DNA from: Verrucomicrobiota bacterium
Lineage (GTDB): Bacteria > Verrucomicrobiota > Verrucomicrobiia > Limisphaerales > UBA9464
Assembly: GCA_017309115.1 (NCBI GenBank)
Contig: JAFLEF010000013.1
Coordinates: 1 to 64,000, forward strand
Length of the DNA: 64,000 bases
Direction of reading: 5' to 3'
In this document: piece after piece, positions 1-64,000 of the stretch
How the letters are laid out: each line of letters starts with the position of its first letter
Numbering within the stretch: position 1 is the first letter of the stretch
The notes under the pieces: generated by a model
What the model was told of the DNA's origin: nothing
Databases searched by the model: none
The model's input: the letters and a program-made list of their open reading frames with translations, nothing else
Translations under genes and position numbers: made by a program

Positions 1-230
1 GGACGGCCCGGAAGAGGGTAGGTCGCCACTACACGCACTTCGGCCAAAGACCCTGCCAAAACATTGGCAAATCCGCGCGACAACCCCCAAAAATTACCAG
101 AATCACCTCCGAGTAGCGGAAGTCGGGCTAGATAAATTGCGTGGGCCGAGTCCTGAACCGCCTGCTCCAGGCGCTCCAGGCGAGACCGAGAGACGATCTC
201 CAGATCCACGTTCAGGAATCGCGACTCCAT
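1..230 (-). CDS. Hypothetical protein, partial (cut by window edge)
   Basis: An open frame starts with ATG at 230 on the minus strand and runs without a stop through base 1, giving 76 codons beginning MESRFLNVDLEIVSRSRL. The start lies five bases downstream of the stop of the next minus-strand gene (236-1687), so the two are probably one transcript. The visible part is rich in charged residues and has no motif I recognise. The remaining coding sequence lies outside the window, so no function is proposed. Support is the open frame plus the tight operon spacing. Confidence 0.6.
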   Translation of the reverse strand, partial: MESRFLNVDLEIVSRSRLERLEQAVQDSAHAIYLARLPLLGGDSGNFWGLSRGFANVLAGSLAEVRVVATYPLPGR

Positions 231-235
231 GGGGA

Positions 236-1687
236 TTAGGCCGAAGCTGAAAGATCCCGCAGATCCGCCCGCGTCGATTCGTAGCTGACCGCGTAGGCCA
301 GCACCTGCGGATCCGGCACCTGACCGTTCCGCTCGCAGTACTGTTGATACGTTCCCGGCCACCAGTTCCGATGTTCGGTCAGTCCCTCATCGCGCCAGGC
401 CGTCCAAGTCATCAACACCTTGCTCCAACACCGATCGCCGTAGGCCACCGCTTCGTGCGGACTCGGCATCTGGCTGACATACCAATCCCGACCCACCCGC
501 GCGTGCAACACTTCGTCCGCCCAATCGAAATCCTGGAACGTTGCCGCCAGGGCATTGCGCGATTGCACCCCCACTTCCCATTCGTGGCGTTTGCCGGTCT
601 TGGGCATCAGACCCTGCTCAATGAAATACAGCACCGCATGCCGCTCCAACGGGGTCAGCTGCGTGTTCAGTCCCAGCGACCACGTGAAATTCATACCCAC
701 CCGTTCCGGCCAATCCACGCCAACGCTGACAAACCCCACCTCGCCCATCATGGCGTGCCGCGCTTCATCCCATAGCTGACGGGTCAGGTCGCGGTAGTAG
801 CCCCACGGCTGATTCGGCGTCTCGGCGAGGATACTCGCCATCATTTCCGGGACATCAATTTCCCGGAGCCGCTTGTAGAACATCATCAGCACTTTGGCAT
901 CCAGCGGCTGGGCTTCGTCATAGAGGAACACCTCGGCGTTGACGCCCATGTTGTACGGATCGGCGAACCGGGCATCGCGCTGGGGCCGGCCCTGGTAGGT
1001 CCAGGGCGTGACCGAACGCAGGCGTCCCGCGCGGGGACCTTCCGGCTGGGTTCCATCCAATCCGCCAGCAAAGGCCAGCGCACTCCGAATGCCCTCCAAA
1101 GCCGGTTGCGCCACGATGCGCTGTTCCGAGGAGACCAGGGCGGAAATGGCTTTGCGCCCGTAGTCGAGCAGTTCGCTGAGATCCGCCAGCAGTTGGGAAC
1201 ACAGCCGGCGGGTCGGTTGATCCGCCAGCACGTGCGTTTCCTGACGATGCCGCTGCAGACCCTGCTCCAGCGCGGGAATCAGCACTTCATACAATCCCAG
1301 CACCAGTTCCTCGGTGGTCGCGGCGGCCAGAACTTCGTCAAAGGCCATAGCCAGACCTTCATGCGGAACCTTATCGAGACCCAGCGGTGGTTCCCGCATT
1401 TCCCCCACCCGGGCACGCAGCCCCGTGACGGCTTCAGCGCAAAGGTGGGCGTGGTAGCTGAAGGCCATCTTGAGTTCGTACACCGGCTCGGCCGTGAGGC
1501 GTGCGATTAAAATCTGGTGCAATCGGCGAAAGGCGTAGTGATGCCGTTTGAGCCGCCGAACCGATTCCTCCACCGAAAGTCCGGGGTGAACGGCTTGAGG
1601 AAACGTACCCAGACCGGCCAGAGGCGGCAGGCCGCGGTGGGTGGCGTAATTTTCCGCCCGGGACCGAAGAACTTCAGAAGCATTCAT
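236..1687 (-). CDS. Uncharacterised protein, possibly ferritin-like
   Basis: A 483-residue soluble protein with no signal peptide or membrane segment. I do not recognise a named family. The N-terminal half has helix-like stretches with spaced acidic and histidine residues (SYHAHLCAEAV near residue 78 and later RHRQETH), and the middle has WDEARHAMMGE near residue 310. EARH followed by E is the kind of ExxH pairing seen in ferritin-like di-iron helices, so a di-iron helical fold is a reasonable guess and no more. It starts at ATG 1687 and precedes the partial gene at 1-230 in the same direction. Confidence 0.75.
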   Translation of the reverse strand: MNASEVLRSRAENYATHRGLPPLAGLGTFPQAVHPGLSVEESVRRLKRHHYAFRRLHQILIARLTAEPVYELKMAFSYHAHLCAEAVTGLRARVGEMREPPLGLDKVPHEGLAMAFDEVLAAATTEELVLGLYEVLIPALEQGLQRHRQETHVLADQPTRRLCSQLLADLSELLDYGRKAISALVSSEQRIVAQPALEGIRSALAFAGGLDGTQPEGPRAGRLRSVTPWTYQGRPQRDARFADPYNMGVNAEVFLYDEAQPLDAKVLMMFYKRLREIDVPEMMASILAETPNQPWGYYRDLTRQLWDEARHAMMGEVGFVSVGVDWPERVGMNFTWSLGLNTQLTPLERHAVLYFIEQGLMPKTGKRHEWEVGVQSRNALAATFQDFDWADEVLHARVGRDWYVSQMPSPHEAVAYGDRCWSKVLMTWTAWRDEGLTEHRNWWPGTYQQYCERNGQVPDPQVLAYAVSYESTRADLRDLSASA

Positions 1688-1989
1688 CGCAACGGCGTCA
1701 GCCTACCACCGAAGCGCTCCGCCGGACAGGATCGAAGCCGGAGCAAGGCAGTTCGAACCGCAGATTAAGCAGATTAGCGCAGATTTCCTCTTGGTTTCGG
1801 GGGATTCAGGATCACGGAGGACATGCTCGCTGAGCGGTCGAGGAGCAGAAACGGACATTCCTTCTGCCGGAAAAAGTCTGCGTTCATCTGCGCTTCACTT
1901 CCGTTGCCCGCCGACCGCAGCCAGAAGCGATGGGTGAGTCGGCTCAGCATTGACCCGGTCGCCGTGTTTCTGCGAGGGAAGGGCTTCCC
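1688..1989. repeat. Intergenic region with inverted ATCTGCG-type repeats
   Basis: This 302-base spacer separates divergent genes and must carry their promoters, but I see no clear -35/-10 pair. It contains two copies of a dispersed motif in opposite orientation: AACCGCAGATTAAGCAGATT and following bases at 1756-1787, and AGTCTGCGTTCATCTGCGCT at 1875-1895. The same motif recurs at 17187, 58451 and 58559. No coding potential was evident. Confidence 0.55.
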
Positions 1990-2298
1990 ATGTTGCTGAT
2001 TGTTCACGTTCACGTCCGGGTCCTCCCCGAAGCGGTCGCCGCGTTCCAGGAAGCCACCCGGGCCAACGCCGCCGCCTCCATCCAGGAACCCGGGATCGCC
2101 CGCTTTGATGTCGTCCAGCAACAGGACGATCCGACCCGGTTTGTGCTGATCGAAGTCTACCGAGATTCCGAGGCCCCGGCCCGGCACAAAGAGACCACCC
2201 ACTACGCCACGTGGCGAGATACAGTGGCTCCGTGGATGGCCGAACCTCGCCGCAGCGTGAAGTATTCCGCCGTCTTCCCGGATTCGACCGGATGGTGA
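1990..2298 (+). CDS. Antibiotic biosynthesis monooxygenase (ABM) domain protein
   Basis: A 102-residue single-domain protein of the dimeric alpha-beta barrel ABM superfamily (LsrG/YgiN-like). The pattern fits: an opening strand [13 protein letters not shown], a helix with repeated small residues, then [25 protein letters not shown], followed by a histidine-rich [10 protein letters not shown] segment typical of these proteins. Members act as cofactor-free oxygenases or as small-molecule isomerases, and the substrate cannot be read from sequence. It lies 64 bases upstream of an iron-dependent alcohol dehydrogenase in the same direction, so a shared role in breakdown of a small aldehyde, ketone or quinone is possible. 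Confidence 0.85.
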
Positions 2299-2362
2299 CG
2301 CCGGCCCGCATCGCCCAGAAAGAGGGTATTCACCAATCTCCAAACGCGTCAGACTCCGCTCC

Positions 2363-3517
2363 ATGAACTTCGAGTTCGCCACGGCCACCCGGATTCTTTT
2401 TGGCGCGGGCAAGTCGGCTGAGGTTCCCGCGCTGGCCCGCAGCTTGGGTCAACGGGTCCTGTTGGTGACCGGACGAACCCCAGAGCGAACCCGTCCGCTT
2501 CACACCGCCCTGGAAGCAGCCGGTCTCACGGTCATCCCTTTCGCGGTGGAGCAGGAACCGACCGTGGCGCTGGCCTCGGAGGGCGCCCAGATCGCCCAGA
2601 CCGAATCCGTTCACGTGGTGATCAGCATCGGCGGCGGCTCGGTCCTCGATGCGGGCAAAGCCATCGCCGCCCTCGCGACACATCCGGGAGATCCGCTGCG
2701 CTTTCTGGAAGTGATCGGCGCCGGGGAACCCCTGACGAAGGATCCCCTGCCCTTCCTCGCCCTACCCACCACGGCCGGAACCGGCGCGGAAGTCACCCGC
2801 AACGCCGTTCTGGGTTCTCCGGAACATCGGGTGAAGGTGAGTTTGCGCAGTCCGCGAATGTTGCCCCGGGCGGCGGTGGTCGATCCCGACCTGTCGTTGG
2901 GATTGCCTCCGGATTTGACCGCCGCCACCGGCTTGGATGCCCTGACCCAACTTTTGGAAGCCTTCGTGTCCGTTCGAGCCAATCCCTTGACCGATGCGCT
3001 CTGTCGGGACGGTCTGGTTCGCGTGGCCGCCGCCCTGCCCCGCGCTTACACGCACGGATCTGATCGCGTGGCCCGAGCCGAACTGGCCCTGGGCGCTCTC
3101 TACAGCGGACTGGCCCTGGCCAATGCCGGTCTGGGAGCGGTACACGGCTTGGCGGGTCCGCTAGGCGGTCGATTCAAGGCCCCCCATGGCGCCGTTTGCG
3201 CTGCCCTGCTGGCACCGGTGACCGCCGTGAATGTCGAAGCTCTGCAAGCGCGGGAACCCGACAATCCGGCTCTGCTGCGGTATGCCGAAGCCGCCCATTG
3301 GCTGACCGGCCGTTCGACCGCCACGCCCGGGGATGTCGTCCCAGCCCTGCGTCAGTTGGTGGCCTGGTTAAACATTCCGGGATTGGCGGCGTGGCAGGTC
3401 ACCCCGGACGACTTCCCCGAACTGGTCCGCCAAGCCCGGGCGTCGAGCAGCCTCAAGGGAAATCCCTTGATCCTGACCGACGCTGAACTTCAAGCCGCCC
3501 TGCTGCGGGCGCTTTAA
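2363..3517 (+). CDS. Iron-containing alcohol dehydrogenase
   Basis: A 384-residue group III (Fe-ADH) dehydrogenase. It opens with the typical strand FEFATATRILFGAGK, has the NAD-binding glycine segment ISIGGGSVLDAGKAIA around residue 90, and the PTTAGTGAEVT segment near 135. The likely metal ligands are in GLDALTQLLEAF and in the two histidine patches VHGLAGPLGGRF and APHGAVCA. The family reduces aldehydes or oxidises alcohols; some members are maleylacetate reductases, and the sequence does not decide between them. Length is normal for the family. It follows the ABM gene and may share its transcript. Confidence 0.93.
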   Translation: MNFEFATATRILFGAGKSAEVPALARSLGQRVLLVTGRTPERTRPLHTALEAAGLTVIPFAVEQEPTVALASEGAQIAQTESVHVVISIGGGSVLDAGKAIAALATHPGDPLRFLEVIGAGEPLTKDPLPFLALPTTAGTGAEVTRNAVLGSPEHRVKVSLRSPRMLPRAAVVDPDLSLGLPPDLTAATGLDALTQLLEAFVSVRANPLTDALCRDGLVRVAAALPRAYTHGSDRVARAELALGALYSGLALANAGLGAVHGLAGPLGGRFKAPHGAVCAALLAPVTAVNVEALQAREPDNPALLRYAEAAHWLTGRSTATPGDVVPALRQLVAWLNIPGLAAWQVTPDDFPELVRQARASSSLKGNPLILTDAELQAALLRAL

Positions 3518-3547
3518 CCGATCAACCCGTTCACAATCCTTACTTCC

Positions 3548-3739
3548 ATGCTTCTGGCCCAAGTTGTCACCCAAAGTTACACCGCCGCCCAAACGGGAAT
3601 CGGCATCGGTTCAGCCCTCGCGATCGTTTGTTCATGGCAGCGAAACCGTTCGATTCTCTGGGCCATTCTCGCAGCAATCTTCTCCTGGCTGTACGTGGTT
3701 TACTTTGCGATCACCCGGAGACCGGAGGAACGACGCTGA
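3548..3739 (+). CDS. Small membrane protein, unknown function
   Basis: A 63-residue open frame beginning MLLAQVVTQSYTAAQTG. It has two hydrophobic stretches, one around residues 18-28 and one around 36-55 (ILWAILAAIFSWLYVVYFAI), then a charged tail RRPEERR that favours a cytoplasmic C terminus. It starts 30 bases after the dehydrogenase stop. The composition of a genuine small membrane protein supports it being real, but there is no family assignment and no clear ribosome binding site. Confidence 0.55.
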   Translation: MLLAQVVTQSYTAAQTGIGIGSALAIVCSWQRNRSILWAILAAIFSWLYVVYFAITRRPEERR

Positions 3740-4055
3740 CAAACAGCCTCGTCAATCCACCGACTCGCCCGCGACGGCGGAGGTCGCGGTCGAATTGACG
3801 CCGGTGTTCCCCCTCGGCCTCAGGGAACTCCCGGCGCGGCATCCTGCCGCAGCCGATCACCTCACCAATGTCTTGCTGGTCGAGGTCTCAGCTCGTTAGC
3901 CTTCTGATGACTCCTAAAACCGACACCGTTCCATTGACGCACCGACCGCCCGGTTTCCTTGATTCTTCGACGCTCCTTCGCTGCTTAAGTCCAAGGCGAA
4001 CTTGGATTCTCCGCGATAGGTCCCGCCGAGTCAGCCGGCGCCGACTCTTCGGACC
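3740..4055. other. Non-coding leader upstream of cydA
   Basis: This 316-base gap precedes cydA. The only plus-strand open frame in it (3868-4059) is short, arginine- and serine-rich and runs into the cydA start, so I do not call it. I looked for an FNR/ArcA-like palindrome and for a tRNA cloverleaf and saw neither. It presumably holds the cydAB promoter. Confidence 0.4.
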
Positions 4056-5681
4056 ATGAATGTCGAAACTTTGTCCCGGATCCAGTTCGCCCTGACAGCC
4101 TCGTTTCATTTCGTCTTTCCGCCCATGACGATCGGACTGGGCGTGTTCCTCGTGGTATTGCAGACCTTGCGGGTGGTCACCCGGAAGCCTCTGTATGTCG
4201 AACTCGCCCGGTTTTGGACCAAGGTCTTCGGCCTCATCTTTGCCATCGGCGTCGCGACCGGCATTCCGATGGAATTTCAATTCGGAACCAACTGGGCCAG
4301 TTACGCCCGCTTTGTGGGAGACATCTTTGGCAGTCCGTTGGCCATTGAAGGAATTTACGCGTTTTTCATGGAGTCCGGGTTCCTGGCGCTCCTGCTCTTC
4401 GGCTGGAATCGGATCGGGCCCAAATGGCACCTGTTTTCCACCTGTATGGTGGCGTTGGGAGCCCATTTCAGCGCGATCTGGATTCTGGTGGCGAATTCCT
4501 GGATGCAGACCCCCGCCGGTTTTCACCTCGCCCGACAGGTGAAGGTCACCGCCGATGGCACCCAATACCCGGTGGCCACTGACCTGGGGACCCAAGCCTT
4601 TACCCTTACGGAAGTGGCCCTGCCTCGGGATTACGTCGTGCAACCGGCTGATCTCGGGCAGGTCCGTGCGGTTATCGACAACTTCACGGAAGCCATTCTG
4701 AACCCCAGCACCCTGGATCGGCTGTTCCATACCATCCTGGCTTGCTGGATCACCGGGGCGTTCGTGGTGATCGCGATTAGTGCGTGGTGGCTGCGGCGTC
4801 GGCGACACGTGGAGGCCGCCCAAATCTCGCTTCGGATCGCCTTGACCATGGCCTTGATCTCCTCGGTGTTGCAGATGCTTTCGGGAGACAGTACGGCCCG
4901 CGGCGTGGCCCGTTTTCAACCCACCAAACTTGCCGCCATGGAAGGTCTTGAACGGACCCGCACTGAGGCCCCTCTGGGATTGGTCGGGTGGGTCAGCTGG
5001 CGACGTGATAGCGCTGGCCAAATCACTGGTCTCGAATCCAAGACCGTGGGCGTGCCGGCGCTGCTGTCCATTCTGGTCTCGGGCGATTTTCTGCATCCGG
5101 CGACGGCCGCTCAAACCGAGGTCAAAGGGCTACTGGACCTTCCTTCCACCCAACTGCTGCGAGCCCGACATCCGCAGGCAACCGAGGCGGAATTGAACCA
5201 ACTGCGACCCAAGTACTGGCCCAATTCGCCGATTCTGTTCCAGACGTACCACCTGATGATTGCGCTGGGGATGGTCCTGTTGGGGTTGGCGGTTCTGGGC
5301 TGTTGGGGACTGTGGACCGGCCAGCTGTGGCAAGTGGATCGACCGGTCGTTCGCTATTTCCTGGCAGCCCTGATGCTCAGCCCCTTTCTGGCGCACGTCG
5401 CCACGCAAGCCGGATGGTTCACCGCCGAGTTGGGACGACAACCTTGGGCGGTTTTCGAGGTTCTTAAGACCAGCGAAGCGACTTCAGCGGTCGTACGGGC
5501 ACCCCAAGTCCTGCGCTCCATCATCCTGTTTACCCTGATCTACCTTCTGCTCAGTGCGCTCTTCATTACGATGCTGACCAAAATGGTTCGCCAGGGGCCT
5601 CAGCCCTTGGTTTTGAACGAATCCCTGCCCGAACGCTGGCAACCCTTGTCGCATCGGGCGGGACACCCCGGGGAAATATGA
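4056..5681 (+). CDS. cydA: Cytochrome bd ubiquinol oxidase subunit I
   Basis: A 541-residue integral membrane protein that carries the haems and the quinol site of cytochrome bd oxidase, a high-affinity terminal oxidase. Diagnostic features are His18 in FALTASFHFVFPPMTIGLG (a haem ligand position in the family), the GRQPW motif at residues 460-464, and repeated long hydrophobic helices. The QxT segment in TARGVARFQPTKLAAMEG matches the quinol-side loop region. It overlaps cydB by four bases (ATGA at 5678), which indicates translational coupling. No small CydX gene was seen after cydB. Confidence 0.97.
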   Translation: MNVETLSRIQFALTASFHFVFPPMTIGLGVFLVVLQTLRVVTRKPLYVELARFWTKVFGLIFAIGVATGIPMEFQFGTNWASYARFVGDIFGSPLAIEGIYAFFMESGFLALLLFGWNRIGPKWHLFSTCMVALGAHFSAIWILVANSWMQTPAGFHLARQVKVTADGTQYPVATDLGTQAFTLTEVALPRDYVVQPADLGQVRAVIDNFTEAILNPSTLDRLFHTILACWITGAFVVIAISAWWLRRRRHVEAAQISLRIALTMALISSVLQMLSGDSTARGVARFQPTKLAAMEGLERTRTEAPLGLVGWVSWRRDSAGQITGLESKTVGVPALLSILVSGDFLHPATAAQTEVKGLLDLPSTQLLRARHPQATEAELNQLRPKYWPNSPILFQTYHLMIALGMVLLGLAVLGCWGLWTGQLWQVDRPVVRYFLAALMLSPFLAHVATQAGWFTAELGRQPWAVFEVLKTSEATSAVVRAPQVLRSIILFTLIYLLLSALFITMLTKMVRQGPQPLVLNESLPERWQPLSHRAGHPGEI

Positions 5682-6703
5682 CCATGGACTTGAACACCAT
5701 CTGGTTCGGACTCGTGGGAATCCTGCTGACCGGCTATGCCGTCCTCGACGGATTCGATCTCGGAACCGGCACGTTGCTGCTGTTCACCAAAGACGACCAC
5801 GAGCGACGCATCTTTCTCAATGCCATCGGACCGATCTGGAATGGCAATGAAGTCTGGTTGGTGACCGGAGGAGGTGCCTTGTTCGCCGCGTTCCCCAATG
5901 TTTATGCGAGCGTCTTCTCCGGATTCTATGACGCCTTCATTCTTTTGTTGTTTGCCCTGATTTTTCGGGCGGTTGGCATTGAGTTTCGAAGCCGACACCC
6001 CTCCCCCCGCTGGCGCCGAACCTGGGATGTGGCCTTTGCGGTCAGCAGTTTTGTCTCGGCCCTGCTGATTGGGGTCGCCATGGGCAATTTGCTCCGCGGC
6101 ATCCCGCTCAGCGCCACTCAGGAGTACCAAGGGGACTTCCTCACGCTGCTGAATCCGTATTCCCTGCTAGTGGGGCTGACCTCGGTGTCCTTGATGACCA
6201 TGCACGCAAACCTGTACCTCATCCTGAAGACCGAGGGCGAACTCCAGAAGAAGCTGGAACGGTGGGCCCGCCGGACCGTACCGGCCTATTTGGGCTGCTT
6301 CGCGCTCCTGAATGCGGTCACCCTGGCCTCGGAGCGGCACCTGCAGGATCGGGTGTACGATCGCCGATGGCTACTGGCCGTTCTGTGCGTGGCGTCCGTT
6401 GCTGTCACCTTCAATATCTTGCGCGAAGTTCGGCGCAACTGTCCCGGTCGAGCGTTCATCAGCTCATGTCTCTCGATTATCACCATGATGACCCTCTTTG
6501 CGGCGACGATGTATCCCCAACTGGTGATGTCGTATCCGAACCTTCAGCACAGTCTCGACATTTACAACGGGGCTTCGACCGACAAATCCCTCCGTTTCAT
6601 GTTCGTGGTTGCCCTTCTGGGAGTACCCCTCGTGCTCGTGTACACGATCTCCATTTACTACATGTTTCGCGGCAAAGTAACCCTGACGGAAGAGTCCTAC
6701 TGA
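5678..6703 (+). CDS. cydB: Cytochrome bd ubiquinol oxidase subunit II
   Basis: A 341-residue partner of CydA. The opening MTMDLNTIWFGLVGILLTGYAVLDGFDLGTG is the family signature, with YAVLDGFDLG especially diagnostic, followed by IGPIWNGNEVWLVTGGGALFAAFP near residue 55. It is a multi-helix membrane protein of normal length that stabilises the oxidase heterodimer. It starts inside the last codons of cydA; a second ATG two codons later is an equally good start. The following 169 bases before mreB contain no gene. Confidence 0.97.
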   Translation: MTMDLNTIWFGLVGILLTGYAVLDGFDLGTGTLLLFTKDDHERRIFLNAIGPIWNGNEVWLVTGGGALFAAFPNVYASVFSGFYDAFILLLFALIFRAVGIEFRSRHPSPRWRRTWDVAFAVSSFVSALLIGVAMGNLLRGIPLSATQEYQGDFLTLLNPYSLLVGLTSVSLMTMHANLYLILKTEGELQKKLERWARRTVPAYLGCFALLNAVTLASERHLQDRVYDRRWLLAVLCVASVAVTFNILREVRRNCPGRAFISSCLSIITMMTLFAATMYPQLVMSYPNLQHSLDIYNGASTDKSLRFMFVVALLGVPLVLVYTISIYYMFRGKVTLTEESY

Positions 6704-6872
6704 TTGATGGATCGCTTCGCACCAGGGGGATGCTACTGGCCACCAGCGCCCGCGAAGTCCGACCGGCCGATGGGCTGCGCAGTTGCGAAATTGACGCCGC
6801 GATTTCTCTTCCGTCCTTGATTCCTCGGGGGCAGGCCCCCACTTTCGCCGGTGTGCGTGTGGAGCACGCATC

Positions 6873-7901
6873 ATGCTAGCACAACTCAAGAGCCTCTTTT
6901 CGAACGACATCGGCATCGACCTTGGAACGGCGAACTCACTCGTGTTCGTCCGCGACCAGGGAATCGTGCTGCGTGAACCCTCCGTCGTCGCCATTCAAGC
7001 CGGCACCACCAACGTGTTGGCTGTGGGCGAAGAAGCCAAGCGCATGCTGGGCCGAACTCCTGGCAACATTGTCGCCATTCGGCCTATGAAGGACGGCGTG
7101 ATCGCCGACTTCGAGATCACCGAAGCGATGTTGCGGCACTTCATCCAAAAGGTGCATCACCGCAAGCTCATCGCCCCTCGAGTGGTGGTTGCGGTTCCGT
7201 CCGGCATCACCGAAGTGGAGAAACGCGCGGTCAAAGATTCCGCCACCCACGCCGGCGCCCGCGAAGTCTACCTCATCGAACAGCCCATGGCATCGGCCAT
7301 CGGCGTCGGCCTACCGGTCCACGAACCGGCCGGCAACATGATCGTGGATATCGGCGGCGGCACCTGTGAAATCGCCATCATTTCCCTGGCTGGCATCGTG
7401 TTCAGCCGCAGCGTTCGGGTCGGTGGCGATGAATTCGATGAAACCATCGTCGCGCACCTGAAGCGCGCCCACAATTTGATGATCGGCGAACGCACCGCCG
7501 AGGAAATCAAGATTCGTATTGGTTCCGCCTATGTCCTGGACCAAGAACTGACCATGGAGGTCAAAGGCCGCGATCTTTCCGCCGGCCTTCCCAAAACGGT
7601 CATTATCCGGTCCGAGGAGATACGCGAGGCCCTGCAGGAGCCCCTTTCCAGCATTCTGGAATCGGTTCGCATCACGCTCGAACGCTGCCCGCCTGAACTC
7701 TCGGCCGATCTGGTTGACCGGGGAATCATGATGGCTGGCGGGGGAGCCCTGTTGCGGAACATCGACAAGCTCATTGCGCAGGAAACCGGACTGCCCGTCC
7801 ATATCGCCGACGATCCCCTGAGCGCGGTGGCCGAGGGCACCGGCAAGGTGCTTCAGGAATTGAGTTTCCTGAAGCGCGTTGCCTCCAGTTCGACGGCCTG
7901 A
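6873..7901 (+). CDS. mreB: Rod shape-determining protein MreB
   Basis: A 342-residue bacterial actin that directs lateral cell wall synthesis from the inner face of the membrane. The phosphate-binding motif [14 protein letters not shown] is at residues 13-26, the second motif [17 protein letters not shown] is near 155, and the adenosine motif [13 protein letters not shown] is near 287. Length and motif order are standard. It opens a same-strand cluster mreB-mreC-mreD-mrdA-rodA. The conserved order says the organism keeps an elongasome and is probably rod-shaped for at least part of its cycle. Confidence 0.98.
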
Positions 7902-7927
7902 TTTCCCGGTAGTGCGTCGGCCGGTGA

Positions 7928-8755
7928 GTGATCGCCGCTGACGTGCTCAAACGGTTACATTATTGGGTGCTGGGACTTGTCCTGGTACTGACGCTGGTTC
8001 TGCTGAACCTGCCGCCCTCCGCGGCCGGTCGGTTGAAGACCGCGATCGCCGCGCTTTTCATCCCTCTCTTTGGCCTCACCGGCTCGGCCCAATCCTTCGT
8101 CGATCGCGCCAGTTACGCCCCCCTCACCCGCTCCACACTGATCCGGGAATTGGAACGGGTTCAGGCCGAAAACCGTCAGTTGCAGATCAGTCAGGCCCAG
8201 GCCCGTCAGGCCCTGGATGAGAACGCCCGACTGCGCGCCTTGCTCGGCTGGCAACCCCGGGCCACTTGGACGTTGCGGGCCGCCCACGTCGTCGGACGCG
8301 AACCCACCACCTGGTGGCGCAATGTCACCGTCGATTTCGGAGCCCGGGACGGCGCCCGAGTCGGTCAACCGGTCCTGACCAGCGCCGGTCTCGTCGGCCG
8401 CATCCGGGAGGTGGCGCCGATGTATTCCAGCGTGGCACTGATTGGCGATCCCGAGTGCGGGGTGTCCGTACTAATCCAGGAAACCCGCGATCAAGGCCTC
8501 ATTCAGGAAGCCCGTACCGCCCCCAGCGGCGATGGGATGGTGCTCCTGAAAACCCTGCAACACAGCCCGGCGACCATGGCCGGCCAAACCGTGGTCACCA
8601 GCGGACTCGGCGGGGTGTTTCCCCCAGGAATTCCGGTGGGCCAGATTGTGGACAGCCGTTCCGTGGACGGCGGGTTGTTCACCGAAGCGCGAGTCCGGCT
8701 CGCCGCCAACCTAAACCGACTTGAAGAGGTTTGGATCCTCATCCAATTGCCCTGA
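7928..8755 (+). CDS. mreC: Rod shape-determining protein MreC
   Basis: A 275-residue periplasmic scaffold of the elongasome. One N-terminal membrane helix (VLGLVLVLTLVLLNL, residues 13-27) is followed by a coiled-coil stretch (ELERVQAENRQLQISQAQAR) and then the beta-rich MreC core with the GLVGRIREV and GGVFPPGIPVGQI segments. The start used is GTG 7928; another in-frame GTG at 7943 would also keep the membrane helix. Its stop overlaps the mreD start in an ATGA arrangement. Confidence 0.95.
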   Translation: MIAADVLKRLHYWVLGLVLVLTLVLLNLPPSAAGRLKTAIAALFIPLFGLTGSAQSFVDRASYAPLTRSTLIRELERVQAENRQLQISQAQARQALDENARLRALLGWQPRATWTLRAAHVVGREPTTWWRNVTVDFGARDGARVGQPVLTSAGLVGRIREVAPMYSSVALIGDPECGVSVLIQETRDQGLIQEARTAPSGDGMVLLKTLQHSPATMAGQTVVTSGLGGVFPPGIPVGQIVDSRSVDGGLFTEARVRLAANLNRLEEVWILIQLP

Positions 8756-9306
8756 TGACGCGCGTCCCGACCATCGCCCTGTTTTTCTTCACCTGGCTGG
8801 CCGTGTTTGGTCAGACCCAGTTTCCCGTGGTCACCGACTGGCTGGCCACGCCCCTGACCGTCCTGCCCGCATTGATGGTGTACACCGCCCTGACCCACGG
8901 AATCTTCACCGTCGCCATTCTGGCCGTCGGTGCCGGGTTGGGGGTGGATTCGCTGTCAGCCAATCCCCTAGGGGTCTCCATTCTGCCCCTTTTCGCCGTG
9001 GGATTCGCCCTGCAACTCCGCCAGCACCTGATCCTGCGGGATCAGACCTACGCCCAATTCTGGCTGGGTCTGGCCGCCGGACTGGCCGTTCCCCTGTTCA
9101 CCTGGGTCCTGCTGCATCTGGACTCCCGGCCGCCCATCGCCGGACCGTTTTTGCTGTGGCAGCTTTTTCTGATCGGAATCGTGAATGCCGGCGTGTGTCC
9201 CGCGCTCTTTAGGCTCTTCGACACCTTGCGACAGACGTTTGATTACCAGCCCATGACCGAAGGCAGCTTCCGACCGGACCGCGAAATCAAGCGGGGTCGC
9301 ATCTAA
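8755..9306 (+). CDS. mreD: Rod shape-determining protein MreD (probable)
   Basis: A hydrophobic protein of 183 residues when started at ATG 8755, which overlaps the mreC stop by one base. It has about five membrane segments (TIALFFFTWLAVFG, LTVLPALMVYTAL, GIFTVAILAVGAGLGV, FWLGLAAGLAVPLFTWVLL, FLLWQLFLIGIVNAG). Sequence similarity in this family is low, so the assignment rests on size, topology and position between mreC and mrdA. An upstream extension to 8731 would overlap mreC more and is less likely. Confidence 0.85.
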   Translation: MTRVPTIALFFFTWLAVFGQTQFPVVTDWLATPLTVLPALMVYTALTHGIFTVAILAVGAGLGVDSLSANPLGVSILPLFAVGFALQLRQHLILRDQTYAQFWLGLAAGLAVPLFTWVLLHLDSRPPIAGPFLLWQLFLIGIVNAGVCPALFRLFDTLRQTFDYQPMTEGSFRPDREIKRGRI

Positions 9307-9325
9307 CCTTCCTCCGCATTCCACC

Positions 9326-11359
9326 ATGTTGATCTTCGACCAACTCAACAAAGGCGACCAACCCCTGCGCATTCTGGCGTGGGGCTTGTTGGCCGGACTG
9401 TTGTTGTTGCTGGGGGGTCTCTGGAAGGTGCAGGTCCTGTCGGGAGCGCAGTATCGGGAGCGGCAGGAAACCCAAAGCTTCCGGACCGTTCGGGTCCCAG
9501 CCCTGCGCGGGAAAATTCTGGATCGTTCCGGACGCGAGTTCGCCGGCAACACTCCCCGTTACCGTCTAGACCTCTATCTGGACGAACTTCGGCCTCAGTT
9601 CGCCGCGGAGTACGATGTTCGACGGGCAGCTCTGGTCGCCCGGAAGAGCGCCACCAACGCGCCTCCTAAGGACACGTTCTGGGCCTGGGTCGGCCGAGGC
9701 TTTCGCAAGCCGCGCACCACGCCCCGGCTCACCATTCAAGAGATTGATCAACTGTCCCGAGCCAGCCGCTTCGCGGCCGTCAGCAACACTATCGCCGAAG
9801 TCGGCCGCCGCCTGCGCTTGCCGCTAACCCTGAGTGAACAAGCACTACACGATCACTACATCACCAAGCGTGCCTTGCCGCTGCCGATTTTGCCCAACTG
9901 CACACCGGAACAGGTAGCACTCATCACGGAGCAAAGTTGGAATCTCCCGGGCGTGGAACTCGAGCGCGTGCCCATCCGCCGTTATCCGCACGGCCACTTG
10001 GCTTCCCACGTCGTGGGACACTTGCGCCGGGACGACGATTACAACGATGAGGAAGGACGGTTCGACTATCGGATGCGGGACTTCCGCGGCGCGATGGGTC
10101 TGGAAGCCGCTTTCGATCGAGAACTGCGCGGTCAAGCCGGAGCCCGCAGCATTCTGGTGAATTCCGCCGGCTACCGACATCGGCAGGGGGAAGAGGTCAT
10201 CGCCGAACCGCAGCCCGGTCTGAACCTCATCACTACGCTGGACTTGGACCTCCAAGTCGCCGCCGAGAAGGCTTTGGGCTCCGTGGCCGGGGATGAACGG
10301 GGCGCCGTGGTGGTCATGGACCCCACGAACGGAGATGTCCTGGCCATGGCGTCGGCGCCTGACTTCGATCCCTCGGAGTTTCTGGACGGAGTCTCCGCCC
10401 AACGCTGGACCAACTTCTTCCTCGCTGAACCCGCTACGCCCATGATCAACCGGGCGACCTACGGTCAGTACGCGCCGGGTTCGACCTTCAAGATTATTGA
10501 TGCCATTGCCCTACTGGAAGCCGGGGTGGATCCGAATGCCCTCTTCCGCGTTGAACCTGATCCGACCACGCCTGGAAAGGGCCGTTACATGCTGGGCAAA
10601 CGCTCGATTCGCGACCTCGCACCGCCCGGCGAATACGACTTCCGCCGCGCCTTCATTCGGTCCAGTAACAGCTACTTTATCGACCACGGCCTCCGCCTGG
10701 GTTGGGAGAAGCTCATCGGTTGGGGCGCCAACTTCGGTCTGGGCCAACGCACCGGAATCCGACTGAACGAAGAAACCGGTGGCGACTTCCCGACGTTGGA
10801 CACGGTGCGGGAACGCGGCTGGACCGCTGGTAACATGGCCAATGTCCTCATCGGCCAGGAAATCACCCTGACCCCCCTGCAACTGGCGGTCGCGGTCAGC
10901 GCCGTGGCCAATGGCGGCAAGGTGTTCTGGCCCCGTTTGGTCGATCGGCTGGAACCCGAAAGTCCGCTCTCCGAAACGCCGGCCGTCCGTGTGCAACCGG
11001 GTCAGGTCCGCACCGAGATTCGGGCGAAAGCCCGCAACTTCGATTTGGTTCGCACCGCCATGCGCGATGACGTGCTGGATTCCGAGGGTACCGGCAAGTC
11101 CGCCCGGATGAGCGATTTCGAGATCTGCGGCAAGACCGGAACCGCCGAGATCAAGGGCTTTGGACGCAAGGACAAGGTCACTTGGTTTGCCAGCTTTGCT
11201 CCCTTTGAAGCACCGCGTTACGTGGTGATCGTCATGGTCGAGAGCGGCGCCTCCGGTGGCGGCACGTGCGCTCCGGTCGCCCGACAGATCTACGAATTTC
11301 TCCGCAATCGGGAACAAGGCCGGAGCGCCCCGCTCGCCCACCTGGGAGGTGGCCAATGA
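9326..11359 (+). CDS. mrdA: Penicillin-binding protein 2 (peptidoglycan D,D-transpeptidase)
   Basis: A 677-residue class B penicillin-binding protein that crosslinks peptidoglycan during elongation. A single N-terminal membrane helix (residues 12-28) precedes the dimerisation domain, with RVPALRGKILDRSGREFAGN near residue 55. Transpeptidase motifs are complete: the catalytic serine in STFK at 386, SSN at 446-448 and KTG at 603-605. An insert around residues 110-140 containing the WVGRGFRKPRTTPRL segment is longer than in the E. coli protein. It overlaps rodA by four bases, and PBP2 and RodA act as a complex. Confidence 0.97.
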   Translation: MLIFDQLNKGDQPLRILAWGLLAGLLLLLGGLWKVQVLSGAQYRERQETQSFRTVRVPALRGKILDRSGREFAGNTPRYRLDLYLDELRPQFAAEYDVRRAALVARKSATNAPPKDTFWAWVGRGFRKPRTTPRLTIQEIDQLSRASRFAAVSNTIAEVGRRLRLPLTLSEQALHDHYITKRALPLPILPNCTPEQVALITEQSWNLPGVELERVPIRRYPHGHLASHVVGHLRRDDDYNDEEGRFDYRMRDFRGAMGLEAAFDRELRGQAGARSILVNSAGYRHRQGEEVIAEPQPGLNLITTLDLDLQVAAEKALGSVAGDERGAVVVMDPTNGDVLAMASAPDFDPSEFLDGVSAQRWTNFFLAEPATPMINRATYGQYAPGSTFKIIDAIALLEAGVDPNALFRVEPDPTTPGKGRYMLGKRSIRDLAPPGEYDFRRAFIRSSNSYFIDHGLRLGWEKLIGWGANFGLGQRTGIRLNEETGGDFPTLDTVRERGWTAGNMANVLIGQEITLTPLQLAVAVSAVANGGKVFWPRLVDRLEPESPLSETPAVRVQPGQVRTEIRAKARNFDLVRTAMRDDVLDSEGTGKSARMSDFEICGKTGTAEIKGFGRKDKVTWFASFAPFEAPRYVVIVMVESGASGGGTCAPVARQIYEFLRNREQGRSAPLAHLGGGQ

Positions 11360-12567
11360 CCTGGGAATCCACCTTCCCCACCCGCCGCGAACGGGCGGTG
11401 GAATGGCCGCTTTGGATCGGCGTCTTGGGGCTGATGCTCATCGGCGCCGCCTTCATTTTCTCCGCCACGGGAAGTGCCGATGCCGCCGCCGGACGTCCGT
11501 GGTGGCGGTATCGGGTGATGAGCCAAATCGTGGCCTATGTCCTGGGTCTCGGGCTCGTAGCCGGGCTCTGTATCATTGATTACGCTCGGCTCGCGCGTTG
11601 GTCGCTGGTGGCCTATTGGATCTCCGTCGCCCTGCTGGTCGCCGTGGCGCTGTTCGGTGTGTCCCGCTTGGGGGCGAAGCGCTGGATCGATTTTGGGCCC
11701 ATCCAATTCCAGCCGAGTGAACTGGCCAAACTCGCCTTCCTCTTCGCCCTGGCCAACTTCCTCGCCCGCCCCCCCGGTGAACTCAATTCCCCCGCCCTCT
11801 TCGCCAAGGCGCTGGGCATGGCACTAATCCCTTTCCTGCTGATTCTGAAGCAACCCGATCTGGGATCCGCCTTGGTGTTCATGCCAGTGGCCCTGGCCAT
11901 GATGTTTGCCGCCGGCGTCCCGCGACGATTCCTGCTGCGTTTCCTGGGGTCCGGCGCTTTGGTGGTCGTGCTGCTCCTGGTGGACGTCATGTTCGCCCCG
12001 CCAGGCTGGAAATTCATCAAGCTGGAGGAGTACCAGAAGCACCGTCTTCTGGTGTACTTCGGACTCGATTTCGCCCCCAAGGGCGCAACTCCCTCGGAAC
12101 GGCTTGCCGCCCGCGCCGAGCAGGAGAAGAAGAGTTATAACGTCAAACAATCCCTCATCTCAGTCGGCAGCGGTGGGCTCGCCGGCAAGGGCTGGGGCGA
12201 GGGAACACAAAGCGCCTTGGGCTATCTGCCCCGCGCCGTTGCCCACAACGATTTCATTTTCTCCGTCATCGCTGAGGAACGGGGGTTCCTCGGCAGCCTG
12301 ACGGTTCTGACGCTCTACGCTGTGGTGCTGTTTTCCGGCATCAAGATCGCCTCCCAGGCCCGCGATCGCCTGGGCCGGCTCATCGCCGTAGGCGTCGTCA
12401 CCCTCCTGTTCACACACATTTTTGTTAATATTGGGATGAACATCAGGATGGTCCCGGTAACGGGCATTCCACTGCCCCTGCTGAGTGCAGGGGGCACCTC
12501 AGTGATCTGCTCGCTGATCGCAATCGGGATCCTCCAGAACATCCATTTGCACCGCCGTCATTATTGA
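11356..12567 (+). CDS. rodA: Rod shape-determining protein RodA (SEDS glycosyltransferase)
   Basis: A 403-residue polytopic SEDS protein that polymerises lipid II. The start is ATG 11356, inside the mrdA stop. Family marks are LGAKRWIDFGPIQFQPSE, HNDFIFSVIAEERGFLG (containing the conserved Asp of the periplasmic loop) and the C-terminal RMVPVTGIPLPLLSAGGTS. The loop between KLEEYQKHRLLVYF and GKGWGEGTQ carries an extra charged stretch (SERLAARAEQEKKSY), a modest insertion relative to enterobacterial RodA. Confidence 0.97.
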   Translation: MTWESTFPTRRERAVEWPLWIGVLGLMLIGAAFIFSATGSADAAAGRPWWRYRVMSQIVAYVLGLGLVAGLCIIDYARLARWSLVAYWISVALLVAVALFGVSRLGAKRWIDFGPIQFQPSELAKLAFLFALANFLARPPGELNSPALFAKALGMALIPFLLILKQPDLGSALVFMPVALAMMFAAGVPRRFLLRFLGSGALVVVLLLVDVMFAPPGWKFIKLEEYQKHRLLVYFGLDFAPKGATPSERLAARAEQEKKSYNVKQSLISVGSGGLAGKGWGEGTQSALGYLPRAVAHNDFIFSVIAEERGFLGSLTVLTLYAVVLFSGIKIASQARDRLGRLIAVGVVTLLFTHIFVNIGMNIRMVPVTGIPLPLLSAGGTSVICSLIAIGILQNIHLHRRHY

Positions 12568-12583
12568 CGGCCCGTACGACCCC

Positions 12584-14593
12584 ATGAGCCAGCATACTTT
12601 CAAACGCAGTCGCGGTCCGATGCGCTTCAAGCCCGCCCGCGGCCTGAGTACTCCCAAGCCCAAGGAGGCCACTCCCACCGCCACTGTTATCCTGGAGGCC
12701 CGACCGGACTCCGTGGATGAACACCTCTACGAGGATCTGATTCCCGAGGAAAAACCCTTCGACCGCCGTCGCCACGAGGCCGAGATCCGCCGCGCTGAGA
12801 ATCTCGCCGCTGGTTTGCCCGAGGACGCCCCGGAGAACTTCGATGACGAGCCGGAATCTGGCCGCGACCAGCGCTTTCGCTCGCCCAACCGCAAGACGGA
12901 GGAGGTCGAGGATCACGAACCCGAACCCGCCGAGCCCAAGCCGCGCGGCCCCGCGCCCAAAGGCTTCATCGAGAAAGCCCGTCAGGCGGTCACCGACGTG
13001 GTCAAAAAGGTTCGCAACCTGATTCAGCCCGAACCCAAAACCACCGTCGAAGTCATCATCAATGCCGAGCCGCTCGAAACCCGGGTGGCGGTCCTGATCG
13101 ATTCCCGTCTCGACGACTTCACCGTGGAACGGACCAACACCGAACGCCTCGTCGGTTCGGTGTACAAGGGCAAGGTCAAGAACCTCGAGGACGGGCTCAA
13201 GGCGGCCTTCGTGGACATCGGTTTCGAGAAGAACGCTTTCCTCCACTACTGGGACATCATGCCCAATTCCTTCGACTCCAGCGTCGAAGTGGTGGAACGC
13301 GACGACCGCCGCAAGAGCCGCAAGGACAAGCCCAAGATCACCACCAAGGACGTTCCGCGGCTTTATCCAATTGGCAGCGAAATCATCGTGCAGGTGACCA
13401 AGGGTCCCATCGGCACCAAGGGACCGCGCGTCACCACCAATCTCTCCCTTCCCGGCCGTTACCTGGTTCTCCTGCCCAATTCCGATCAATGCGGCATCAG
13501 CCGGAAAATCGAGGACCCAGCGGAACGCCAGCGTCTGAAGAAGATTCTGCGGGAACTCACCCTGCCCGACGGCATGGGCGTCATCATTCGCACCGCCGGC
13601 GAAGGCAAACTGAAGCGGTACTTCATCCGCGACCTCGCCCTGCTGCTCGAGGAATGGAAGAACGTTCAGGAAAAGATCAAGAACGACCGCGCGCCGTCGT
13701 GCGTGTTCCAGGAACCCGACCTCATCGAACGGACGGTCCGGGACTTCCTCACCGAAGATGTCAGCCGGATCATCATCGACGACAACCGGCAGTTCCAACG
13801 GGTTCGCGAACTGATCGGCCGGATCAGCCAGCGCTCCGCCAAGAAGATTGCGTTCTACAACGAGGCAGAACCGCTGTTCGACCGCTACAACGTCAGCCGC
13901 CAGTTGGAACAAGCCTTTGGCCGACAGGTCACGCTCAAGAGCGGCGGTTACCTGATTATTGACGAGACCGAGGCGCTGGTCGCCATCGACGTGAACACCG
14001 GACGCCACAAGGGCTCCCGCGATCACGATCAAAATCTGCTGAAGGTGAACCTCGAGGCAGCCGACGAAATCTGCCGTCAGCTGCGCCTGCGCAACATGGG
14101 CGGGATCATCGTGCTGGACTTCATCGACATGAAGCAGCGCAAGGATCAGCAGACGCTCTATCAGCGGATGAAGCATCATCTGAAGCGCGACCGGGCCAAG
14201 ACCCACGTGCTTCCGCTGTCGCAGCTTGGGCTGATGGAAATGACCCGTCAGCGCCACACAGAGTCCATCGCGGCCGCCATGTACGTGGACTGCCCGCACT
14301 GCCGCGGTCGGGGTGTGGTGAAGAGTCCGGAGAGCTTGAGCGTTGAGATTCAGCGCAAGCTGATGGCGATCATGAAAGCGCGTCCGCGCGACGAGAGCGA
14401 CTTCCAGATTCGCATCCACACACATCCGAGCGTGCTGGAGCGACTGCGCACCCAGGACGAGCGACTGCTGATCGAACTCGAGAAGCGGTTCTACGCAAAG
14501 CTGACCTTCCGTCCGGAGATCACCTTCCACAACGAGCAATGGCGCATCGTGAACGCCATGAACAACGAAGAACTCGGCAAGAGCGCCACCTGA
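12584..14593 (+). CDS. rng: Ribonuclease E/G family protein
   Basis: A 669-residue endoribonuclease. Residues 1 to about 150 form a highly charged, low-complexity extension (DDEPESGRDQRF, EVEDHEPEPAEPKPRG). From about residue 155 it is a normal Rng core: the S1-like region with VGSVYKGKVKNLEDGLKAAFVDIG, the DNase I-like region with LVAIDVNTGR (Asp469), and the zinc-link CPHC at 570-573. It matures rRNA and turns over mRNA. Genes for RNase G commonly follow mre genes, and here it ends the elongasome cluster. There is no long C-terminal scaffold as in E. coli RNase E. Confidence 0.95.
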   Translation: MSQHTFKRSRGPMRFKPARGLSTPKPKEATPTATVILEARPDSVDEHLYEDLIPEEKPFDRRRHEAEIRRAENLAAGLPEDAPENFDDEPESGRDQRFRSPNRKTEEVEDHEPEPAEPKPRGPAPKGFIEKARQAVTDVVKKVRNLIQPEPKTTVEVIINAEPLETRVAVLIDSRLDDFTVERTNTERLVGSVYKGKVKNLEDGLKAAFVDIGFEKNAFLHYWDIMPNSFDSSVEVVERDDRRKSRKDKPKITTKDVPRLYPIGSEIIVQVTKGPIGTKGPRVTTNLSLPGRYLVLLPNSDQCGISRKIEDPAERQRLKKILRELTLPDGMGVIIRTAGEGKLKRYFIRDLALLLEEWKNVQEKIKNDRAPSCVFQEPDLIERTVRDFLTEDVSRIIIDDNRQFQRVRELIGRISQRSAKKIAFYNEAEPLFDRYNVSRQLEQAFGRQVTLKSGGYLIIDETEALVAIDVNTGRHKGSRDHDQNLLKVNLEAADEICRQLRLRNMGGIIVLDFIDMKQRKDQQTLYQRMKHHLKRDRAKTHVLPLSQLGLMEMTRQRHTESIAAAMYVDCPHCRGRGVVKSPESLSVEIQRKLMAIMKARPRDESDFQIRIHTHPSVLERLRTQDERLLIELEKRFYAKLTFRPEITFHNEQWRIVNAMNNEELGKSAT

Positions 14594-14603
14594 AATCCGT
14601 TCT

Positions 14604-14632
14604 GACGGGCGGCTCACATCGAGCCGCCCGTC
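14604..14632 (+). terminator. Strong hairpin after the RNase E/G gene
   Basis: A perfect 12-base-pair stem (GACGGGCGGCTC at 14604-14615 with its complement at 14621-14632) with a five-base loop, starting 11 bases after the stop codon. It is followed by TTTG only, so the uridine tract is weak, but the position at the end of a long same-strand cluster makes transcription termination the best reading. Confidence 0.8.
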
Positions 14633-14753
14633 TTTGCCGCTTGCCGCTTACAAAGTTCGAAGTACTTCGCATCGAAGGCAGTCACCATTTCCTGCGACAT
14701 CCGAATGGTGGGTCTTGATGGCCAGACGATAGGAAATTGCGTTCGGCACTAAC

Positions 14754-15494
14754 ATGACCCGCACCCAAAAGATCCTCGTGAGCGGGCTGGCGCTGTTGGC
14801 ACTCGCGTTCCTTTTCGTCGTGGGGATCTTCTTGGTCGGGCCATTTCTGCAACGATCGATCTTCTATCCCAAGCCTCAGACTCTCCCGCCCGTCGTGGCC
14901 GAAACCACCCCTGAACTGCTCGCCCGGTTGGGTTCGCTTCTGGAGACAAACGCTCCCTCCGTCGCCAGAGCGCTCCAGCCAGGACTATCGCTAGATCAGA
15001 TCGCTGCCTTGGAGTCGGAAGGCGGGTTTCGGCTGACTGAAGATCTCAGGGCGCTTTATCGATGGCACAACGGCGTGGCGACGAACAGCTCGCTCGGCTT
15101 GCTACCAGGGCACCACTTTCCCCCACTCGACGAACAGGTGAGAGAACGCGCCCGCGTTCGTACTCAAGTGGCCTCGTCCACAGTCGCCCAACGCGCGTTC
15201 TATGCGATGTTTACCGGCCATCGAACCGACTGGTTGGAGTTGTTTCCCGACGGCGCCGGAGATGGCTACTTCTTCGATCCGCACCGTTCCGAAGCAGAGG
15301 GATCGTTCTTTTATCACCTTGCCGAAGAGGGCTACTACGTCTGGTTTCCCTCATTTGGAAACTTCCTGAGCGGCGTCATCGAGGGTTACGAGACCGGGGT
15401 GATCAAGGCCTCCACGGACGGTTCCAGCTTCGATCAGGATCACGACCGCTCCGAGAAGATATGGCAGCGACTGGCAACAATGAGCGCTGAGTAG
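14754..15494 (+). CDS. SMI1/KNR4-like domain protein with membrane anchor
   Basis: A 246-residue protein. Residues 8-29 form a membrane anchor or uncleaved signal (ILVSGLALLALAFLFVVGIFLVG). The remainder matches the SMI1/KNR4 pattern: IAALESEGGFRLTEDLRALYRWHNGV near residue 85, DWLELFPDGAGDGYFFDP near 160, and VWFPSFGNFLSGVIEGYETG near 200. In bacteria this superfamily often serves as immunity proteins of polymorphic toxins, though free-standing members are common. No toxin gene is adjacent, so an immunity role is not supported by context here. Confidence 0.85.
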   Translation: MTRTQKILVSGLALLALAFLFVVGIFLVGPFLQRSIFYPKPQTLPPVVAETTPELLARLGSLLETNAPSVARALQPGLSLDQIAALESEGGFRLTEDLRALYRWHNGVATNSSLGLLPGHHFPPLDEQVRERARVRTQVASSTVAQRAFYAMFTGHRTDWLELFPDGAGDGYFFDPHRSEAEGSFFYHLAEEGYYVWFPSFGNFLSGVIEGYETGVIKASTDGSSFDQDHDRSEKIWQRLATMSAE

Positions 15495-15555
15495 TTTCCC
15501 GCGTAGAACGAAACTTGGGCGGATCCTGAGTGGCAATCGCAGGTGGTATGACTGG

Positions 15556-15826
15556 ACGATGAACACCGAAAAGCTCACTCGGCAGGCCATCCGCCTGGCC
15601 CAGCGCGAGAGCCGCAAGCGTGGACGTCCTCTCACCAAGGAAGAGGTGCTCAAGTTGCGCGTACAGACTGTCGATCCCTGGGTGCGGGTGCTGCTGACGC
15701 TCACTGGAGTGGCCTTGGCCGGTCTCGGTATCTGGTCGATGGCGTCGGAAGCCAGTGGGCCAGGCATCGCCTTGTTGCTTTTCGGAATCCTGACCCTGGG
15801 CGCCTCAATCGTCGGTTGAAGAAAGC
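15556..15826 (+). repeat. Direct repeat, copy 1 of about 270 bases
   Basis: Bases here match 17261-17533 with only a few substitutions, including at synonymous sites, over the whole small membrane protein gene and a few flanking bases. The two copies lie 1.7 kb apart in the same orientation and bracket the HEAT-repeat gene. Confidence 0.9.
15559..15819 (+). CDS. Small membrane protein, nonsense-shortened duplicate
   Basis: An 86-residue protein with a basic N-terminal half (RQAIRLAQRESRKRGRPLTKEE) and two hydrophobic segments (residues 46-60 and 68-84). It is a near-identical copy of the gene at 17264-17590. Here the codon matching Trp87 of the other copy is TGA instead of TGG, which removes the last 22 residues; the homology continues for a short distance after the stop, which shows that this is the shortened copy. 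Function unknown. Confidence 0.65.
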   Translation: MNTEKLTRQAIRLAQRESRKRGRPLTKEEVLKLRVQTVDPWVRVLLTLTGVALAGLGIWSMASEASGPGIALLLFGILTLGASIVG

Positions 15827-15936
15827 CCATCGAAGCCACTAAGATTGTTCTCGAGAAGTGACGCTTGCCCAAATCAGGCTGGTGTTGCTGCCGATACCAA
15901 ATTCCTGCGAAGTGATGTGGATTGAGATCGGGCAAA

Positions 15937-17154
15937 ATGAGGAAACCCACCATCATTGTTTTGGCGGCCGTGGTATCCGTCACAATTCTCTGCATTTCAT
16001 GGAGGGTTTCTGGGGCGAGCGAACCGGCGTATGATGGGAAGCGGATTTCGATTTGGCTCGATGAGTTATCGAGGGTGGATCCGGGACTCTGGCCTTTGGA
16101 GGGGGTGGAGCAGTTGAAGGCAGTCCGCACCATGGGAACAAATGCCATTCCGTGGCTGCTGCAGGAGCATAGGCGGGCACAAAGTAAGAGCGACTGGAGG
16201 CTGGAACTGAACCGGCTTTTGATGGACCAGCAGGCAATAAGATTCCGCTTTCTGGATCGCTATGGCCGCCATAGGCGCGCCACGGTCGGCTTCTCGGCAT
16301 TGGGAGAATTGGCCCAGCCGGCCATCCCGGAGCTATTGTCGATGGTCGACGCGAAGGACCCGACACCTGTAGTCAGATCTCTGGCTGCCATAGGATTCGA
16401 AGCAATGCCCGCGTTGAAATCATGCCTGACAAATTTAAGCCCTTACACCAATCGGCAGGGAGTCTTTGTCGTCATTCCTGGGGAGACCATTCGTGCGATC
16501 TTCCTCTTTTCCCCAATTTGTCGAATGCGCCCTAAGACCAGTGTGGCCGCCTTGTTTCCAGAGATAGAAGCGTGGGCTCTCCAAACAACCAATCAGGACG
16601 CCCAATCCAGTGCTCGGTTTTTTCTGGATTCCTGGCAGCCCGAGCGTGGGTCGACGACAAACACGCCGATCGCGCCAGATTCCAAACCTCCGGATGTTGC
16701 TCCGGATGAAGTCAACAGCCTGACGGGCGAGCACGTTATCCGAATCGCGCAACAGCAGGCGTTGCTTAAAGGTTTGGACAATCGGGAGGTTGCTTTCGCT
16801 GCGTATGACACGAACTCAACGACCTGGTGGGTCGGGATAAAATCCAAAACTGAAGATCCGCTGTCCCTGGCGACCGTTGGTATTTCGAAAGACGGAGAGA
16901 AAGTTACCTACTTGCCCCCGGGGCATAAGATTACCGCCGTAGAAGCCGGTGAGCTTTCCAAGAGAGCGGTCAAATCCAAGGCAGGAGGCACCGAATTTGT
17001 GGTCACCTATTCCAGAAAACAGGGCGACATTTGGTTTGTTGGCATAAAGGTGGATCCTCGAATTTATGGCGGTGGATCCCAATCCGAAGTTCGGCTTGGT
17101 CCAACCGGACGTCTAATCTCGGTGACGAGGACGACGAGTGGTCCTCGCCTGTGA
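15937..17154 (+). CDS. HEAT-repeat protein with signal anchor
   Basis: A 405-residue protein when started at ATG 15937; a TTG at 15922 would add five residues. Residues 5-25 form a hydrophobic export signal (IIVLAAVVSVTILCISWRV). YDGKRISIWLDELS near residue 31 is followed by helical repeats of HEAT type (LKAVRTMGTNAIPWLLQEH, ALGELAQPAIPELLSMV, SLAAIGFEAMPALKSCL). The last third is a beta-rich region with two similar 'VAFAAYDTNSTTWWVGIKSK' and 'VVTYSRKQGDIWFVGIK' segments, suggesting an internal duplication. Likely exported; function unknown. It lies between the two copies of the small membrane protein gene. Confidence 0.8.
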   Translation: MRKPTIIVLAAVVSVTILCISWRVSGASEPAYDGKRISIWLDELSRVDPGLWPLEGVEQLKAVRTMGTNAIPWLLQEHRRAQSKSDWRLELNRLLMDQQAIRFRFLDRYGRHRRATVGFSALGELAQPAIPELLSMVDAKDPTPVVRSLAAIGFEAMPALKSCLTNLSPYTNRQGVFVVIPGETIRAIFLFSPICRMRPKTSVAALFPEIEAWALQTTNQDAQSSARFFLDSWQPERGSTTNTPIAPDSKPPDVAPDEVNSLTGEHVIRIAQQQALLKGLDNREVAFAAYDTNSTTWWVGIKSKTEDPLSLATVGISKDGEKVTYLPPGHKITAVEAGELSKRAVKSKAGGTEFVVTYSRKQGDIWFVGIKVDPRIYGGGSQSEVRLGPTGRLISVTRTTSGPRL

Positions 17155-17186
17155 GCCACAAATCGAAGCCTGCCTGCCCCCCAAAA

Positions 17187-17209
17187 AATCTGCGTCAATC
17201 TGCGGTTAA
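17187..17209. repeat. Dispersed ATCTGCG-type element
   Basis: AATCTGCGTCAATCTGCGGT with flanking A/T bases. It matches the elements at 1756, 58451 and 58559. A single copy sits here between the HEAT-repeat gene and the second copy of the small membrane protein gene. Confidence 0.6.
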
Positions 17210-17260
17210 ACAGCGACCAACGACCTTCCCCAACCTGAACCAGATTGTTGATCGAGTGGA

Positions 17261-17533
17261 ACGATGAACACCGAAAAGCTCACTCGGCAGGCCATCCGCC
17301 TCGCCCAGCGCGAGAGCCGAAAACGTGGACGTCCTCTCACCAAGGAAGAGGTGCTCAAGTTGCGCGTACAGACTGTCGATCCCTGGGTGCGGGTGCTGCT
17401 GACGCTCACTGGAGTGGCCTTGGCCGGTCTCGGTATCTGGTCGATGGCGTCGGAAGCCAGTGGGCCAGGCATCGCCTTGTTGCTTTTCGGAATCCTGACC
17501 CTGGGCGCCTCAATCGTAGGTTGGAGAAAGTCC
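17261..17533 (+). repeat. Direct repeat, copy 2 of about 270 bases
   Basis: Partner of 15556-15826. The match fades just after the position of the nonsense codon in copy 1. Confidence 0.9.
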
Positions 17534-17590
17534 CTCGAAGCCGCCTTCAATGGCGTTGATCCCCTCTCGTTCCTTGACGGTTCCTGCTGA
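17264..17590 (+). CDS. Small membrane protein, full-length copy
   Basis: A 108-residue protein with the same basic N-terminal half and two hydrophobic segments as the gene at 15559, plus a tail WRKSLEAAFNGVDPLSFL. The helix pair with a charged N terminus suggests an inner-membrane protein with the N terminus in the cytoplasm. It is the longer and presumably ancestral form of the pair. Function unknown. Confidence 0.7.
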   Translation: MNTEKLTRQAIRLAQRESRKRGRPLTKEEVLKLRVQTVDPWVRVLLTLTGVALAGLGIWSMASEASGPGIALLLFGILTLGASIVGWRKSLEAAFNGVDPLSFLDGSC

Positions 17591-18018
17591 GTGGGGAGCC
17601 AATGACCAGCAAAACCACCCGCCGTTGGCCAATGGGTTTGGTCTGCTGGGCGTTGGGGCGAGTTCAAACCTCCTTCCGGTTTTTGGGCGTTCCAGATTCA
17701 AACTTCCCCCTCCGCGGCCTCCGCGCCCTCCGCGGGAAACACCTTCCCCATTCCCAGTTACCGGCCAGCCAGGAGTGCATTGGGCAGACGGACGTTTCGG
17801 GGTTGCCCAGCGCTCCGCCGCCTAAAGGCGGGACTCCGAACCTGCGAACCTGCGAACTGGGGCTCGCCGCGCATTCGGAGTTGCCGGGAAGTCGGGATCG
17901 ATTGGACATTCCGCCGAAGAAGTATCTCGAAAAACAGGATTGTTCGTTCACCATTCCTTCGAGCCACACAATTCCCGCCCCACGAATGACCCGGGACAAC
18001 CGTTCAAGCCCAAATCCC
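17591..18018. other. Non-coding region with a REP-like element
   Basis: This 428-base stretch separates the small membrane protein gene from the prepilin-like gene. The prepilin reading frame stays open through it, but its translation is atypical and the leader peptide fixes the start at 18019. At 17814-17841 it holds a hairpin element of the form CCGCCTAAAGGCGGGACTCC, matching the one at 37861-37887, followed by three tandem units of the type CTGCGAAC (from about 17841). Confidence 0.55.
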
Positions 18019-18843
18019 ATGAAGAAACCCCACTCCGTTGGCCGAACCCAGTCCGGGTTCACGCTGATCGAACTGCTGGTCGTCATTGCCATCATCGCCA
18101 TTCTGGCGGGAATGCTGTTGCCCGCGCTGGCCAAAGCCAAATCGAAGGCCAATCAGGTTAAGTGCCTCGTGAACACGAAGACCCTGGGGCTTTCGACCTT
18201 CATGTACCTACAGGACTTCGGAAAGCCGGTGCCCTACAATGGACAAGCGACGGCGACCATGGACAACGCGCTCTGGGTCACCGTCCTGGCTACCAACTAC
18301 GGCGGCATTAACAACGCCCGGATCTGCCCGTCTGCCCCACCCGCCCCCAGCAAGAACAAACGCCGCCATCCCAACAGCGGTTCGGTCAATCAAACGTGGC
18401 TCTGGACGGGTTCGAAGGGCTTCGATTACGAGGGCAGCTATGTCTTCAACGGGTGGTTCTACGGCGACGATGACCCGTATTTCAGCACGCCTAGTCAAAA
18501 GGTGAAGAAGTACCGAAACGAGGTCGATTGCCCCATTCCTTCCAACACCCCGGTGATCGCCGACGGCAATTGGATCGACACCTGGCCTCAACCGACCGAC
18601 CCGCCGGCGCAAAACCTCTACACCGGGGATGACTTCGCAGGAGCCATGGTTCGCCTCACCCTGCCCCGGCACGGAGGTCCAACTTGGGGTAAGAACTCTC
18701 GGTTCAACGCGAAGAACGATCTTCCGGGCGCCATCAATATCGCCTTCGTGGACGGTCATTCTGAATTGGTGAAACTGGAGCGACTGTGGCAGCTCGACTG
18801 GCACAAAGGCTGGGTCCCGCCAGCCAAACGGCCCGGCAAGTAA
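18019..18843 (+). CDS. Prepilin-type N-terminal cleavage/methylation domain protein
   Basis: A 274-residue protein. The type IV prepilin leader is textbook: a basic start MKKPHSVGRTQS, the [10 protein letters not shown] cleavage and methylation site near residue 15, and a hydrophobic helix ending [11 protein letters not shown]. The rest is a globular domain with a C-terminal AFVDGHSELVKLERLWQLDW segment, the large verrucomicrobial/planctomycete pseudopilin type. Such proteins are processed by prepilin peptidase and are often present in many copies; whether they build pili or secretion pseudopili is unknown. The start is ATG 18019 because longer versions put about 139 extra residues before the leader. 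Confidence 0.93.
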   Translation: MKKPHSVGRTQSGFTLIELLVVIAIIAILAGMLLPALAKAKSKANQVKCLVNTKTLGLSTFMYLQDFGKPVPYNGQATATMDNALWVTVLATNYGGINNARICPSAPPAPSKNKRRHPNSGSVNQTWLWTGSKGFDYEGSYVFNGWFYGDDDPYFSTPSQKVKKYRNEVDCPIPSNTPVIADGNWIDTWPQPTDPPAQNLYTGDDFAGAMVRLTLPRHGGPTWGKNSRFNAKNDLPGAINIAFVDGHSELVKLERLWQLDWHKGWVPPAKRPGK

Positions 18844-18871
18844 TCATCCAGAGCATGCGAAAGGCAAAACC

Positions 18872-19237
18872 ATGAGTTGGTACTTGGCGGTCATAAAGAA
18901 GTATGCGGTCTTCAGCGGACGAGCCCGGAGGAAGGAGTACTGGTACTTTATCCTATTCAACACTCTCATCAGTATCGTGTTGGGAATCATCGACGGAGTC
19001 GCCGGGACGTTCAATGCGGAGGTAGGCATCGGGCTTCTCGGAGGCATTTATGGGCTCTTTGCATTTATTCCGAGTCTCGCGGTTTTTGTCCGCCGGCTTC
19101 ACGATACCGACCATACTGGTTGGTGGATTCTCATCGGATTCGTGCCGCTGATCGGGGCCGTTGTGCTCCTGCTCTTTCTCGTTCGCGACAGCACGCCAGG
19201 TTCAAACCGGTTCGGCCCGAATCCGAAAGAGGGATGA
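18872..19237 (+). CDS. DUF805 family membrane protein
   Basis: A 121-residue inner membrane protein. The family pattern is clear: an N-terminal FSGRARRKEYWYFILFN, four hydrophobic segments, RRLHDTDHTGWW near residue 75, and the C-terminal DSTPGSNRFGPNPK. DUF805 proteins are widespread small membrane proteins without a firm function. It begins 28 bases after the prepilin-like gene. Confidence 0.95.
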   Translation: MSWYLAVIKKYAVFSGRARRKEYWYFILFNTLISIVLGIIDGVAGTFNAEVGIGLLGGIYGLFAFIPSLAVFVRRLHDTDHTGWWILIGFVPLIGAVVLLLFLVRDSTPGSNRFGPNPKEG

Positions 19238-19369
19238 AGGGAGCGTCGAACGGTTCTCAGTAACCGCCCGACCAACGCCCAGCAGGTCCACCCTGATTCG
19301 CCCGAAGAACCACGAGGTTGTTCCGGACTTGCCTCAGGCAGGCAATCCCCCGTGAGATGGGGCGATCCG

Positions 19370-19990
19370 ATGAAACGTCTGCAAACTTGGTTTCCCACGT
19401 TCCTGTACACGAACCGCCTGCGCGCCCGGGGCGGAGAGGCGTTCAATCGCGAGTTGCTGAAGGAGTGTCATCAACTGCGCGACTTCGACGTGGACGGACA
19501 AAAGTGGTCTCGAACCAATTATCCGGGGGGCTACACGAGCTACGGCACCCTCGACAAACTACATCAGTTCTCCTCTACGTTCGGTGACCTCGAACGGGAC
19601 CTCAACCGGCACGTGCGCGCCTTCGGTCGGGCGCTGGAATGGGAACTCGGCGGACGCCAACTGGTCATGACCGACTGCTGGGTGAACATCATGCCGCAAC
19701 GCACGGCCCACAGTCTGCACCTGCATCCGAATTCGGTCGTCAGCGGCACCTACTACGTGGCCACGCCCCGGGGATGCGCCGGTCTGAAGTTTGAGGATCC
19801 CCGAATGAGCCGGTTCATGGCCGCCCCACCCCGGAAACCCGAGGTCCGGCCGGCCAATCAGCTCTATGTGACCTACCCCGCCCAAGCCGGTCATCTGATC
19901 CTATTCGAGAGCTGGTTGCGTCATGAAGTGGTGGCGAATCCGGTGAAATCCGAACGCATCTCCATCAGTTTCAACTACGACTGGGCTTGA
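19370..19990 (+). CDS. 2OG-Fe(II) oxygenase-like protein (TIGR02466 type)
   Basis: A 206-residue protein started at ATG 19370 (MKRLQTWFPTFLYTNRL). It has the family core: DCWVNIMPQRTAHSLHLHPNSVVSGTYYV with the HxHPNS motif, then FEDPR and GHLILFESWLRHEV, which supply the predicted iron and 2-oxoglutarate ligands of a double-stranded beta-helix. Substrates of this group are not well established. The reading frame overlaps the region just before glgA, but glgA is unlikely to be functionally linked. Confidence 0.88.
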   Translation: MKRLQTWFPTFLYTNRLRARGGEAFNRELLKECHQLRDFDVDGQKWSRTNYPGGYTSYGTLDKLHQFSSTFGDLERDLNRHVRAFGRALEWELGGRQLVMTDCWVNIMPQRTAHSLHLHPNSVVSGTYYVATPRGCAGLKFEDPRMSRFMAAPPRKPEVRPANQLYVTYPAQAGHLILFESWLRHEVVANPVKSERISISFNYDWA

Positions 19991-20031
19991 CCCGGGCAGG
20001 CTCTTTCGCGGCTTCATTAGGGACAACAGTT

Positions 20032-21504
20032 TTGAACCGATCCCCGCTACGCCTCCTTCACGCCGCCAGTGAGCTTCACCCGTTCTCCAAGACCGGGGGT
20101 CTGGCTGACATGGTCGGGGCTCTCTCCCAGGCCCTCGCCCGGGCAGGACATCGGGTACACGTGGTCACACCTCTTTACCGGGGAATCCTGAAGCGGTATC
20201 CCGCCATCCAACCCGCCCAGTGGCGTTTTGACCTCAACCTGGGTGAAGGCCCGGTCTCAGGTCAGTTCTATCGGCTCGACCCGGAGCCCCGCCTGACCTT
20301 GTGGTTTGTCGATCAACCCGTGTTCTTCGACCGACCCGGACTCTACAACGAACGGCTCCAGGATTATCCCGACAACGCCGCCCGCTTCGCCTTCTTCTCC
20401 CGCGCAGCGGCCCTGTTGGTGCGGCATCTGCCGGAGCCGCCCCAGATCGTCCAAGCGCACGATTGGCAGTCCGCTCTACTGCCGATGATCATTCGGCATG
20501 GGTGCGTGGCCGGTGGCTGGCGGTTCACGCCCAAGACGCTGCTGACCATTCATAACCTGGCATATCAGGGATGGTTTCCGGCGTCTCAGTGGCCGGTCAC
20601 CGGACTGCCGCCCCAGTGGTTCCACCTCGAGAGCGCTCTGCACTACGGTCAGCTCAACTTCCTCAAAGGCGGACTCGCCCTGACCGACGCCCTGACCACG
20701 GTCAGCCCGACTTATGCCCGGGAAATCTGCACTCCGGAGTATGGCTGCGGTCTGGATGGCCTGCTCCGACGCCGGGAATACGAGCTCACGGGGATTCTCA
20801 ACGGTGTCGATTACGACGAGTGGAACACGACCCATAATCCGGCCCTGGTCGCACCGTACGATGTCGATCATTTGGACGGCAAACGGCTCAACAAACTGGC
20901 GCTGCAGCTGGAACTCGGGCTGCCCGTCGATCCCGAGATACCGCTCTTCGTCAACATCACCCGTTTGGCGGAACAGAAGGGGGCCGACCTTCTGCCGGAC
21001 GCCCTTCAGCTCGTGCGCGCCTCGGGTCAGCGCTTCCAGTTCGCCCTGCTGGGTTCGGGCGATCCCAAACTCGAAGAAACCCTGGTCGCGCTGGGTCGGA
21101 AGTTCCCGGAGTCCCTGGCTATCCGCATTGGCTTCGATCCGAAACTGGCGCATCGGTTGGAAGCGGGCGCCGACTTCTACGTGATGCCCTCCCGGTTTGA
21201 GCCCTGCGGACTCAACCAGCTGTATTCCTTGCGATATGGCACCATTCCCATCGTGCGTGCCACCGGCGGCTTGGAGGACTCGGTGATTGATCCGCGGGAA
21301 AAGCCCGACCGCGCCACCGGCATCAAGTTCCACGACGCCAATGCCGTTGCGCTGGCCAATGCCCTGCGCAAGGCGCTCACCCTCCAGTTAGAACCCCAAC
21401 TCCTGGCCCGCTTCCGCCGGCGAGGCATGCTCACCGACTATTCGTGGACGCGTCAGGCCTCAGATTACGTGGACCTCTACGAAGAAGTCCTGCATGGCGT
21501 CTGA
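20032..21504 (+). CDS. glgA: Glycogen synthase (ADP-glucose type, GT5)
   Basis: A 490-residue glucosyltransferase that extends alpha-1,4-glucan from ADP-glucose. Residues 7-27 contain LLHAASELHPFSKTGGLADM, with the KTGGL donor-binding motif at 20-24. The C-terminal domain carries PSRFEPCGLNQLYSLRYGT near residue 395, with the catalytic glutamate. I chose TTG 20032 because it gives the usual short N terminus and has AGGGA nine bases upstream; the frame is open to TTG 19987. It implies glycogen storage, but no other glg gene is in the window. Confidence 0.96.
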   Translation: MNRSPLRLLHAASELHPFSKTGGLADMVGALSQALARAGHRVHVVTPLYRGILKRYPAIQPAQWRFDLNLGEGPVSGQFYRLDPEPRLTLWFVDQPVFFDRPGLYNERLQDYPDNAARFAFFSRAAALLVRHLPEPPQIVQAHDWQSALLPMIIRHGCVAGGWRFTPKTLLTIHNLAYQGWFPASQWPVTGLPPQWFHLESALHYGQLNFLKGGLALTDALTTVSPTYAREICTPEYGCGLDGLLRRREYELTGILNGVDYDEWNTTHNPALVAPYDVDHLDGKRLNKLALQLELGLPVDPEIPLFVNITRLAEQKGADLLPDALQLVRASGQRFQFALLGSGDPKLEETLVALGRKFPESLAIRIGFDPKLAHRLEAGADFYVMPSRFEPCGLNQLYSLRYGTIPIVRATGGLEDSVIDPREKPDRATGIKFHDANAVALANALRKALTLQLEPQLLARFRRRGMLTDYSWTRQASDYVDLYEEVLHGV

Positions 21505-21518
21505 GCGGACGCGCTGAC

Positions 21519-21764
21519 GCGAGCTGAGAGCTGAGAGCGGAGAGCTGAGAGGCAAAGTCGGTAGGCGGTAAGCGGGAAGAAAGGGCGACGCTCTGCGGAG
21601 CCACCTGGGAGCGCTGGCGTCTCGCCGGCCTGTTTCGCACGCTCACGCTCTTTACACACTCGCCGGCGAGACGCCAGCGCTCCCAGGCCGCATGGCTGCG
21701 CCCGCGGACGGGGACGGCCCTGCGGTCCATCCCTACCGTTCCGACCTCTCAGCTCTCAGCTCGC
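21519..21764. repeat. Nested inverted repeats between convergent genes
   Basis: Between glgA and trpC there are two inverted repeats, one inside the other. The outer pair is a perfect 19-base repeat (21519-21537, GCGAGCTGAGAGCTGAGAG, and its complement 21746-21764). The inner pair is a perfect 26-base repeat (21604-21629 and 21662-21687) with a 32-base loop. The right outer arm lies within the 3' end of trpC. The inner hairpin would end transcripts from both sides, but the nested structure and sharing with 58659-58680 also fit a mobile or repetitive element. Confidence 0.85.
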
Positions 21765-22590
21765 TCCCACTACCCCCCCCCAGCAGTTCCGCCGCCTTGG
21801 CGCGGATGTTCCCGGACTTCACCAGGGATTCCCCGACCAAAATCGCCCGGGCTCCGGCGTGGCGCACCCGTTCGACGTCCGCGCGGGTGTGCAAGCCACT
21901 CTCGGCCACCAGGAGCTGAGCCGGACGTTCGACCGGTCCCTTGCGGAGTTCCGGCAACCGGGCCGCAATCCGCTCGGTAGTGGCCAAGTCCACCTTGAAG
22001 GTCTTCAGATCCCGATTGTTCACACCGATTAGCCGAGCGCCACACTTCAAGGCACGCTCCAATTCGGCTTCATCGTGAACTTCCACCAGAGCCGCCAGTC
22101 CAGCCGCCTCCGCCAAAGCGTGAAAGTGACTGAGCTGGCCGTCATCCAGAATGGACACGATCAGCAGAATCGCGTCGGCGCCCCACTCGATGGCCTCCAA
22201 GATCTGCCGTTCGTCGATCAGGAAATCCTTGCGCAAGAGCGGCAGCTTCACCGCGGCCCGGATCGCACGCAGATACTCCAGGGAACCCTGGAAAAACTTC
22301 TCATCGGTCAGCACCGACAGACAGCTCGCTCCCGCCGCCTCGTAATCACAGGCGATTCGGACCGGATCAAAGTCGGGACAGATAACCCCCAGGCTGGGTG
22401 ACGCCTTCTTGACCTCTGCGATCAGGCCGACATCCCCAGCCCGCGGTCGGACGAGCGCTCCCCAGAAATCGCGCACCCCGTCGCCCCGTTTCTCCACAGC
22501 CGCCCGCAATTGATAAGCCGCTACCGAACCGCCCGGCAACTGAGCCACTTCGGTGCGCTTCTGCACCACGATGGTATCGAGAATCGTCAC
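21733..22590 (-). CDS. trpC: Indole-3-glycerol phosphate synthase
   Basis: A 285-residue TIM barrel enzyme of tryptophan synthesis. Conserved pieces include LIAEVKKASPSLGVI (catalytic Lys), LSVLTDEKFFQGSLEYL, LLRKDFLIDERQILEA (Lys), LVEVHDEAELERAL (Glu), LIGVNNRDLKTFKVDL and AESGLHTRADVERV. The start is GTG 22590, preceded by GGAGG at six bases. The last ten residues (ELRAERSER and its neighbours) are encoded by the outer arm of an inverted repeat, so the natural C terminus has probably been altered by repeat insertion. Other trp genes are not nearby. Confidence 0.96.
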   Translation of the reverse strand: MTILDTIVVQKRTEVAQLPGGSVAAYQLRAAVEKRGDGVRDFWGALVRPRAGDVGLIAEVKKASPSLGVICPDFDPVRIACDYEAAGASCLSVLTDEKFFQGSLEYLRAIRAAVKLPLLRKDFLIDERQILEAIEWGADAILLIVSILDDGQLSHFHALAEAAGLAALVEVHDEAELERALKCGARLIGVNNRDLKTFKVDLATTERIAARLPELRKGPVERPAQLLVAESGLHTRADVERVRHAGARAILVGESLVKSGNIRAKAAELLGGGSGSELRAERSER

Positions 22591-22604
22591 GCCAAACCTC
22601 CGGG

Positions 22605-23753
22605 TTATTCCTCGTCGTCCTTGAGTCCGGGAATGCGCTTGACCGGACAACCGGCCCGCAACCAGCCGTTCACAAACGCGTCCAGATCCCCGTCCATGAC
22701 CCCCTGCACATCGCTCGTCTGCACCCCGGTGCGCAGATCCTTGACCATGCGATACGGCTGGAAGACGTAGCTGCGAATCTGGTTGCCCCAGCTGACGCTG
22801 CCCTTGTCGCCATAGAACCGTTCCATTTCGCCCTTCGCCTGATCCAGCTTCAAGGCGTAGAGCTTGGAGATCAGCATCCCCATCGCAGTGGCTTCGTTCT
22901 GGGCCTGACTGCGTTGAGCCTGAGAAGCGGCCACCAAGCCGGTGGGGATGTGGGTCAACCGGACCGCCGTCTCGACCTTGTTGACGTTCTGACCGCCCTT
23001 ACCGCCTGACCGAAAGGTGTCCCGCAGGATCTCGCTCTTGGGAATGACGATGTCGCTCTCGGTGATGTCGCTCAGTTCCGCGATGACATCGACACTGGAG
23101 AAGCTGGTATGCCGCCGCTTGTTGGAATCGAAGGGCGAGATCCGGACCAACCGGTGCACGCCGCGTTCCGCTTTGCAGAAGCCATAGGCGTTTTCGCCTT
23201 CCACCCGAAAGGTCACGCTCTTGAGTCCGGCGGAATCCCCGGGCAGAGCATCGGTAACCTCCCATTTCCAACCCCGGGCATCAAACCACCGACCGTACAT
23301 GCGCGAGAGCATTTCGGCCCAGTCCTGCGCTTCGGTGCCGCCGGCCCCGGACTGAACGCTGAAGATTGCGTTGCGCGCGTCGTGGGGACCGGTCAGCAAC
23401 ACTTCCAGCTCGAAACGGTCGAGCAACTTGGTGACGGCCGCAGTCTCGACGTCGGCTTCCTTTTGGACCGCGTCCTGGCCGGCCGGCGGTTCGGCTTCGC
23501 CCAACTCCAACAACACCCGGACATCCTCCACCCGACGCTCGTACTGAAGGAGGGGTTCGACCCGCCTTTTGAGGCTGTTGGACTCTTCGATGACCTTTTT
23601 GGCGGCGTCCTGATTATTCCAAAAGTTGTCGGCAGCCATTTGCGCCTCGCATTCCTGAATCCGCCGCTGGGCTTGAGGAACATCGAGGAACTTTCGCAAC
23701 TGACCGATTTTGGACGACAGCGCGTCCAGATTGGCGCGCGTGACTTCGAACAT
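22605..23753 (-). CDS. prfB: Peptide chain release factor 2 (no programmed frameshift)
   Basis: A 382-residue class I release factor that ends translation at UGA and UAA. The SPF tripeptide that reads the stop codon is at residues 206-208 and the GGQ peptidyl-hydrolysis motif is at 253-255. The gene is one continuous frame from ATG 23753. The position of the usual +1 frameshift (after QLRKFLD, residues 18-24) reads TTCCTCGAT with no in-frame TGA, so the autoregulatory frameshift found in many bacteria is absent. It lies 14 bases upstream of trpC. Confidence 0.97.
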   Translation of the reverse strand: MFEVTRANLDALSSKIGQLRKFLDVPQAQRRIQECEAQMAADNFWNNQDAAKKVIEESNSLKRRVEPLLQYERRVEDVRVLLELGEAEPPAGQDAVQKEADVETAAVTKLLDRFELEVLLTGPHDARNAIFSVQSGAGGTEAQDWAEMLSRMYGRWFDARGWKWEVTDALPGDSAGLKSVTFRVEGENAYGFCKAERGVHRLVRISPFDSNKRRHTSFSSVDVIAELSDITESDIVIPKSEILRDTFRSGGKGGQNVNKVETAVRLTHIPTGLVAASQAQRSQAQNEATAMGMLISKLYALKLDQAKGEMERFYGDKGSVSWGNQIRSYVFQPYRMVKDLRTGVQTSDVQGVMDGDLDAFVNGWLRAGCPVKRIPGLKDDEE

Positions 23754-23843
23754 AAGACGCGGAAGGTAGGCAGCGTCGAGGCGAGGGCGCTAGGGCGAAG
23801 TTTCTATGGCAGAACGACGGCCAGAACGGTTCGGGGAGCCAGT

Positions 23844-24311
23844 TCAACGCGCGCGCCCGCCAAAGCCGGTTTGGCGGAGGGCCTCGTACAGGACAATAGC
23901 GGCGCAGTTGGACAGGTTCAGGGAGCGGGCTTCGGGATTGGGCATGGGCAAGTACAACCAGCTGTCCCGATGCTGCCCCAGCAACTCCCGCGGCAAACCC
24001 GTGGTTTCCCGACCGAACACCAGATAATCATCCGGATTAAAGACGGCATCGGAATACCGTCGGGAGCCACCCTGTTCGATAAACCAGACCCGCGAATGAG
24101 ACGGGATCGAAGCCTCCAACGTGGGCCAATCCCGCCAGCGCTTCCAGGTGACGAACTGCCAGTAGTCCATGCCCGCCCGCTGCAATTGCCGGTCGTCCAA
24201 GTCGAATCCCAACGGCTCCACCAAGTGCAGCACACTGCGGGTGGCGGCACACAGGCGGGCAATGTTACCGGTATTCGGCGGAATCTCCGGTTCAACCAGG
24301 ACGATGTTCAT
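23844..24311 (-). CDS. trmL: tRNA (cytidine/uridine-2'-O)-methyltransferase TrmL
   Basis: A 155-residue SPOUT methyltransferase that modifies the wobble base of leucine tRNAs. Motifs are MNIVLVEPEIPPNTGNIARLCAAT at the N terminus, LVFGRETTGLP near residue 97, and LPMPNPEARSLNLSNCAAIVLYEA near 120, which forms the trefoil-knot cofactor site. Length is standard. It is seven bases downstream of truA, another tRNA modification gene. Confidence 0.95.
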   Translation of the reverse strand: MNIVLVEPEIPPNTGNIARLCAATRSVLHLVEPLGFDLDDRQLQRAGMDYWQFVTWKRWRDWPTLEASIPSHSRVWFIEQGGSRRYSDAVFNPDDYLVFGRETTGLPRELLGQHRDSWLYLPMPNPEARSLNLSNCAAIVLYEALRQTGFGGRAR

Positions 24312-24318
24312 GGGCAGC

Positions 24319-25200
24319 TCAGGTTCGTTGGGCCGGGTGCAAGATAGTCGTTCCGACCGGAAGATAATAGACCCGCCAGAGGACCAGGCCGTGGGCCGGC
24401 GCGGTCATGCCCGACAACCGGCGATCCCGGGACGCCAGCATCTGGGGAATCGCCGCGGGATCAAACCGGCCCAGGCCGACCTGCACCAGGGTGCCCACGA
24501 TGCCCCGGCACATTTTGTAGAGGAATCCGTCGGCCTCGATGATCACGGTCAGCATCGGGCCGGAACGCACCACCGAACACCGGGTGACGTTCCGGACCGT
24601 ATGCCGACGCTCATAGCCGGGCGAGGCGCTGAACGCGAGGAAGTCGTGGCGCCCCTGGAACGCCTGGGCGGCCCGGCGGATCGCCACCAGGTCCAGCGGA
24701 CGGGTCACATGCCAGGCCTGCTGCCGCCACAACGGATGGTGAGCCGGATGGTTCCAGACCCGGTAGCGGTACTGTTTGCCCCGGGCCGAAAAGCGGGCGT
24801 GAAAGCCCCGGGGCGCCCGGGATGCCGAGAGCACCCGGATATCTTCCGGCAACCAGGCGTTAACGGCCAGCACCAGCTTCCGCGGAGTGAACCGCCACAA
24901 CGCGCGCGGCACATCAAAGTGGGCGCACATCCCTGCCGCGTGCACCCCGGTATCGGTCCGGCTGGATCCGGAAACTCCCGGCCGATTGGGAAACAACTTG
25001 GCCAGGGCCTCTTCGACTCGCTGTTGCACGGAGATATCCGCCGGTTGACGCTGCCAACCCGAGTAGGCAGCCCCATCGAAGGCCACGATCAGACGAATGC
25101 GCACATGATCCGGCGCCAGAATTTCCTCCGATCCGGAATCCGACTCCTCGTCCACGACCAGGGTGGGAGTGGATGAACTGGAACGTTCCCCGGGCATCAT
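24319..25200 (-). CDS. truA: tRNA pseudouridine synthase A
   Basis: A 293-residue enzyme that makes pseudouridine at positions 38-40 of tRNA. The catalytic Asp83 is in SSRTDTGVHA. Other family segments are IRLIVAFDGAAYSGWQRQP, FHARFSARGKQYRYRVWN and IIEADGFLYKMCRGIVGTL. The first 30 residues are an acidic/serine-rich extension not usual for the family. ATG 25200 (MMPGERSS) was preferred to TTG 25209. Confidence 0.95.
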   Translation of the reverse strand: MMPGERSSSSTPTLVVDEESDSGSEEILAPDHVRIRLIVAFDGAAYSGWQRQPADISVQQRVEEALAKLFPNRPGVSGSSRTDTGVHAAGMCAHFDVPRALWRFTPRKLVLAVNAWLPEDIRVLSASRAPRGFHARFSARGKQYRYRVWNHPAHHPLWRQQAWHVTRPLDLVAIRRAAQAFQGRHDFLAFSASPGYERRHTVRNVTRCSVVRSGPMLTVIIEADGFLYKMCRGIVGTLVQVGLGRFDPAAIPQMLASRDRRLSGMTAPAHGLVLWRVYYLPVGTTILHPAQRT

Positions 25201-25210
25201 GCGGTCCAAC

Positions 25211-25639
25211 TCAGCCTTCGAAGGAGGCCGGGGTCAGGCTGTCGAGATAGCTCTGGAGCAGCAGCGCGGCGGCGGTCTTGTCGACCTTGGCTTTGCGATC
25301 CCGGCCCTTGACGTTGCCTTCGCGCAGGAAGCGCTCGGCCAAAACCGACGTGAGCCGTTCATCCCACGTCTTGAGCGGCACGGCGACAGTGTCCTTCAAC
25401 ACCGCGACAAACTCCCGCACCCGGGCCGCAGCTTCCCCGTACGATCCGTCCATGTTTCGGGGCATGCCGATAATGATCAGCTCCACCTCGTTGGTCCGGA
25501 CCAATTCCTTGATCCGATTTAGGCACTCCGGGAAGGGTTCGGCGGGGATGAACTCCAGCGGCTGGGCGATCATTTTCAGGGGATCGCTGACCGCCACTCC
25601 CACCCGCACGGTGCCATGATCCAGAGCCAGAATGCGCAT
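25211..25639 (-). CDS. ruvX: Putative Holliday junction resolvase / pre-16S rRNA nuclease (YqgF)
   Basis: A 142-residue RNase H-fold nuclease. ILALDHGTVRVGVAVSDPL at the N terminus carries the first catalytic Asp, IGMPRNMDGSYGEAAARVREF follows near residue 55, and KTWDERLTSVLAE supplies the next acidic residues. The start is ATG 25639. It ends 10 bases before truA and starts 10 bases after nagB, so it belongs to the same minus-strand run. Confidence 0.94.
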   Translation of the reverse strand: MRILALDHGTVRVGVAVSDPLKMIAQPLEFIPAEPFPECLNRIKELVRTNEVELIIIGMPRNMDGSYGEAAARVREFVAVLKDTVAVPLKTWDERLTSVLAERFLREGNVKGRDRKAKVDKTAAALLLQSYLDSLTPASFEG

Positions 25640-25649
25640 GACCGGAACC

Positions 25650-26429
25650 TCAGAGCAGGACGGCGGAATCCACGTCCAAGAGCAACCGGGCATGCGCCTG
25701 CCGCCGTAGGAAGGACGCCGGGCACACGGTGGAGATCGGCCCCTTGAGCGCATCGCGAATCGGCACGGACTTCCGCTTTTCGGGAGCCACGCAGACCACA
25801 TTGCGAGCGGACATCAGCGCCGGGATGGTGAGCGTCAGCGCATAGGCCGGAACGGCGGCCAGCGAGGGGAAGTGACCCTCCTTGACCTGCTGATTTTTAC
25901 AGACGTCGTCGAGTTTCACCAGTTTGACCCAAGCGGTGTCATCGAACCGGGCCACCGGAGGATCATTGAAGGCGAGATGCCCGTTTTCGCCAACGCCCAG
26001 ACAACACAGATCGATGGCTTGGGCGCGCAACAAGGCGGTGTACCGGTCGCACTCCACTTGAGGCAGGTCAGCGTCCCCGGCGAGGTAATGGAACGCCCGC
26101 GGATGCACGAGGGATTCGACGCGATCCTTCATGTAACGGCGGAAGCCGGCCGGATGCTCCGCTGGGAGTCCGAGGTATTCATCCATGTGGAAGAGTGTGA
26201 TTCGCGACCAGTCGATGCCGCCCAATTCCACCAAGCGCTTGAGGAACCGCAACTGGCTGTTGCCGGTGGCCAGAATGGCCGCGGCGGACCCCTGGCGAGC
26301 TACGGCTTCGACCAGAATGGATCGAACGTGGTGGGCCACGAACTCGGACATCGCGTCATTGGAAGCAAACACGTCCACCGGCAATTGATCGACGGTGAAC
26401 GTACGAACAGGGACAGGAACATCAGCCAT
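25650..26429 (-). CDS. nagB: Glucosamine-6-phosphate deaminase family protein
   Basis: A 259-residue enzyme of the NagB/RpiA/6-phosphogluconolactonase fold. TLFHMDEYLGL (Asp83) and GVGENGHLAFNDPP (His151) place it with NagB-type deaminases, which convert glucosamine-6-phosphate to fructose-6-phosphate and ammonia; GENGH at the catalytic histidine is a NagB mark. The start is ATG 26429 (MADVPVPVRTF). It is the first gene of the minus-strand run leading into ruvX. A 6-phosphogluconolactonase is less likely. Confidence 0.9.
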   Translation of the reverse strand: MADVPVPVRTFTVDQLPVDVFASNDAMSEFVAHHVRSILVEAVARQGSAAAILATGNSQLRFLKRLVELGGIDWSRITLFHMDEYLGLPAEHPAGFRRYMKDRVESLVHPRAFHYLAGDADLPQVECDRYTALLRAQAIDLCCLGVGENGHLAFNDPPVARFDDTAWVKLVKLDDVCKNQQVKEGHFPSLAAVPAYALTLTIPALMSARNVVCVAPEKRKSVPIRDALKGPISTVCPASFLRRQAHARLLLDVDSAVLL

Positions 26430-26474
26430 TTTTGGTGGGCGGAGGGTGCTCTGACCCGGGAATTGGAGCAAGAC

Positions 26475-26530
26475 GGGGAAAAATAAAGCGGGTGCCGGGA
26501 TGACACACGGTTCACACCGCCGGCGCCCGC
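26475..26530 (-). terminator. Probable rho-independent terminator for the CHRD gene
   Basis: Read on the minus strand, GCGGGCGCCGG (26530-26520) pairs with CCGGCACCCGC (26498-26488), eleven base pairs with one wobble, and is followed by TTTATTTTT at 26487-26479. It lies 38 bases downstream of the stop of the 820-residue CHRD gene. The loop of 21 bases is longer than ideal. A second small hairpin (26535-26552) lies just before it. Confidence 0.65.
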
Positions 26531-26567
26531 CGCTCGCCCTCACCCGAGGGCGAAAAACTGATCTTCC

Positions 26568-29030
26568 TTAGGGTACCGGGACCACTTGCCCCCGGATCTC
26601 ACCCCCGGCAAAGGTCCCGGGAGTGTGGATGTTGAAGTAGGTCAAGCTCTGGGCGATACCATCGGCCGTTGCTTGGTCAACGGTGGCTTGGCCCACAAAC
26701 AACCCGCTGGTACCCAGAGTTCCCGCCGGAACCAGATTAAACTTCACGCCCACCGCCTGTTCTGCCGTACCCAGCCCGTGCAGGTGGTAGGCATTGGGAG
26801 TGGTGGACAGCTTTTGGTAGCTGACGACGTAGGTCGCGGTGAGTCCGTCCAATGCCAACAAGCCAACGCCCGTGCCAGGCTGGTTGTTCGGGGTGGGACG
26901 CTCGGCAGCGCCATTGAGAGCCGCTTTGAACAGCTTCACCGTCTTGGTGGTGGCGTCCTGGACCCGGAAGACGCCGCCAAAGGCCGCCATCGGGATGGAG
27001 GTCGAAGTGCCGGCCACGGTTTGCAGATCAATCCAGTTGGCATCGTCCATCTCCAATTTGCCTTGGACCAGGTAAGGACCCGTGCCCCCGGTCCAGGCTA
27101 GGTTGATCGAGTCGCCATTCGCCGCGGCAGTCAGCGATCCCAGAGGGGTGGTCGCCGACCCGGAACTGATCCGAATGTTGTCGAAGGCGGCGATCTCGGT
27201 CCACCACGTGGTCGCGGCACGAATTTCCACGATCAGATCCGTTGCGGTCGCGGGCAGGTCATACGTGAAGTCGGCGAATTGCTTGGTCAAACGCCGGACA
27301 TAGCCGTCCCGCTGATCCGCCAGCCAGGGTTGAATCGCATTCTGGACCCCTCGGAAATGCGCGAGGGTAAGGGGCGTACTGGAGGCCCCATTGGGATAGA
27401 CCACGATGTCGAGCAGATCGGAATCCTCGAAATCCACCACGGTTGCCGCCAGGGCGATCGTCAATTTCAGGTTGGTTTTGCCGGCCACATTCACGGGATT
27501 GAGGCGCAACGACCGATACGTTTGCCCGTCGGGATAAGGCCACTTGTTCAGCCCGGATGCCCCAATGAAACCGGTCCCTTCAAACCCGGTGAACGGACCT
27601 CCGTCGTAGAAGGCTCCCTTGGGCGTTTCCGTGGGACCATTGAGCAAAACGACCAACGGGGCCTGAACTTCCACATTCTGACCCGTGGCGAGGTACCCGG
27701 TCAGCGCCACCTCACCTTGAAGTTTCACTGGCGAAACGGCCCCGGCGGCTCCCACGACCTCCCAATAACCGCTGTCCAACGCGTCATCGGGAATATCTCC
27801 CGCCTGGGTGGCCACGGACAATTCCAGACTACCGCCGCCACTGCTGTTGTAGGACCGAACCTCGAAGCTATAGGTGCCCGCCGCGGGGAAGGTCACGTTG
27901 GCGTAAACGATCTGATGCCCGTGCGGACCCGGATCTTCCAGAACGATGTCCGTCGCCGTCATGCCATTGCGATCAAGGTCAATTTGCAGCCGGGAACCGT
28001 CATCCGATCCCAGGGCAAACCGGTAGGTCCCAGCCGTCCCAACATTGAGTGTTCCCTGCGCTCGCAGTCCCCAATTGCCGGCGTATCCCCCGGGAACGGC
28101 ATTGTCCGAGAACCAATTGCCCGGTGTGTTGTCCGAAACATCGAGATCAGCCACCGAGGAGGTGCTCGACTCATGCTGCTTGGTCCCGGCGATCATGGCT
28201 TCCACATCTCCCAGGTTGGCCACAGCGGGAGGTACCACCCGGGTCACCGTGGCAAGGGTGGTCGTGCCTGGGGGCAAAAAAGAGCCGACCAATTCAAAGG
28301 CGTGATCCCCGGTAAAGGCATCGAACGTTCCCGTCTGCCCGCCCGCCGCCGGATGTCCCGAGGCACTTATGGTCACCTGACCTGGCGCAAAGGTCGCCGC
28401 CGAACCAATACTACCCACCAGCATGTCGTCGTAGTCCGGATTGTTCATCACAATCACCGGCTTGGGCGATAACACGAACCGACTGGGATTGTTGGCCCCC
28501 GGTCCATGGATGAACAAGTCACCGACCACATCCTGTTCGTCCGGCACCGCCGCAGTGTCGTCATCCAACACCTCATGACCGGCGGCGATCAACCGATCCT
28601 TGAGCAGACCCAGAGAATCGCCGGTGGGATTCACCACAATTTTAGCCGCGGTCTTACCATTCAGCAGCCAAGCCACTGAGGAATCCCACAACTTCAGCAA
28701 CGCCTCGGTGGCGGTGGACGGATCCGTTCCCGCCCGCCAGGTGAAGATCATTCGCCGGGCCGGAATATCCGGCACCCCAACAAAGGACGCATCGAAGTTG
28801 TGCGCCCAATAAAGCGGCCCCTTTTGGTCGAAATTGCTGAGTTCCGACTGGATTCGGGGCACCTCGAAGACATCGCGACCAGTGAACGTGTACCGGGGTG
28901 GATTCGCCGCCGCGCCATCGGTGTTAAACCCTTCCTGATACAGGAGCTGGGCCCAACCGTTGGTGAGACTCGAGGCCGTCAACGCGAGCAACAGCGCGCG
29001 CCGCCAAGAATGGGACTGAGAACGTTTCAT
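26568..29030 (-). CDS. Secreted protein with PA14-like and CHRD domains
   Basis: An 820-residue exported protein with a signal peptide (MKRSQSHSWRRALLLALTASSL, cleavage near WAQ at 27-28). Around residues 285-420 a PA14-like region is visible (GTYRFALGSDDGSRLQIDLD, AGTYSFEVRSYNSSGGGSLEL). Residues 655-720 hold a small module (LAWTGGTGPYLVQGKLEM) also present in the divergent neighbour. The last 110 residues match a CHRD domain (FKAALNGAAERP, TYVVSYQKLSTTPNAYHLHG, YFNIHTPGTFAGGEIRGQV). Likely a surface or extracellular protein; no enzymatic motif was seen. Confidence 0.85.
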   Translation of the reverse strand: MKRSQSHSWRRALLLALTASSLTNGWAQLLYQEGFNTDGAAANPPRYTFTGRDVFEVPRIQSELSNFDQKGPLYWAHNFDASFVGVPDIPARRMIFTWRAGTDPSTATEALLKLWDSSVAWLLNGKTAAKIVVNPTGDSLGLLKDRLIAAGHEVLDDDTAAVPDEQDVVGDLFIHGPGANNPSRFVLSPKPVIVMNNPDYDDMLVGSIGSAATFAPGQVTISASGHPAAGGQTGTFDAFTGDHAFELVGSFLPPGTTTLATVTRVVPPAVANLGDVEAMIAGTKQHESSTSSVADLDVSDNTPGNWFSDNAVPGGYAGNWGLRAQGTLNVGTAGTYRFALGSDDGSRLQIDLDRNGMTATDIVLEDPGPHGHQIVYANVTFPAAGTYSFEVRSYNSSGGGSLELSVATQAGDIPDDALDSGYWEVVGAAGAVSPVKLQGEVALTGYLATGQNVEVQAPLVVLLNGPTETPKGAFYDGGPFTGFEGTGFIGASGLNKWPYPDGQTYRSLRLNPVNVAGKTNLKLTIALAATVVDFEDSDLLDIVVYPNGASSTPLTLAHFRGVQNAIQPWLADQRDGYVRRLTKQFADFTYDLPATATDLIVEIRAATTWWTEIAAFDNIRISSGSATTPLGSLTAAANGDSINLAWTGGTGPYLVQGKLEMDDANWIDLQTVAGTSTSIPMAAFGGVFRVQDATTKTVKLFKAALNGAAERPTPNNQPGTGVGLLALDGLTATYVVSYQKLSTTPNAYHLHGLGTAEQAVGVKFNLVPAGTLGTSGLFVGQATVDQATADGIAQSLTYFNIHTPGTFAGGEIRGQVVPVP

Positions 29031-29251
29031 GGATTACGGGTGTAGTGAGGTTTGAGGTTAGGGAAAAGGCGTCGACGGAACGGCTGGGAAACCCGTCCGA
29101 CGGCGACATTTCGGGGAATGAGAATACTCTATTCGGGTGATAAGAATCGGGGCAAGGCAAATCCCCCTTTGCCGGGCTCTACTTAATTCACGAACCGCCG
29201 TTGGCTTAGCGCTTGATTCTGTCGAGACGGTGGCACCTATTTGAACCACTT

Positions 29252-32125
29252 ATGGCAAGACTCGTGCCCTCCCCTCGGGTGATTCTTCCGCTCGCGCTGG
29301 CCTGCTTGGCCCTGCCCGCGCACGGAGAAACACTGTTTTCTGATACCTTTGACACGGATACCTCCGCCAATTGGGACATCCGCATTGGCGGCTATATTCC
29401 CGGCGATCAGGATTACCAAGCCTCGTGGGCGTTCGACTACAGCGCTCAGACCTACAAGTTCTTCACCGGTCAACTCGACACCGGCACCGATCTGACGGTG
29501 CCGCCGGCTCCCAATTCCAAGGGAACGTCCAAAGGATTGAAACTCGTCGTCAATAAGGACGCCGAAGGATCCCGGATTGTGGTCAATCTCTACCCCAAGA
29601 CCCAAAACCTCAGCGGCAACTATGTCCTGAAGTTCGACATGTTCATGAACCATGCGTCGTATGCCGACACCGGCAGCGGAACAACCGAGAACGCCTGGTT
29701 CGGCATCAACCACACGGGTGCGAACGCCAATTGGGGCGCCTTCGCCGGGGATATACTCCGGGCGGACTTTGCCGCCCCCATTAGTGGTGCGGACACCAGT
29801 GACGGCTGTTTCTTTACGCTCACACCGGACGGCGGTGGGGCGAAAGACATGTGGGTCATGACAGGCGTGGCAGGCGGCCGGCCAGCCATCCGCAACTTCG
29901 CCACTGATACGGGATCATCGGCCGTACCGGATCTCGACGGAGACACGTTCCCGGATCACGGGGATGAACAGGGTAATTTCAAGCAGGCCTTCTCCGCTCC
30001 TCCGTTCGAAGCCGCCGGTATGCCGGGCAAGCGCTGGGTGGGCATCGAAGTGTCGCAGATCAACGACGTCATCACCCTGAAGGCCGATGGCCACATGCTG
30101 GCCCGCTACACCAACAACTCCGCCTTCAAGTCCGGCAAGATCATGATTGGATATTCCGATCTTTTCGCGGGTGTGGCGGCGATTCCCGAAGAAAGCTGGG
30201 TGATTTTCGATAATGTCCGCGTTGAAGCCGTTCGCACGGTGGTAGTGGACACCACCGACAACGGGAGCACTCCGGGTGACGGCAAGACCTCGCTCTTGGA
30301 AGCCCTGCTCGGTCTTCAGGAGAATGATCACATTACGTTCAACATCCCGGGCGCCGGACCCCACGTGATCGCGACGCCGCTGGGTGGCTATCCGTTGATC
30401 ACCAAATCAGGCGTGGTCATTGACGGCTATAGCCAACCGGGAGCGGTTCCCAATACGAATCCGATCCTCGGTGGCAACAACGCCCAGCTGAAGATTGTCC
30501 TCGATTCGACCAGCACGGCTTCGCAGCCGACGGCCGGATTACCAAACGTCGCCTCCACCCGCCTGCCCTTCCCGGGTTACGGCGATTCCGAGAATGCCAT
30601 CCTCGGCATTCTGGAAGCCGACGAAGTCACCATTCGCGGACTCAGCTTCCAATCCCGCTACACCCCGGGATCGGATGAGGATCCTTCCATTTACTGCATC
30701 GCCCTCGTTCAGGGTGCCGAGAACTGCAAGGTGCAAGGCAACTGGTTCGGGTTGGCTCCCGACGGCACGACCGTCAAAGGTTCAGCAGCTGCAGTCGCCG
30801 GCTTCCGCTACCGCGTGAACGTCGACGGCAACAACATCGACACCTTCTCGGGCGGATTGATCGTCGGAACCGACAGTGACGGCCTGGGTGACTTCGGCGA
30901 GTTCAACATTCTCAATGGAATGCACATCGCCTTGGCCTTGGAACTCCCGGCCCTGCGCGTCAGCGGCAACTACTTTAACGTTCTTCCCAACGGAACGACG
31001 TTCCTGAACGTGAACACCATTCACGAAGCCCTCGTCGCGGCTGAAGCCGACGATTCAGTGGAGAACATCGAGAATGGCCGCTTCACCGCCGGCACAGTCA
31101 TCGGCGTCACCGGAGACGGCGTGAACGACGCCAATGAGCGTAACATCTTCAACTACGCCGTTTACGACACCCTCACGGAGTTCTACTCGGAAGCCACCGC
31201 CACCCGCATCGCCGGCAATTATTACGGCGTGGGCGTGGATGGCACCACGACCGCTCCCCCGCCGAGTCCGGAAGGTGACGTTCCCAACTTTGTCGCTTTG
31301 CCGGGAACGGCCAGCGTCCTGATCGGTTCCGACAACGACGGCATCAGCGATACTCTCGAGGGCAACCTGATCGTCGGTGTGCCTGGCCAGCAACTGACCG
31401 CTGCGGGCCTGACGGTCCCGATCATTGCCCGGGCCAACACGATGAAGGCCAATTCCTTCGATGGTTTCCCCTTCCTCGACACCGAGGCCCGCTCCTATGC
31501 GACCTACTACACGGGCGTGATGGCGGATCCGGCCAATGCCGTTCCGGTCGTGACCTCGTTCGAGAACGGCATCCTCAAGGGTAAGATCGCGCTTCCGGAT
31601 GGCGTGAACTATCCCTTCGCCAACGTGGACATCTACCTCGCCGATCCGATCCAGTTCGCCGCCGGAGTGGTGATGCCGGGCACCTACGTAACCACGCGGG
31701 AGGACAATCTTCCGGATCAGGATCTGGATCTGGATCCCGGTGAATTCGAGTTCGATCTCACCGCCTTCAACATCACGGGTGGACAGCAAATCTGCGTCGC
31801 CGCCCTGTACCGCAAGGAAGGCCTAACCGCCGCTGGCGGTCTGAACGGCGCTCCGGCGCCGATCACGTTTGGAACCGCCCTCACGGGACCCGTCTCCAAC
31901 GCCGTGTCCACCGGAGCCAGCACGGTCCTCGGCCCGGTCACCGCCGTCCTGGATGGCGCGAATCTGCGCCTCACCTGGTCGGGTGGCGCACCCCCGTATC
32001 AAGTCCAACGCCGCGACTCGTTGAGCAGCGGCGCCTGGGCCAATGAAGGCGCTCCGGTCCAGACCACGACGACCACGGTTCCCGTTACCGGCAACACTGG
32101 ATTCTTCCGCGTGACCACGCCGTAA
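29252..32125 (+). CDS. Secreted beta-rich protein with probable parallel beta-helix
   Basis: A 957-residue protein started at ATG 29252 ([20 protein letters not shown]) with a signal peptide ending near AHGET. Residues 30-330 form a lectin/LamG-like beta region. Residues 340-720 repeat short motifs such as [34 protein letters not shown] and [17 protein letters not shown], typical of a right-handed parallel beta-helix. The C terminus has [20 protein letters not shown] and ends GFFRVTTP, the same module as in the CHRD neighbour. Likely cell-surface or extracellular, possibly polysaccharide-binding; no catalytic residues identified. Confidence 0.85.
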
Positions 32126-32171
32126 TTGTTCCTTGGCAATCGAAGCCAACGACGCAAGTTCAACCTCAATC

Positions 32172-32210
32172 GGGGGGCTTCGGGTGTTTCCTGAAGCCCC
32201 CCAACTTTTG
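32172..32210 (+). terminator. Rho-independent terminator after the beta-helix gene
   Basis: A perfect ten-base-pair stem (GGGGGGCTTC at 32172-32181 with 32193-32202), an eleven-base loop, then AACTTTTG. It stands 47 bases after the stop codon and only 15 bases before the ATG of the next gene. Confidence 0.85.
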
Positions 32211-32216
32211 CCCCTC

Positions 32217-32987
32217 ATGCTTCCTGCCCGCCTCTCCCGCCTGCGAACGAACTCGGCCGGATTCACCCTGATCGAACTCCTGGTCGTCATCGCCATCATT
32301 GCCATTCTTGCTGGCATGCTTCTGCCCGCCCTGGCCAAGGCCAAGGAACGCGCTCAGCGCATCTCGTGCCTCAACAACGTGAAGCAGATGGGCTACGGCT
32401 GCATCATGTACGCCGACGAGGACCGCGCCGGCCGGTTCACCCCGCTCACCGACTACGTCGATGACGACATCAATTTCCTGTTCCCGAAGTATGTGGGTTC
32501 CGTGCGCAGTTACATCTGTCCCAGCACCCGCAACACGGTACGCACGAATCGCTTTTTCGACCGCAAAGCCGGTGCCTTCACCTCGTTGATCGATCTGATG
32601 GATGTCGCCCACAACCGCGACACCAACGGCTACAGCTACGAAATCTACGGCCACATGCGGTTCATTGCACCGGAAACCTCCGGGGCCATCCCGAAAACGG
32701 TCAATGGCGTGCAGGCCTATCAGCGCCGCCATACCTCCGCCAAGTGGGGGTTCAATGCCGGTGACTCTCCCGGACCCGCCAACATCTGGCTTTTCATCGA
32801 TGCCGACGAAGGCGGGCAGTATCCGCGCGACACATTCCGGGGCCGCAACGACTACCCCGACGCCTGGGACAACCACAAGGGAGACGGCTACAACGCCGTC
32901 TTCTGCGACGGCCATGCCGAATGGATCGGCGGGAAGGATTTCCGGCGCCGTCTCGAATTGTCCCAGGATTTGGGCAACAACGACTGA
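32217..32987 (+). CDS. Prepilin-type N-terminal cleavage/methylation domain protein
   Basis: A 256-residue protein of the same type as 18019-18843. After [14 protein letters not shown] comes [10 protein letters not shown] and a hydrophobic helix ending in [20 protein letters not shown]. The globular part has YICPSTRN and ends with [21 protein letters not shown], the conserved 'DGH' C-terminal segment. The start ATG 32217 is placed by the leader; there is no Shine-Dalgarno match because a terminator hairpin ends just upstream. Confidence 0.92.
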
Positions 32988-33035
32988 CGTTTCCAGGCTT
33001 CCCTTGCGGCACCCGTTCGGGGAAACGTTCCCGGA

Positions 33036-34112
33036 ATGAATCTCAAGGGCCTCGGTTGGAGCGAAGGCTTCGCCGAGGCCTTTTTGCGTCTCGGTGAAGC
33101 CTCTTGGATTCCCGGTCGGGTCGTCAGTGAACACCGGGGAATTCGCACGCTGGTCACTGAGCAAGGCGAATTGCCCGCCACCGTCGCCGGACGTTTGGAA
33201 CATCAGGCCGCCTCCGCCGCCGAACTTCCCAAGATCGGCGATTGGGTGGCAGTCGCCCCGCTGCCCGGGGAATCCAAGGGGGTCATCCAACACGTCCTAC
33301 CCCGGAAAACTCAACTTGGCCGCAAGGTCCCGGGCAAAGTCGTCACCCAGCAGATTCTCGCTGCCAACGTGGATCTCGTGTTCATCGTGCAGGCGTTGGA
33401 TTCCGGGTTCCGTCCGCGTCGAATCGAACGGTTTCTGATGCTGGCTCACGAGGGGGGCATCCGCCCGGTGATCCTCCTCAACAAGGCCGATCTCTGCCCC
33501 GATCCTGCGCCGCTCCTCGCCGCCGCCGAAGCTGTCGCCGGATCCGCCACTGTCATCCTCACCAGCGCCAACACCCGCCGCGGAATCAAGGCGGTGACAG
33601 CTCTCATTCGCCCGGCGGAGACGGTGGTCTTCCTGGGTAGTTCCGGCGTGGGCAAATCCAGCCTGATCAATCGCCTGTGCGGCGAGGAGTATCAGGCCAC
33701 GATTGAAGTACGGGAGAAGGATGCCAAAGGCCGCCACACGACCACGGCCCGGGAACTTCTGCCCCTGCCTGGCGGGGGTCTGGTGATCGACACACCCGGC
33801 CTGCGGGAACTGCAGCTGTGGGTGAACGAGGAAGCCGTGGACGAATCGTTCGCTGAGATTGCCGAACTCGCCTTGGGTTGCCGCTTCCGGGATTGTCAGC
33901 ACCTGCAGGAACCCGGCTGCGCGGTTCGGCCGGCCGTCGAGGCCGGCATCGTGCCGCAGGCTCGCTATGAGAGTTATCTGAAACTCCGCAAAGAACAGCA
34001 GGCGCTGGCCAGCGGCACCCAGGAACACGTGATCCGCACGCGTCAGCGACAAACCCGGGTCCACCACAAAACCCGCACCGCCCTGCCCCGACAGCGTTGG
34101 GACGAGGAATAG
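33036..34112 (+). CDS. rsgA: Small ribosomal subunit biogenesis GTPase RsgA
   Basis: A 358-residue circularly permuted GTPase that checks late 30S assembly. An N-terminal OB-fold (ELPKIGDWVAVAPLPGE) precedes the G domain in the permuted order: NKAD at 149-152, then the P-loop GSSGVGKSS at 201-209, then DTPGLREL near 250. The C-terminal zinc site is visible as C-x5-C-x6-H type CRFRDCQHLQEPGC starting at residue 282. The basic tail RTRQRQTRVHHKTR suits RNA binding. The 48-base gap from the prepilin gene has no terminator. Confidence 0.96.
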   Translation: MNLKGLGWSEGFAEAFLRLGEASWIPGRVVSEHRGIRTLVTEQGELPATVAGRLEHQAASAAELPKIGDWVAVAPLPGESKGVIQHVLPRKTQLGRKVPGKVVTQQILAANVDLVFIVQALDSGFRPRRIERFLMLAHEGGIRPVILLNKADLCPDPAPLLAAAEAVAGSATVILTSANTRRGIKAVTALIRPAETVVFLGSSGVGKSSLINRLCGEEYQATIEVREKDAKGRHTTTARELLPLPGGGLVIDTPGLRELQLWVNEEAVDESFAEIAELALGCRFRDCQHLQEPGCAVRPAVEAGIVPQARYESYLKLRKEQQALASGTQEHVIRTRQRQTRVHHKTRTALPRQRWDEE

Positions 34113-34136
34113 GCGACCACCGTTCCCGGTGGCCGC
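34113..34136. terminator. Hairpin between convergent genes
   Basis: GCGACCACCG at 34113-34122 and CGGTGGCCGC at 34127-34136 form a ten-base stem with one mismatch and a four-base loop, exactly between the stops of rsgA and the minus-strand aldolase gene. It lacks a uridine tract on either side. Confidence 0.55.
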
Positions 34137-34155
34137 CCGTTGAATCCGCAACGCC

Positions 34156-36354
34156 TTACCGGAGGAAGGCTTCGTGCAGACCGCCATCCACGGTGAGCAC
34201 TTGCCCCGTGGTTTTACTGAGCCGGTTGCTCACCAGCAGGAAGTAGGCTTCCGCCTGATCCGCCGGCGTGATGGGCGCCTTGGTCAGCGTCCGATCGGCG
34301 TAGAACTGGGCCAGCTTCTTCACCAAGGATTCAGTCGCCTCGTCCTCAGTGTACGGAATGTTGTACTTGGCGAGCGAGCCGATCACGCGATCGCGAGGGA
34401 ACATGGCCGAGCCCTGAACCACCGTGGCCGGAGCCACGCCATTGACGCGAACCAGCGGCGCCAACTCGATGGCCATTTCGCGAACCAAGTGATTGGCCGC
34501 AGCCTTCGAAGTGTCGTAGGCCACGCTGCCCTTCTTCGCCACGACGGCGTTGGCACTGGTGGTCAGCACCAGATTGCCGCGCAGACCTTGTTCCTTCCAC
34601 GTCCGCGCCGCCTCATCACCCACGATGTAACTGCCGGTGACATTGACCGCGAAGGTGAAGGCCCATTTGTCGTCGGGAATATGGCCGCTGGTGTCGCTTG
34701 GCCAGAAGACGCCGGCCGTCACGCAGATCGAATCGAATCCGCCATACGCCAACGCCACCTGATTCAACATCGCCCGAACCGACGCGCGGTCGGTGATGTT
34801 GCAGGCCAGTCCCACCGAAGGGCCGCAGCCGCTGATGCCGCTGCCAGCGACACCAATGCCCTGACCGAGCTTCGCCGTGATTTCCTGCGCGGTGGCCTCA
34901 GCGGTCTCCAGCTTCATGTCCACGCACACAATCTGGGCGCCTTCCTTGCTGAGCCGATGGGCGGTTTCCTTGCCGATCCCCGATCCTGCGCCGACCACGA
35001 CGATCACTTGGCGGGCGAGTTCCTTCTCGGGCGGCATGCGCTTCAGCTTCGCTTCTTCCAGTAGCCAGTACTCGATATCGAACGCCTCCTGTTGCGGCAG
35101 CGCAATGTACCGGTCCATGGCCTCAGCCCCGCGCATCACTTCGACCGCGCAGTTGTAGAACTCCGCCGTGACGCGGCTCTCGGACTTGTCCTTGCCCCAC
35201 GCCACCATGCCCAGACCGGGAATCAGAACCACCGTCGGGTTCGGATCGCGCATCGCCGGGGAGTTGGCGTGTTTGCAGCGCTGATAGTACGCCGCGTAGT
35301 CCTGACGGTACTGCACCAGACCGGCGCTCAGCTTCGCCTTGAGGTCAGCCGTCGACTCGGTCTGCGGATTCCAGTCGACATAGAGCGGCTTGATCTTCGT
35401 TCGCAGGAAGTGATCCGGACAACTGGTGCCCAACTCCGCCAAGCGCGGGGCATCCTGGGAGTTCACGAAGCGCAGAATTTTCTCGTCGTCCTGAACCGTG
35501 CCGATGAACCGGCGTTGCTGACTCACCTGACCGCGCAGCCATGGCAAAATGGCCGCCAAAACTTCCTGACGTTTCTCCGGGGCCAGCGATTGGTACTTGG
35601 CCCCGCCGAATGCCGCGGCATGTCCACCCTTGGCCTCGTACTTGGCTTCCAGATACGCCGAGGCGCGCTCGATGTAATCCAGCGTGCGGTGATAGCACTC
35701 CTTGTCGTCGTCGGCCCACGAGATGAACCCGTGCTGGCCCATCATGATCGCCTTGGCCTTCGGATTCCGGGTGCAGATTTCCTGCATCGCGAGGCCCAGT
35801 TCGAAGCCGGGACGCATCCACGGCACGTAGTCCATCTCCTCGCCGAAGATTTCCCGGGTCAATTCCTGGCACCGGGCCGACGCCGCGATCGCAATGATCG
35901 CGTTGGGGTGCATGTGATCGACGAACCGGGCGGGAATGAAGCTGTGCAGCGGCGTGTCGATCGAACTGGCCCGCGGATTCAGGTTGAACGTGGTGTGGGT
36001 GTACATCCCGACCATGTCGTCCTCGGCGGGCGCCTTGAGTCCCTTGTCTGAACGGGCCTGGTAGAGCGGCTGCAAGGCGATGAGCTTGTCCTGATACAGC
36101 GAGGAAAAGTTCTCCCGAGTGCTGGTTCGCAGGTCACCACCGGAACCCTTGACCCAGAGAACGTCCACGGTCTTGCCCGTGAGCGGATCGACTTCGGGGA
36201 GCTTGGACGACGTGTTGCCGCCGCCCGTATTGGTGATGCGCTGGTCGGCTCCCAGGCGATTGGAGCGGTACACCAGGCGATCGACCCCCTTGAGAGAGGC
36301 CACTTCTTCGTCATTCCAGAGATCGTTTACAAATCGGTAGTTCTTCGAAGCCAT
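34156..36354 (-). CDS. Bifunctional class II aldolase / short-chain dehydrogenase (RhaD-ADH type)
   Basis: A 732-residue fusion. Residues 1 to about 430 are a class II aldolase (NTGGGNTSSKL near 40, WVKGSGGDLRT near 70, the metal-site region LHSFIPARFVDHMHPNAI at about 137-155, MMGQHGFISW near 200). Residues from about 450 are an NAD(P) short-chain dehydrogenase (VVGAGSGIGKE near 455, VAYDTSKAA near 610). This matches the bifunctional rhamnulose-1-phosphate aldolase/lactaldehyde dehydrogenase group. ATG 36354 is used because longer starts overlap the divergent gene. No rhamnose isomerase, kinase or transporter is nearby. Confidence 0.93.
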   Translation of the reverse strand: MASKNYRFVNDLWNDEEVASLKGVDRLVYRSNRLGADQRITNTGGGNTSSKLPEVDPLTGKTVDVLWVKGSGGDLRTSTRENFSSLYQDKLIALQPLYQARSDKGLKAPAEDDMVGMYTHTTFNLNPRASSIDTPLHSFIPARFVDHMHPNAIIAIAASARCQELTREIFGEEMDYVPWMRPGFELGLAMQEICTRNPKAKAIMMGQHGFISWADDDKECYHRTLDYIERASAYLEAKYEAKGGHAAAFGGAKYQSLAPEKRQEVLAAILPWLRGQVSQQRRFIGTVQDDEKILRFVNSQDAPRLAELGTSCPDHFLRTKIKPLYVDWNPQTESTADLKAKLSAGLVQYRQDYAAYYQRCKHANSPAMRDPNPTVVLIPGLGMVAWGKDKSESRVTAEFYNCAVEVMRGAEAMDRYIALPQQEAFDIEYWLLEEAKLKRMPPEKELARQVIVVVGAGSGIGKETAHRLSKEGAQIVCVDMKLETAEATAQEITAKLGQGIGVAGSGISGCGPSVGLACNITDRASVRAMLNQVALAYGGFDSICVTAGVFWPSDTSGHIPDDKWAFTFAVNVTGSYIVGDEAARTWKEQGLRGNLVLTTSANAVVAKKGSVAYDTSKAAANHLVREMAIELAPLVRVNGVAPATVVQGSAMFPRDRVIGSLAKYNIPYTEDEATESLVKKLAQFYADRTLTKAPITPADQAEAYFLLVSNRLSKTTGQVLTVDGGLHEAFLR

Positions 36355-36545
36355 AACAACGGGCCGCCAACCTCCCCGACCCACCCGGCCCGGCGCAACG
36401 GTTTTTGCAGGCCTCCTGAGGTCGACCCGCCGACTCGTCCGAGGGAATCCCAGGCCATCCGGACCAAGCCGGGCACTGTAAATCAGGGACGGCACTCTGA
36501 TTTTTGGGTTCTTTTGAACGGTCGGGTTGTCCACCGTTTGCGTCG

Positions 36546-37775
36546 ATGACTCCCGACCCCACCCCGTCGCCGGCGCCACCCTCGCCGACGGCCCTCAACC
36601 GACTCGCGTCGCTCGACGTGTATCGCGGCTTCGTGATGTTCCTTATGATGGCCGAGGTCCTCCGCCTCTGCCGCGTGGCTCGCAATCTCACCGAAGCTGG
36701 CACTCCTAGCGCCCTCTGGAACTTCCTCTGTCTTCATCAGGACCACGTGGAATGGGTGGGCTGCGTGCTTCACGATCTAATCCAACCGTCCTTCTCTTTC
36801 CTAGTCGGCGTGGCTCTGCCCTTTTCGATTGCGTCTCGTTTGGCGCGGGGACAATCCCGCGGCGGAATGTGGCTACACGCCCTGTGGCGCTCCTTGTTGC
36901 TCATCCTTCTGGGCGTCTTCCTCCGATCGACCGGAAGCGATCAAGCCAACTGGACCTTCGAAGACACATTGTCACAGATCGGGCTGGGGTATTCCTTTCT
37001 GTTCGCGTTGGGCTTCACCTCGCGCCGCACGCAATGGGCGGCCCTGGCGGTGCTCCTGATCGGTTACTGGGCGGCGTTCGCCCTGTATCGTCCACCGTCC
37101 GGCTTCGACTATGAGGCCGTCGGCGTGTCGGCGGAATGGCTGCGTCAGCACGGTCACACGGGCTTTGCCGAGCACTGGCAAAAGAACGGCAATTTTGCCT
37201 GGGCGGCGGATCGGGTGATTCTGAACTGGTTTCCCCGGCCCAAGCCGTGGCTCTACAACGGCGGTGGTTATTCGACCCTGAGCTTCATTCCCACGCTGGC
37301 CACCATGGTGCTGGGCTTGCTCGCCGGCGAAGTGCTGCGCAGCACCCAAACCGCCAAGGCCCGCCTGAACTGGCTGCTCATCGCAGGTGCGGCGGGACTA
37401 TTCTCCGGCTGGCTGCTGGGGGTTCTCGGAATCTGCCCGGTGGTCAAGCGGATCTGGACCCCGAGCTGGGTCCTGTTCAGCGGGGGGTGGTGCTTCCTGC
37501 TGATGGCGGGATTCTACGCCATCGTGGACGTCGCCCGTCAGGGACGCTGGTTCTTCCCGCTCCAAGTCATCGGTATGAACTCCATCGCCGCCTACTGCAT
37601 GGCCCATCTGTTCGAACACTTCATTGGGGACAATCTGAAGACGCATCTGGGTCAGGAATTCTTCCGCTTCGCCGGAGCGGCCTACGAACCGTTCTTCCAC
37701 GGGGCTGCGACGTTCGGCGTGCTCTGGTTGATCCTGTATTGGATGTACCGCCGGAAACTTTTCCTGCGCATCTGA
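36546..37775 (+). CDS. DUF5009 / HGSNAT-like membrane acyltransferase
   Basis: A 409-residue polytopic protein. RLASLDVYRGFVMFLMM near residue 17 is the family opening, followed by about ten hydrophobic segments and the terminal GMNSIAAYCMAHLFEHF, conserved in heparan-alpha-glucosaminide N-acetyltransferase-like proteins. The histidine in VEWVGCVLHDLIQPSFSFLVGV is at the position of the family's catalytic region. Predicted to move an acetyl group across the membrane onto a sugar. Start ATG 36546 follows a proline-rich N terminus. Divergent from the aldolase gene. Confidence 0.88.
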   Translation: MTPDPTPSPAPPSPTALNRLASLDVYRGFVMFLMMAEVLRLCRVARNLTEAGTPSALWNFLCLHQDHVEWVGCVLHDLIQPSFSFLVGVALPFSIASRLARGQSRGGMWLHALWRSLLLILLGVFLRSTGSDQANWTFEDTLSQIGLGYSFLFALGFTSRRTQWAALAVLLIGYWAAFALYRPPSGFDYEAVGVSAEWLRQHGHTGFAEHWQKNGNFAWAADRVILNWFPRPKPWLYNGGGYSTLSFIPTLATMVLGLLAGEVLRSTQTAKARLNWLLIAGAAGLFSGWLLGVLGICPVVKRIWTPSWVLFSGGWCFLLMAGFYAIVDVARQGRWFFPLQVIGMNSIAAYCMAHLFEHFIGDNLKTHLGQEFFRFAGAAYEPFFHGAATFGVLWLILYWMYRRKLFLRI

Positions 37776-37776
37776 G

Positions 37777-37887
37777 TACGGAGTCCCGGCTTCAGCCGGC
37801 CGCGCTCCAGCCCAAATACCAACGTCAGGAACTCCTCACCCGCCCAGCGTAGCCACTGCTCCGCCGCCTGAAGGCGGGACTCCGAAC
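37777..37887. repeat. REP-like element, inverted pair
   Basis: TACGGAGTCCCGGCTTCAGC at 37777 onwards forms a CCGGC/GCCGG hairpin. At 37861-37887 the complementary form CCGCCTGAAGGCGGGACTCC follows in reverse orientation. Related single copies are at 17814-17841 and 49139-49167. The pair occupies the gap between two genes. Confidence 0.75.
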
Positions 37888-37967
37888 TTTAAGTAACGCC
37901 CTTTCGGTAACTTGTTTCGGGTGCTGACTTGCCGTCGGAGCAACGGTCGGATAGGCATCACCGCGCG

Positions 37968-39119
37968 ATGCCGCCAACCCTGGCTTCTCCCGACCAACCC
38001 GCCCGCTGCGAAGTGAGCGCGTCGGCTAGCGGCGTCCTCGCGCTTCGGCTCGAGGGCTCGTGGAAGATGGTCACCGGCATTCCCGACCCAGCCGAAATCC
38101 AGCGACTGCTTCAAGCTGGAACGATTCGTCAGGTCACCTTCGACACCAGCAGCCTCGCCGATTGGGATTCCGCCTTCCTGGGGTATCTGCTGCCGATCGC
38201 CACCACCGCCCGCTCACACCAAGCCACCCTCGACGACTCGGGCCTGCCTGAGGGAGCTCGCAAGCTGTTGGGTATGGCGCTGGCCCAACCCGTCCTGCCC
38301 AAGAGCGAAGGTGCGGGAACGCACGAAGGCTATCTCACCGTCTTGGCGCGCATGACCGAACGCTGGGTCAAGGAAGTGGTGGGCGAACTAGGCTTCCTGG
38401 GCGAGTTCACTCAGGCCTTCAGCCGAATCTTCCGGGGGCAGTCCCAACTGCGGTGGCGGGATTTTTTGCTGCAACTCCAGGAATGCGGTGCGGAAGCGCT
38501 GCCCATCGTGGTCCTGATCGGATTCCTCGTTGGGGCCATCATCGGGTTCGTGGGTGCTACGGTTCTCGAAACCTACGGTGCGGCCATCTACACGGCCAAC
38601 ATGGTGGCCATCGCCATCGCCCGGGAACTGGGAGCCCTGATGACCGCCATCATCCTCAGCGGCCGAACGGGCGCTGCCTTCGCCGCCAATTTGGGCACCA
38701 TGCGGACCAATGAGGAGATCGACGCCCTCCAAACCGTCGGCTTGAATCCGATCGATTTCCTCGTCGTGCCCCGAGTGGTGGCCTTGTGCATTATGATTCC
38801 TCTGCTGACGGCCTTCGCCGATTTGGCCGGCATCACGGGCGGTTTGCTGGTGGCCACGACCATGCCCAACGTCACCTTCGCGTCGTATATCAACGCCACC
38901 TTAAAGGCGCTGACCGTGACCCAGGTCTGCATTGGTCTCGGCAAGAGTGTGCTCTTCGGCGCCATCATTGCTTTGGTGGGTTGCCGCCGGGGTCTGGAAT
39001 GCGGTCGTTCTGCCGCCGCCGTCGGTCTGGCCACGACCTCCTCCGTCGTCGTCAGCATCACGCTGGTGATCGCGGTGGATGGCCTTCTCGCCGTCGTGTT
39101 CAACGCGCTGGGCATCTAA
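37968..39119 (+). CDS. mlaE: MlaE family ABC permease with N-terminal STAS domain
   Basis: A 383-residue protein. Residues 10 to about 105 look like a STAS domain (VLALRLEGSWKM, QVTFDTSSLADWDSAFLGYLL), the role filled by the separate MlaB in E. coli. Residues 150-383 are the MlaE permease, with QECGAEALPIVVLIGFLVGAI, ANLGTMRTNEEIDALQTVGLNP and five membrane segments. It drives phospholipid movement between the two membranes together with the next three genes. Start ATG 37968. Confidence 0.94.
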   Translation: MPPTLASPDQPARCEVSASASGVLALRLEGSWKMVTGIPDPAEIQRLLQAGTIRQVTFDTSSLADWDSAFLGYLLPIATTARSHQATLDDSGLPEGARKLLGMALAQPVLPKSEGAGTHEGYLTVLARMTERWVKEVVGELGFLGEFTQAFSRIFRGQSQLRWRDFLLQLQECGAEALPIVVLIGFLVGAIIGFVGATVLETYGAAIYTANMVAIAIARELGALMTAIILSGRTGAAFAANLGTMRTNEEIDALQTVGLNPIDFLVVPRVVALCIMIPLLTAFADLAGITGGLLVATTMPNVTFASYINATLKALTVTQVCIGLGKSVLFGAIIALVGCRRGLECGRSAAAVGLATTSSVVVSITLVIAVDGLLAVVFNALGI

Positions 39120-39122
39120 ACC

Positions 39123-39899
39123 ATGGATTCCACCAACCCCATCATAGAGCTGCGCGGTGTGGAATTGGCGTACGATTCCCGGGTCTTGATCGAGAGTATC
39201 AACACCACGGTGCAGAAGGGACAGATCTTCGTCGTGATGGGCGGGAGCGGATGCGGCAAGAGCACACTCCTACGTCAGATGGCCGGGCTCAAGGAGACCA
39301 CCAAGGGAGAGATTCTTTACCACGGCGAGGATTTCGTGAGTGCCTCGGAGGAAAAGAAGGACCGCATGGCGCGCCAGTTTGGGGTGATGTTCCAGAGTGG
39401 CGCACTGTGGAGCTCCATGACCGTCGGCGAAAACGTCGCCCTGCCGCTGGAGGAGCACTCCCAGCTTTCCCCCCACGCCATCACCGACCTCGTCCGCCTC
39501 AAACTGGCCTACGTCGGCCTGGCCGGCGTCGAAGGCTTCTACCCCTCGGAACTCTCCGGCGGCATGGTCAAACGCGCCAGTATCGCCCGGGCCATGGCCC
39601 TCGATCCCGAGATCGTCTTTCTCGACGAACCCTCCGCGGGCTTGGACCCGCTAAGTTCCCGCCGCCTCGACGATCTCATTCTCCGGTTGCGCGACACCCT
39701 GGGAACCACCTTCGTGGTCGTCACTCACGAGTTGCCCAGCATCTTCGCCATCGCCGATCATTCCATTTTTCTCGATCCGGAAACGCACACCATGCGGGCT
39801 TCCGGCAATCCTCGCGATCTGGCCCGCGACTCCACCGATCCTTTGATCCGCAATTTTCTCAACCGCGCTGCGTCCACTCCCGAACCTGTCAAATCATGA
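39123..39899 (+). CDS. mlaF: ABC transporter ATP-binding protein, MlaF type
   Basis: A 258-residue ATPase. The Walker A motif GGSGCGKST is at 40-48, the signature [17 protein letters not shown] near 140, and Walker [16 protein letters not shown] near 160, followed by [16 protein letters not shown]. SGGMxKR and 'DEPSAGLDP' are typical of the MlaF/Ttg2A group. It begins three bases after mlaE and overlaps mlaD by four bases. Confidence 0.96.
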
Positions 39900-40879
39900 G
39901 CAAACGCGCCTCCCCGCCTGTCCTTGGAGCCTTCATCGTCGGCGGCCTGCTGCTGATCGCCATCAGCCTCATCGTGGTCGGCTCGCGGGGCTTGTTCTCC
40001 CAAAAGGCTCAGCTGGTCCTTTACTTTCCGGGATCCGTCAACGGCCTTCAGGTGGGTTCCTCGGTGAAGTTCAAAGGGGTCACCATTGGCGAGGTCCAAA
40101 GCATTCGCATCAGCTTGGCCGCTCCCGATGCTGCCGTAACGATTCCCGTTACCGTTGAGATCAACAGCGAATTGGTGGCCGATACCACCGGCGAACCTCT
40201 GGATCTCAGTAATCGGGCGTTGGTGAAGGCGATGGTGAACAAAGGACTGCGCGGTTCCCTGGAATTGGAGAGTTTTCTCACCGGCATGCTCTACGTCGGT
40301 CTCAACATCTATTCCAATGCACCAACCCCGGTTTTCGTAGGTCCCGCCAATGGCCCGCCCGAAATTCCCACGACCCAGACCGGCCTCCAGAAGCTCGCCA
40401 GTTCACTGCCCAAGGTGGAACGAATTCTGGATCGCGTGGAGGTCGTCGCCGGCGAAGTGGAAGCGATGTTCAAGCAGATCCAGGCGGGCAAGATCAACGA
40501 TTCCCTGTTGAAGACCCTCGCCGATGCCCAAAAGATTCTGCAGGCCCCCAGCATCACCAACACCTTCATCGCCGTGCAGGACATGGCCACGGAGTTTAAG
40601 CTCACTGCCTCCGACCTCCGAACCGACCTAAAGCCCATGATGAAGCAACTGACGGACACCGCGGCCGGCGCCGACCGCACCGTAGAGGAACTGAACCGCC
40701 TCCTCACCGATGCCCGCCGTCTTGTGGGTGATGATTCCCCGATGGTCGGCCAACTGGTTTCCACGTTGTCCGAATTCCAACGCACGGCCGTGGCCCTGCG
40801 ACAGCTCGCCGATTTTCTGGCCCGCAACCCGCAGTCCATTCTCACCGGCCGCGATGCCGCCAACTCGTCCAAACCATGA
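39896..40879 (+). CDS. mlaD: MCE-domain protein (MlaD family)
   Basis: A 327-residue substrate-binding component. An N-terminal anchor ([20 protein letters not shown]) is followed by the MCE domain ([21 protein letters not shown] through [19 protein letters not shown]). The rest is a long helical tail with heptad-like spacing, as in MCE proteins that form a periplasmic tube. It starts inside the mlaF stop and overlaps the lipoprotein gene by four bases. Confidence 0.95.
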
Positions 40880-41466
40880 TTCCGCGACCCGTTCTTCTCC
40901 TCACCGTCGCCACGGCCTTGCTGGGCTCGGGGTGTTCCGTCCTCTCGCCCAAGAAGGATCCCACCCGCTTTTATGAGCTGACCGGATCGAACACATCAGC
41001 CCCTGCCTCCTCCGCCAGCGGCGGGACCCTGGTCTTGAACGTGCAACTGGCAGGCTATCTCCAGAATACCTCCCTCGCCCAACGCCTCGCTCCCAACCAA
41101 CTGACTTACCTTCCCTTCGATCAGTGGGCCCAACCGCTGGGCGAAGGGATCAGCCAGGTTCTCCGGGAAGATTTGTCAGCCGGCACCGGTCTCGCAGTCG
41201 TCAACGCCAACAATACCTACGTGATCCGCGATGCCACCCGGGTGGACGTCGTGATCCGACAGTTCGATGTACTGCCAAGCGACCGGGTCCAAATCACTGC
41301 GCAATGGCAGGTCCGAACCAACCTTACCGGTAGCCCAATCAAGTCCGGGGAATTTCGGCAGGAACGACCGTACGCCCCGAATGTGAAGTCCCTGCAAGAT
41401 GCCGTGGCCGTTCTGAGCCAACTCTTGGGAGAAGTCAGCCAGGCCATCCGCAAGTCCCTGCCCTGA
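40876..41466 (+). CDS. ABC-type transport auxiliary lipoprotein (PqiC-like)
   Basis: A 196-residue lipoprotein with signal [20 protein letters not shown] and the lipobox cysteine at 20. The rest resembles the DUF330/PqiC family (KDPTRFYELTG, LAQRLAPNQLTYLPFDQWAQPLGEGISQVL, VDVVIRQFDVLPSDRVQITAQW). It completes a permease-ATPase-MCE-lipoprotein set and is likely the outer-membrane partner of the lipid transporter. Confidence 0.9.
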   Translation: MIPRPVLLLTVATALLGSGCSVLSPKKDPTRFYELTGSNTSAPASSASGGTLVLNVQLAGYLQNTSLAQRLAPNQLTYLPFDQWAQPLGEGISQVLREDLSAGTGLAVVNANNTYVIRDATRVDVVIRQFDVLPSDRVQITAQWQVRTNLTGSPIKSGEFRQERPYAPNVKSLQDAVAVLSQLLGEVSQAIRKSLP

Positions 41467-41545
41467 CCTGGACGCCGGAGATTCCAGCATCCAGCATCAC
41501 GTCAGCCGTTGCTCTTCGAAAGACTCCCCGGCACCTTTCCAGCAC

Positions 41546-42730
41546 TCAGTTGGCGCCCGGAAGCTGTGGCAGCAAAGAAGTGGGGTCAGGTAGACTTGGG
41601 GATGCTCCCGGACTCGCGGCCGGTTTGGGATCGGCCATCAACTCGCTGCGCTTTTTCAGCACCGGATCAATCGTCCATTTGCTGACGGTGAAGGTCCACT
41701 TCCCGAAGCCCTCCTCGGTCTTCAGCTTCTGCTCGAGCTTGGCCAGCTTCTCTTTGAACTCCTTGTCGAGCCGTTCCTTGTCCTCCGGCTTCTCATCCGC
41801 CGCCGCAGTACGTTCCCGAACCAAATTACCCGTCACCGTCACTTGGACCGGATAGTTATCACCGTCGGGTTGACCAACCCTGAGTTCGTACGTCAGGCCG
41901 CTGGCCGTTTTGATCAACGCGCGCGTGGGCTGATCCAGGCCCAACTTGGCCAAATCGGGGTTCAGGATGAGGTCGTTGAAACTGGGTCCACTCAAGAGAC
42001 TGTTAAAGCTGAACAGCTTGTTTTTATCCAACGTCTCGGTCGCCGCGGCCTCAACCAGGGTCCAGTCCGAGAATTCGTTGGTCCGCGTCAACGTGAAGCT
42101 GTTGGTCGCGTCCGGATGCGTAATCTGCACCGAGAGCGGCTGCTCCACCTTGATGAACTCCTTGGCGACCCAATTCTCCGGCTTGGGTTGCGCGCTGCTC
42201 AGCGGATCGTTGATCAGCGAGATGGCCTCGCCCACTTGGACATACCGGCCATCGGGGAATCCGCCGCCGCCGCCCATCATGTCGTCTTCGCCACCGCCGC
42301 GAACGCTCTGTTTCCCCAACCGCAGCGTCTTCACCGGCTTGCCGCTCGCATCCAACAATTCCACCAGCGTGGACCCCTCGCCGCTCAATTGCAGCAACGG
42401 CAACCGCGACGCCCCCACCTTCACCGGTCGGGTCACCTTCAACTCGGCCAGTTTGCGAACAAACGAGCTCAAGTCCGCCCGATTGGCCGGATAGTTTCCA
42501 CGTTCCCGCACCACCCAGGTTTGTCCGTCACTCACAATGTTGACGGTGTTGGTCCCTTGCGTGATCCGAACGGCGGAAATGGAAGCCCCGTCAAAGGGTC
42601 CGAGCAGGCTGCCGCCCATGTTGGACTTGGACCGGTCGAATCCGGCGTTGCGTTGCTGGAGCACCCAGAGTCCGCCACCGCCCAAAACGAGGGCGGCGAT
42701 GACCAGCAGGATCAGTTGTCGCGATTTCAT
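41546..42730 (-). CDS. DUF4340 domain protein
   Basis: A 394-residue protein with an N-terminal membrane helix (ILLVIAALVLGGGGLWVL). The beta-rich body (VRITQGTNTVNIVSDGQTWVV, NRADLSSFVRKLAELKVTRP) matches DUF4340, which is regularly encoded with Gld-type ABC exporters. It contains a glycine run GGGEDDMMGGGGGFPDG near residue 145 and a highly charged stretch EKPEDKERLDKEFKEKLAK before the C terminus. It is the last gene of the minus-strand exporter set. Confidence 0.9.
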   Translation of the reverse strand: MKSRQLILLVIAALVLGGGGLWVLQQRNAGFDRSKSNMGGSLLGPFDGASISAVRITQGTNTVNIVSDGQTWVVRERGNYPANRADLSSFVRKLAELKVTRPVKVGASRLPLLQLSGEGSTLVELLDASGKPVKTLRLGKQSVRGGGEDDMMGGGGGFPDGRYVQVGEAISLINDPLSSAQPKPENWVAKEFIKVEQPLSVQITHPDATNSFTLTRTNEFSDWTLVEAAATETLDKNKLFSFNSLLSGPSFNDLILNPDLAKLGLDQPTRALIKTASGLTYELRVGQPDGDNYPVQVTVTGNLVRERTAAADEKPEDKERLDKEFKEKLAKLEQKLKTEEGFGKWTFTVSKWTIDPVLKKRSELMADPKPAASPGASPSLPDPTSLLPQLPGAN

Positions 42731-42788
42731 GGTTTGAAGGTCGCCAAATCGATCAACGTTGATTTCACCTCAGGCTACGTTGGAGGCC

Positions 42789-44669
42789 TTAGCGAGCCGC
42801 CATCCTGCGCCGGCGGAACACCGCCAGCGTGATTCCCACGGCCGCCACCACCGCCGCCATGGCCGCGATATTGAGCCACTTCAGCCGGCTCTCCAACGCA
42901 TCCACATCCTGTCGGAGATTCCGCCGGGTGAGGCGCAGTTCCTTCCGGGTGTTGGCCTGTTGTTCGGTGAAATTCTTCAGGGCCTGCTGCTGTTCCGGAG
43001 AAAGAATCAGCCGGGCCGTGTCGCCCTCCTTCTGCACCTGCATTTCGCTGAGTTTGCCCTGGAGATCCTGGAGCTTCTTGTCGAGCTCTTCGATCTTGGC
43101 CTGATACCCCTTGCGCGCTGCCGCTTCCATTTCCTGGACCACGGTGAAGGGACGGCGAACGGAGGCCCGGCTGCGGGCGCCCATCAGGCTCACATCGCCC
43201 GCCGCCTGCTCGATCACGTTCTGGAGCAGGCCGAGATTGCCGTTCATCGGCGTCGCAATGCGGAGCATCTGATTCACACTCACGGAAAAGTTGTTCGCGA
43301 GCATATCCACGTCGCCAAACAGATAGACGACGTTGTCGGTCGCACTCTCCTTGAGGGACGCCGGTTTCGCCGGGGCATTGGTGTCGCCCGCGGTCGTCGG
43401 ACTACCGTCCGGAAAGGCCGTCTTGAACTTGCCCGAGAGCCGCAGACCCAGATTGTAGATCACTCCCGAGGCTTTGAAATCCTGCAGGATCTTTTCTGGA
43501 TTCAACTGGGCGGTAATGCCATCGACCAACTGCGAATTGGCGGTGCTGAACAACAGCGGTTCGGCATTCAATCCCGCCACAGCCGACCCTTGAAGTGCTC
43601 CCGCAAACGGCATCCACACATCGTCCACCAAGGCGGTGGCGGCATCCTTCGGATTCACGCCGGCCGAATTGATGAAGAGAAATCCCGGAACCGGTTGGGG
43701 CCGGCCATCCCGACCACCGAGTTCGCGCATGAACTGAGTGTCGGCCACCACCTGGGAGCCGAACTCATACCCCCAGGACTTGAAGAGCTTCGGCAGGGAG
43801 GAGCTGGTCCCGAAATTCATGCCCATCGGATTCTGCTGCGGACGCTGGGTATCCGAAAGGCACAGGGCATCCACGAACGCCACCAACTTACCGCCGCGCA
43901 GTACGAACTGATCCAGGGCAAACTGGGCCTTGTCCGTGATGTCCCGGGGATGCAGCACCAGTAGCACCTTGATTTTCTCGTCGATGGATTCGACGTCCAT
44001 CGGCACCGCCTGCACTTCGAAGTCGCGCTTCAACTCGCTGACGAAGGCCCAGGGCTCGGTCTGACCCTGACGTCCCATCTGCATCATCATCGGATTGAAT
44101 CCGCCCATCACCTGCAAAGGCGTCATGATGCCAATGACCGGCTTGTTCGTGGTCAACACTTGGGCGAGAGCGCGCGCCAAATCGTACTCCAGGAATTTCT
44201 CGCGCTGGGGGCTCAGAAAGGGAATCGCCACCTTCTCCGGCGCGTTCTCAATCGCCAGACCCAGATACAACTCTTCGCCGGTCTGGAGCATCTGACCCTG
44301 AATGCCGTCCGACTTGGCCGAATCCTCGGCGTCCGAGTCCGGTTCCGGATCGATCTTCTTAATCTCGATTTGATCGCCCGACTGCACCCGAAACTCGGCC
44401 AGTAGATCCTCCACGGATTGCGCGTAAGTCTTGAGCTGCTCGGGCATGCGTTCCTTGCCCTTGCTCACGTAGAGGCGCATTTCGATCGGACCGTCGATCC
44501 GCTTCAGGATCTGCTTCGTGCCGTCCGACAGGGTGTGGAGTTGGTCGGCGGTCAGGTCGACCCGGACCCGGGCCGGACTGAAGATCAGGTTCAGTCCCAA
44601 AATGGCGATAAACACCAGGACCACACCCGCGACCGAAAACAGGAACGTTTGAAACTTCGAAGAGTTCAT
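42789..44669 (-). CDS. GldG-like ABC transporter auxiliary protein
   Basis: A 626-residue protein with a membrane helix at each end (FLFSVAGVVLVFIAILGLNLI near the N terminus; WLNIAAMAAVVAAVGITLAVF near the C terminus). Between them is the GldG-type periplasmic domain (RVRVDLTADQLHTLSDGTKQIL, ALAQVLTTNKPVIGIMTPLQVM, YLFGDVDMLANNFSVSVNQML) and a coiled coil at about 510-600. It probably forms the periplasmic part of the exporter. In Bacteroidota GldG is needed for gliding; no other gliding gene is visible. Confidence 0.9.
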   Translation of the reverse strand: MNSSKFQTFLFSVAGVVLVFIAILGLNLIFSPARVRVDLTADQLHTLSDGTKQILKRIDGPIEMRLYVSKGKERMPEQLKTYAQSVEDLLAEFRVQSGDQIEIKKIDPEPDSDAEDSAKSDGIQGQMLQTGEELYLGLAIENAPEKVAIPFLSPQREKFLEYDLARALAQVLTTNKPVIGIMTPLQVMGGFNPMMMQMGRQGQTEPWAFVSELKRDFEVQAVPMDVESIDEKIKVLLVLHPRDITDKAQFALDQFVLRGGKLVAFVDALCLSDTQRPQQNPMGMNFGTSSSLPKLFKSWGYEFGSQVVADTQFMRELGGRDGRPQPVPGFLFINSAGVNPKDAATALVDDVWMPFAGALQGSAVAGLNAEPLLFSTANSQLVDGITAQLNPEKILQDFKASGVIYNLGLRLSGKFKTAFPDGSPTTAGDTNAPAKPASLKESATDNVVYLFGDVDMLANNFSVSVNQMLRIATPMNGNLGLLQNVIEQAAGDVSLMGARSRASVRRPFTVVQEMEAAARKGYQAKIEELDKKLQDLQGKLSEMQVQKEGDTARLILSPEQQQALKNFTEQQANTRKELRLTRRNLRQDVDALESRLKWLNIAAMAAVVAAVGITLAVFRRRRMAAR

Positions 44670-44693
44670 CGAGGCAGGAAAGTTAGGAGTTCA

Positions 44694-45443
44694 TTACGCC
44701 CCGCGCAGTCCGCGGAGGACCACGCTGGTACAGAACAGGCAGAAACCAATGACGCTGCCAAAGAAGAGAATGTCCCGGAAGTCCAACACCCCGCGCTGAA
44801 ACTGCGCGAAGTGGGGCATGACACTGAACGACGCCACCGTGGTGACCAGCCAGTCCGGCGCCCAGCGCACCATCAACTCGGTCACTGGCTCCCATCCGGC
44901 GAGAATCAGGAAGAAGCAAATCACGACCGACAGGATGAAGGAGATCACTTGGTTCCGGGTCATGGCCGAGGTCATCACGGTCACTGCAAGGTAGGCTCCG
45001 GCCAAAAGCAGACTTCCCACGTAACCGGCCACGATCGATCCAAGATCCGGATCACCGAGATACATGGTGGTCAGCACCACCGGAAACGTCAGTGCCAGCG
45101 CCAGGGCCAGGAACAACCAACAGGCCAGGAATTTTCCAATGATCGCCTGCCAGGCCGAGATCGGCATTGTCAGCAACAGCTCCAAGGTTCCTACCCGACG
45201 TTCCTCCGACCACAGCCGCATCCCGGCGGCCGGCACGAGGAAGAGGTACAGCCAGGGATGCCACATGAAGAACGAGTTCAGATTGGCCTCACCCCGTTGG
45301 AAATAGTTCCCCAACATGAAGGTGAAGAATCCGTTCATCAGCAGAAAGATGACGATGAACACGTACGCCACCGGCGAGTTGAAATAGCCCACCAACTCAC
45401 GCTTGGTGATGGTCCAGATGTTACGGAGGGATTCAGACGTCAT
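44694..45443 (-). CDS. ABC transporter permease (GldF-like)
   Basis: A 249-residue ABC-2 type permease with six hydrophobic segments. ITKRELVGYFNSPVAYVFIVIFLLMNGFF at the N terminus and AAGMRLWSEERRVGTLELLLTMPISAW near residue 75 are the family marks. It lies between the ATPase gene and gldG-like gene, with gaps of 42 and 24 bases, so the set is probably one operon. Confidence 0.93.
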   Translation of the reverse strand: MTSESLRNIWTITKRELVGYFNSPVAYVFIVIFLLMNGFFTFMLGNYFQRGEANLNSFFMWHPWLYLFLVPAAGMRLWSEERRVGTLELLLTMPISAWQAIIGKFLACWLFLALALALTFPVVLTTMYLGDPDLGSIVAGYVGSLLLAGAYLAVTVMTSAMTRNQVISFILSVVICFFLILAGWEPVTELMVRWAPDWLVTTVASFSVMPHFAQFQRGVLDFRDILFFGSVIGFCLFCTSVVLRGLRGA

Positions 45444-45485
45444 AGCAGGGTCGACGGAAGGTCAGAAATTCGAGAGGCCCACGGT

Positions 45486-46445
45486 TCAGGCGCCTTGGCG
45501 GCGGGTATCCGGCTGGGTGATGGCGCGGAAGACATCGTCCAACCGGCCTTCCTCGGTGCGTAATTCGTCGAAGCGCCAGCCTTCCTTGCCGGCGAGTTCG
45601 GCCACGGACCGGGCGAGGTCACCGTTCACCGTTTTGTCGCGGGGAAAGATCCGGGCCAGGACCGTGCCGGAATCGGTACTCACCGTGACCTTGCCGGCGG
45701 TCCCGAGCGACGACAACCGTCCCCGGACCGTTTCGGCCGCCGCCGCTTGCACGCGGAGCGTCACTGAGCCAGCGAGTTCATGACGTGCTCGGAGTTCGGC
45801 CGGAGTGCCATTGGCCACGACCTGCCCCCGATCGATGATGATCGCCCGGGAGCACACGGCATCCACTTCCTCAAGGATGTGAGTGGAGAAGATGATCGCC
45901 TTGTCCCGGCCAAACCGTTTCAGCAACTGCCGAATCTCATGCTTCTGATTCGGATCCAGGCCGTCCGTCGGCTCGTCCAACACCAGAACCTGGGGATCGT
46001 GAATGATCGACTGCGCGAGACAGGTCCGATGCCGGTAGCCCTTGGAGAGGGTGTCGACGGACTGATGCAGGACGTTTTCGAGGAAACACATTCCCACCAC
46101 CCGGCGGACCGCCTCTTCCCGCGCCGACCCGTGCAAACCCCGCATTTCGGCCGCAAACGAGAGAAATCCATGCACCGTCATGTCGGAATAACACGGCGCG
46201 CTTTCCGGCAGGTATCCGATCAACCGCTTGGCCTCGATTGGTGCTTCATTCACGTCGTGGCCCCCGACCACGACCTTGCCGTGAGTGGGCGGAATGAACC
46301 CGGTAATCATCCGCATGGTGGTGGACTTGCCGGCGCCGTTGGGTCCCAGAAATCCGAGAATTTCTCCGCGTTGGACCGTGAACGAAACGCGGTTCACCGC
46401 CCGCTTGGGGCCGAAATCCTTGACCAAATCTTCGACGGTAATCAT
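45486..46445 (-). CDS. ABC transporter ATP-binding protein (GldA-like)
   Basis: A 319-residue ATPase. ITVEDLVKDFGPKRAVNRVSF at the N terminus, Walker A GPNGAGKSTT near residue 38, signature TLSKGYRHRTCLAQSI near 133 (LSKGY in place of LSGGQ, which is common in this group), Walker B PQVLVLDEPTDGLDP near 153, and the switch FSTHILEEVD. The C-terminal third is a DUF4162-like extension. ATG 46445 was chosen because the longer frame starts before the domain. It drives the GldF-like permease. Confidence 0.95.
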   Translation of the reverse strand: MITVEDLVKDFGPKRAVNRVSFTVQRGEILGFLGPNGAGKSTTMRMITGFIPPTHGKVVVGGHDVNEAPIEAKRLIGYLPESAPCYSDMTVHGFLSFAAEMRGLHGSAREEAVRRVVGMCFLENVLHQSVDTLSKGYRHRTCLAQSIIHDPQVLVLDEPTDGLDPNQKHEIRQLLKRFGRDKAIIFSTHILEEVDAVCSRAIIIDRGQVVANGTPAELRARHELAGSVTLRVQAAAAETVRGRLSSLGTAGKVTVSTDSGTVLARIFPRDKTVNGDLARSVAELAGKEGWRFDELRTEEGRLDDVFRAITQPDTRRQGA

Positions 46446-46746
46446 GCCAAATGAGTTTGCGCAGGATGTGTTTTCTCGTGACGGGGGAAAAGAAATAGAA
46501 AGAAGTTTTATAACGTCAAGGGGCAGTCCCCTGCCCGTTTCGGGGAAAAACCGCACACCCCGAGACGCTGAACCTCACGAATCTCGACCGAAGCAAGGCA
46601 GACCAGCCGCTAAGGAACATGAGTGAGCGCTAATGGGGAATAGAGAGCGAAACGGTATGGGCAACGCCGACTCCCCGGATTCAATTCTTCCTGACCCATT
46701 CGCGGGCATTCGCGTTGATTCGCGGTTCCAACCGAATCGTTTCGAG
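46446..46746. other. Intergenic region with ATTCGCG-type repeat
   Basis: The 301 bases between the start of the GldA-like gene and the end of phzF contain the promoter of the exporter operon but no clear consensus box. At 46698-46728 there are three spaced copies of ATTCGCG ending GATTCGCGGTTCC, close in form to the ATCTGCG elements elsewhere. No convincing gene. Confidence 0.45.
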
Positions 46747-47547
46747 TCACGGCTGCACGCCGCGCCATTCGCCCTGCCACATGGTTCGCGCTTTGCCGCC
46801 CAGAGCGACCCGGTCGCCCTCGTGGCGCATGCGAACCGCCCCGCCCCGGGCACTCGCCTGCCATCCCAACAACTCCAGCCGACTCAACCGCTGCGACCAA
46901 AAGGGAGCCAGGGTGCAATGGGCCGAACCCGTCACGGGATCCTCCGCCACCCCGGCGCCCGGGGCAAAGAACCGGGACACACAGTCGAAACGACCGCTTC
47001 CCGGGGCCGTCACGATGACGCCCCGCACCGGCAGACGGGCCAGCGCGGGAAACTGCGGCTGCAAGTTGCGCACGGCCGCTTCATCCGCCAGTTCACACAA
47101 ATAGTCATCGGCCGAACGCCCCACCCACCGGGGGGATTCGCCCAAGGCTTCCACCAGTCCCAACGGCGGTTCCGTCTCCCGGGCGGGACGCGCCGGGAAG
47201 TCCATCTCGATCCCCGCCGGTCCCCGACGACACATCAGGACTCCGCTGTGCTGCGTCTGAAACCGCACGGGTTCCCGGAGCGACGCTCGACCGGTCTCCC
47301 AGAGCACATGCGCACTCGCCAGCGTGGCATGACCGCAGAGGGAGACTTCGACAGTCGGGGTGAACCAACGCAGCCCCCAGGCGTCCCGACCCGGCACGAG
47401 GAAGGCCGTTTCGGAGAGATTCATCTCGGCCGCCACCCGCTGCATCCAGCCGGGATCTGCCGGGGTCTCCAGCAAACACACCACCGCCGGATTGCCGGAA
47501 AAATCCTCCTCCGCGAAAGCGTCAACTCCCCACAGCATCGCATTCAC
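46747..47547 (-). CDS. PhzF family isomerase/epimerase
   Basis: A 266-residue protein (GTG 47547; ATG at 47538 also possible). The PhzF hallmarks are present: VDAFAEEDFSGNPAVVCLL, NLSETAFLVP (the catalytic Glu), RWFTPTVEVSLCGHATLASAHVL and DPVTGSAHCTLAPFW. The fold resembles diaminopimelate epimerase. Only PhzF of phenazine producers has a proven reaction and none of the other phz genes is here. The start follows pxpA by 31 bases on the same strand. Confidence 0.92.
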   Translation of the reverse strand: MNAMLWGVDAFAEEDFSGNPAVVCLLETPADPGWMQRVAAEMNLSETAFLVPGRDAWGLRWFTPTVEVSLCGHATLASAHVLWETGRASLREPVRFQTQHSGVLMCRRGPAGIEMDFPARPARETEPPLGLVEALGESPRWVGRSADDYLCELADEAAVRNLQPQFPALARLPVRGVIVTAPGSGRFDCVSRFFAPGAGVAEDPVTGSAHCTLAPFWSQRLSRLELLGWQASARGGAVRMRHEGDRVALGGKARTMWQGEWRGVQP

Positions 47548-47578
47548 CACGCCACCTTCCGCGCACCGACCGAGGCTT

Positions 47579-48334
47579 TCAACGGCCAAAGAGTGCCCGG
47601 GCCGCGAACCGGGCTAGCGCGACCGCATCCGGCGTGTCGCCATGAACACAGAGCGTCCGGGGCCGCAACGGCAGTTCCCGGCCTGACTGGGATTCCAGGC
47701 CCCGGCCCTGACGCAACCGTTCCAACCGCCGCCGAAGCACCGCCCGATCCGTCAGCACCGCCCCCGCCTCGGAACGCGGAACCAGGGTTCCATCGTCCCG
47801 ATACCCCCGATCGAGAAAGGCCTCCTCCCAGACCTCCACTCCCCACCGCTTCGCCAATCCCACCAGAGTTCCCCCGGCCAAGGCATACACGCGCAAGTTC
47901 CCAAACCAGCGCGAGACCGTCCGCAGATAGCACTCCGCAAGTTGCGCATCCCGTTCGACCGCGTGGTAGAGCGAGCCGTGCAGTTTCACGTGTTGAAGCC
48001 GCATTCGCTGGGCGCGCGCCAACCGATCCAAGGCTCCCACTTGGTGCACCAGGAGCACTTCCAGTTCCGCCGCCGTCAGGTTCACCTCACCGCGTCCGAA
48101 GGCACCCGCCACTCCCGGGTGGGCCCCGACCCGGACCCCCAACTCCCGACCCCAGGTCAGGCACCGCTCCATCGTGGCCAGATCGCCGGCATGCCCGCCA
48201 CACGCCACATTGACCGACGTGACCAACCCCATGAGCGCCCGCGTCCGCCGAACCGGTTCCCCTTCCCCCAAATCGCAATTGAGATCAAGCCGCACGGCGT
48301 CAGCAAAGGACAGTTTCGCCCTGCACCCCGTCAT
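47579..48334 (-). CDS. pxpA: 5-oxoprolinase subunit A
   Basis: A LamB/YcsF family protein that works with PxpB and PxpC to hydrolyse 5-oxoproline (pyroglutamate) using ATP. Family segments are LDLNCDLGEG, VTSVNVACGGHAGD, GVRVGAHPGV, LQHVKLHGSLYHAV, EAFLDRGYRDDGTLVPRS and LCVHGDTPDAVALA. The ATG at 48334 overlaps the vapC stop (ATGA), but GTG 48295 gives an N terminus that matches the family (MRLDLN...), so the true start may be 48295. Its partners are encoded at 55540-57099, more than 7 kb away. Confidence 0.93.
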   Translation of the reverse strand: MTGCRAKLSFADAVRLDLNCDLGEGEPVRRTRALMGLVTSVNVACGGHAGDLATMERCLTWGRELGVRVGAHPGVAGAFGRGEVNLTAAELEVLLVHQVGALDRLARAQRMRLQHVKLHGSLYHAVERDAQLAECYLRTVSRWFGNLRVYALAGGTLVGLAKRWGVEVWEEAFLDRGYRDDGTLVPRSEAGAVLTDRAVLRRRLERLRQGRGLESQSGRELPLRPRTLCVHGDTPDAVALARFAARALFGR

Positions 48335-48801
48335 GGTGACCTTCTGGCGCTCGGCAAGCGACTGCTGCCAGCACCAGTGATCGGATTGAACCAGCGCAAT
48401 CTCGGGAACCGTACGAAGTCCGCATCTGTCGTATGGAGCACGGCTCCGTTGTTCATGACTAAAGCGGCGATCTGGGCGTCGGACACGAGGTTGCCCGCCG
48501 TGCCCAGTGTCTCCAGAAGCTTCAAAGTATCCCTAACATGATCGGCCTCAGGGGCAACCACCTGAACCGGCGGCTGCTCCAGCCACGAACACACATGACC
48601 TGTGGCTTCGGCCACCGTCATTGGATTCCGGAATGCGCGGGGATGAGTAACGATGCGAACGAACCCAAACAGGACGACATGAAGCAATCCAACCGGTTCC
48701 GTCCCGGAAAGGCAGGACTGCCACCACGGTACGGCCTTGGAATGAAATGGAGAACTGGCGTCGTAGGTATAGATCAGCAAATTGATGTCGGGAACAATCA
48801 C
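48331..48801 (-). CDS. vapC: VapC-type PIN domain toxin
   Basis: A 156-residue PIN-domain ribonuclease. Acidic residues of the fold are visible in IVPDINLLIYTYD (Asp5), VSDAQIAALVM and HTTDADFVRFP. The form WLLHVVLFGFVRIVTHPRAF is like the TIGR00028 subgroup of VapC. Toxins of this type cut tRNA or rRNA. It overlaps the antitoxin gene by four bases, as is usual. Confidence 0.92.
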   Translation of the reverse strand: MIVPDINLLIYTYDASSPFHSKAVPWWQSCLSGTEPVGLLHVVLFGFVRIVTHPRAFRNPMTVAEATGHVCSWLEQPPVQVVAPEADHVRDTLKLLETLGTAGNLVSDAQIAALVMNNGAVLHTTDADFVRFPRLRWFNPITGAGSSRLPSARRSP

Positions 48802-49070
48802 CGAGCACCTCCCGAACGACTCGATTCCAGAAATTCATCCACTTCCAGATCATCGGCTAGCTTGTTGAGTCCAGAGGGATCCAATCCTGGACGCAATCCC
48901 AACGAACGAGCCTGAACGACAAATGGGCGACTGGCGGTGCGAGTCGCTTTCTGGCTCAGCCCGGCACGAATCGCCGCGTTGAGCACCTGCTTGAAGCTCG
49001 TCCGGGATTCATGCATGGCCTCCCGCAGCTTTCGCTCAACATCCCTATCCAAAGTCACGGTAGTTCGCAC
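48798..49070 (-). CDS. vapB: VapB-type antitoxin
   Basis: A 90-residue protein starting at GTG 49070. MRTTVTLDRDVERKLREAMHE at the N terminus has the ribbon-helix-helix pattern of a DNA-binding antitoxin, and the C-terminal half (ADDLEVDEFLESSR) is the expected toxin-binding tail. The stop codon overlaps the vapC start. It probably binds the palindrome at 49075-49086 and represses its own operon. Confidence 0.88.
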   Translation of the reverse strand: MRTTVTLDRDVERKLREAMHESRTSFKQVLNAAIRAGLSQKATRTASRPFVVQARSLGLRPGLDPSGLNKLADDLEVDEFLESSRSGGAR

Positions 49071-49425
49071 AAAAGCATCATGATGCGCTTAACTTTGGCG
49101 GTCAAGATGCGGCCTTCCCCAGTGGTTAGGTCAGTAGGTACGGAGTCCCGGCTTTAGCCGCTCCCGCGTCATCCGCAAAAGCATCCTGAGCTGCCGGTCA
49201 GTTCGACAGCGCAGCGGCTCTGAGATTGAGGCAATTCTTCAGACAGCTTTCGACAGACCCAAGAAGGCCATCTTCCGTCAGTCCCTTCTCTTCGATTGTC
49301 CAACGTTCTGACCCCATTGCCTTGGGCGCTGCCGCTGCCTGGGGTTGCGGTCGCGTGGCTTCGACAAACCGGCGGACCCGTGTCCCCTTGACCGAACCGC
49401 GTCCCGGGCCAGTCTAGTTCGTTTT
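49071..49425. other. Intergenic region with REP-like element
   Basis: The 355 bases between vapB and the divergent lipoprotein gene hold the vap promoter and a REP-like copy at 49139-49167 (TACGGAGTCCCGGCTTTAGC). The remainder has no plausible gene. Confidence 0.5.
49075..49105 (-). promoter_or_regulatory. Probable vapB promoter with operator palindrome
   Basis: On the minus strand TTGACC (49105-49100) is followed after 17 bases by CATGAT (49082-49077). The second box is inside a perfect 12-base palindrome GCATCATGATGC (49075-49086). With transcription starting about six or seven bases further on, the message would begin at or near the vapB start codon (49070), that is, leaderless. Confidence 0.55.
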
Positions 49426-49788
49426 ATGAACCTCAACGACAGTTTCAACGGTCCGGCGTGGACCCAAGTTCGGGCGATGCTGGCGGTGGTGGTCGCGGCA
49501 ACGACCTTGGCGGGATGTGCTTCGATGGGCTCTTCGGCGAAGTCCGCGGAGTCCAAGGCCGATTCCGAGTCCGAAGTGCCGGTCCTGCTTCAGGATCTTC
49601 CGGGACCGGTCCAGGCCGCGTTTCTGGAGGAGGCCTACAAGGCCGGAGGGGTTATTGGTGAGATTGAGCGGGAGACTGAAGCGGACGGTTCCGTGGTCTA
49701 TGAAGGCACGGTGAACCTGCCCGGCGGCGGCGAAGTTGAGGTTGAAGTGGCTCCCGATGGCCGGGTGCTGGAAGTGGAGTCGCCATAA
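49426..49788 (+). CDS. Small lipoprotein, PepSY-like
   Basis: A 120-residue protein started at ATG 49426. Residues 17-31 (AMLAVVVAATTLAGC) form a lipoprotein signal with the cysteine at residue 31. The mature part is short, with PGPVQAAFLEEAYKAGGVIGEIERE followed by YEGTVNLPGGGEVEVEVAPDGRVLEVE, which resembles a single PepSY-type unit. Likely a membrane-attached protein of unknown function. It is the only plus-strand gene in the accessory region. Confidence 0.75.
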   Translation: MNLNDSFNGPAWTQVRAMLAVVVAATTLAGCASMGSSAKSAESKADSESEVPVLLQDLPGPVQAAFLEEAYKAGGVIGEIERETEADGSVVYEGTVNLPGGGEVEVEVAPDGRVLEVESP

Positions 49789-49980
49789 TCCCAGACCCTG
49801 TCCGTTACGGTTCAATCCAACATTCAGTAGACGATTAACCGCGAATTCGGCAGTTCTCATTCCCAACCTTCGTTCAGCTTTGGCCCTTCCCACCCGCAAG
49901 TGCAAGAAGTTGGCTAAGTAAGCCGGCAGCAAGCTGGGATCAAAAAAACGGCCGCTTCGATGTCCATTGAGCAGAAACCA

Positions 49981-50973
49981 CTAAACTGGGCAGCGATAAA
50001 GAAGACTGCCACTGTGTTTAATCCAATGCCCCGAAATTTTGGGCTGCCCAGAATCGTCGACATCGGGCTCCGTTGTATAATCGGGGTTATACCACTTGGG
50101 CTGCGCATAATAAACCGGTGAGTCGGTAAGTGTAGCAAAAATGCACATGGCAGCTGAGATCGGCTTCGGGCCAAATGGGGCAAGTGACAAAGGTTTCCTG
50201 TTTGCGATTCCGCAGATAAGGTCAAACGCACCCGAAACGTCATCAGGTGCCGCACGGCAAATATGAACTGAAGAGGGCTGGCCATGCCACATTTTACGAA
50301 TTTCCATAGCAGATCTCCAAACTCGTCTAATCGAGCTTACTCTTGCTGGAAACGGCAAGATTAGAGACAAATCAGTTTCGCTTTCATCAGCCATCAAATG
50401 TTCCTCCAGACCACCCGGCATAAAGCCAACATTCACGGCAAGTCTCTTTCTCGCCTCCTCCTCTGCACCTCGGTTGCTACACCTGAAAGTCGGTAACACG
50501 TCCCAATCCTCATGGTTACTGCTTAGAGCACCATTCCCATATCGCCCAGCACAATAGGTAACCAGCAAGTCCACAACTTTCGGATTCTGCAAAAGACACT
50601 TGAGATAGTAGAAATAAAAACGCTTCGGCATGCTCGTGATGTCCAAAATGACCGACGGCGTGGATGGTTGCCGGGAATCCATCATAAATTCAGGCACTGT
50701 AGCCAACAGATCTCTCATTAGGATGTTTGGTTCTCCGCAGTGACTTCGAAACCTCTCCACATTCTGATCTGTCTTACGCTCACCCTCATCGCTGAAAGGA
50801 GAGTCTGGCCACCGAACACGCAATATGTGATTACTCTCCATGACGCCAAGTCGGCTCAGAGATCTCGCAACTTGAACGGAGCGAATCTCCGAATTGATCG
50901 AGCCAAGAAAGTGCCACCTCCGTGCATCAGAGCACGCGAAAGACCATTCGAGATTACCTGACGGACGAAACAT
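49981..50973 (-). CDS. Uncharacterised protein, possible Rossmann-type sensor of conflict operon
   Basis: A 330-residue protein that I cannot place in a named family. The middle has a strand-loop-helix-strand pattern around VILDITSMPKRFYFYYLKCLL (108-128) then VVDLLVTYCAG (133-143). A second similar block is LSLAPFGPKPISAAMCIFATL (262-282) followed by VYYAQPKWYN. DxTS-x-PK and a later G-P-K-x-x-S with a following YY...YN recall the layout of CARF-like Rossmann sensor domains, but this is inference. It is the last gene of the four-gene operon, 19 bases after the NTPase gene. Confidence 0.8.
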   Translation of the reverse strand: MFRPSGNLEWSFACSDARRWHFLGSINSEIRSVQVARSLSRLGVMESNHILRVRWPDSPFSDEGERKTDQNVERFRSHCGEPNILMRDLLATVPEFMMDSRQPSTPSVILDITSMPKRFYFYYLKCLLQNPKVVDLLVTYCAGRYGNGALSSNHEDWDVLPTFRCSNRGAEEEARKRLAVNVGFMPGGLEEHLMADESETDLSLILPFPARVSSIRRVWRSAMEIRKMWHGQPSSVHICRAAPDDVSGAFDLICGIANRKPLSLAPFGPKPISAAMCIFATLTDSPVYYAQPKWYNPDYTTEPDVDDSGQPKISGHWIKHSGSLLYRCPV

Positions 50974-50992
50974 GCTCTCGAAGATAGGGCTA

Positions 50993-53071
50993 TTAATCCA
51001 GATTCAGTTCCGGCTGTTCCGGGGTACGCCTTCGGGACTCTCCGGCTCCGGGAAGAGCCTTTGCACTAAGGGCATGCTTAAGCAACTCTTCAGGTCGCAC
51101 ATAACGTGGTTCTTTAGTGTGCGCTTGATAAATTTGGTAGTGCGGAACGAGAATCGAATTCGCATAATATTTGAAGCGCCGACCTCGGATTTTATCGGCG
51201 GGGTTCTTCGATGTATGTTCGACACACTCCAAATCCCCCCATGCAACGCATTCATCTAGAAGTCTTTTTAGTTCAGGGAACTGTGCGACCTCATCCAGCA
51301 AAACCGAAAATCCATTAGCACCGGGGTATCTCATGGCCTCGTCATTCCGAAGCCTGATTCGAAGATCAGCAAACACCCTGTCTAGAAATCGAATCCGCAC
51401 ATCGCCGCCTGGGCGCCCCGGCTGTTTCGAAAGGTTCTGATGCCAACGCTTGCTAATGTTCTCTATAGCCACTCGCTGCACGGTAAGCGGCACTTCCCCA
51501 AACCCTGGTAGGCTGGTCTCTGACCTTAAATCACGTAGCCAAAGTTCCCAGGTCTCTCGGCAAATACTAAGAAACAAAGTTATATTGTTTGAACTCAGAG
51601 CCAGCACGTCTTCTGTGCCCCACCAGATGAGTTTCTGTTTGTGACTCGCCGCTAGCTGAAGGATCGCAAGGCTAACCCGCTCCTTTTGCCACCATACTGT
51701 CCATGGAGCTTTATCTTCAAGTTTCGGAGGCCGTTCTGTTTCGTGCCGGGGAGGCTGACCAAGATGACCTCCGTTCTGCTTTGCCCAAGCGCAAGCTAGG
51801 GCAGCATTCAATGGATCAATCCTAGAACTAGAGTCAGACGGCAGCGATCTGGATAGACCTGTCCTCCGATCGTATACAGCGCGGATGTAATTCTTCCATG
51901 AAGCGCTGAGGTCAGTGACGTTAATCAACGCCTCGACCGTAGTGTCCTGTTTGACGATAATGTGCCCAACCAAAACCTGTGGCGAGGGCGAGGCCCCGAA
52001 AAACTGTCGGCATAGAGAACGCTTTGATGAATATGGAGGAAGTCCGTCGGGGAGAGCTGCGCTAAGGCGTCTGCTAAAAACATCATCTGCAAATCCCTTG
52101 AATAACCAGTCTTTTGGGTTTTCCCCTCTGCGCAAGACCGCATCAAAATCTCGGATGACGTAATCACGAGATTCTTCGAGCTTTCTCCCTCCTGGCATGC
52201 TTAGAATCTCACTGTCGTAGTTTCGAGTTCCTATCCGATACGACACTCTTCCGTCCCTCCGCCCAAGAGCGCGATAGATGTGACGTCGGAATTCTTCGGT
52301 AAGTTGATATTGAGGAGGATCTTTGTGAAGGAGCTCTTCAACTTGATCAATACGCACAAAAGCAACAGAATCGGAAGCCAGTAATCCGGAACGCTTCATA
52401 CAAACAACCGAACACGCGACTGGTTCTCCTATGGCGGATTTACTTTGTTCAACTTCCTTGTCCAAAGAGTCGATGTTCCAGTTAGCCCAGCTACGGAGGT
52501 GATTAAGTCGTTTGTCTATTCTCTCACGAACCGCTTTCAACGTCGTGCATTCAGATAGATAGCCAAACCAGCAGTCCTCCTTGACTACGGCTGCGACGAA
52601 GTCATCAACGCGCGCAGTGTCGATCACATCTTCGAAGCACTCCCTTTTCCTGATCATTTGTTCGCACGAATCGAGAAGATCGTTCACAAGCCAATAGTTG
52701 AGATAGTCAACGAAAATGGCTGTCAGGCGTTGCACGTCCTCGTTTGTCGCCCCACTTGGCATTCGTTGAACTATATCGAGAACGCCACTTTTCGAGAGAT
52801 TCACCCCAGTGGCAATGAACATCTGCTGGCTCTTTGGAACCGGAAACTCTACCCCCTCTTCAAAGTATGCGATTTTGACTTTGGGATCAAACAGCCTCAA
52901 TATCATACTCTTACCGCAACCAATGGTGCCGCGAAGAATAACGTTACCTTGAGCGAAGACTTCCGGCAGGTGAGCGACCAAGAATGGACTAAAACAGCGA
53001 ACATACGCCTTCCCGTTTAGGCTGTCGGCTGCACGCGGGTCTTGAAACGGATTTGTGTTGAGTATGCTCAT
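50993..53071 (-). CDS. P-loop NTPase, probably ORC/CDC6-like
   Basis: A 692-residue protein. It opens with NTNPFQDPRAADSL and has a Walker A GTIGCGKS at 48-55. A Walker B-like stretch VAFVRIDQVEELL is at 236-248. NPF...PR upstream of a P-loop resembles the ORC-CDC6-like ATPases predicted in conflict systems. The remaining 440 residues have no catalytic motif I can see and may be helical, with a basic tail. The gene overlaps the PRTase gene stop (ATGA at 53068-53071). GC is clearly lower than in the flanks. Likely a regulatory switch for the neighbouring proteins. Confidence 0.85.
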   Translation of the reverse strand: MSILNTNPFQDPRAADSLNGKAYVRCFSPFLVAHLPEVFAQGNVILRGTIGCGKSMILRLFDPKVKIAYFEEGVEFPVPKSQQMFIATGVNLSKSGVLDIVQRMPSGATNEDVQRLTAIFVDYLNYWLVNDLLDSCEQMIRKRECFEDVIDTARVDDFVAAVVKEDCWFGYLSECTTLKAVRERIDKRLNHLRSWANWNIDSLDKEVEQSKSAIGEPVACSVVCMKRSGLLASDSVAFVRIDQVEELLHKDPPQYQLTEEFRRHIYRALGRRDGRVSYRIGTRNYDSEILSMPGGRKLEESRDYVIRDFDAVLRRGENPKDWLFKGFADDVFSRRLSAALPDGLPPYSSKRSLCRQFFGASPSPQVLVGHIIVKQDTTVEALINVTDLSASWKNYIRAVYDRRTGLSRSLPSDSSSRIDPLNAALACAWAKQNGGHLGQPPRHETERPPKLEDKAPWTVWWQKERVSLAILQLAASHKQKLIWWGTEDVLALSSNNITLFLSICRETWELWLRDLRSETSLPGFGEVPLTVQRVAIENISKRWHQNLSKQPGRPGGDVRIRFLDRVFADLRIRLRNDEAMRYPGANGFSVLLDEVAQFPELKRLLDECVAWGDLECVEHTSKNPADKIRGRRFKYYANSILVPHYQIYQAHTKEPRYVRPEELLKHALSAKALPGAGESRRRTPEQPELNLD

Positions 53072-54111
53072 GATGTTTCTCGGCTCACTCTTGGGAATAC
53101 TGGAACCCAGTTGGACTTCGGGGAATTGAAGTGAACGATCGGTATAGTGTTGTCGGGCGTATTCGAAAACATTACAACCGTTGCTCCTGTATGGTGATCG
53201 CCCCTTAAATGGAAGCCATGTGGGGCATATGGCGGCCCGCCAGCAGTGCAGGTTCCTTCGACCGCTGGGTGAATTCGGTTCGCTAGGGCCGAAACATGAT
53301 TCAACAGAGCATCCGACGCTTCGACTTTGCTCAAGAAGACCGAGTCTCCGAGTTTCACGACCGGAGCGATTTTCAGACGCCCCGCGGTCGTCGCCGCAAG
53401 GTCAGAGAATCGCTTGTAGCCGTCTGGACAGATCAGCATAGGGCAAAAGAGAATCGGTATATCTGAATGCTCTAGTGCCCATTTAACTATCTCAAGCCCT
53501 TGAAGTCCCGTTCCAACGAAGTCTTCCAATAATACTATTCTCTTGAAGTTCATTCCGGTGTAATGGCGTTTGATTTGTGCCGGATCTCCAAGTTCTTTGA
53601 GCGTTAGGAAGTTCGGCCTGCACTTGATTCCTGTAATTGAATTTGCATGATAGAATTCGCTTATAATTAAGCTGTCAGTTACGGACGCATACCAAGTGTG
53701 TTTCGAACGTTCGTTGTCTAGTTGTTCTGAGAAATTGTGTATGCTCATCTTCAATCCAGCACAATCCCATACCCAGCGTGAAATCTGGTTTGAATATGCA
53801 GTCCGATACAAACTCAGAAAATCATCAAACGAGAAGTAGGCTATGCGAAGTATAAATTGAAAAAGGGCGATCTGATCTTCATTTGATAGACCGGTGTTCT
53901 GCATCCAAGCGACCATTCTGTCTTGGAACACCGGTGCATGATGTGAGTACATGGCAGGCACATAGCGCGAATAAGCATGTTCGATCATGAAATCGAGCTG
54001 CCGCAGAATATCCTCAAAGGTCTCATCAGAATCTGGGGCCGCTCCAATTGGAAGGCGGTTCTCCAAACTCCACTGTTTTACGAAGTCACTCAGATGTCTG
54101 TGGCCAGCCAT
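53068..54111 (-). CDS. Phosphoribosyltransferase-like protein
   Basis: A 347-residue protein started at ATG 54111, one base after the methyltransferase stop. A helical N-terminal half leads to RIVLLEDFVGTGLQGLEIV at 191-209, which has the hydrophobic-strand-[ED]D-x-x-G-T-G form of the PRPP loop of type I phosphoribosyltransferases. The C-terminal region includes VVKLGDSVFLSKVEASDALL and LHLRGDHHTG-like segments around 270-325. Related PRTase-like proteins have been predicted as effectors in conflict systems. Substrate unknown. Low-GC gene. Confidence 0.8.
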   Translation of the reverse strand: MAGHRHLSDFVKQWSLENRLPIGAAPDSDETFEDILRQLDFMIEHAYSRYVPAMYSHHAPVFQDRMVAWMQNTGLSNEDQIALFQFILRIAYFSFDDFLSLYRTAYSNQISRWVWDCAGLKMSIHNFSEQLDNERSKHTWYASVTDSLIISEFYHANSITGIKCRPNFLTLKELGDPAQIKRHYTGMNFKRIVLLEDFVGTGLQGLEIVKWALEHSDIPILFCPMLICPDGYKRFSDLAATTAGRLKIAPVVKLGDSVFLSKVEASDALLNHVSALANRIHPAVEGTCTAGGPPYAPHGFHLRGDHHTGATVVMFSNTPDNTIPIVHFNSPKSNWVPVFPRVSRETS

Positions 54112-54112
54112 A

Positions 54113-55324
54113 TCAGGATATGAGTTGTTTAACAATTGTCGCGGCAAACTCTCCAAGTGGTGGAGGCACCGCGTTGCCGATCAAACGATACTGCGCTTGT
54201 TCACTTCCACGAAAAACATAGTTGTCGCTGAATCCTTGAATACGGGCCGCTTCTCGCACTGTAAAGCCTCGGTGTTGGGAAGGATGTAGGAAGTATCTTG
54301 GAGCTCCGAATCGCGTATCCACCGTGCAACTCGGCTTGTCCCATGCCAGGCGGCGAAACTTGCCATTAAACGTACCGACAAGGTCAATGCCTCCGCCAAC
54401 GCGCCTTAAATAGCCCTTCTCAATAAGGCCATCCACAAGCCGCGCAAAACGTGGACCGAGCGCCGCCTCCAACCGGGGGATTGATACGGGATCGGCATCG
54501 CCATAAGCCCGTTGGCGCTCCTGCCTCCTAAGCCGCCTGAGCAATTCCAGAACTGTGCGTTCATGCTCAGTAACGCTTCCGAAGACCTCGGGTATGTCCC
54601 ATGTCGCGACAGCGTTCGTTCCCCCACGAACATTGGAAAGCTTCTGGCCGGGCTTGATTCGTTGGGCAATATTCCATTCGCGACTGTTATTTGTCAGTTG
54701 TCGAGGATTGTGGTTCGGCTGCTTGTCCACCCCAAACAGAGCCGTCCGGAGTTTTCCGCGAGGTCCTTTGGGTTCTGTGAATTGCATATCCTTGCCAGTC
54801 TGCCAGGCGAAGAACAGCACACGCCGCCTGAGTTGGGCCATTCCCAAGTCCGCTGCCTCACAGCGCATAGTATGTGTTCGGTAGCCCGCGAGGCGCATCG
54901 TTGCATCGAGCGATTTCAAATACCGAGCGTGCTCGCCAGACAAGGCGCCGGAAACGTTTTCAACTACGAGAACCTTTGGCGACACTCTTCGTGCCAATGT
55001 CCCTGTGAGCGTCAGGAGATGATTTCGGTCGTCATTTAGCATCCTCTTCCCTGCCGTTGAAAACCCTTGGCAAGGCGGGCCCGCAATCAGGGCATCAACT
55101 CCAAACAGCGATTGTTCGTCGGAAAGACCTTGCGTCAGGTCAACGCGGTTTACAGGACCATCGACATTTGCAGCGAAGTTTTCGACCGCGTCGGGGTCGC
55201 AATCAAACGCGCCCTTCGGTCTAAATCCGCGTGTTGTAAAACCGAGGTCAAATCCCCCGCATCCTGAGAAGAAGCTAGCAAATGTCATGGTTCTACCGTT
55301 TATGTTTTGCTGGTTGTGAGACAT
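54113..55324 (-). CDS. DNA (cytosine-5) methyltransferase
   Basis: A 403-residue C5 methyltransferase (start ATG 55324; ATG 55288 is an alternative). Conserved motifs: I FFSGCGGFDLGF at 18-29, IV GPPCQGFS with catalytic Cys85, VI ENV at 122-124, VIII QLRRR at 164-168, IX and X toward RYFLHPSQHRGFTVREAARIQGFSD and GNAVPPPLGEF. The target-recognition region lies between 175 and 330. It methylates cytosine in a short site that cannot be read from sequence. No restriction endonuclease gene is adjacent; the next genes are a PRTase-like protein, an NTPase and a putative sensor. Confidence 0.96.
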   Translation of the reverse strand: MSHNQQNINGRTMTFASFFSGCGGFDLGFTTRGFRPKGAFDCDPDAVENFAANVDGPVNRVDLTQGLSDEQSLFGVDALIAGPPCQGFSTAGKRMLNDDRNHLLTLTGTLARRVSPKVLVVENVSGALSGEHARYLKSLDATMRLAGYRTHTMRCEAADLGMAQLRRRVLFFAWQTGKDMQFTEPKGPRGKLRTALFGVDKQPNHNPRQLTNNSREWNIAQRIKPGQKLSNVRGGTNAVATWDIPEVFGSVTEHERTVLELLRRLRRQERQRAYGDADPVSIPRLEAALGPRFARLVDGLIEKGYLRRVGGGIDLVGTFNGKFRRLAWDKPSCTVDTRFGAPRYFLHPSQHRGFTVREAARIQGFSDNYVFRGSEQAQYRLIGNAVPPPLGEFAATIVKQLIS

Positions 55325-55539
55325 GACTCGTTCTTGTGCCAATCGCGCGTCGAAGACTCATTCACTGGACCTGCGGGAGCAATTGCTAGTGCTTTACCAA
55401 GGAAACAATTTACCGTCCGAGTGTTTGGCGGTCGAGGCCCTTGCTGTCCACCATCGATTCGCACAACTGTTGTTACCTCAAAATTGTGGCAAGGTCATGA
55501 CCTGCTTGCAAGTGACGCTGTCTTTTTGCCGGTCGTGAG

Positions 55540-57099
55540 CTATCCCGACCTCCACCGGAATCGCACCCGGGATCCCGGACGCATCTGAGCGAGTCGTCGG
55601 AGGGCCTCCGGCTCCAGCCAGCCTAACTTGGGATAACCGCCCACGGTGGGGCCGTCCGGAAGGGTCACGATGGGTTGGCCGTTGGCGGGGACCTGGACGG
55701 TGCCCGGCAACACGGGTTCCGAAAGGATCTCCGCAGGCGAAGGTCGGAGCGGTGGACCCATTAATCGATAGCCCACCCGATCGCATTGATTCGAGAGCGT
55801 CCAAGTCTCCGCTGCGAATCGGGCCCGATCTTCCGGCGTAAAACTGCTCCACTGCGGACCCGGCCAGACCCACAGCGGCTCGGTTGCGGAGTAGTCCGGA
55901 ACTTCGGACCAGTGAACCCGGCGACCGGCGGTTCCCGACGGCAGGATCAGCGGCGAAGGCTGGGGCGACCGCAGTTCGCTGCCGGATATCCACGGTTCGC
56001 CCAAGCCCGCCCGGGGCAAGGTGCTGACACTTCCCAATCCCGGCTCGGCACACCAACCGCCCGGGACCGCCATGTAACTCCAGACTCCCGGCGTCGCCGG
56101 CGGGAAGTTGAGAACTTCGCCCGCCTTCACGCGAAAGGCCGACCAACCCGGGCGACCAGGCAGTCCAAGTGAGCCGCCGGTTAACGCCAGCCACGAATCG
56201 CGGAGCACTTCGAAGCGTTGCCCCTGAAAGCAGAGTTCCAGTACGGGGGCTGACTCGGGATTCTCCAGCAGCCGATTGGCCCAGCCCGCAGCGATCCGGT
56301 CCAGCGGACCGCTCGGCGGCACTCCGAACCGGGACAGTCCCGGACGTCCAGCATCCTGCAGGGTCAGACCCAACCCGGGCGAAACGACCCGAAGGAGGGG
56401 AGTTCCCAGCTTGGGCCGTGGACCAGGCTCGTCGGGACCTGATCCGGGAGCGTCGTCCGGCACGAACCGCAACCGATCCCCGGCGCGCAGAAGAAAGGCC
56501 GATTCCACCGTCGCCGCCCAGGGTTGGAACAACGGCGCCGCGGTGGACCCAATCAAGTTCCACCCACCCGGACTGGCCACGCTGTAGATCCCGGTTTGCT
56601 CGCCTCCAATGGCCACGCTGCCGGCCGGAACCCGGGTACGCGGCGTCGCCAAGCGGGGCGTTGCCAAACGCGGATCCAATCCGCCGAGGTAGGGGAATCC
56701 CGGCGAAAACCCCAAGCACTGCACCCGATACCGCGGGGCACTGTGGCGCTCGATCACTTCGGCTTCGCTCAATTCATGAAGCGCCGCCACTCGGGCGAGG
56801 TCCGCTCCGTCATAACGCGTAGGAATCTCCACCAGCCGCTCCGGGATCGCCTCCGCCACGGATCCTAACTCTCGCGGCACCTCCGCCAGCCAAGCTCGAA
56901 CCGCCGCCAAGTCCGCAGGCTCGCCGGTCCAGACGAGCGTGGTGAGCCCGGGGATCAATTCGAGGCGGCCAACGCGGTCAGAATTGGTCCGGGACTCCCA
57001 CCGCTTCACCAGCGCCTGACTCCGGGCGAAGGCCGCTTCATCGGGTCGCTCGGCAAAGCGGAGTTGCACCGCCCGGGGACCATAAGAAACGACCTCCAT
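55540..57099 (-). CDS. pxpBC: 5-oxoprolinase, fused subunits B and C
   Basis: A 519-residue fusion. Residues 1 to about 225 are PxpB (LGFSPGFPYLGGLDPRLATPR, PAGSVAIGGEQTGIYSVASPG). Residues 237-519 are PxpC (VVSPGLGLTLQDAGRPGLSRFG, WANRLLENPESAPVLELCF, TVGGYPKLGWLEPEALRRLAQM). Together with PxpA these hydrolyse 5-oxoproline. In many bacteria pxpA, pxpB and pxpC are adjacent; here pxpA is 7.2 kb downstream beyond the accessory operon. The start is ATG 57099, 16 bases after hisS. Confidence 0.95.
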   Translation of the reverse strand: MEVVSYGPRAVQLRFAERPDEAAFARSQALVKRWESRTNSDRVGRLELIPGLTTLVWTGEPADLAAVRAWLAEVPRELGSVAEAIPERLVEIPTRYDGADLARVAALHELSEAEVIERHSAPRYRVQCLGFSPGFPYLGGLDPRLATPRLATPRTRVPAGSVAIGGEQTGIYSVASPGGWNLIGSTAAPLFQPWAATVESAFLLRAGDRLRFVPDDAPGSGPDEPGPRPKLGTPLLRVVSPGLGLTLQDAGRPGLSRFGVPPSGPLDRIAAGWANRLLENPESAPVLELCFQGQRFEVLRDSWLALTGGSLGLPGRPGWSAFRVKAGEVLNFPPATPGVWSYMAVPGGWCAEPGLGSVSTLPRAGLGEPWISGSELRSPQPSPLILPSGTAGRRVHWSEVPDYSATEPLWVWPGPQWSSFTPEDRARFAAETWTLSNQCDRVGYRLMGPPLRPSPAEILSEPVLPGTVQVPANGQPIVTLPDGPTVGGYPKLGWLEPEALRRLAQMRPGSRVRFRWRSG

Positions 57100-57115
57100 G
57101 AGCGCGGGGTGCCAG

Positions 57116-58375
57116 TCAGGCTGCCCCCGCCAGGGCTGCGATGACCTGATCGAACGGCACCACCTGTTCCTCGCGGGTGCGCAGATTCTTAATCCGCACC
57201 GCGACGGTTCCCTCCGCGGAACGTTCGACTCGCAGCGTCTGCCGGGCTCCCAGCTCCAACGCTCGTTTGAACTGCTTGTCGCCTTTGGTGGCCACCAGCG
57301 TGAACTCGACTGCGGTTCCCGCTTCCCGCACCTGCTGCACCAGGCGCAGAGAGTCCGCCCGCAAGGTCTCGTCCTCAATCAACACCACCACTTCCACCGC
57401 GCCGGCGAACGACGGCACCAGATTTCGTTCCTTCAACAACTCGGCCAACACCACGTCGCCCATGCCAAATCCGAGCGCCGGCAGATTCACCTTTCCTTCG
57501 CTGACCTGGTGCACCAGCTGGTCATAGCGGCCGCCGCCGGCAATGGCCCGGAACTTCCCTTTGCGATCAAAGGCCTCAAACACGATGCCCGTGTAGTACG
57601 CCAGACCCCGGATGACCCCGTAGTCCACCGCGACGAACGCGCCGAGTCCGCGGGCTCCCAGATTGTCGAGGACCACCTGCAATTCCGGCTCGGGAACACT
57701 GGCCCGAATGAACTCCTGCACATCGGTCAGCGAAACCCCCAGGGCCTGGAGCTTTTCAGCGCTCACCTCCGGGCGTTCGCGTTCGATCTTGTCCACCACC
57801 TGATAGAACTCGTAGGCCCGCGCCGGATCCCCGCCGCGCGCCGCAAAGAACCGCTGCCACGCCTGCCGACTGCTCAAGCGAATCACGAAGTCCTCGGAGG
57901 TCAGGCCGAGGGAACGCAACACATCAATCAGGAGCGCCACAATCTCGGCATCCGCTCCGGGATCCGCTTCGCCGAACAGGTCGCAGTTCAACTGGAAGTG
58001 TTCGCGGAGCCGTCCTTTCTGAGGTTTCTCGTAGCGGAAGAGCTGCGGAAACGAGAACCACTTAATGGGCTTTTTGTAGGCCCGTTCCGCGGTGGCCACC
58101 ATCCGGGCGACGGTGGGGGTCATCTCCGGACGCAACGACACGGCCCGCTCGCCCTTGTCCACAAAGTTGAACAACTGCGCGACGATCTCGGCGCCCGACT
58201 TGTTGGTGTACAACTCCAGCGGCTCCAGCGGCGGACCATCGTATTCGCGGAATCCATAGCGCCGCGCCGTCTCCCGCCACCGAGCAAAAATGTGATTCCG
58301 CAGATCACAGCTCCACGGTTCATTGGCCGGCAACGGTTCCGGATAAAAGTCGCGAAATCCTGGCAAACGCTCCAT
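57116..58375 (-). CDS. hisS: Histidine--tRNA ligase
   Basis: A 419-residue class II aminoacyl-tRNA synthetase. GFRDFYPEPL at the start, motif 2 FRYEKPQKGRLREHFQLNCDLFG near residue 115, GLAYYTGIVFEAFD near 260 (histidine-binding segment; the more usual form is GLDYYTG), and motif 3 GFGMGDVVLAELL near 310 mark the catalytic core. The C-terminal anticodon-binding domain ends with VVPFDQVIAAL. ATG 58375 is used because the longer frame has a non-conserved leader. Confidence 0.96.
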   Translation of the reverse strand: MERLPGFRDFYPEPLPANEPWSCDLRNHIFARWRETARRYGFREYDGPPLEPLELYTNKSGAEIVAQLFNFVDKGERAVSLRPEMTPTVARMVATAERAYKKPIKWFSFPQLFRYEKPQKGRLREHFQLNCDLFGEADPGADAEIVALLIDVLRSLGLTSEDFVIRLSSRQAWQRFFAARGGDPARAYEFYQVVDKIERERPEVSAEKLQALGVSLTDVQEFIRASVPEPELQVVLDNLGARGLGAFVAVDYGVIRGLAYYTGIVFEAFDRKGKFRAIAGGGRYDQLVHQVSEGKVNLPALGFGMGDVVLAELLKERNLVPSFAGAVEVVVLIEDETLRADSLRLVQQVREAGTAVEFTLVATKGDKQFKRALELGARQTLRVERSAEGTVAVRIKNLRTREEQVVPFDQVIAALAGAA

Positions 58376-58450
58376 ATCGTCCGGCGACCCTAGCGGAAAC
58401 AGCCCCACGACGGGAAGCGGATGCTCACGGGGCAAAGCACCCCGAATTTC

Positions 58451-58595
58451 AACCGCAGATTTAACGCAGATTCATTGGATGAAGGCAACGTGGCTGCCAG
58501 CTGACTTCTCCCGCCCGCCGGACCAAGTCCAGCGAAGAATTTCTGCCCGATTCCCCCGAAATCTGCGTTAAATCTGCGCTTAATCTGCGGTTAAA
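58451..58595. repeat. ATCTGCG-type element with terminal inverted repeats
   Basis: AACCGCAGATTTAACGCAGA at 58451-58470 and the reverse complement AATCTGCGTTAAATCTGCG at 58559-58577 enclose an 86-base core; a further TTAATCTGCGGTTAA follows on the right. With the pair at 1756-1895 this has the look of a miniature inverted-repeat element. It lies between hisS and tmk. Confidence 0.6.
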
Positions 58596-58692
58596 GCTCC
58601 CGGATGAGTAACCAAGGCAGGGGACAGGTCCACACTTCATCCAACAACGGACGAGCGGCTCCGCGGAGCGTCGCCCTACCGGCGTTTTTCTC

Positions 58693-59334
58693 TCAACTCT
58701 CAGCTGCTTCCAGCGCCTCCACACGCGCCCAGATTCGGGCGTGGACTTCGTCCGGAGTTCCGCCGGCGTTGATCGGCACGAATCGCTGCGGTTCGCGCGC
58801 GGCCACTGCGGCATAGCCCTGCTCCACCCGCTCGAAGAATGCGGCCTTCTCGGCTTCGAAACGATCCCCGACTTCCTGACGTTTCACGAGTCTGCGGGCC
58901 GCTTCCTCCGCCGCGACTCGCAGCCAAAGGGTCAGCTGCGGTCGCACCTCTCCCACGGCAGCCGCAATCACCTGCTCGACCATCGGGAGATTCAGTCCGC
59001 GGCCATAGCCCTGATACGCCACGGTGGAATCGTAGAACCGGTCGCACACCACCACCTCACCGCGTTCCAGGGCCGGACGAATCACGCGGTGCACCAACTC
59101 GGCCCGGCTGGCATTCATCAGCAACAACTCGGCGACCGTCGCCATCCCAATCCCGTCCGGATCGTGCTTCACCAAGTGCCGAATCTTTTCACCAAGCGGA
59201 GTCCCGCCGGGTTCGCGCAGCACCTGACAGGTCCGACCCAGGGAACGCAGCCGGTCGGTGAGCAGACCCACCTGCGTGCTCTTGCCGCAAGCTTCCCCAC
59301 CCTCGAACGTGATCAGAAGTCCGCGGGACATCAC
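58693..59334 (-). CDS. tmk: Thymidylate kinase
   Basis: A 213-residue nucleoside monophosphate kinase that converts dTMP to dTDP. The P-loop is ITFEGGEACGKSTQ near residue 7-20, the DRF motif is in VVCDRFYDSTVAYQGYGRGL near 97, and the LID region LVKRQEVGDRFEAEKAAFFE follows near 158. The start overlaps the stop of the cytochrome gene (59331). The last residues EALEAAES are encoded in a CTCTCAGCT-type repeat. Confidence 0.96.
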   Translation of the reverse strand: MMSRGLLITFEGGEACGKSTQVGLLTDRLRSLGRTCQVLREPGGTPLGEKIRHLVKHDPDGIGMATVAELLLMNASRAELVHRVIRPALERGEVVVCDRFYDSTVAYQGYGRGLNLPMVEQVIAAAVGEVRPQLTLWLRVAAEEAARRLVKRQEVGDRFEAEKAAFFERVEQGYAAVAAREPQRFVPINAGGTPDEVHARIWARVEALEAAES

Positions 59335-60296
59335 TGACCCGGCGTCGAAACCGGCGCGGGAGCGGCAGCCGCCGAAGTCGCTGCGTGAGCCGGCGGCGGA
59401 GGGTTTTTCTTATACTCGTCCTCCAGGTAATCCACGAGCGAGTTGATCTGCACGTCGCTCAGGATTCCCCCCTGCTTCGCGGAAAAGGCCGGCATCAGAC
59501 TGCCCTGACGGCCCTCGGAGATCCATTTCATCCAGTAATTGCGGTCGGTGTGTTTCAGCCGGGTGCGCAGATCCGGAACCATCTGGGCGCGGTGCTCGGC
59601 CTCGTGGCAGATGCCGCACGCCGTCGCATACAGTTCCCGGCCCGTCTTGCCCAAGGTCGGCTGAACGTGGCAAGTCGCGCAGTCGTTGCGGAACACCGCC
59701 TGCCGATCCGCGGCGGCAATGGTGAGGTTGCGGCTGCGATCCCCCATCGTGTTGGCAGCGGCGGCCATCGGGGCCTTGGCGCTGACTTGAAGGGCGTAGC
59801 TGCCCACCGACGACACCACAGTGGCGGTCTTGGTCACCAGGCCAAATTTGCCGGTGAGATCCATCGAGACATCAATGAACCCGCCTTCGCCCGGGCCCAG
59901 CTTCCACGGATAGGCCGGCAGTTTACCCGCCGTGCAGCCGCAGCTGGTGTTGATGTAGGAAATGGTGACTTCGTCGGGCGAGAGATTGGTGACGGAGAAG
60001 ACAAATGCCGCAGTGCGTTCGCCCTCCGCCAGATCCACATGCTTGGCCAGGGCATCGAACCGGAGGATGTTGGTTTTGCCGGGTTGGCCGACGGTCGGCG
60101 GCGCTGAAAAGGCTCGATTAGTCACCACCGAGACGGTCCCGGAGTTGCCCGACCCGATGATGGCGGTGCGAACCGGACGAGGCGCCACGGTGGGCGTGGG
60201 CGGGGCCGATGGTTTTACCGGATCGGCCGACAGCCAGATCGGGGAAAATCCCAGGACCCAACCCAGGTTCCGAAGGAGCGCGCGCGGAATGCTCAT
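59331..60296 (-). CDS. DUF1573 domain protein with diheme cytochrome c region
   Basis: A 321-residue exported protein with a signal sequence (residues 5-23). Residues 70-180 match DUF1573 (FVFSVTNLSPDEVTISYINTSCGCTAG, KLGPGEGGFIDVSMDLTGKFG). The C-terminal 130 residues are a cytochrome c domain with two CxxCH haem sites, CATCH and CGICH, and a methionine in GSLMPAFSAK as likely axial ligand. A proline- and alanine-rich tail follows. It is probably a periplasmic or membrane-linked electron carrier; it runs into tmk by four bases. Confidence 0.88.
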   Translation of the reverse strand: MSIPRALLRNLGWVLGFSPIWLSADPVKPSAPPTPTVAPRPVRTAIIGSGNSGTVSVVTNRAFSAPPTVGQPGKTNILRFDALAKHVDLAEGERTAAFVFSVTNLSPDEVTISYINTSCGCTAGKLPAYPWKLGPGEGGFIDVSMDLTGKFGLVTKTATVVSSVGSYALQVSAKAPMAAAANTMGDRSRNLTIAAADRQAVFRNDCATCHVQPTLGKTGRELYATACGICHEAEHRAQMVPDLRTRLKHTDRNYWMKWISEGRQGSLMPAFSAKQGGILSDVQINSLVDYLEDEYKKNPPPPAHAATSAAAAPAPVSTPGQ

Positions 60297-60449
60297 GACT
60301 TCCCGGATCAGTAACAGCCGAGGCCGTCGCTGACGAGTCGATTTCTATGGACCGATTAGGAGCAAAGAATCGAACAGCCCCCGAATCTCGCCAACTCCAG
60401 CTTTTTCATTGATCCCAGGGTACCGGGCCTGCGTGACTTGAAGCCTCTC

Positions 60450-61313
60450 ATGAAAGCACTTCTTTTCTCGGGCCTGTTGTTGTCCGTCGCCCTGATCGGC
60501 AACGCCGCCCCGCCCCAACCCGGCACCGGCCCCTCCTTCAAAGGACCCACCGGCCTCCAGCTGTATTCCTTGCGCGGCCAATTCACCAAGAGCGTTCCGG
60601 AAGCGATCGCGCTGACGAAGAGCTACGGACTCACTGAGGTCGAAACCGCCGGGACCTACAATCTTCCCCCCGCCAAGCTCCGCGAACTGCTGCTCGCTGC
60701 CGGACTCAACCCGATCAGCGGACATTTCCCCTATAACCGCTGGCGGGACGACCTGCCCAAGGTGATCGCCGAGGCTCAAGCGCTGGGACTGAAGTACGCC
60801 GGAGTGGCCTGGATCGACCACAAAGCGCCGTTCAAGGAATCCGATGCTCGCACCGCCGCCGCTCTCTTCAATCAGGTGGGAGCCGAGTGCGCCAAGCATG
60901 GCATCCAGTTCTTCTATCACTGCCATGGCTACGAGTTTCAGCCGTATCAGGACAAAACCCTCATGGACCTGCTCATGGCCGAAACGGACCCGAAGAAGGT
61001 AGCCTACGAGATGGACACCACTTGGGTGTTTTTCCCGGGCCAGGATCCCGCCGCCTGGCTGCGCAAGTACCCGGGACGCTGGCAACTGATGCACCTCAAG
61101 GACCTAAAGAAGGGGGTTGCCCGGGGAGCCCTCACCGGTTCGACCGATCCGAACAACGACGTCGCCTTGGGACAGGGTCAGCTGAACTGGCCGGAGATTC
61201 TCAAAGCAGCCCAGGAAACGGGCGTAAAACATTACTTCATTGAAGACGAAGCGGCGGTGGCTCCGGAGCAGATTCGCGAGACCTTGAAGTACCTCGAACA
61301 GGTCCGCTTCTGA
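60450..61313 (+). CDS. Exported sugar phosphate isomerase/epimerase family protein
   Basis: A 287-residue protein with a signal peptide (LMKALLFSGLLLSVALIGNAA). The body is the AP endonuclease family 2 TIM barrel: LQLYSLRGQFTKSVPEAIALTKSYG, SGHFPYNRW, IQFFYHCHGYEF, ATDPKKVAYEMDTTWVF-like and VKHYFIEDEAAV segments, with the metal ligands E, D, H, E in the usual order. Exported members of this family are common in Planctomycetes and Verrucomicrobia. Substrate unknown. The start is ATG 60450. Confidence 0.9.
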   Translation: MKALLFSGLLLSVALIGNAAPPQPGTGPSFKGPTGLQLYSLRGQFTKSVPEAIALTKSYGLTEVETAGTYNLPPAKLRELLLAAGLNPISGHFPYNRWRDDLPKVIAEAQALGLKYAGVAWIDHKAPFKESDARTAAALFNQVGAECAKHGIQFFYHCHGYEFQPYQDKTLMDLLMAETDPKKVAYEMDTTWVFFPGQDPAAWLRKYPGRWQLMHLKDLKKGVARGALTGSTDPNNDVALGQGQLNWPEILKAAQETGVKHYFIEDEAAVAPEQIRETLKYLEQVRF

Positions 61314-61332
61314 CCGGCCAGCGGGTCCAACC

Positions 61333-61366
61333 GCCTTCCGGTGGGAGAGCAAATCCACCGGAAGGC
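61333..61366 (+). terminator. Hairpin after the isomerase-like gene
   Basis: A perfect 12-base-pair stem (GCCTTCCGGTGG at 61333-61344 and its complement at 61355-61366) with a ten-base loop, 20 bases after the stop codon. The downstream uridine tract is weak (TTGCCCTT). Confidence 0.75.
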
Positions 61367-61418
61367 TTGCCCTTCGGACGATGTCGCCTAACGGTGGGTC
61401 GGCAGTTTCCTCGAGCCT

Positions 61419-62966
61419 ATGCCCCCTACTTCCCCGCGCACCCTCCGTTGGTGGCCCGCCGCGCTGATACTGGTCCTCGCCACGGGCGTGGTTCTCTATG
61501 CGCAACTCCAGTCGGAGTGGCCGTTTCAGCAACGCAATCTCTGGACCTTAGCCACCGGCATTCTGACCTTTCTGGGGTTGCTGATCTGGTGGCTCTTCGG
61601 TTCCCGCATCCCTTGGCGCATGCGGTTCCTCGGACTGACCCTCCTGATTCTGCTGGGAATGGGTTGGCGAACCGCCTTTCGCTTGAAAGGGGTGTCCGGA
61701 GACTTCGTACCGATTATCGAAGCCCGCTGGAAACCGGCTCCAGGCGCCACGCCCGCCAACGCCAGTCCTCCCTCGCCAATCCCGATCACTGCCCCTTCGC
61801 CGGCGACCGTTCTCGACTTCCCGCAGTTCCTCGGTCCCACCCGCGACGCCCAGCTTCCGGGTCCTGCCCTCTCCCCGGATTGGACTGCCCAACCACCCCG
61901 CCTGCTGTGGCGTCAATCGATTGGCGGCGGCTGGTCCGGATTTGCCCTCGTGGGAAATCGGGCGCTGACCCAGGAACAACATGGTCCGGAAGAACGGGTC
62001 ACCGCTTACGACCTGAGCTCCGGTGCCCTGCTCTGGGCCCACACCAATCTGGCCCGCTACGACACCACCATTGCCGGCGAAGGTCCGCGCGGCACACCGA
62101 CCGTCCTCTCCAATCGGGTGTACACCCTGGGCGCCACTGGAATTCTCGACTGCCTCGACTTGGCCACCGGGAAACGTTTGTGGACTCGTTCCCTTCCAGA
62201 GGACGCCAAATGCCCCGTGCCGGAATGGGGCTATTCCGGTTCTCCCTGGACCGACGGCCAAAAGGTCGTGGTGCAGGCCGGCGGCGGCGACGGTAAATCC
62301 CTGCTGGCGTATCGGGCCGATACCGGGGAACCGCTCTGGTCCGGCGGCAGCGCAGGCGTCAACTACAGCTCGCCCTACCTCGTCACGCTCGCCGGGACTC
62401 CGCAGTTCCTGATCTTCGGACGGAAAACCCTCTCCTCCCACGATCCGCAAACCGGAGCCGTCCTGTGGGAGTATCCCTTCGGCGTCGGCATGCCGCTCGT
62501 GGCCAATCCCATTCTGGTTTCTTCCAATCAGGTGCTGATCACCGCCGGCTACAATGTCGGTGCCGAATTGCTCGCCGTCAGCCCCGGCACGAACGCCCCG
62601 ACCAGCCTCTGGAAATCGAAACGGCTCAAGGCGAAGTTCGCCAATCCGGTTCGCCGTGGGGACTTCGTTTACGGCCTCGATGACGGCATGATGGCCTGTC
62701 TGAATCTGAAGGACGGATCCCAGGCCTGGAAGGAAGGCCGTTACGGGCACGGGCAAGGACTGTGGATCGGTGAAGTGTATTTGCTGATGAGCGAAGCCGG
62801 CGAACTGGTGCTGTTGCAACCGACACCGGAAGGCCCCAACGAACGCGCCCGTCTGCCGGTGTTTGATTCCAAGACGTGGAATCCGATCGCGCTCCAGGGC
62901 GACCGCGTCGTCGTGCGCAACGATCGGGAAGTCGCCTGTTGGCAGCTCCCACTCGCAATCCGCTGA
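61419..62966 (+). CDS. PQQ-binding-like beta-propeller protein
   Basis: A 515-residue membrane-anchored protein with three N-terminal membrane segments (residues 12-25, 40-58, 66-82). From residue 120 it is a beta-propeller of the PQQ/BamB type: QFLGPTRDAQLPG, VTAYDLSSGALLWAHTNLARYD, LDCLDLATGKRLWTRSLP, LLAYRADTGEPLWSGGS, LSSHDPQTGAVLWEYPFGVG, the repeats carrying the expected 'D...G..LW'. Typical of the large PQQ-like paralogue family in Verrucomicrobia and Planctomycetes; no ligand is proven. Confidence 0.92.
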   Translation: MPPTSPRTLRWWPAALILVLATGVVLYAQLQSEWPFQQRNLWTLATGILTFLGLLIWWLFGSRIPWRMRFLGLTLLILLGMGWRTAFRLKGVSGDFVPIIEARWKPAPGATPANASPPSPIPITAPSPATVLDFPQFLGPTRDAQLPGPALSPDWTAQPPRLLWRQSIGGGWSGFALVGNRALTQEQHGPEERVTAYDLSSGALLWAHTNLARYDTTIAGEGPRGTPTVLSNRVYTLGATGILDCLDLATGKRLWTRSLPEDAKCPVPEWGYSGSPWTDGQKVVVQAGGGDGKSLLAYRADTGEPLWSGGSAGVNYSSPYLVTLAGTPQFLIFGRKTLSSHDPQTGAVLWEYPFGVGMPLVANPILVSSNQVLITAGYNVGAELLAVSPGTNAPTSLWKSKRLKAKFANPVRRGDFVYGLDDGMMACLNLKDGSQAWKEGRYGHGQGLWIGEVYLLMSEAGELVLLQPTPEGPNERARLPVFDSKTWNPIALQGDRVVVRNDREVACWQLPLAIR

Positions 62967-62989
62967 GTGGCTGCCGTCTCCTTTTCCCC

Positions 62990-64000
62990 ATGTATTTCCT
63001 TGGAATGGGCACCGCCGTCCCGGCCACGCGTTATCTCCAAACCGAAGGCTGGGAATCGGTCCGGACGACTCCGGCCTTCGCCACGTTGCGCCCGCGCTCC
63101 CAGGCGATCCTTCGCAAGGTGCTGCTCGGCGACAACGGCATCGAGTCGCGGCACCTCGCCCTCGCTTCACTGGAAGAAGCGTACGCCGTCGATCCGGACA
63201 CCTTGCACCAACGCTTTCGACAACACGCCCCGGATCTCGCCACGGCGGCGGCGCGTCAGGCCTTGGCGGATGCCCGACTCGATCCAGGTGAAGTGGACGC
63301 GGTGGTGGCCACCACGTGTACCGGATACCTGTGTCCCGGGCTGACCAGTTTTCTGGCAGAACGGTTGGGATTGCGCCGAACGATCGTGGGCTTGGATTTG
63401 GTCGGACTGGGCTGCGGTGCCGCTCTCCCCGCCCTGCAGGTCGCCCAAGCCTACCTTCGGTCCGGACTCGCCCGACGCGTGCTCGTGGTCTGCGCCGAAG
63501 TGTGCAGTGCGGCGTTTTATCTGGATGACGATCCGGGCGTGCTGATCAGCGCCTGCCTCTTCGGCGACGGAGCCGCCGCCGCGGTCCTCGCCTCCGAACC
63601 CGTGCCGCACACGCGCTCGGTTCGCTGGCATTCCTGGAACACCCGACTCGAGCCGGCCGACCGCGAGAAGCTCCGGTTCGAAACCTGCCGCGGCATGTTG
63701 CGCAACATTCTCACCCTCGAAGTCCCCAGCCTCGCGGCGCGACACGCCGGGGAAGTTTGTGACGAACTGCTCGCGCGGGAAGGCCTCGACCGCTCGGTCA
63801 TCCGGGAATGGATTCTGCACGCCGGGGGACGCGACGTTCTCAACGCTCTGCAACGACGCTGGTCCCTGACCGATTCCGCCCTGCGCCACAGCGCCGGAGT
63901 GCTGCGGGAACATGGAAATCTGAGCAGTCCGTCCGTTCTCTTCGCCCTCGCCGCCGCCCGCGCCGAGGCGCCGGAACCGGGATGGTGGTGGCTGTCCTCT
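62990..64000 (+). CDS. Type III polyketide synthase (chalcone synthase family), partial
   Basis: An open frame from ATG 62990 to the window end, 337 codons, so the C terminus is missing. The catalytic triad is complete in the visible part: Cys142 in LVGLGCGAALPAL, His277 in ILHAGGRDVLNAL and Asn310 in EHGNLSSPSVLF. These enzymes extend an acyl starter with malonyl-CoA to give pyrones, resorcinols or similar lipids. In this family GxGCGA often replaces the plant GCxAG context. It lies 23 bases after the propeller gene. Confidence 0.93.
   Translation, partial: MYFLGMGTAVPATRYLQTEGWESVRTTPAFATLRPRSQAILRKVLLGDNGIESRHLALASLEEAYAVDPDTLHQRFRQHAPDLATAAARQALADARLDPGEVDAVVATTCTGYLCPGLTSFLAERLGLRRTIVGLDLVGLGCGAALPALQVAQAYLRSGLARRVLVVCAEVCSAAFYLDDDPGVLISACLFGDGAAAAVLASEPVPHTRSVRWHSWNTRLEPADREKLRFETCRGMLRNILTLEVPSLAARHAGEVCDELLAREGLDRSVIREWILHAGGRDVLNALQRRWSLTDSALRHSAGVLREHGNLSSPSVLFALAAARAEAPEPGWWWLSS

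Follow-up and report, generated by a model that had tools for sequence, protein, structure and literature searches.

Four open reading frames lie on the minus strand at positions 49981-55324 of the window (i.e., the whole 64-kb stretch of DNA that was analyzed). Both these coordinates and the intergenic spacing of 1 nt, -4 nt (an ATGA overlap), and 19 nt agree with the original prediction for this DNA. The four genes and the features around them are as follows:

55540..57378, minus strand: PxpBC-like gene (CT_C_D + CT_A_B, Pfam), right border of the inserted stretch
54113..55324, minus strand: DNA methyltransferase (MTase) gene, 403 aa, ATG at 55324 (alternative TTG start at 55342)
53068..54111, minus strand: PRTase-CE gene, 347 aa, ATG at 54111, 1 nt past the MTase stop
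50993..53071, minus strand: ORC-CDC6-like AAA+ ATPase (ORC) gene, 692 aa, predicted switch
49981..50973, minus strand: CARF6-family gene, 330 aa, predicted sensor built of two Rossmann-like halves
48798-49070, minus strand: small putative antitoxin, no Pfam hit and recognized by reading only, between pxpA and the operon
48331-48801, minus strand: PIN-domain protein (PF01850, 9.7e-08), between pxpA and the operon
47579..48334, minus strand: PxpA-like gene (LamB_YcsF; PF03746, 4.8e-69), left border

The four-gene block has a GC content of 0.504 (0.477-0.544 for single genes; GC3 of 0.49-0.54), as compared with 0.618 for the rest of the 64-kb window, in which none of 95 other 5344-nt windows falls below 0.579 and the mean GC3 across 36 other called ORFs of >200 aa is 0.72. 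The block is thus poorer in GC than its surroundings, as had been claimed, but its content is ~50 percent rather than the ~40 percent proposed; the two sample lines given for that figure (GC 0.433 and 0.383) are low extremes. Scanning returned 6 promoters against 3.9 expected (SD 2.1) and 2 terminators against 6.3 expected (SD 2.6), counts that carry no information.

The first gene encodes a C5 cytosine DNA MTase (PF00145 in Pfam, 2.5e-52), to which M.HaeIII is the closest solved sequence (5.9e-27), and the GPPCQGFS and other C5 motifs are identical across the three sequences compared. The second gene product matches PRTase-CE (PF24390; 6.5e-24, 85.6 bits against a Pfam cut-off of 27), and the Asp and Gly of its PRPP loop (residues 197 and 202 counted from the ATG; 201 and 206 in the alignment) are invariant in 17 sequences; this protein is predicted to be a nucleotide-targeting effector. 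The third matches the ORC-CDC6-like family (PF24389) with 111.1 bits over residues 28-647 (Pfam cut-off, 27), and its P-loop residues and D242 are kept in 18 sequences. Pfam thereby returned both the ORC-CDC6-like and the PRTase-CE family that had been suggested for this locus, and the GTIGCGKS P-loop, the EDFVGTG PRPP loop, and the GPPCQGFS C5 motif are all present, with key residues kept in relatives. Likewise borne out was a C5 MTase without a restriction enzyme, there being no nuclease family among the other three genes. Searches with Pfam, PADLOC, and NCBIfam found no nuclease family in any of the window's four genes.

The structural model of the ORC protein is of moderate quality (pLDDT 70.6, pTM 0.54), with approximately residues 60-280 above 80 and a poor C-terminal half, in which an enzymatic domain may therefore be hidden. 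Its structural matches are near-tied, namely BrxC of BREX (9.9), Avs3 (9.5), human ORC (9.3), archaeal Orc1/Cdc6 (8.8), and Cdc48/Pex1-Pex6 (8.3); judged by this moderate model, the window NTPase belongs to the AAA+ proteins, and nothing narrower can be read from its structure by itself. No relatives of the NTPase were found among viral contigs.

The fourth protein had been described as an unassigned, putative Rossmann-like sensor. It does have two Rossmann-like halves, and the protein can be assigned: it matches the PADLOC CARF6 models over its full length (3.8e-63, residues 2-302), and the top 20 structural matches are all CARF proteins, giving it a CARF fold. Its model is closest to a CARF nuclease activated by cyclic oligoadenylate (cOA); 6sce, which we take to be Can1, with two CARF domains in one chain, aligned over both halves (224 residues). 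Among these structural matches were no nuclease folds other than CARF nucleases, which excludes nothing. CARF6 is predicted to be a sensor; no cyclic-oligonucleotide synthase was recognized within the operon.

The order MTase-PRTase-ORC-CARF6 occurs at eight loci (the window, L039, L045, L046, L047, L048, L049, and L050), with gaps of mostly a few bases (L048 left out for its PRTase start). The hosts include Pseudomonas composti (L049), Glaciimonas (L050), and Verrucomicrobiota (L045, L047, and L048), so that distant genomes hold the four families together with their order unchanged, as a neighborhood check of the original prediction called for. A scan of genome contigs yielded 6 loci, and because only two short peptide patterns were used, there are at least this many relatives. 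A survey with PF24389 gave matches over the cut-off in 11 of 387 genomes of the window's phylum (12 loci) and in 11 of 398 of the Pseudomonas phylum (11 loci). Among the 22 of these 23 loci that were examined, 19 carry ORC and CARF6 and three lack CARF6; in these three (L118, L084, and L085, in genomes G259, G320, and G722), the over-cut-off match covers the P-loop stretch only, and L118 holds a 544-aa gene matching the ORC HMM at 1e-07.

We compiled a census of 32 loci, all with the ORC-CARF6 pair, from 19 survey loci, 4 contig-scan loci, and 9 plasmid or phage records (of 153). Matches over the Pfam cut-off were taken; left out were G514 (identical in coordinates to G665), L040 (from the L047 genome), and H2, H5, H10, and H32, presumed from equal scores to be copies of H1, H4, H9, and H31. 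Some census sequences went into the HMMs used for detection, but the PADLOC CARF6 models, which are PADLOC's own, matched all 12 census proteins submitted. Also excluded were the ORC-less PRTase-CE loci L035, L036, L037, L041, and L042, whose neighbors were read as type I restriction-modification, NADAR, and HD-type genes. PRTase-CE can thus be found without the other three families, which bears on the refuting condition of the original prediction, but these surroundings also look like defense. The window's genome carries a second ORC-CDC6-like/CARF6 system (L005:7950-12641 on contig C24 of G000), in which the MTase is of N6/N4 type and the ATPase is fused to a protein kinase. One census record, L092 (CAKLQF020000018.1), is labeled Acinetobacter phage and has efp, cstA, kamA, and a tRNA beside the cassette; it resembles bacterial chromosomal DNA more than phage.

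Across the census, the effector slot is exchangeable: it holds PRTase-CE in 23 loci, a calcineurin-type protein in 3, HD-CE in 3, and a kinase fused to ORC in 3. The HD-CE and calcineurin-type calls rest on Pfam; the kinase calls on a Pfam match over the cut-off (L005), one below it (L116, 2e-05), and reading (L083); and the PRTase calls on Pfam (window, L038, L039, L043, L047, and L086), PADLOC (L097), or our own HMM (the rest). As the effector varies while ORC and CARF6 stay, the PRTase is best read as an effector and not as the maker of a CARF6 ligand. ThyX genes adjoin all four related rhizobial loci (L088, L089, L090, and L093), and dUTPase genes adjoin three further loci (L086 by Pfam, L092 by tblastn, and L110 by reading). 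Such a neighbor was found at 7 of the 23 PRTase loci but at none of the 9 others, on flanks of unequal length, and at 7 of 11 N6-MTase versions, which hints at thymidylate/uridylate pools as a possible PRTase target, although the seven loci fall in two clades. The Clover system (PMC12265719) provides an example of dTTP gating an effector of nucleotide pools.

The DNA MTase is similarly variable, being present in 27 of the 32 clusters and belonging to four Pfam classes (C5, 12; N6, 11; D12, 2; N6/N4, 2). Of these calls, 23 came from Pfam, PADLOC, BLAST to the window MTase, our own C5 HMM, or record annotation, and four (L087, L088, L089, and L093) from the xPPY motif and position only; in L082, L113, and L116, intervening genes separate the MTase from ORC. 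At L082:8092-10431, a DndB-like gene lies between the calcineurin-ORC-CARF6 genes and the D12 MTase. Because several MTase classes occur, methylation most likely serves as a self-recognition mark, and the Vsr genes next to two C5 loci, L045 (Pfam match) and L116 (tblastn match), fit an MTase that modifies host DNA. With 5 of 32 loci (L043, L112, L114, L115, and L117; L112 is near a contig end) lacking an MTase, it could also be an enzyme independent of the other three genes. Next to PRTase-ORC-CARF6 at L043, L114, L115, and L117, where no DNA MTase was recognized, lie HAD-hydrolase-type (4 of 4), PfkB kinase (3 of 4), and NADAR (2 of 4) genes.

In a quick tree of ORC and CARF6, in which long branches meet and deep joins are therefore unsure, the window fell within a fully supported set of eight, all with C5 MTase and PRTase; on this tree, effector identity changes 4 times (the minimum for four states being 3) and MTase class and position 7 times. 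Within the eight loci, identity is 41-77 percent for the MTase, 27-66 percent for the PRTase, 33-75 percent for ORC, and 30-66 percent for CARF6, making the MTase the most conserved. The window MTase groups with those of L039 and L048, and the window ORC with those of L045-L047. Agreement of the MTase and ORC trees was rejected (AU P = 0.009 and 0.0025, for groups picked after seeing the identities); neither the CARF tree (AU P = 0.06) nor the PRTase tree is decisive. Judging from this conflict between sequence trees, MTases appear to have been exchanged between systems. Co-evolution of the MTase with ORC is thus not required, which is hard to square with the idea that ORC reads the site of that particular MTase.

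The operon is probably mobile, judging from its GC drop, the lack of an MTase or CARF6 match in the pxpA stretches of seven relatives, and the plasmid carriage of a related cassette. More specifically, the pxpBC-pxpA interval in the window consists of the operon and the PIN-protein pair. Among the seven relatives, pxpBC directly adjoins pxpA in three; a same-genus genome (L127) has two other long genes of native GC between them, so the site may be variable; and the stretch around pxpA showed no pxpBC in the remaining three. None of the seven pxpA-region stretches matched the window MTase or CARF6, and no convincing target-site repeats were found at the operon. The related four-gene cassette, with an N6 MTase, was found with at least 80 percent of the query covered in 140 of 72,556 plasmid records, mostly from Klebsiella and mostly predicted to be conjugative; as 141 of 142 matching plasmid records are at ≥99 percent, this is essentially one spreading copy. 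In six plasmid records, the cassette genes other than the methylase are annotated as hypothetical proteins. Plasmids in 4 of 5,426 E. coli genomes carry the PRTase-ORC-CARF6 part of this cassette, and the strain names C600 and J53 suggest that these carriers are conjugation recipients. Searching the plasmids by tblastn with the window NTPase or PRTase gave no match; only the divergent L038 ATPase matched. Some related loci adjoin annotated NACHT, TIR, or SIR2 genes.

Taken together, we put a probability of about 0.6 on this being a mobile defense operon that resembles restriction-modification without a nuclease. The idea of a candidate conflict system is supported by family matches, recurring gene order, and plasmid and defense-gene context, from which we infer a working defense system in which each protein has its predicted activity. 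The C5 MTase, going by what is known of its family, would mark host DNA; the ORC-CDC6-like ATPase and CARF6 would detect DNA that is invading, unmethylated, or being replicated, or else a nucleotide signal derived from it; and the ORC/CARF6 pair would then activate PRTase-CE, which would break or divert nucleotides via the ribose/glycosidic bond, stopping phage replication or growth. More tentatively, and with the odds against it, the ORC/CARF6 pair might be a general signal-gated alarm. On detecting non-self DNA, it would set up a nucleotide or oligonucleotide state that a two-half CARF protein reads outside CRISPR, and it would drive any plugged-in effector (PRTase, phosphoesterase, HD hydrolase, or kinase), with swappable MTases providing self-recognition and PRTase versions perhaps acting on thymidylate/uridylate pools.

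Other explanations place the signal or the purpose elsewhere. CARF6 could be a sensor for a cyclic oligonucleotide that another module of the cell produces (type III CRISPR or a similar ancillary module), with the MTase as a passenger; those CARF proteins whose function is known bind cyclic oligoadenylates, and the likeness of the CARF6 model to a cOA-activated nuclease fits this. We searched 14 carrier genomes, several of them incomplete, for one Cas10 family, the palm domain PF22335, and 3 of 14 matched at an E value of 0.001, two over the cut-off (strongly in L046, 120 bits; L049, 28-30 bits) and one below it (L050, 24 bits). However, 11 of 14 had no match at this E value, including the window's genome (95.3 percent complete; 0 matches), and because the family was also over the cut-off in 5 of 14 named control genomes, E. 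coli among them, we read the low scores, including the 28-30-bit matches, as related cyclase domains. An MTase in 27 of 32 clusters is, moreover, more than expected of a passenger, and we consider this explanation quite improbable.

Equally low odds attach to the PRTase being a synthase that converts PRPP into a ribonucleotide-type signal sensed by CARF6 while the ATPase acts on DNA. The PRPP-loop residues are intact, and other PRTases in conflict contexts have been proposed (PMC5512222) to make or sense a nucleotide; yet a phosphoesterase, HD domain, or kinase fills the slot in 9 of 32 loci while CARF6 stays, which would need a change of ligand. A selfish or addiction module, in which the MTase is the antidote and the PRTase/ATPase the toxin, stabilizing a mobile element with phage defense as a secondary effect, would agree with plasmid carriage, the GC drop, an MTase with a potentially toxic partner, and the adjoining PIN protein with its small putative antitoxin. 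We regard it as unlikely, given that some related loci lie beside NACHT, TIR, or SIR2 genes and that a dedicated ATPase/CARF pair exceeds what addiction needs.

As for known systems, conflict systems with PRTase-CE (PF24390) and ORC-CDC6-like (PF24389) proteins, the same two families as in the window operon, were reportedly described by Nicastro et al. (2023, NAR), with nucleotide-targeting effectors as a theme; the HD-CE and calcineurin-type effectors in the same slot are what that theme would predict. Makarova et al. (2020) are said to have included a CARF6 family in their CARF classification. The PADLOC 2.0 models of this family, which include a kinase-AAA-CARF model and match the window's fourth gene over its full length, are family labels, and we saw no described system among them with the window's MTase and PRTase. 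MADS, the methylation-associated defense system, combines a methyltransferase with kinase/ATPase partners; kinase and ATPase versions of the window's relatives gave weak mad6 and mad8 matches, whereas the window PRTase, ATPase, and CARF6 gave none, nor was there one in the best 25 of 62 matches for the window MTase. PglZ, PglX, and other Brx families of BREX are absent from the window's four genes, which instead include PRTase-CE and CARF6. From type III CRISPR, the CARF nuclease 6sce aligns with CARF6, but CARF6 has no nuclease family and the window's genome no PF22335 match. The operon shares a DNA MTase with type II restriction-modification but has no restriction endonuclease family in the other three genes. 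With type III-A retrons it has a PRTase effector in common (weak PADLOC PRTase_III-A match, 2.6e-11), but no reverse transcriptase was found among the four genes. A link to type III-A CRISPR through that label was dropped, as type III-A retrons have PRTase effectors, PRTases being what type III retrons typically use in this role (PMC12548924); the label presumably derives from retrons, not CRISPR. The fused kinase-ATPase-CARF form of L116 resembles an architecture described in Makarova 2014 (PMC4012209), and a figure legend of the DefensePredictor paper (PMC13092281) names MTase and PRTase among its systems.

The combination of the four proteins had been suggested as possibly new. Among the matches listed from the open-licence literature, which did not include the paper closest to this subject (Nicastro et al., 2023, cited in PMC12839542), we found no description of the four-gene system, and to this extent the suggestion stands, more weakly than had been hoped. 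It does not extend to the parts: the Pfam families and PADLOC CARF6 are already known, NCBIfam already names an anti-phage PRTase-like family (DS32_1, with weak matches only, 0.066 for the window protein and 0.0019), and the ORC-effector linkage is probably also known. If our preferred reading of a mobile defense operon is right, the operon would represent a methylation-linked class of defense whose exchangeable effectors, nucleotide-targeting proteins or kinases, stand in for the cutting enzyme. It would have a CARF protein but no cyclic-oligonucleotide synthase recognized in the operon. The ligands of CARF6, the way in which unmethylated DNA could trigger abortive infection, and what PRTase-CE enzymes do would then become testable.
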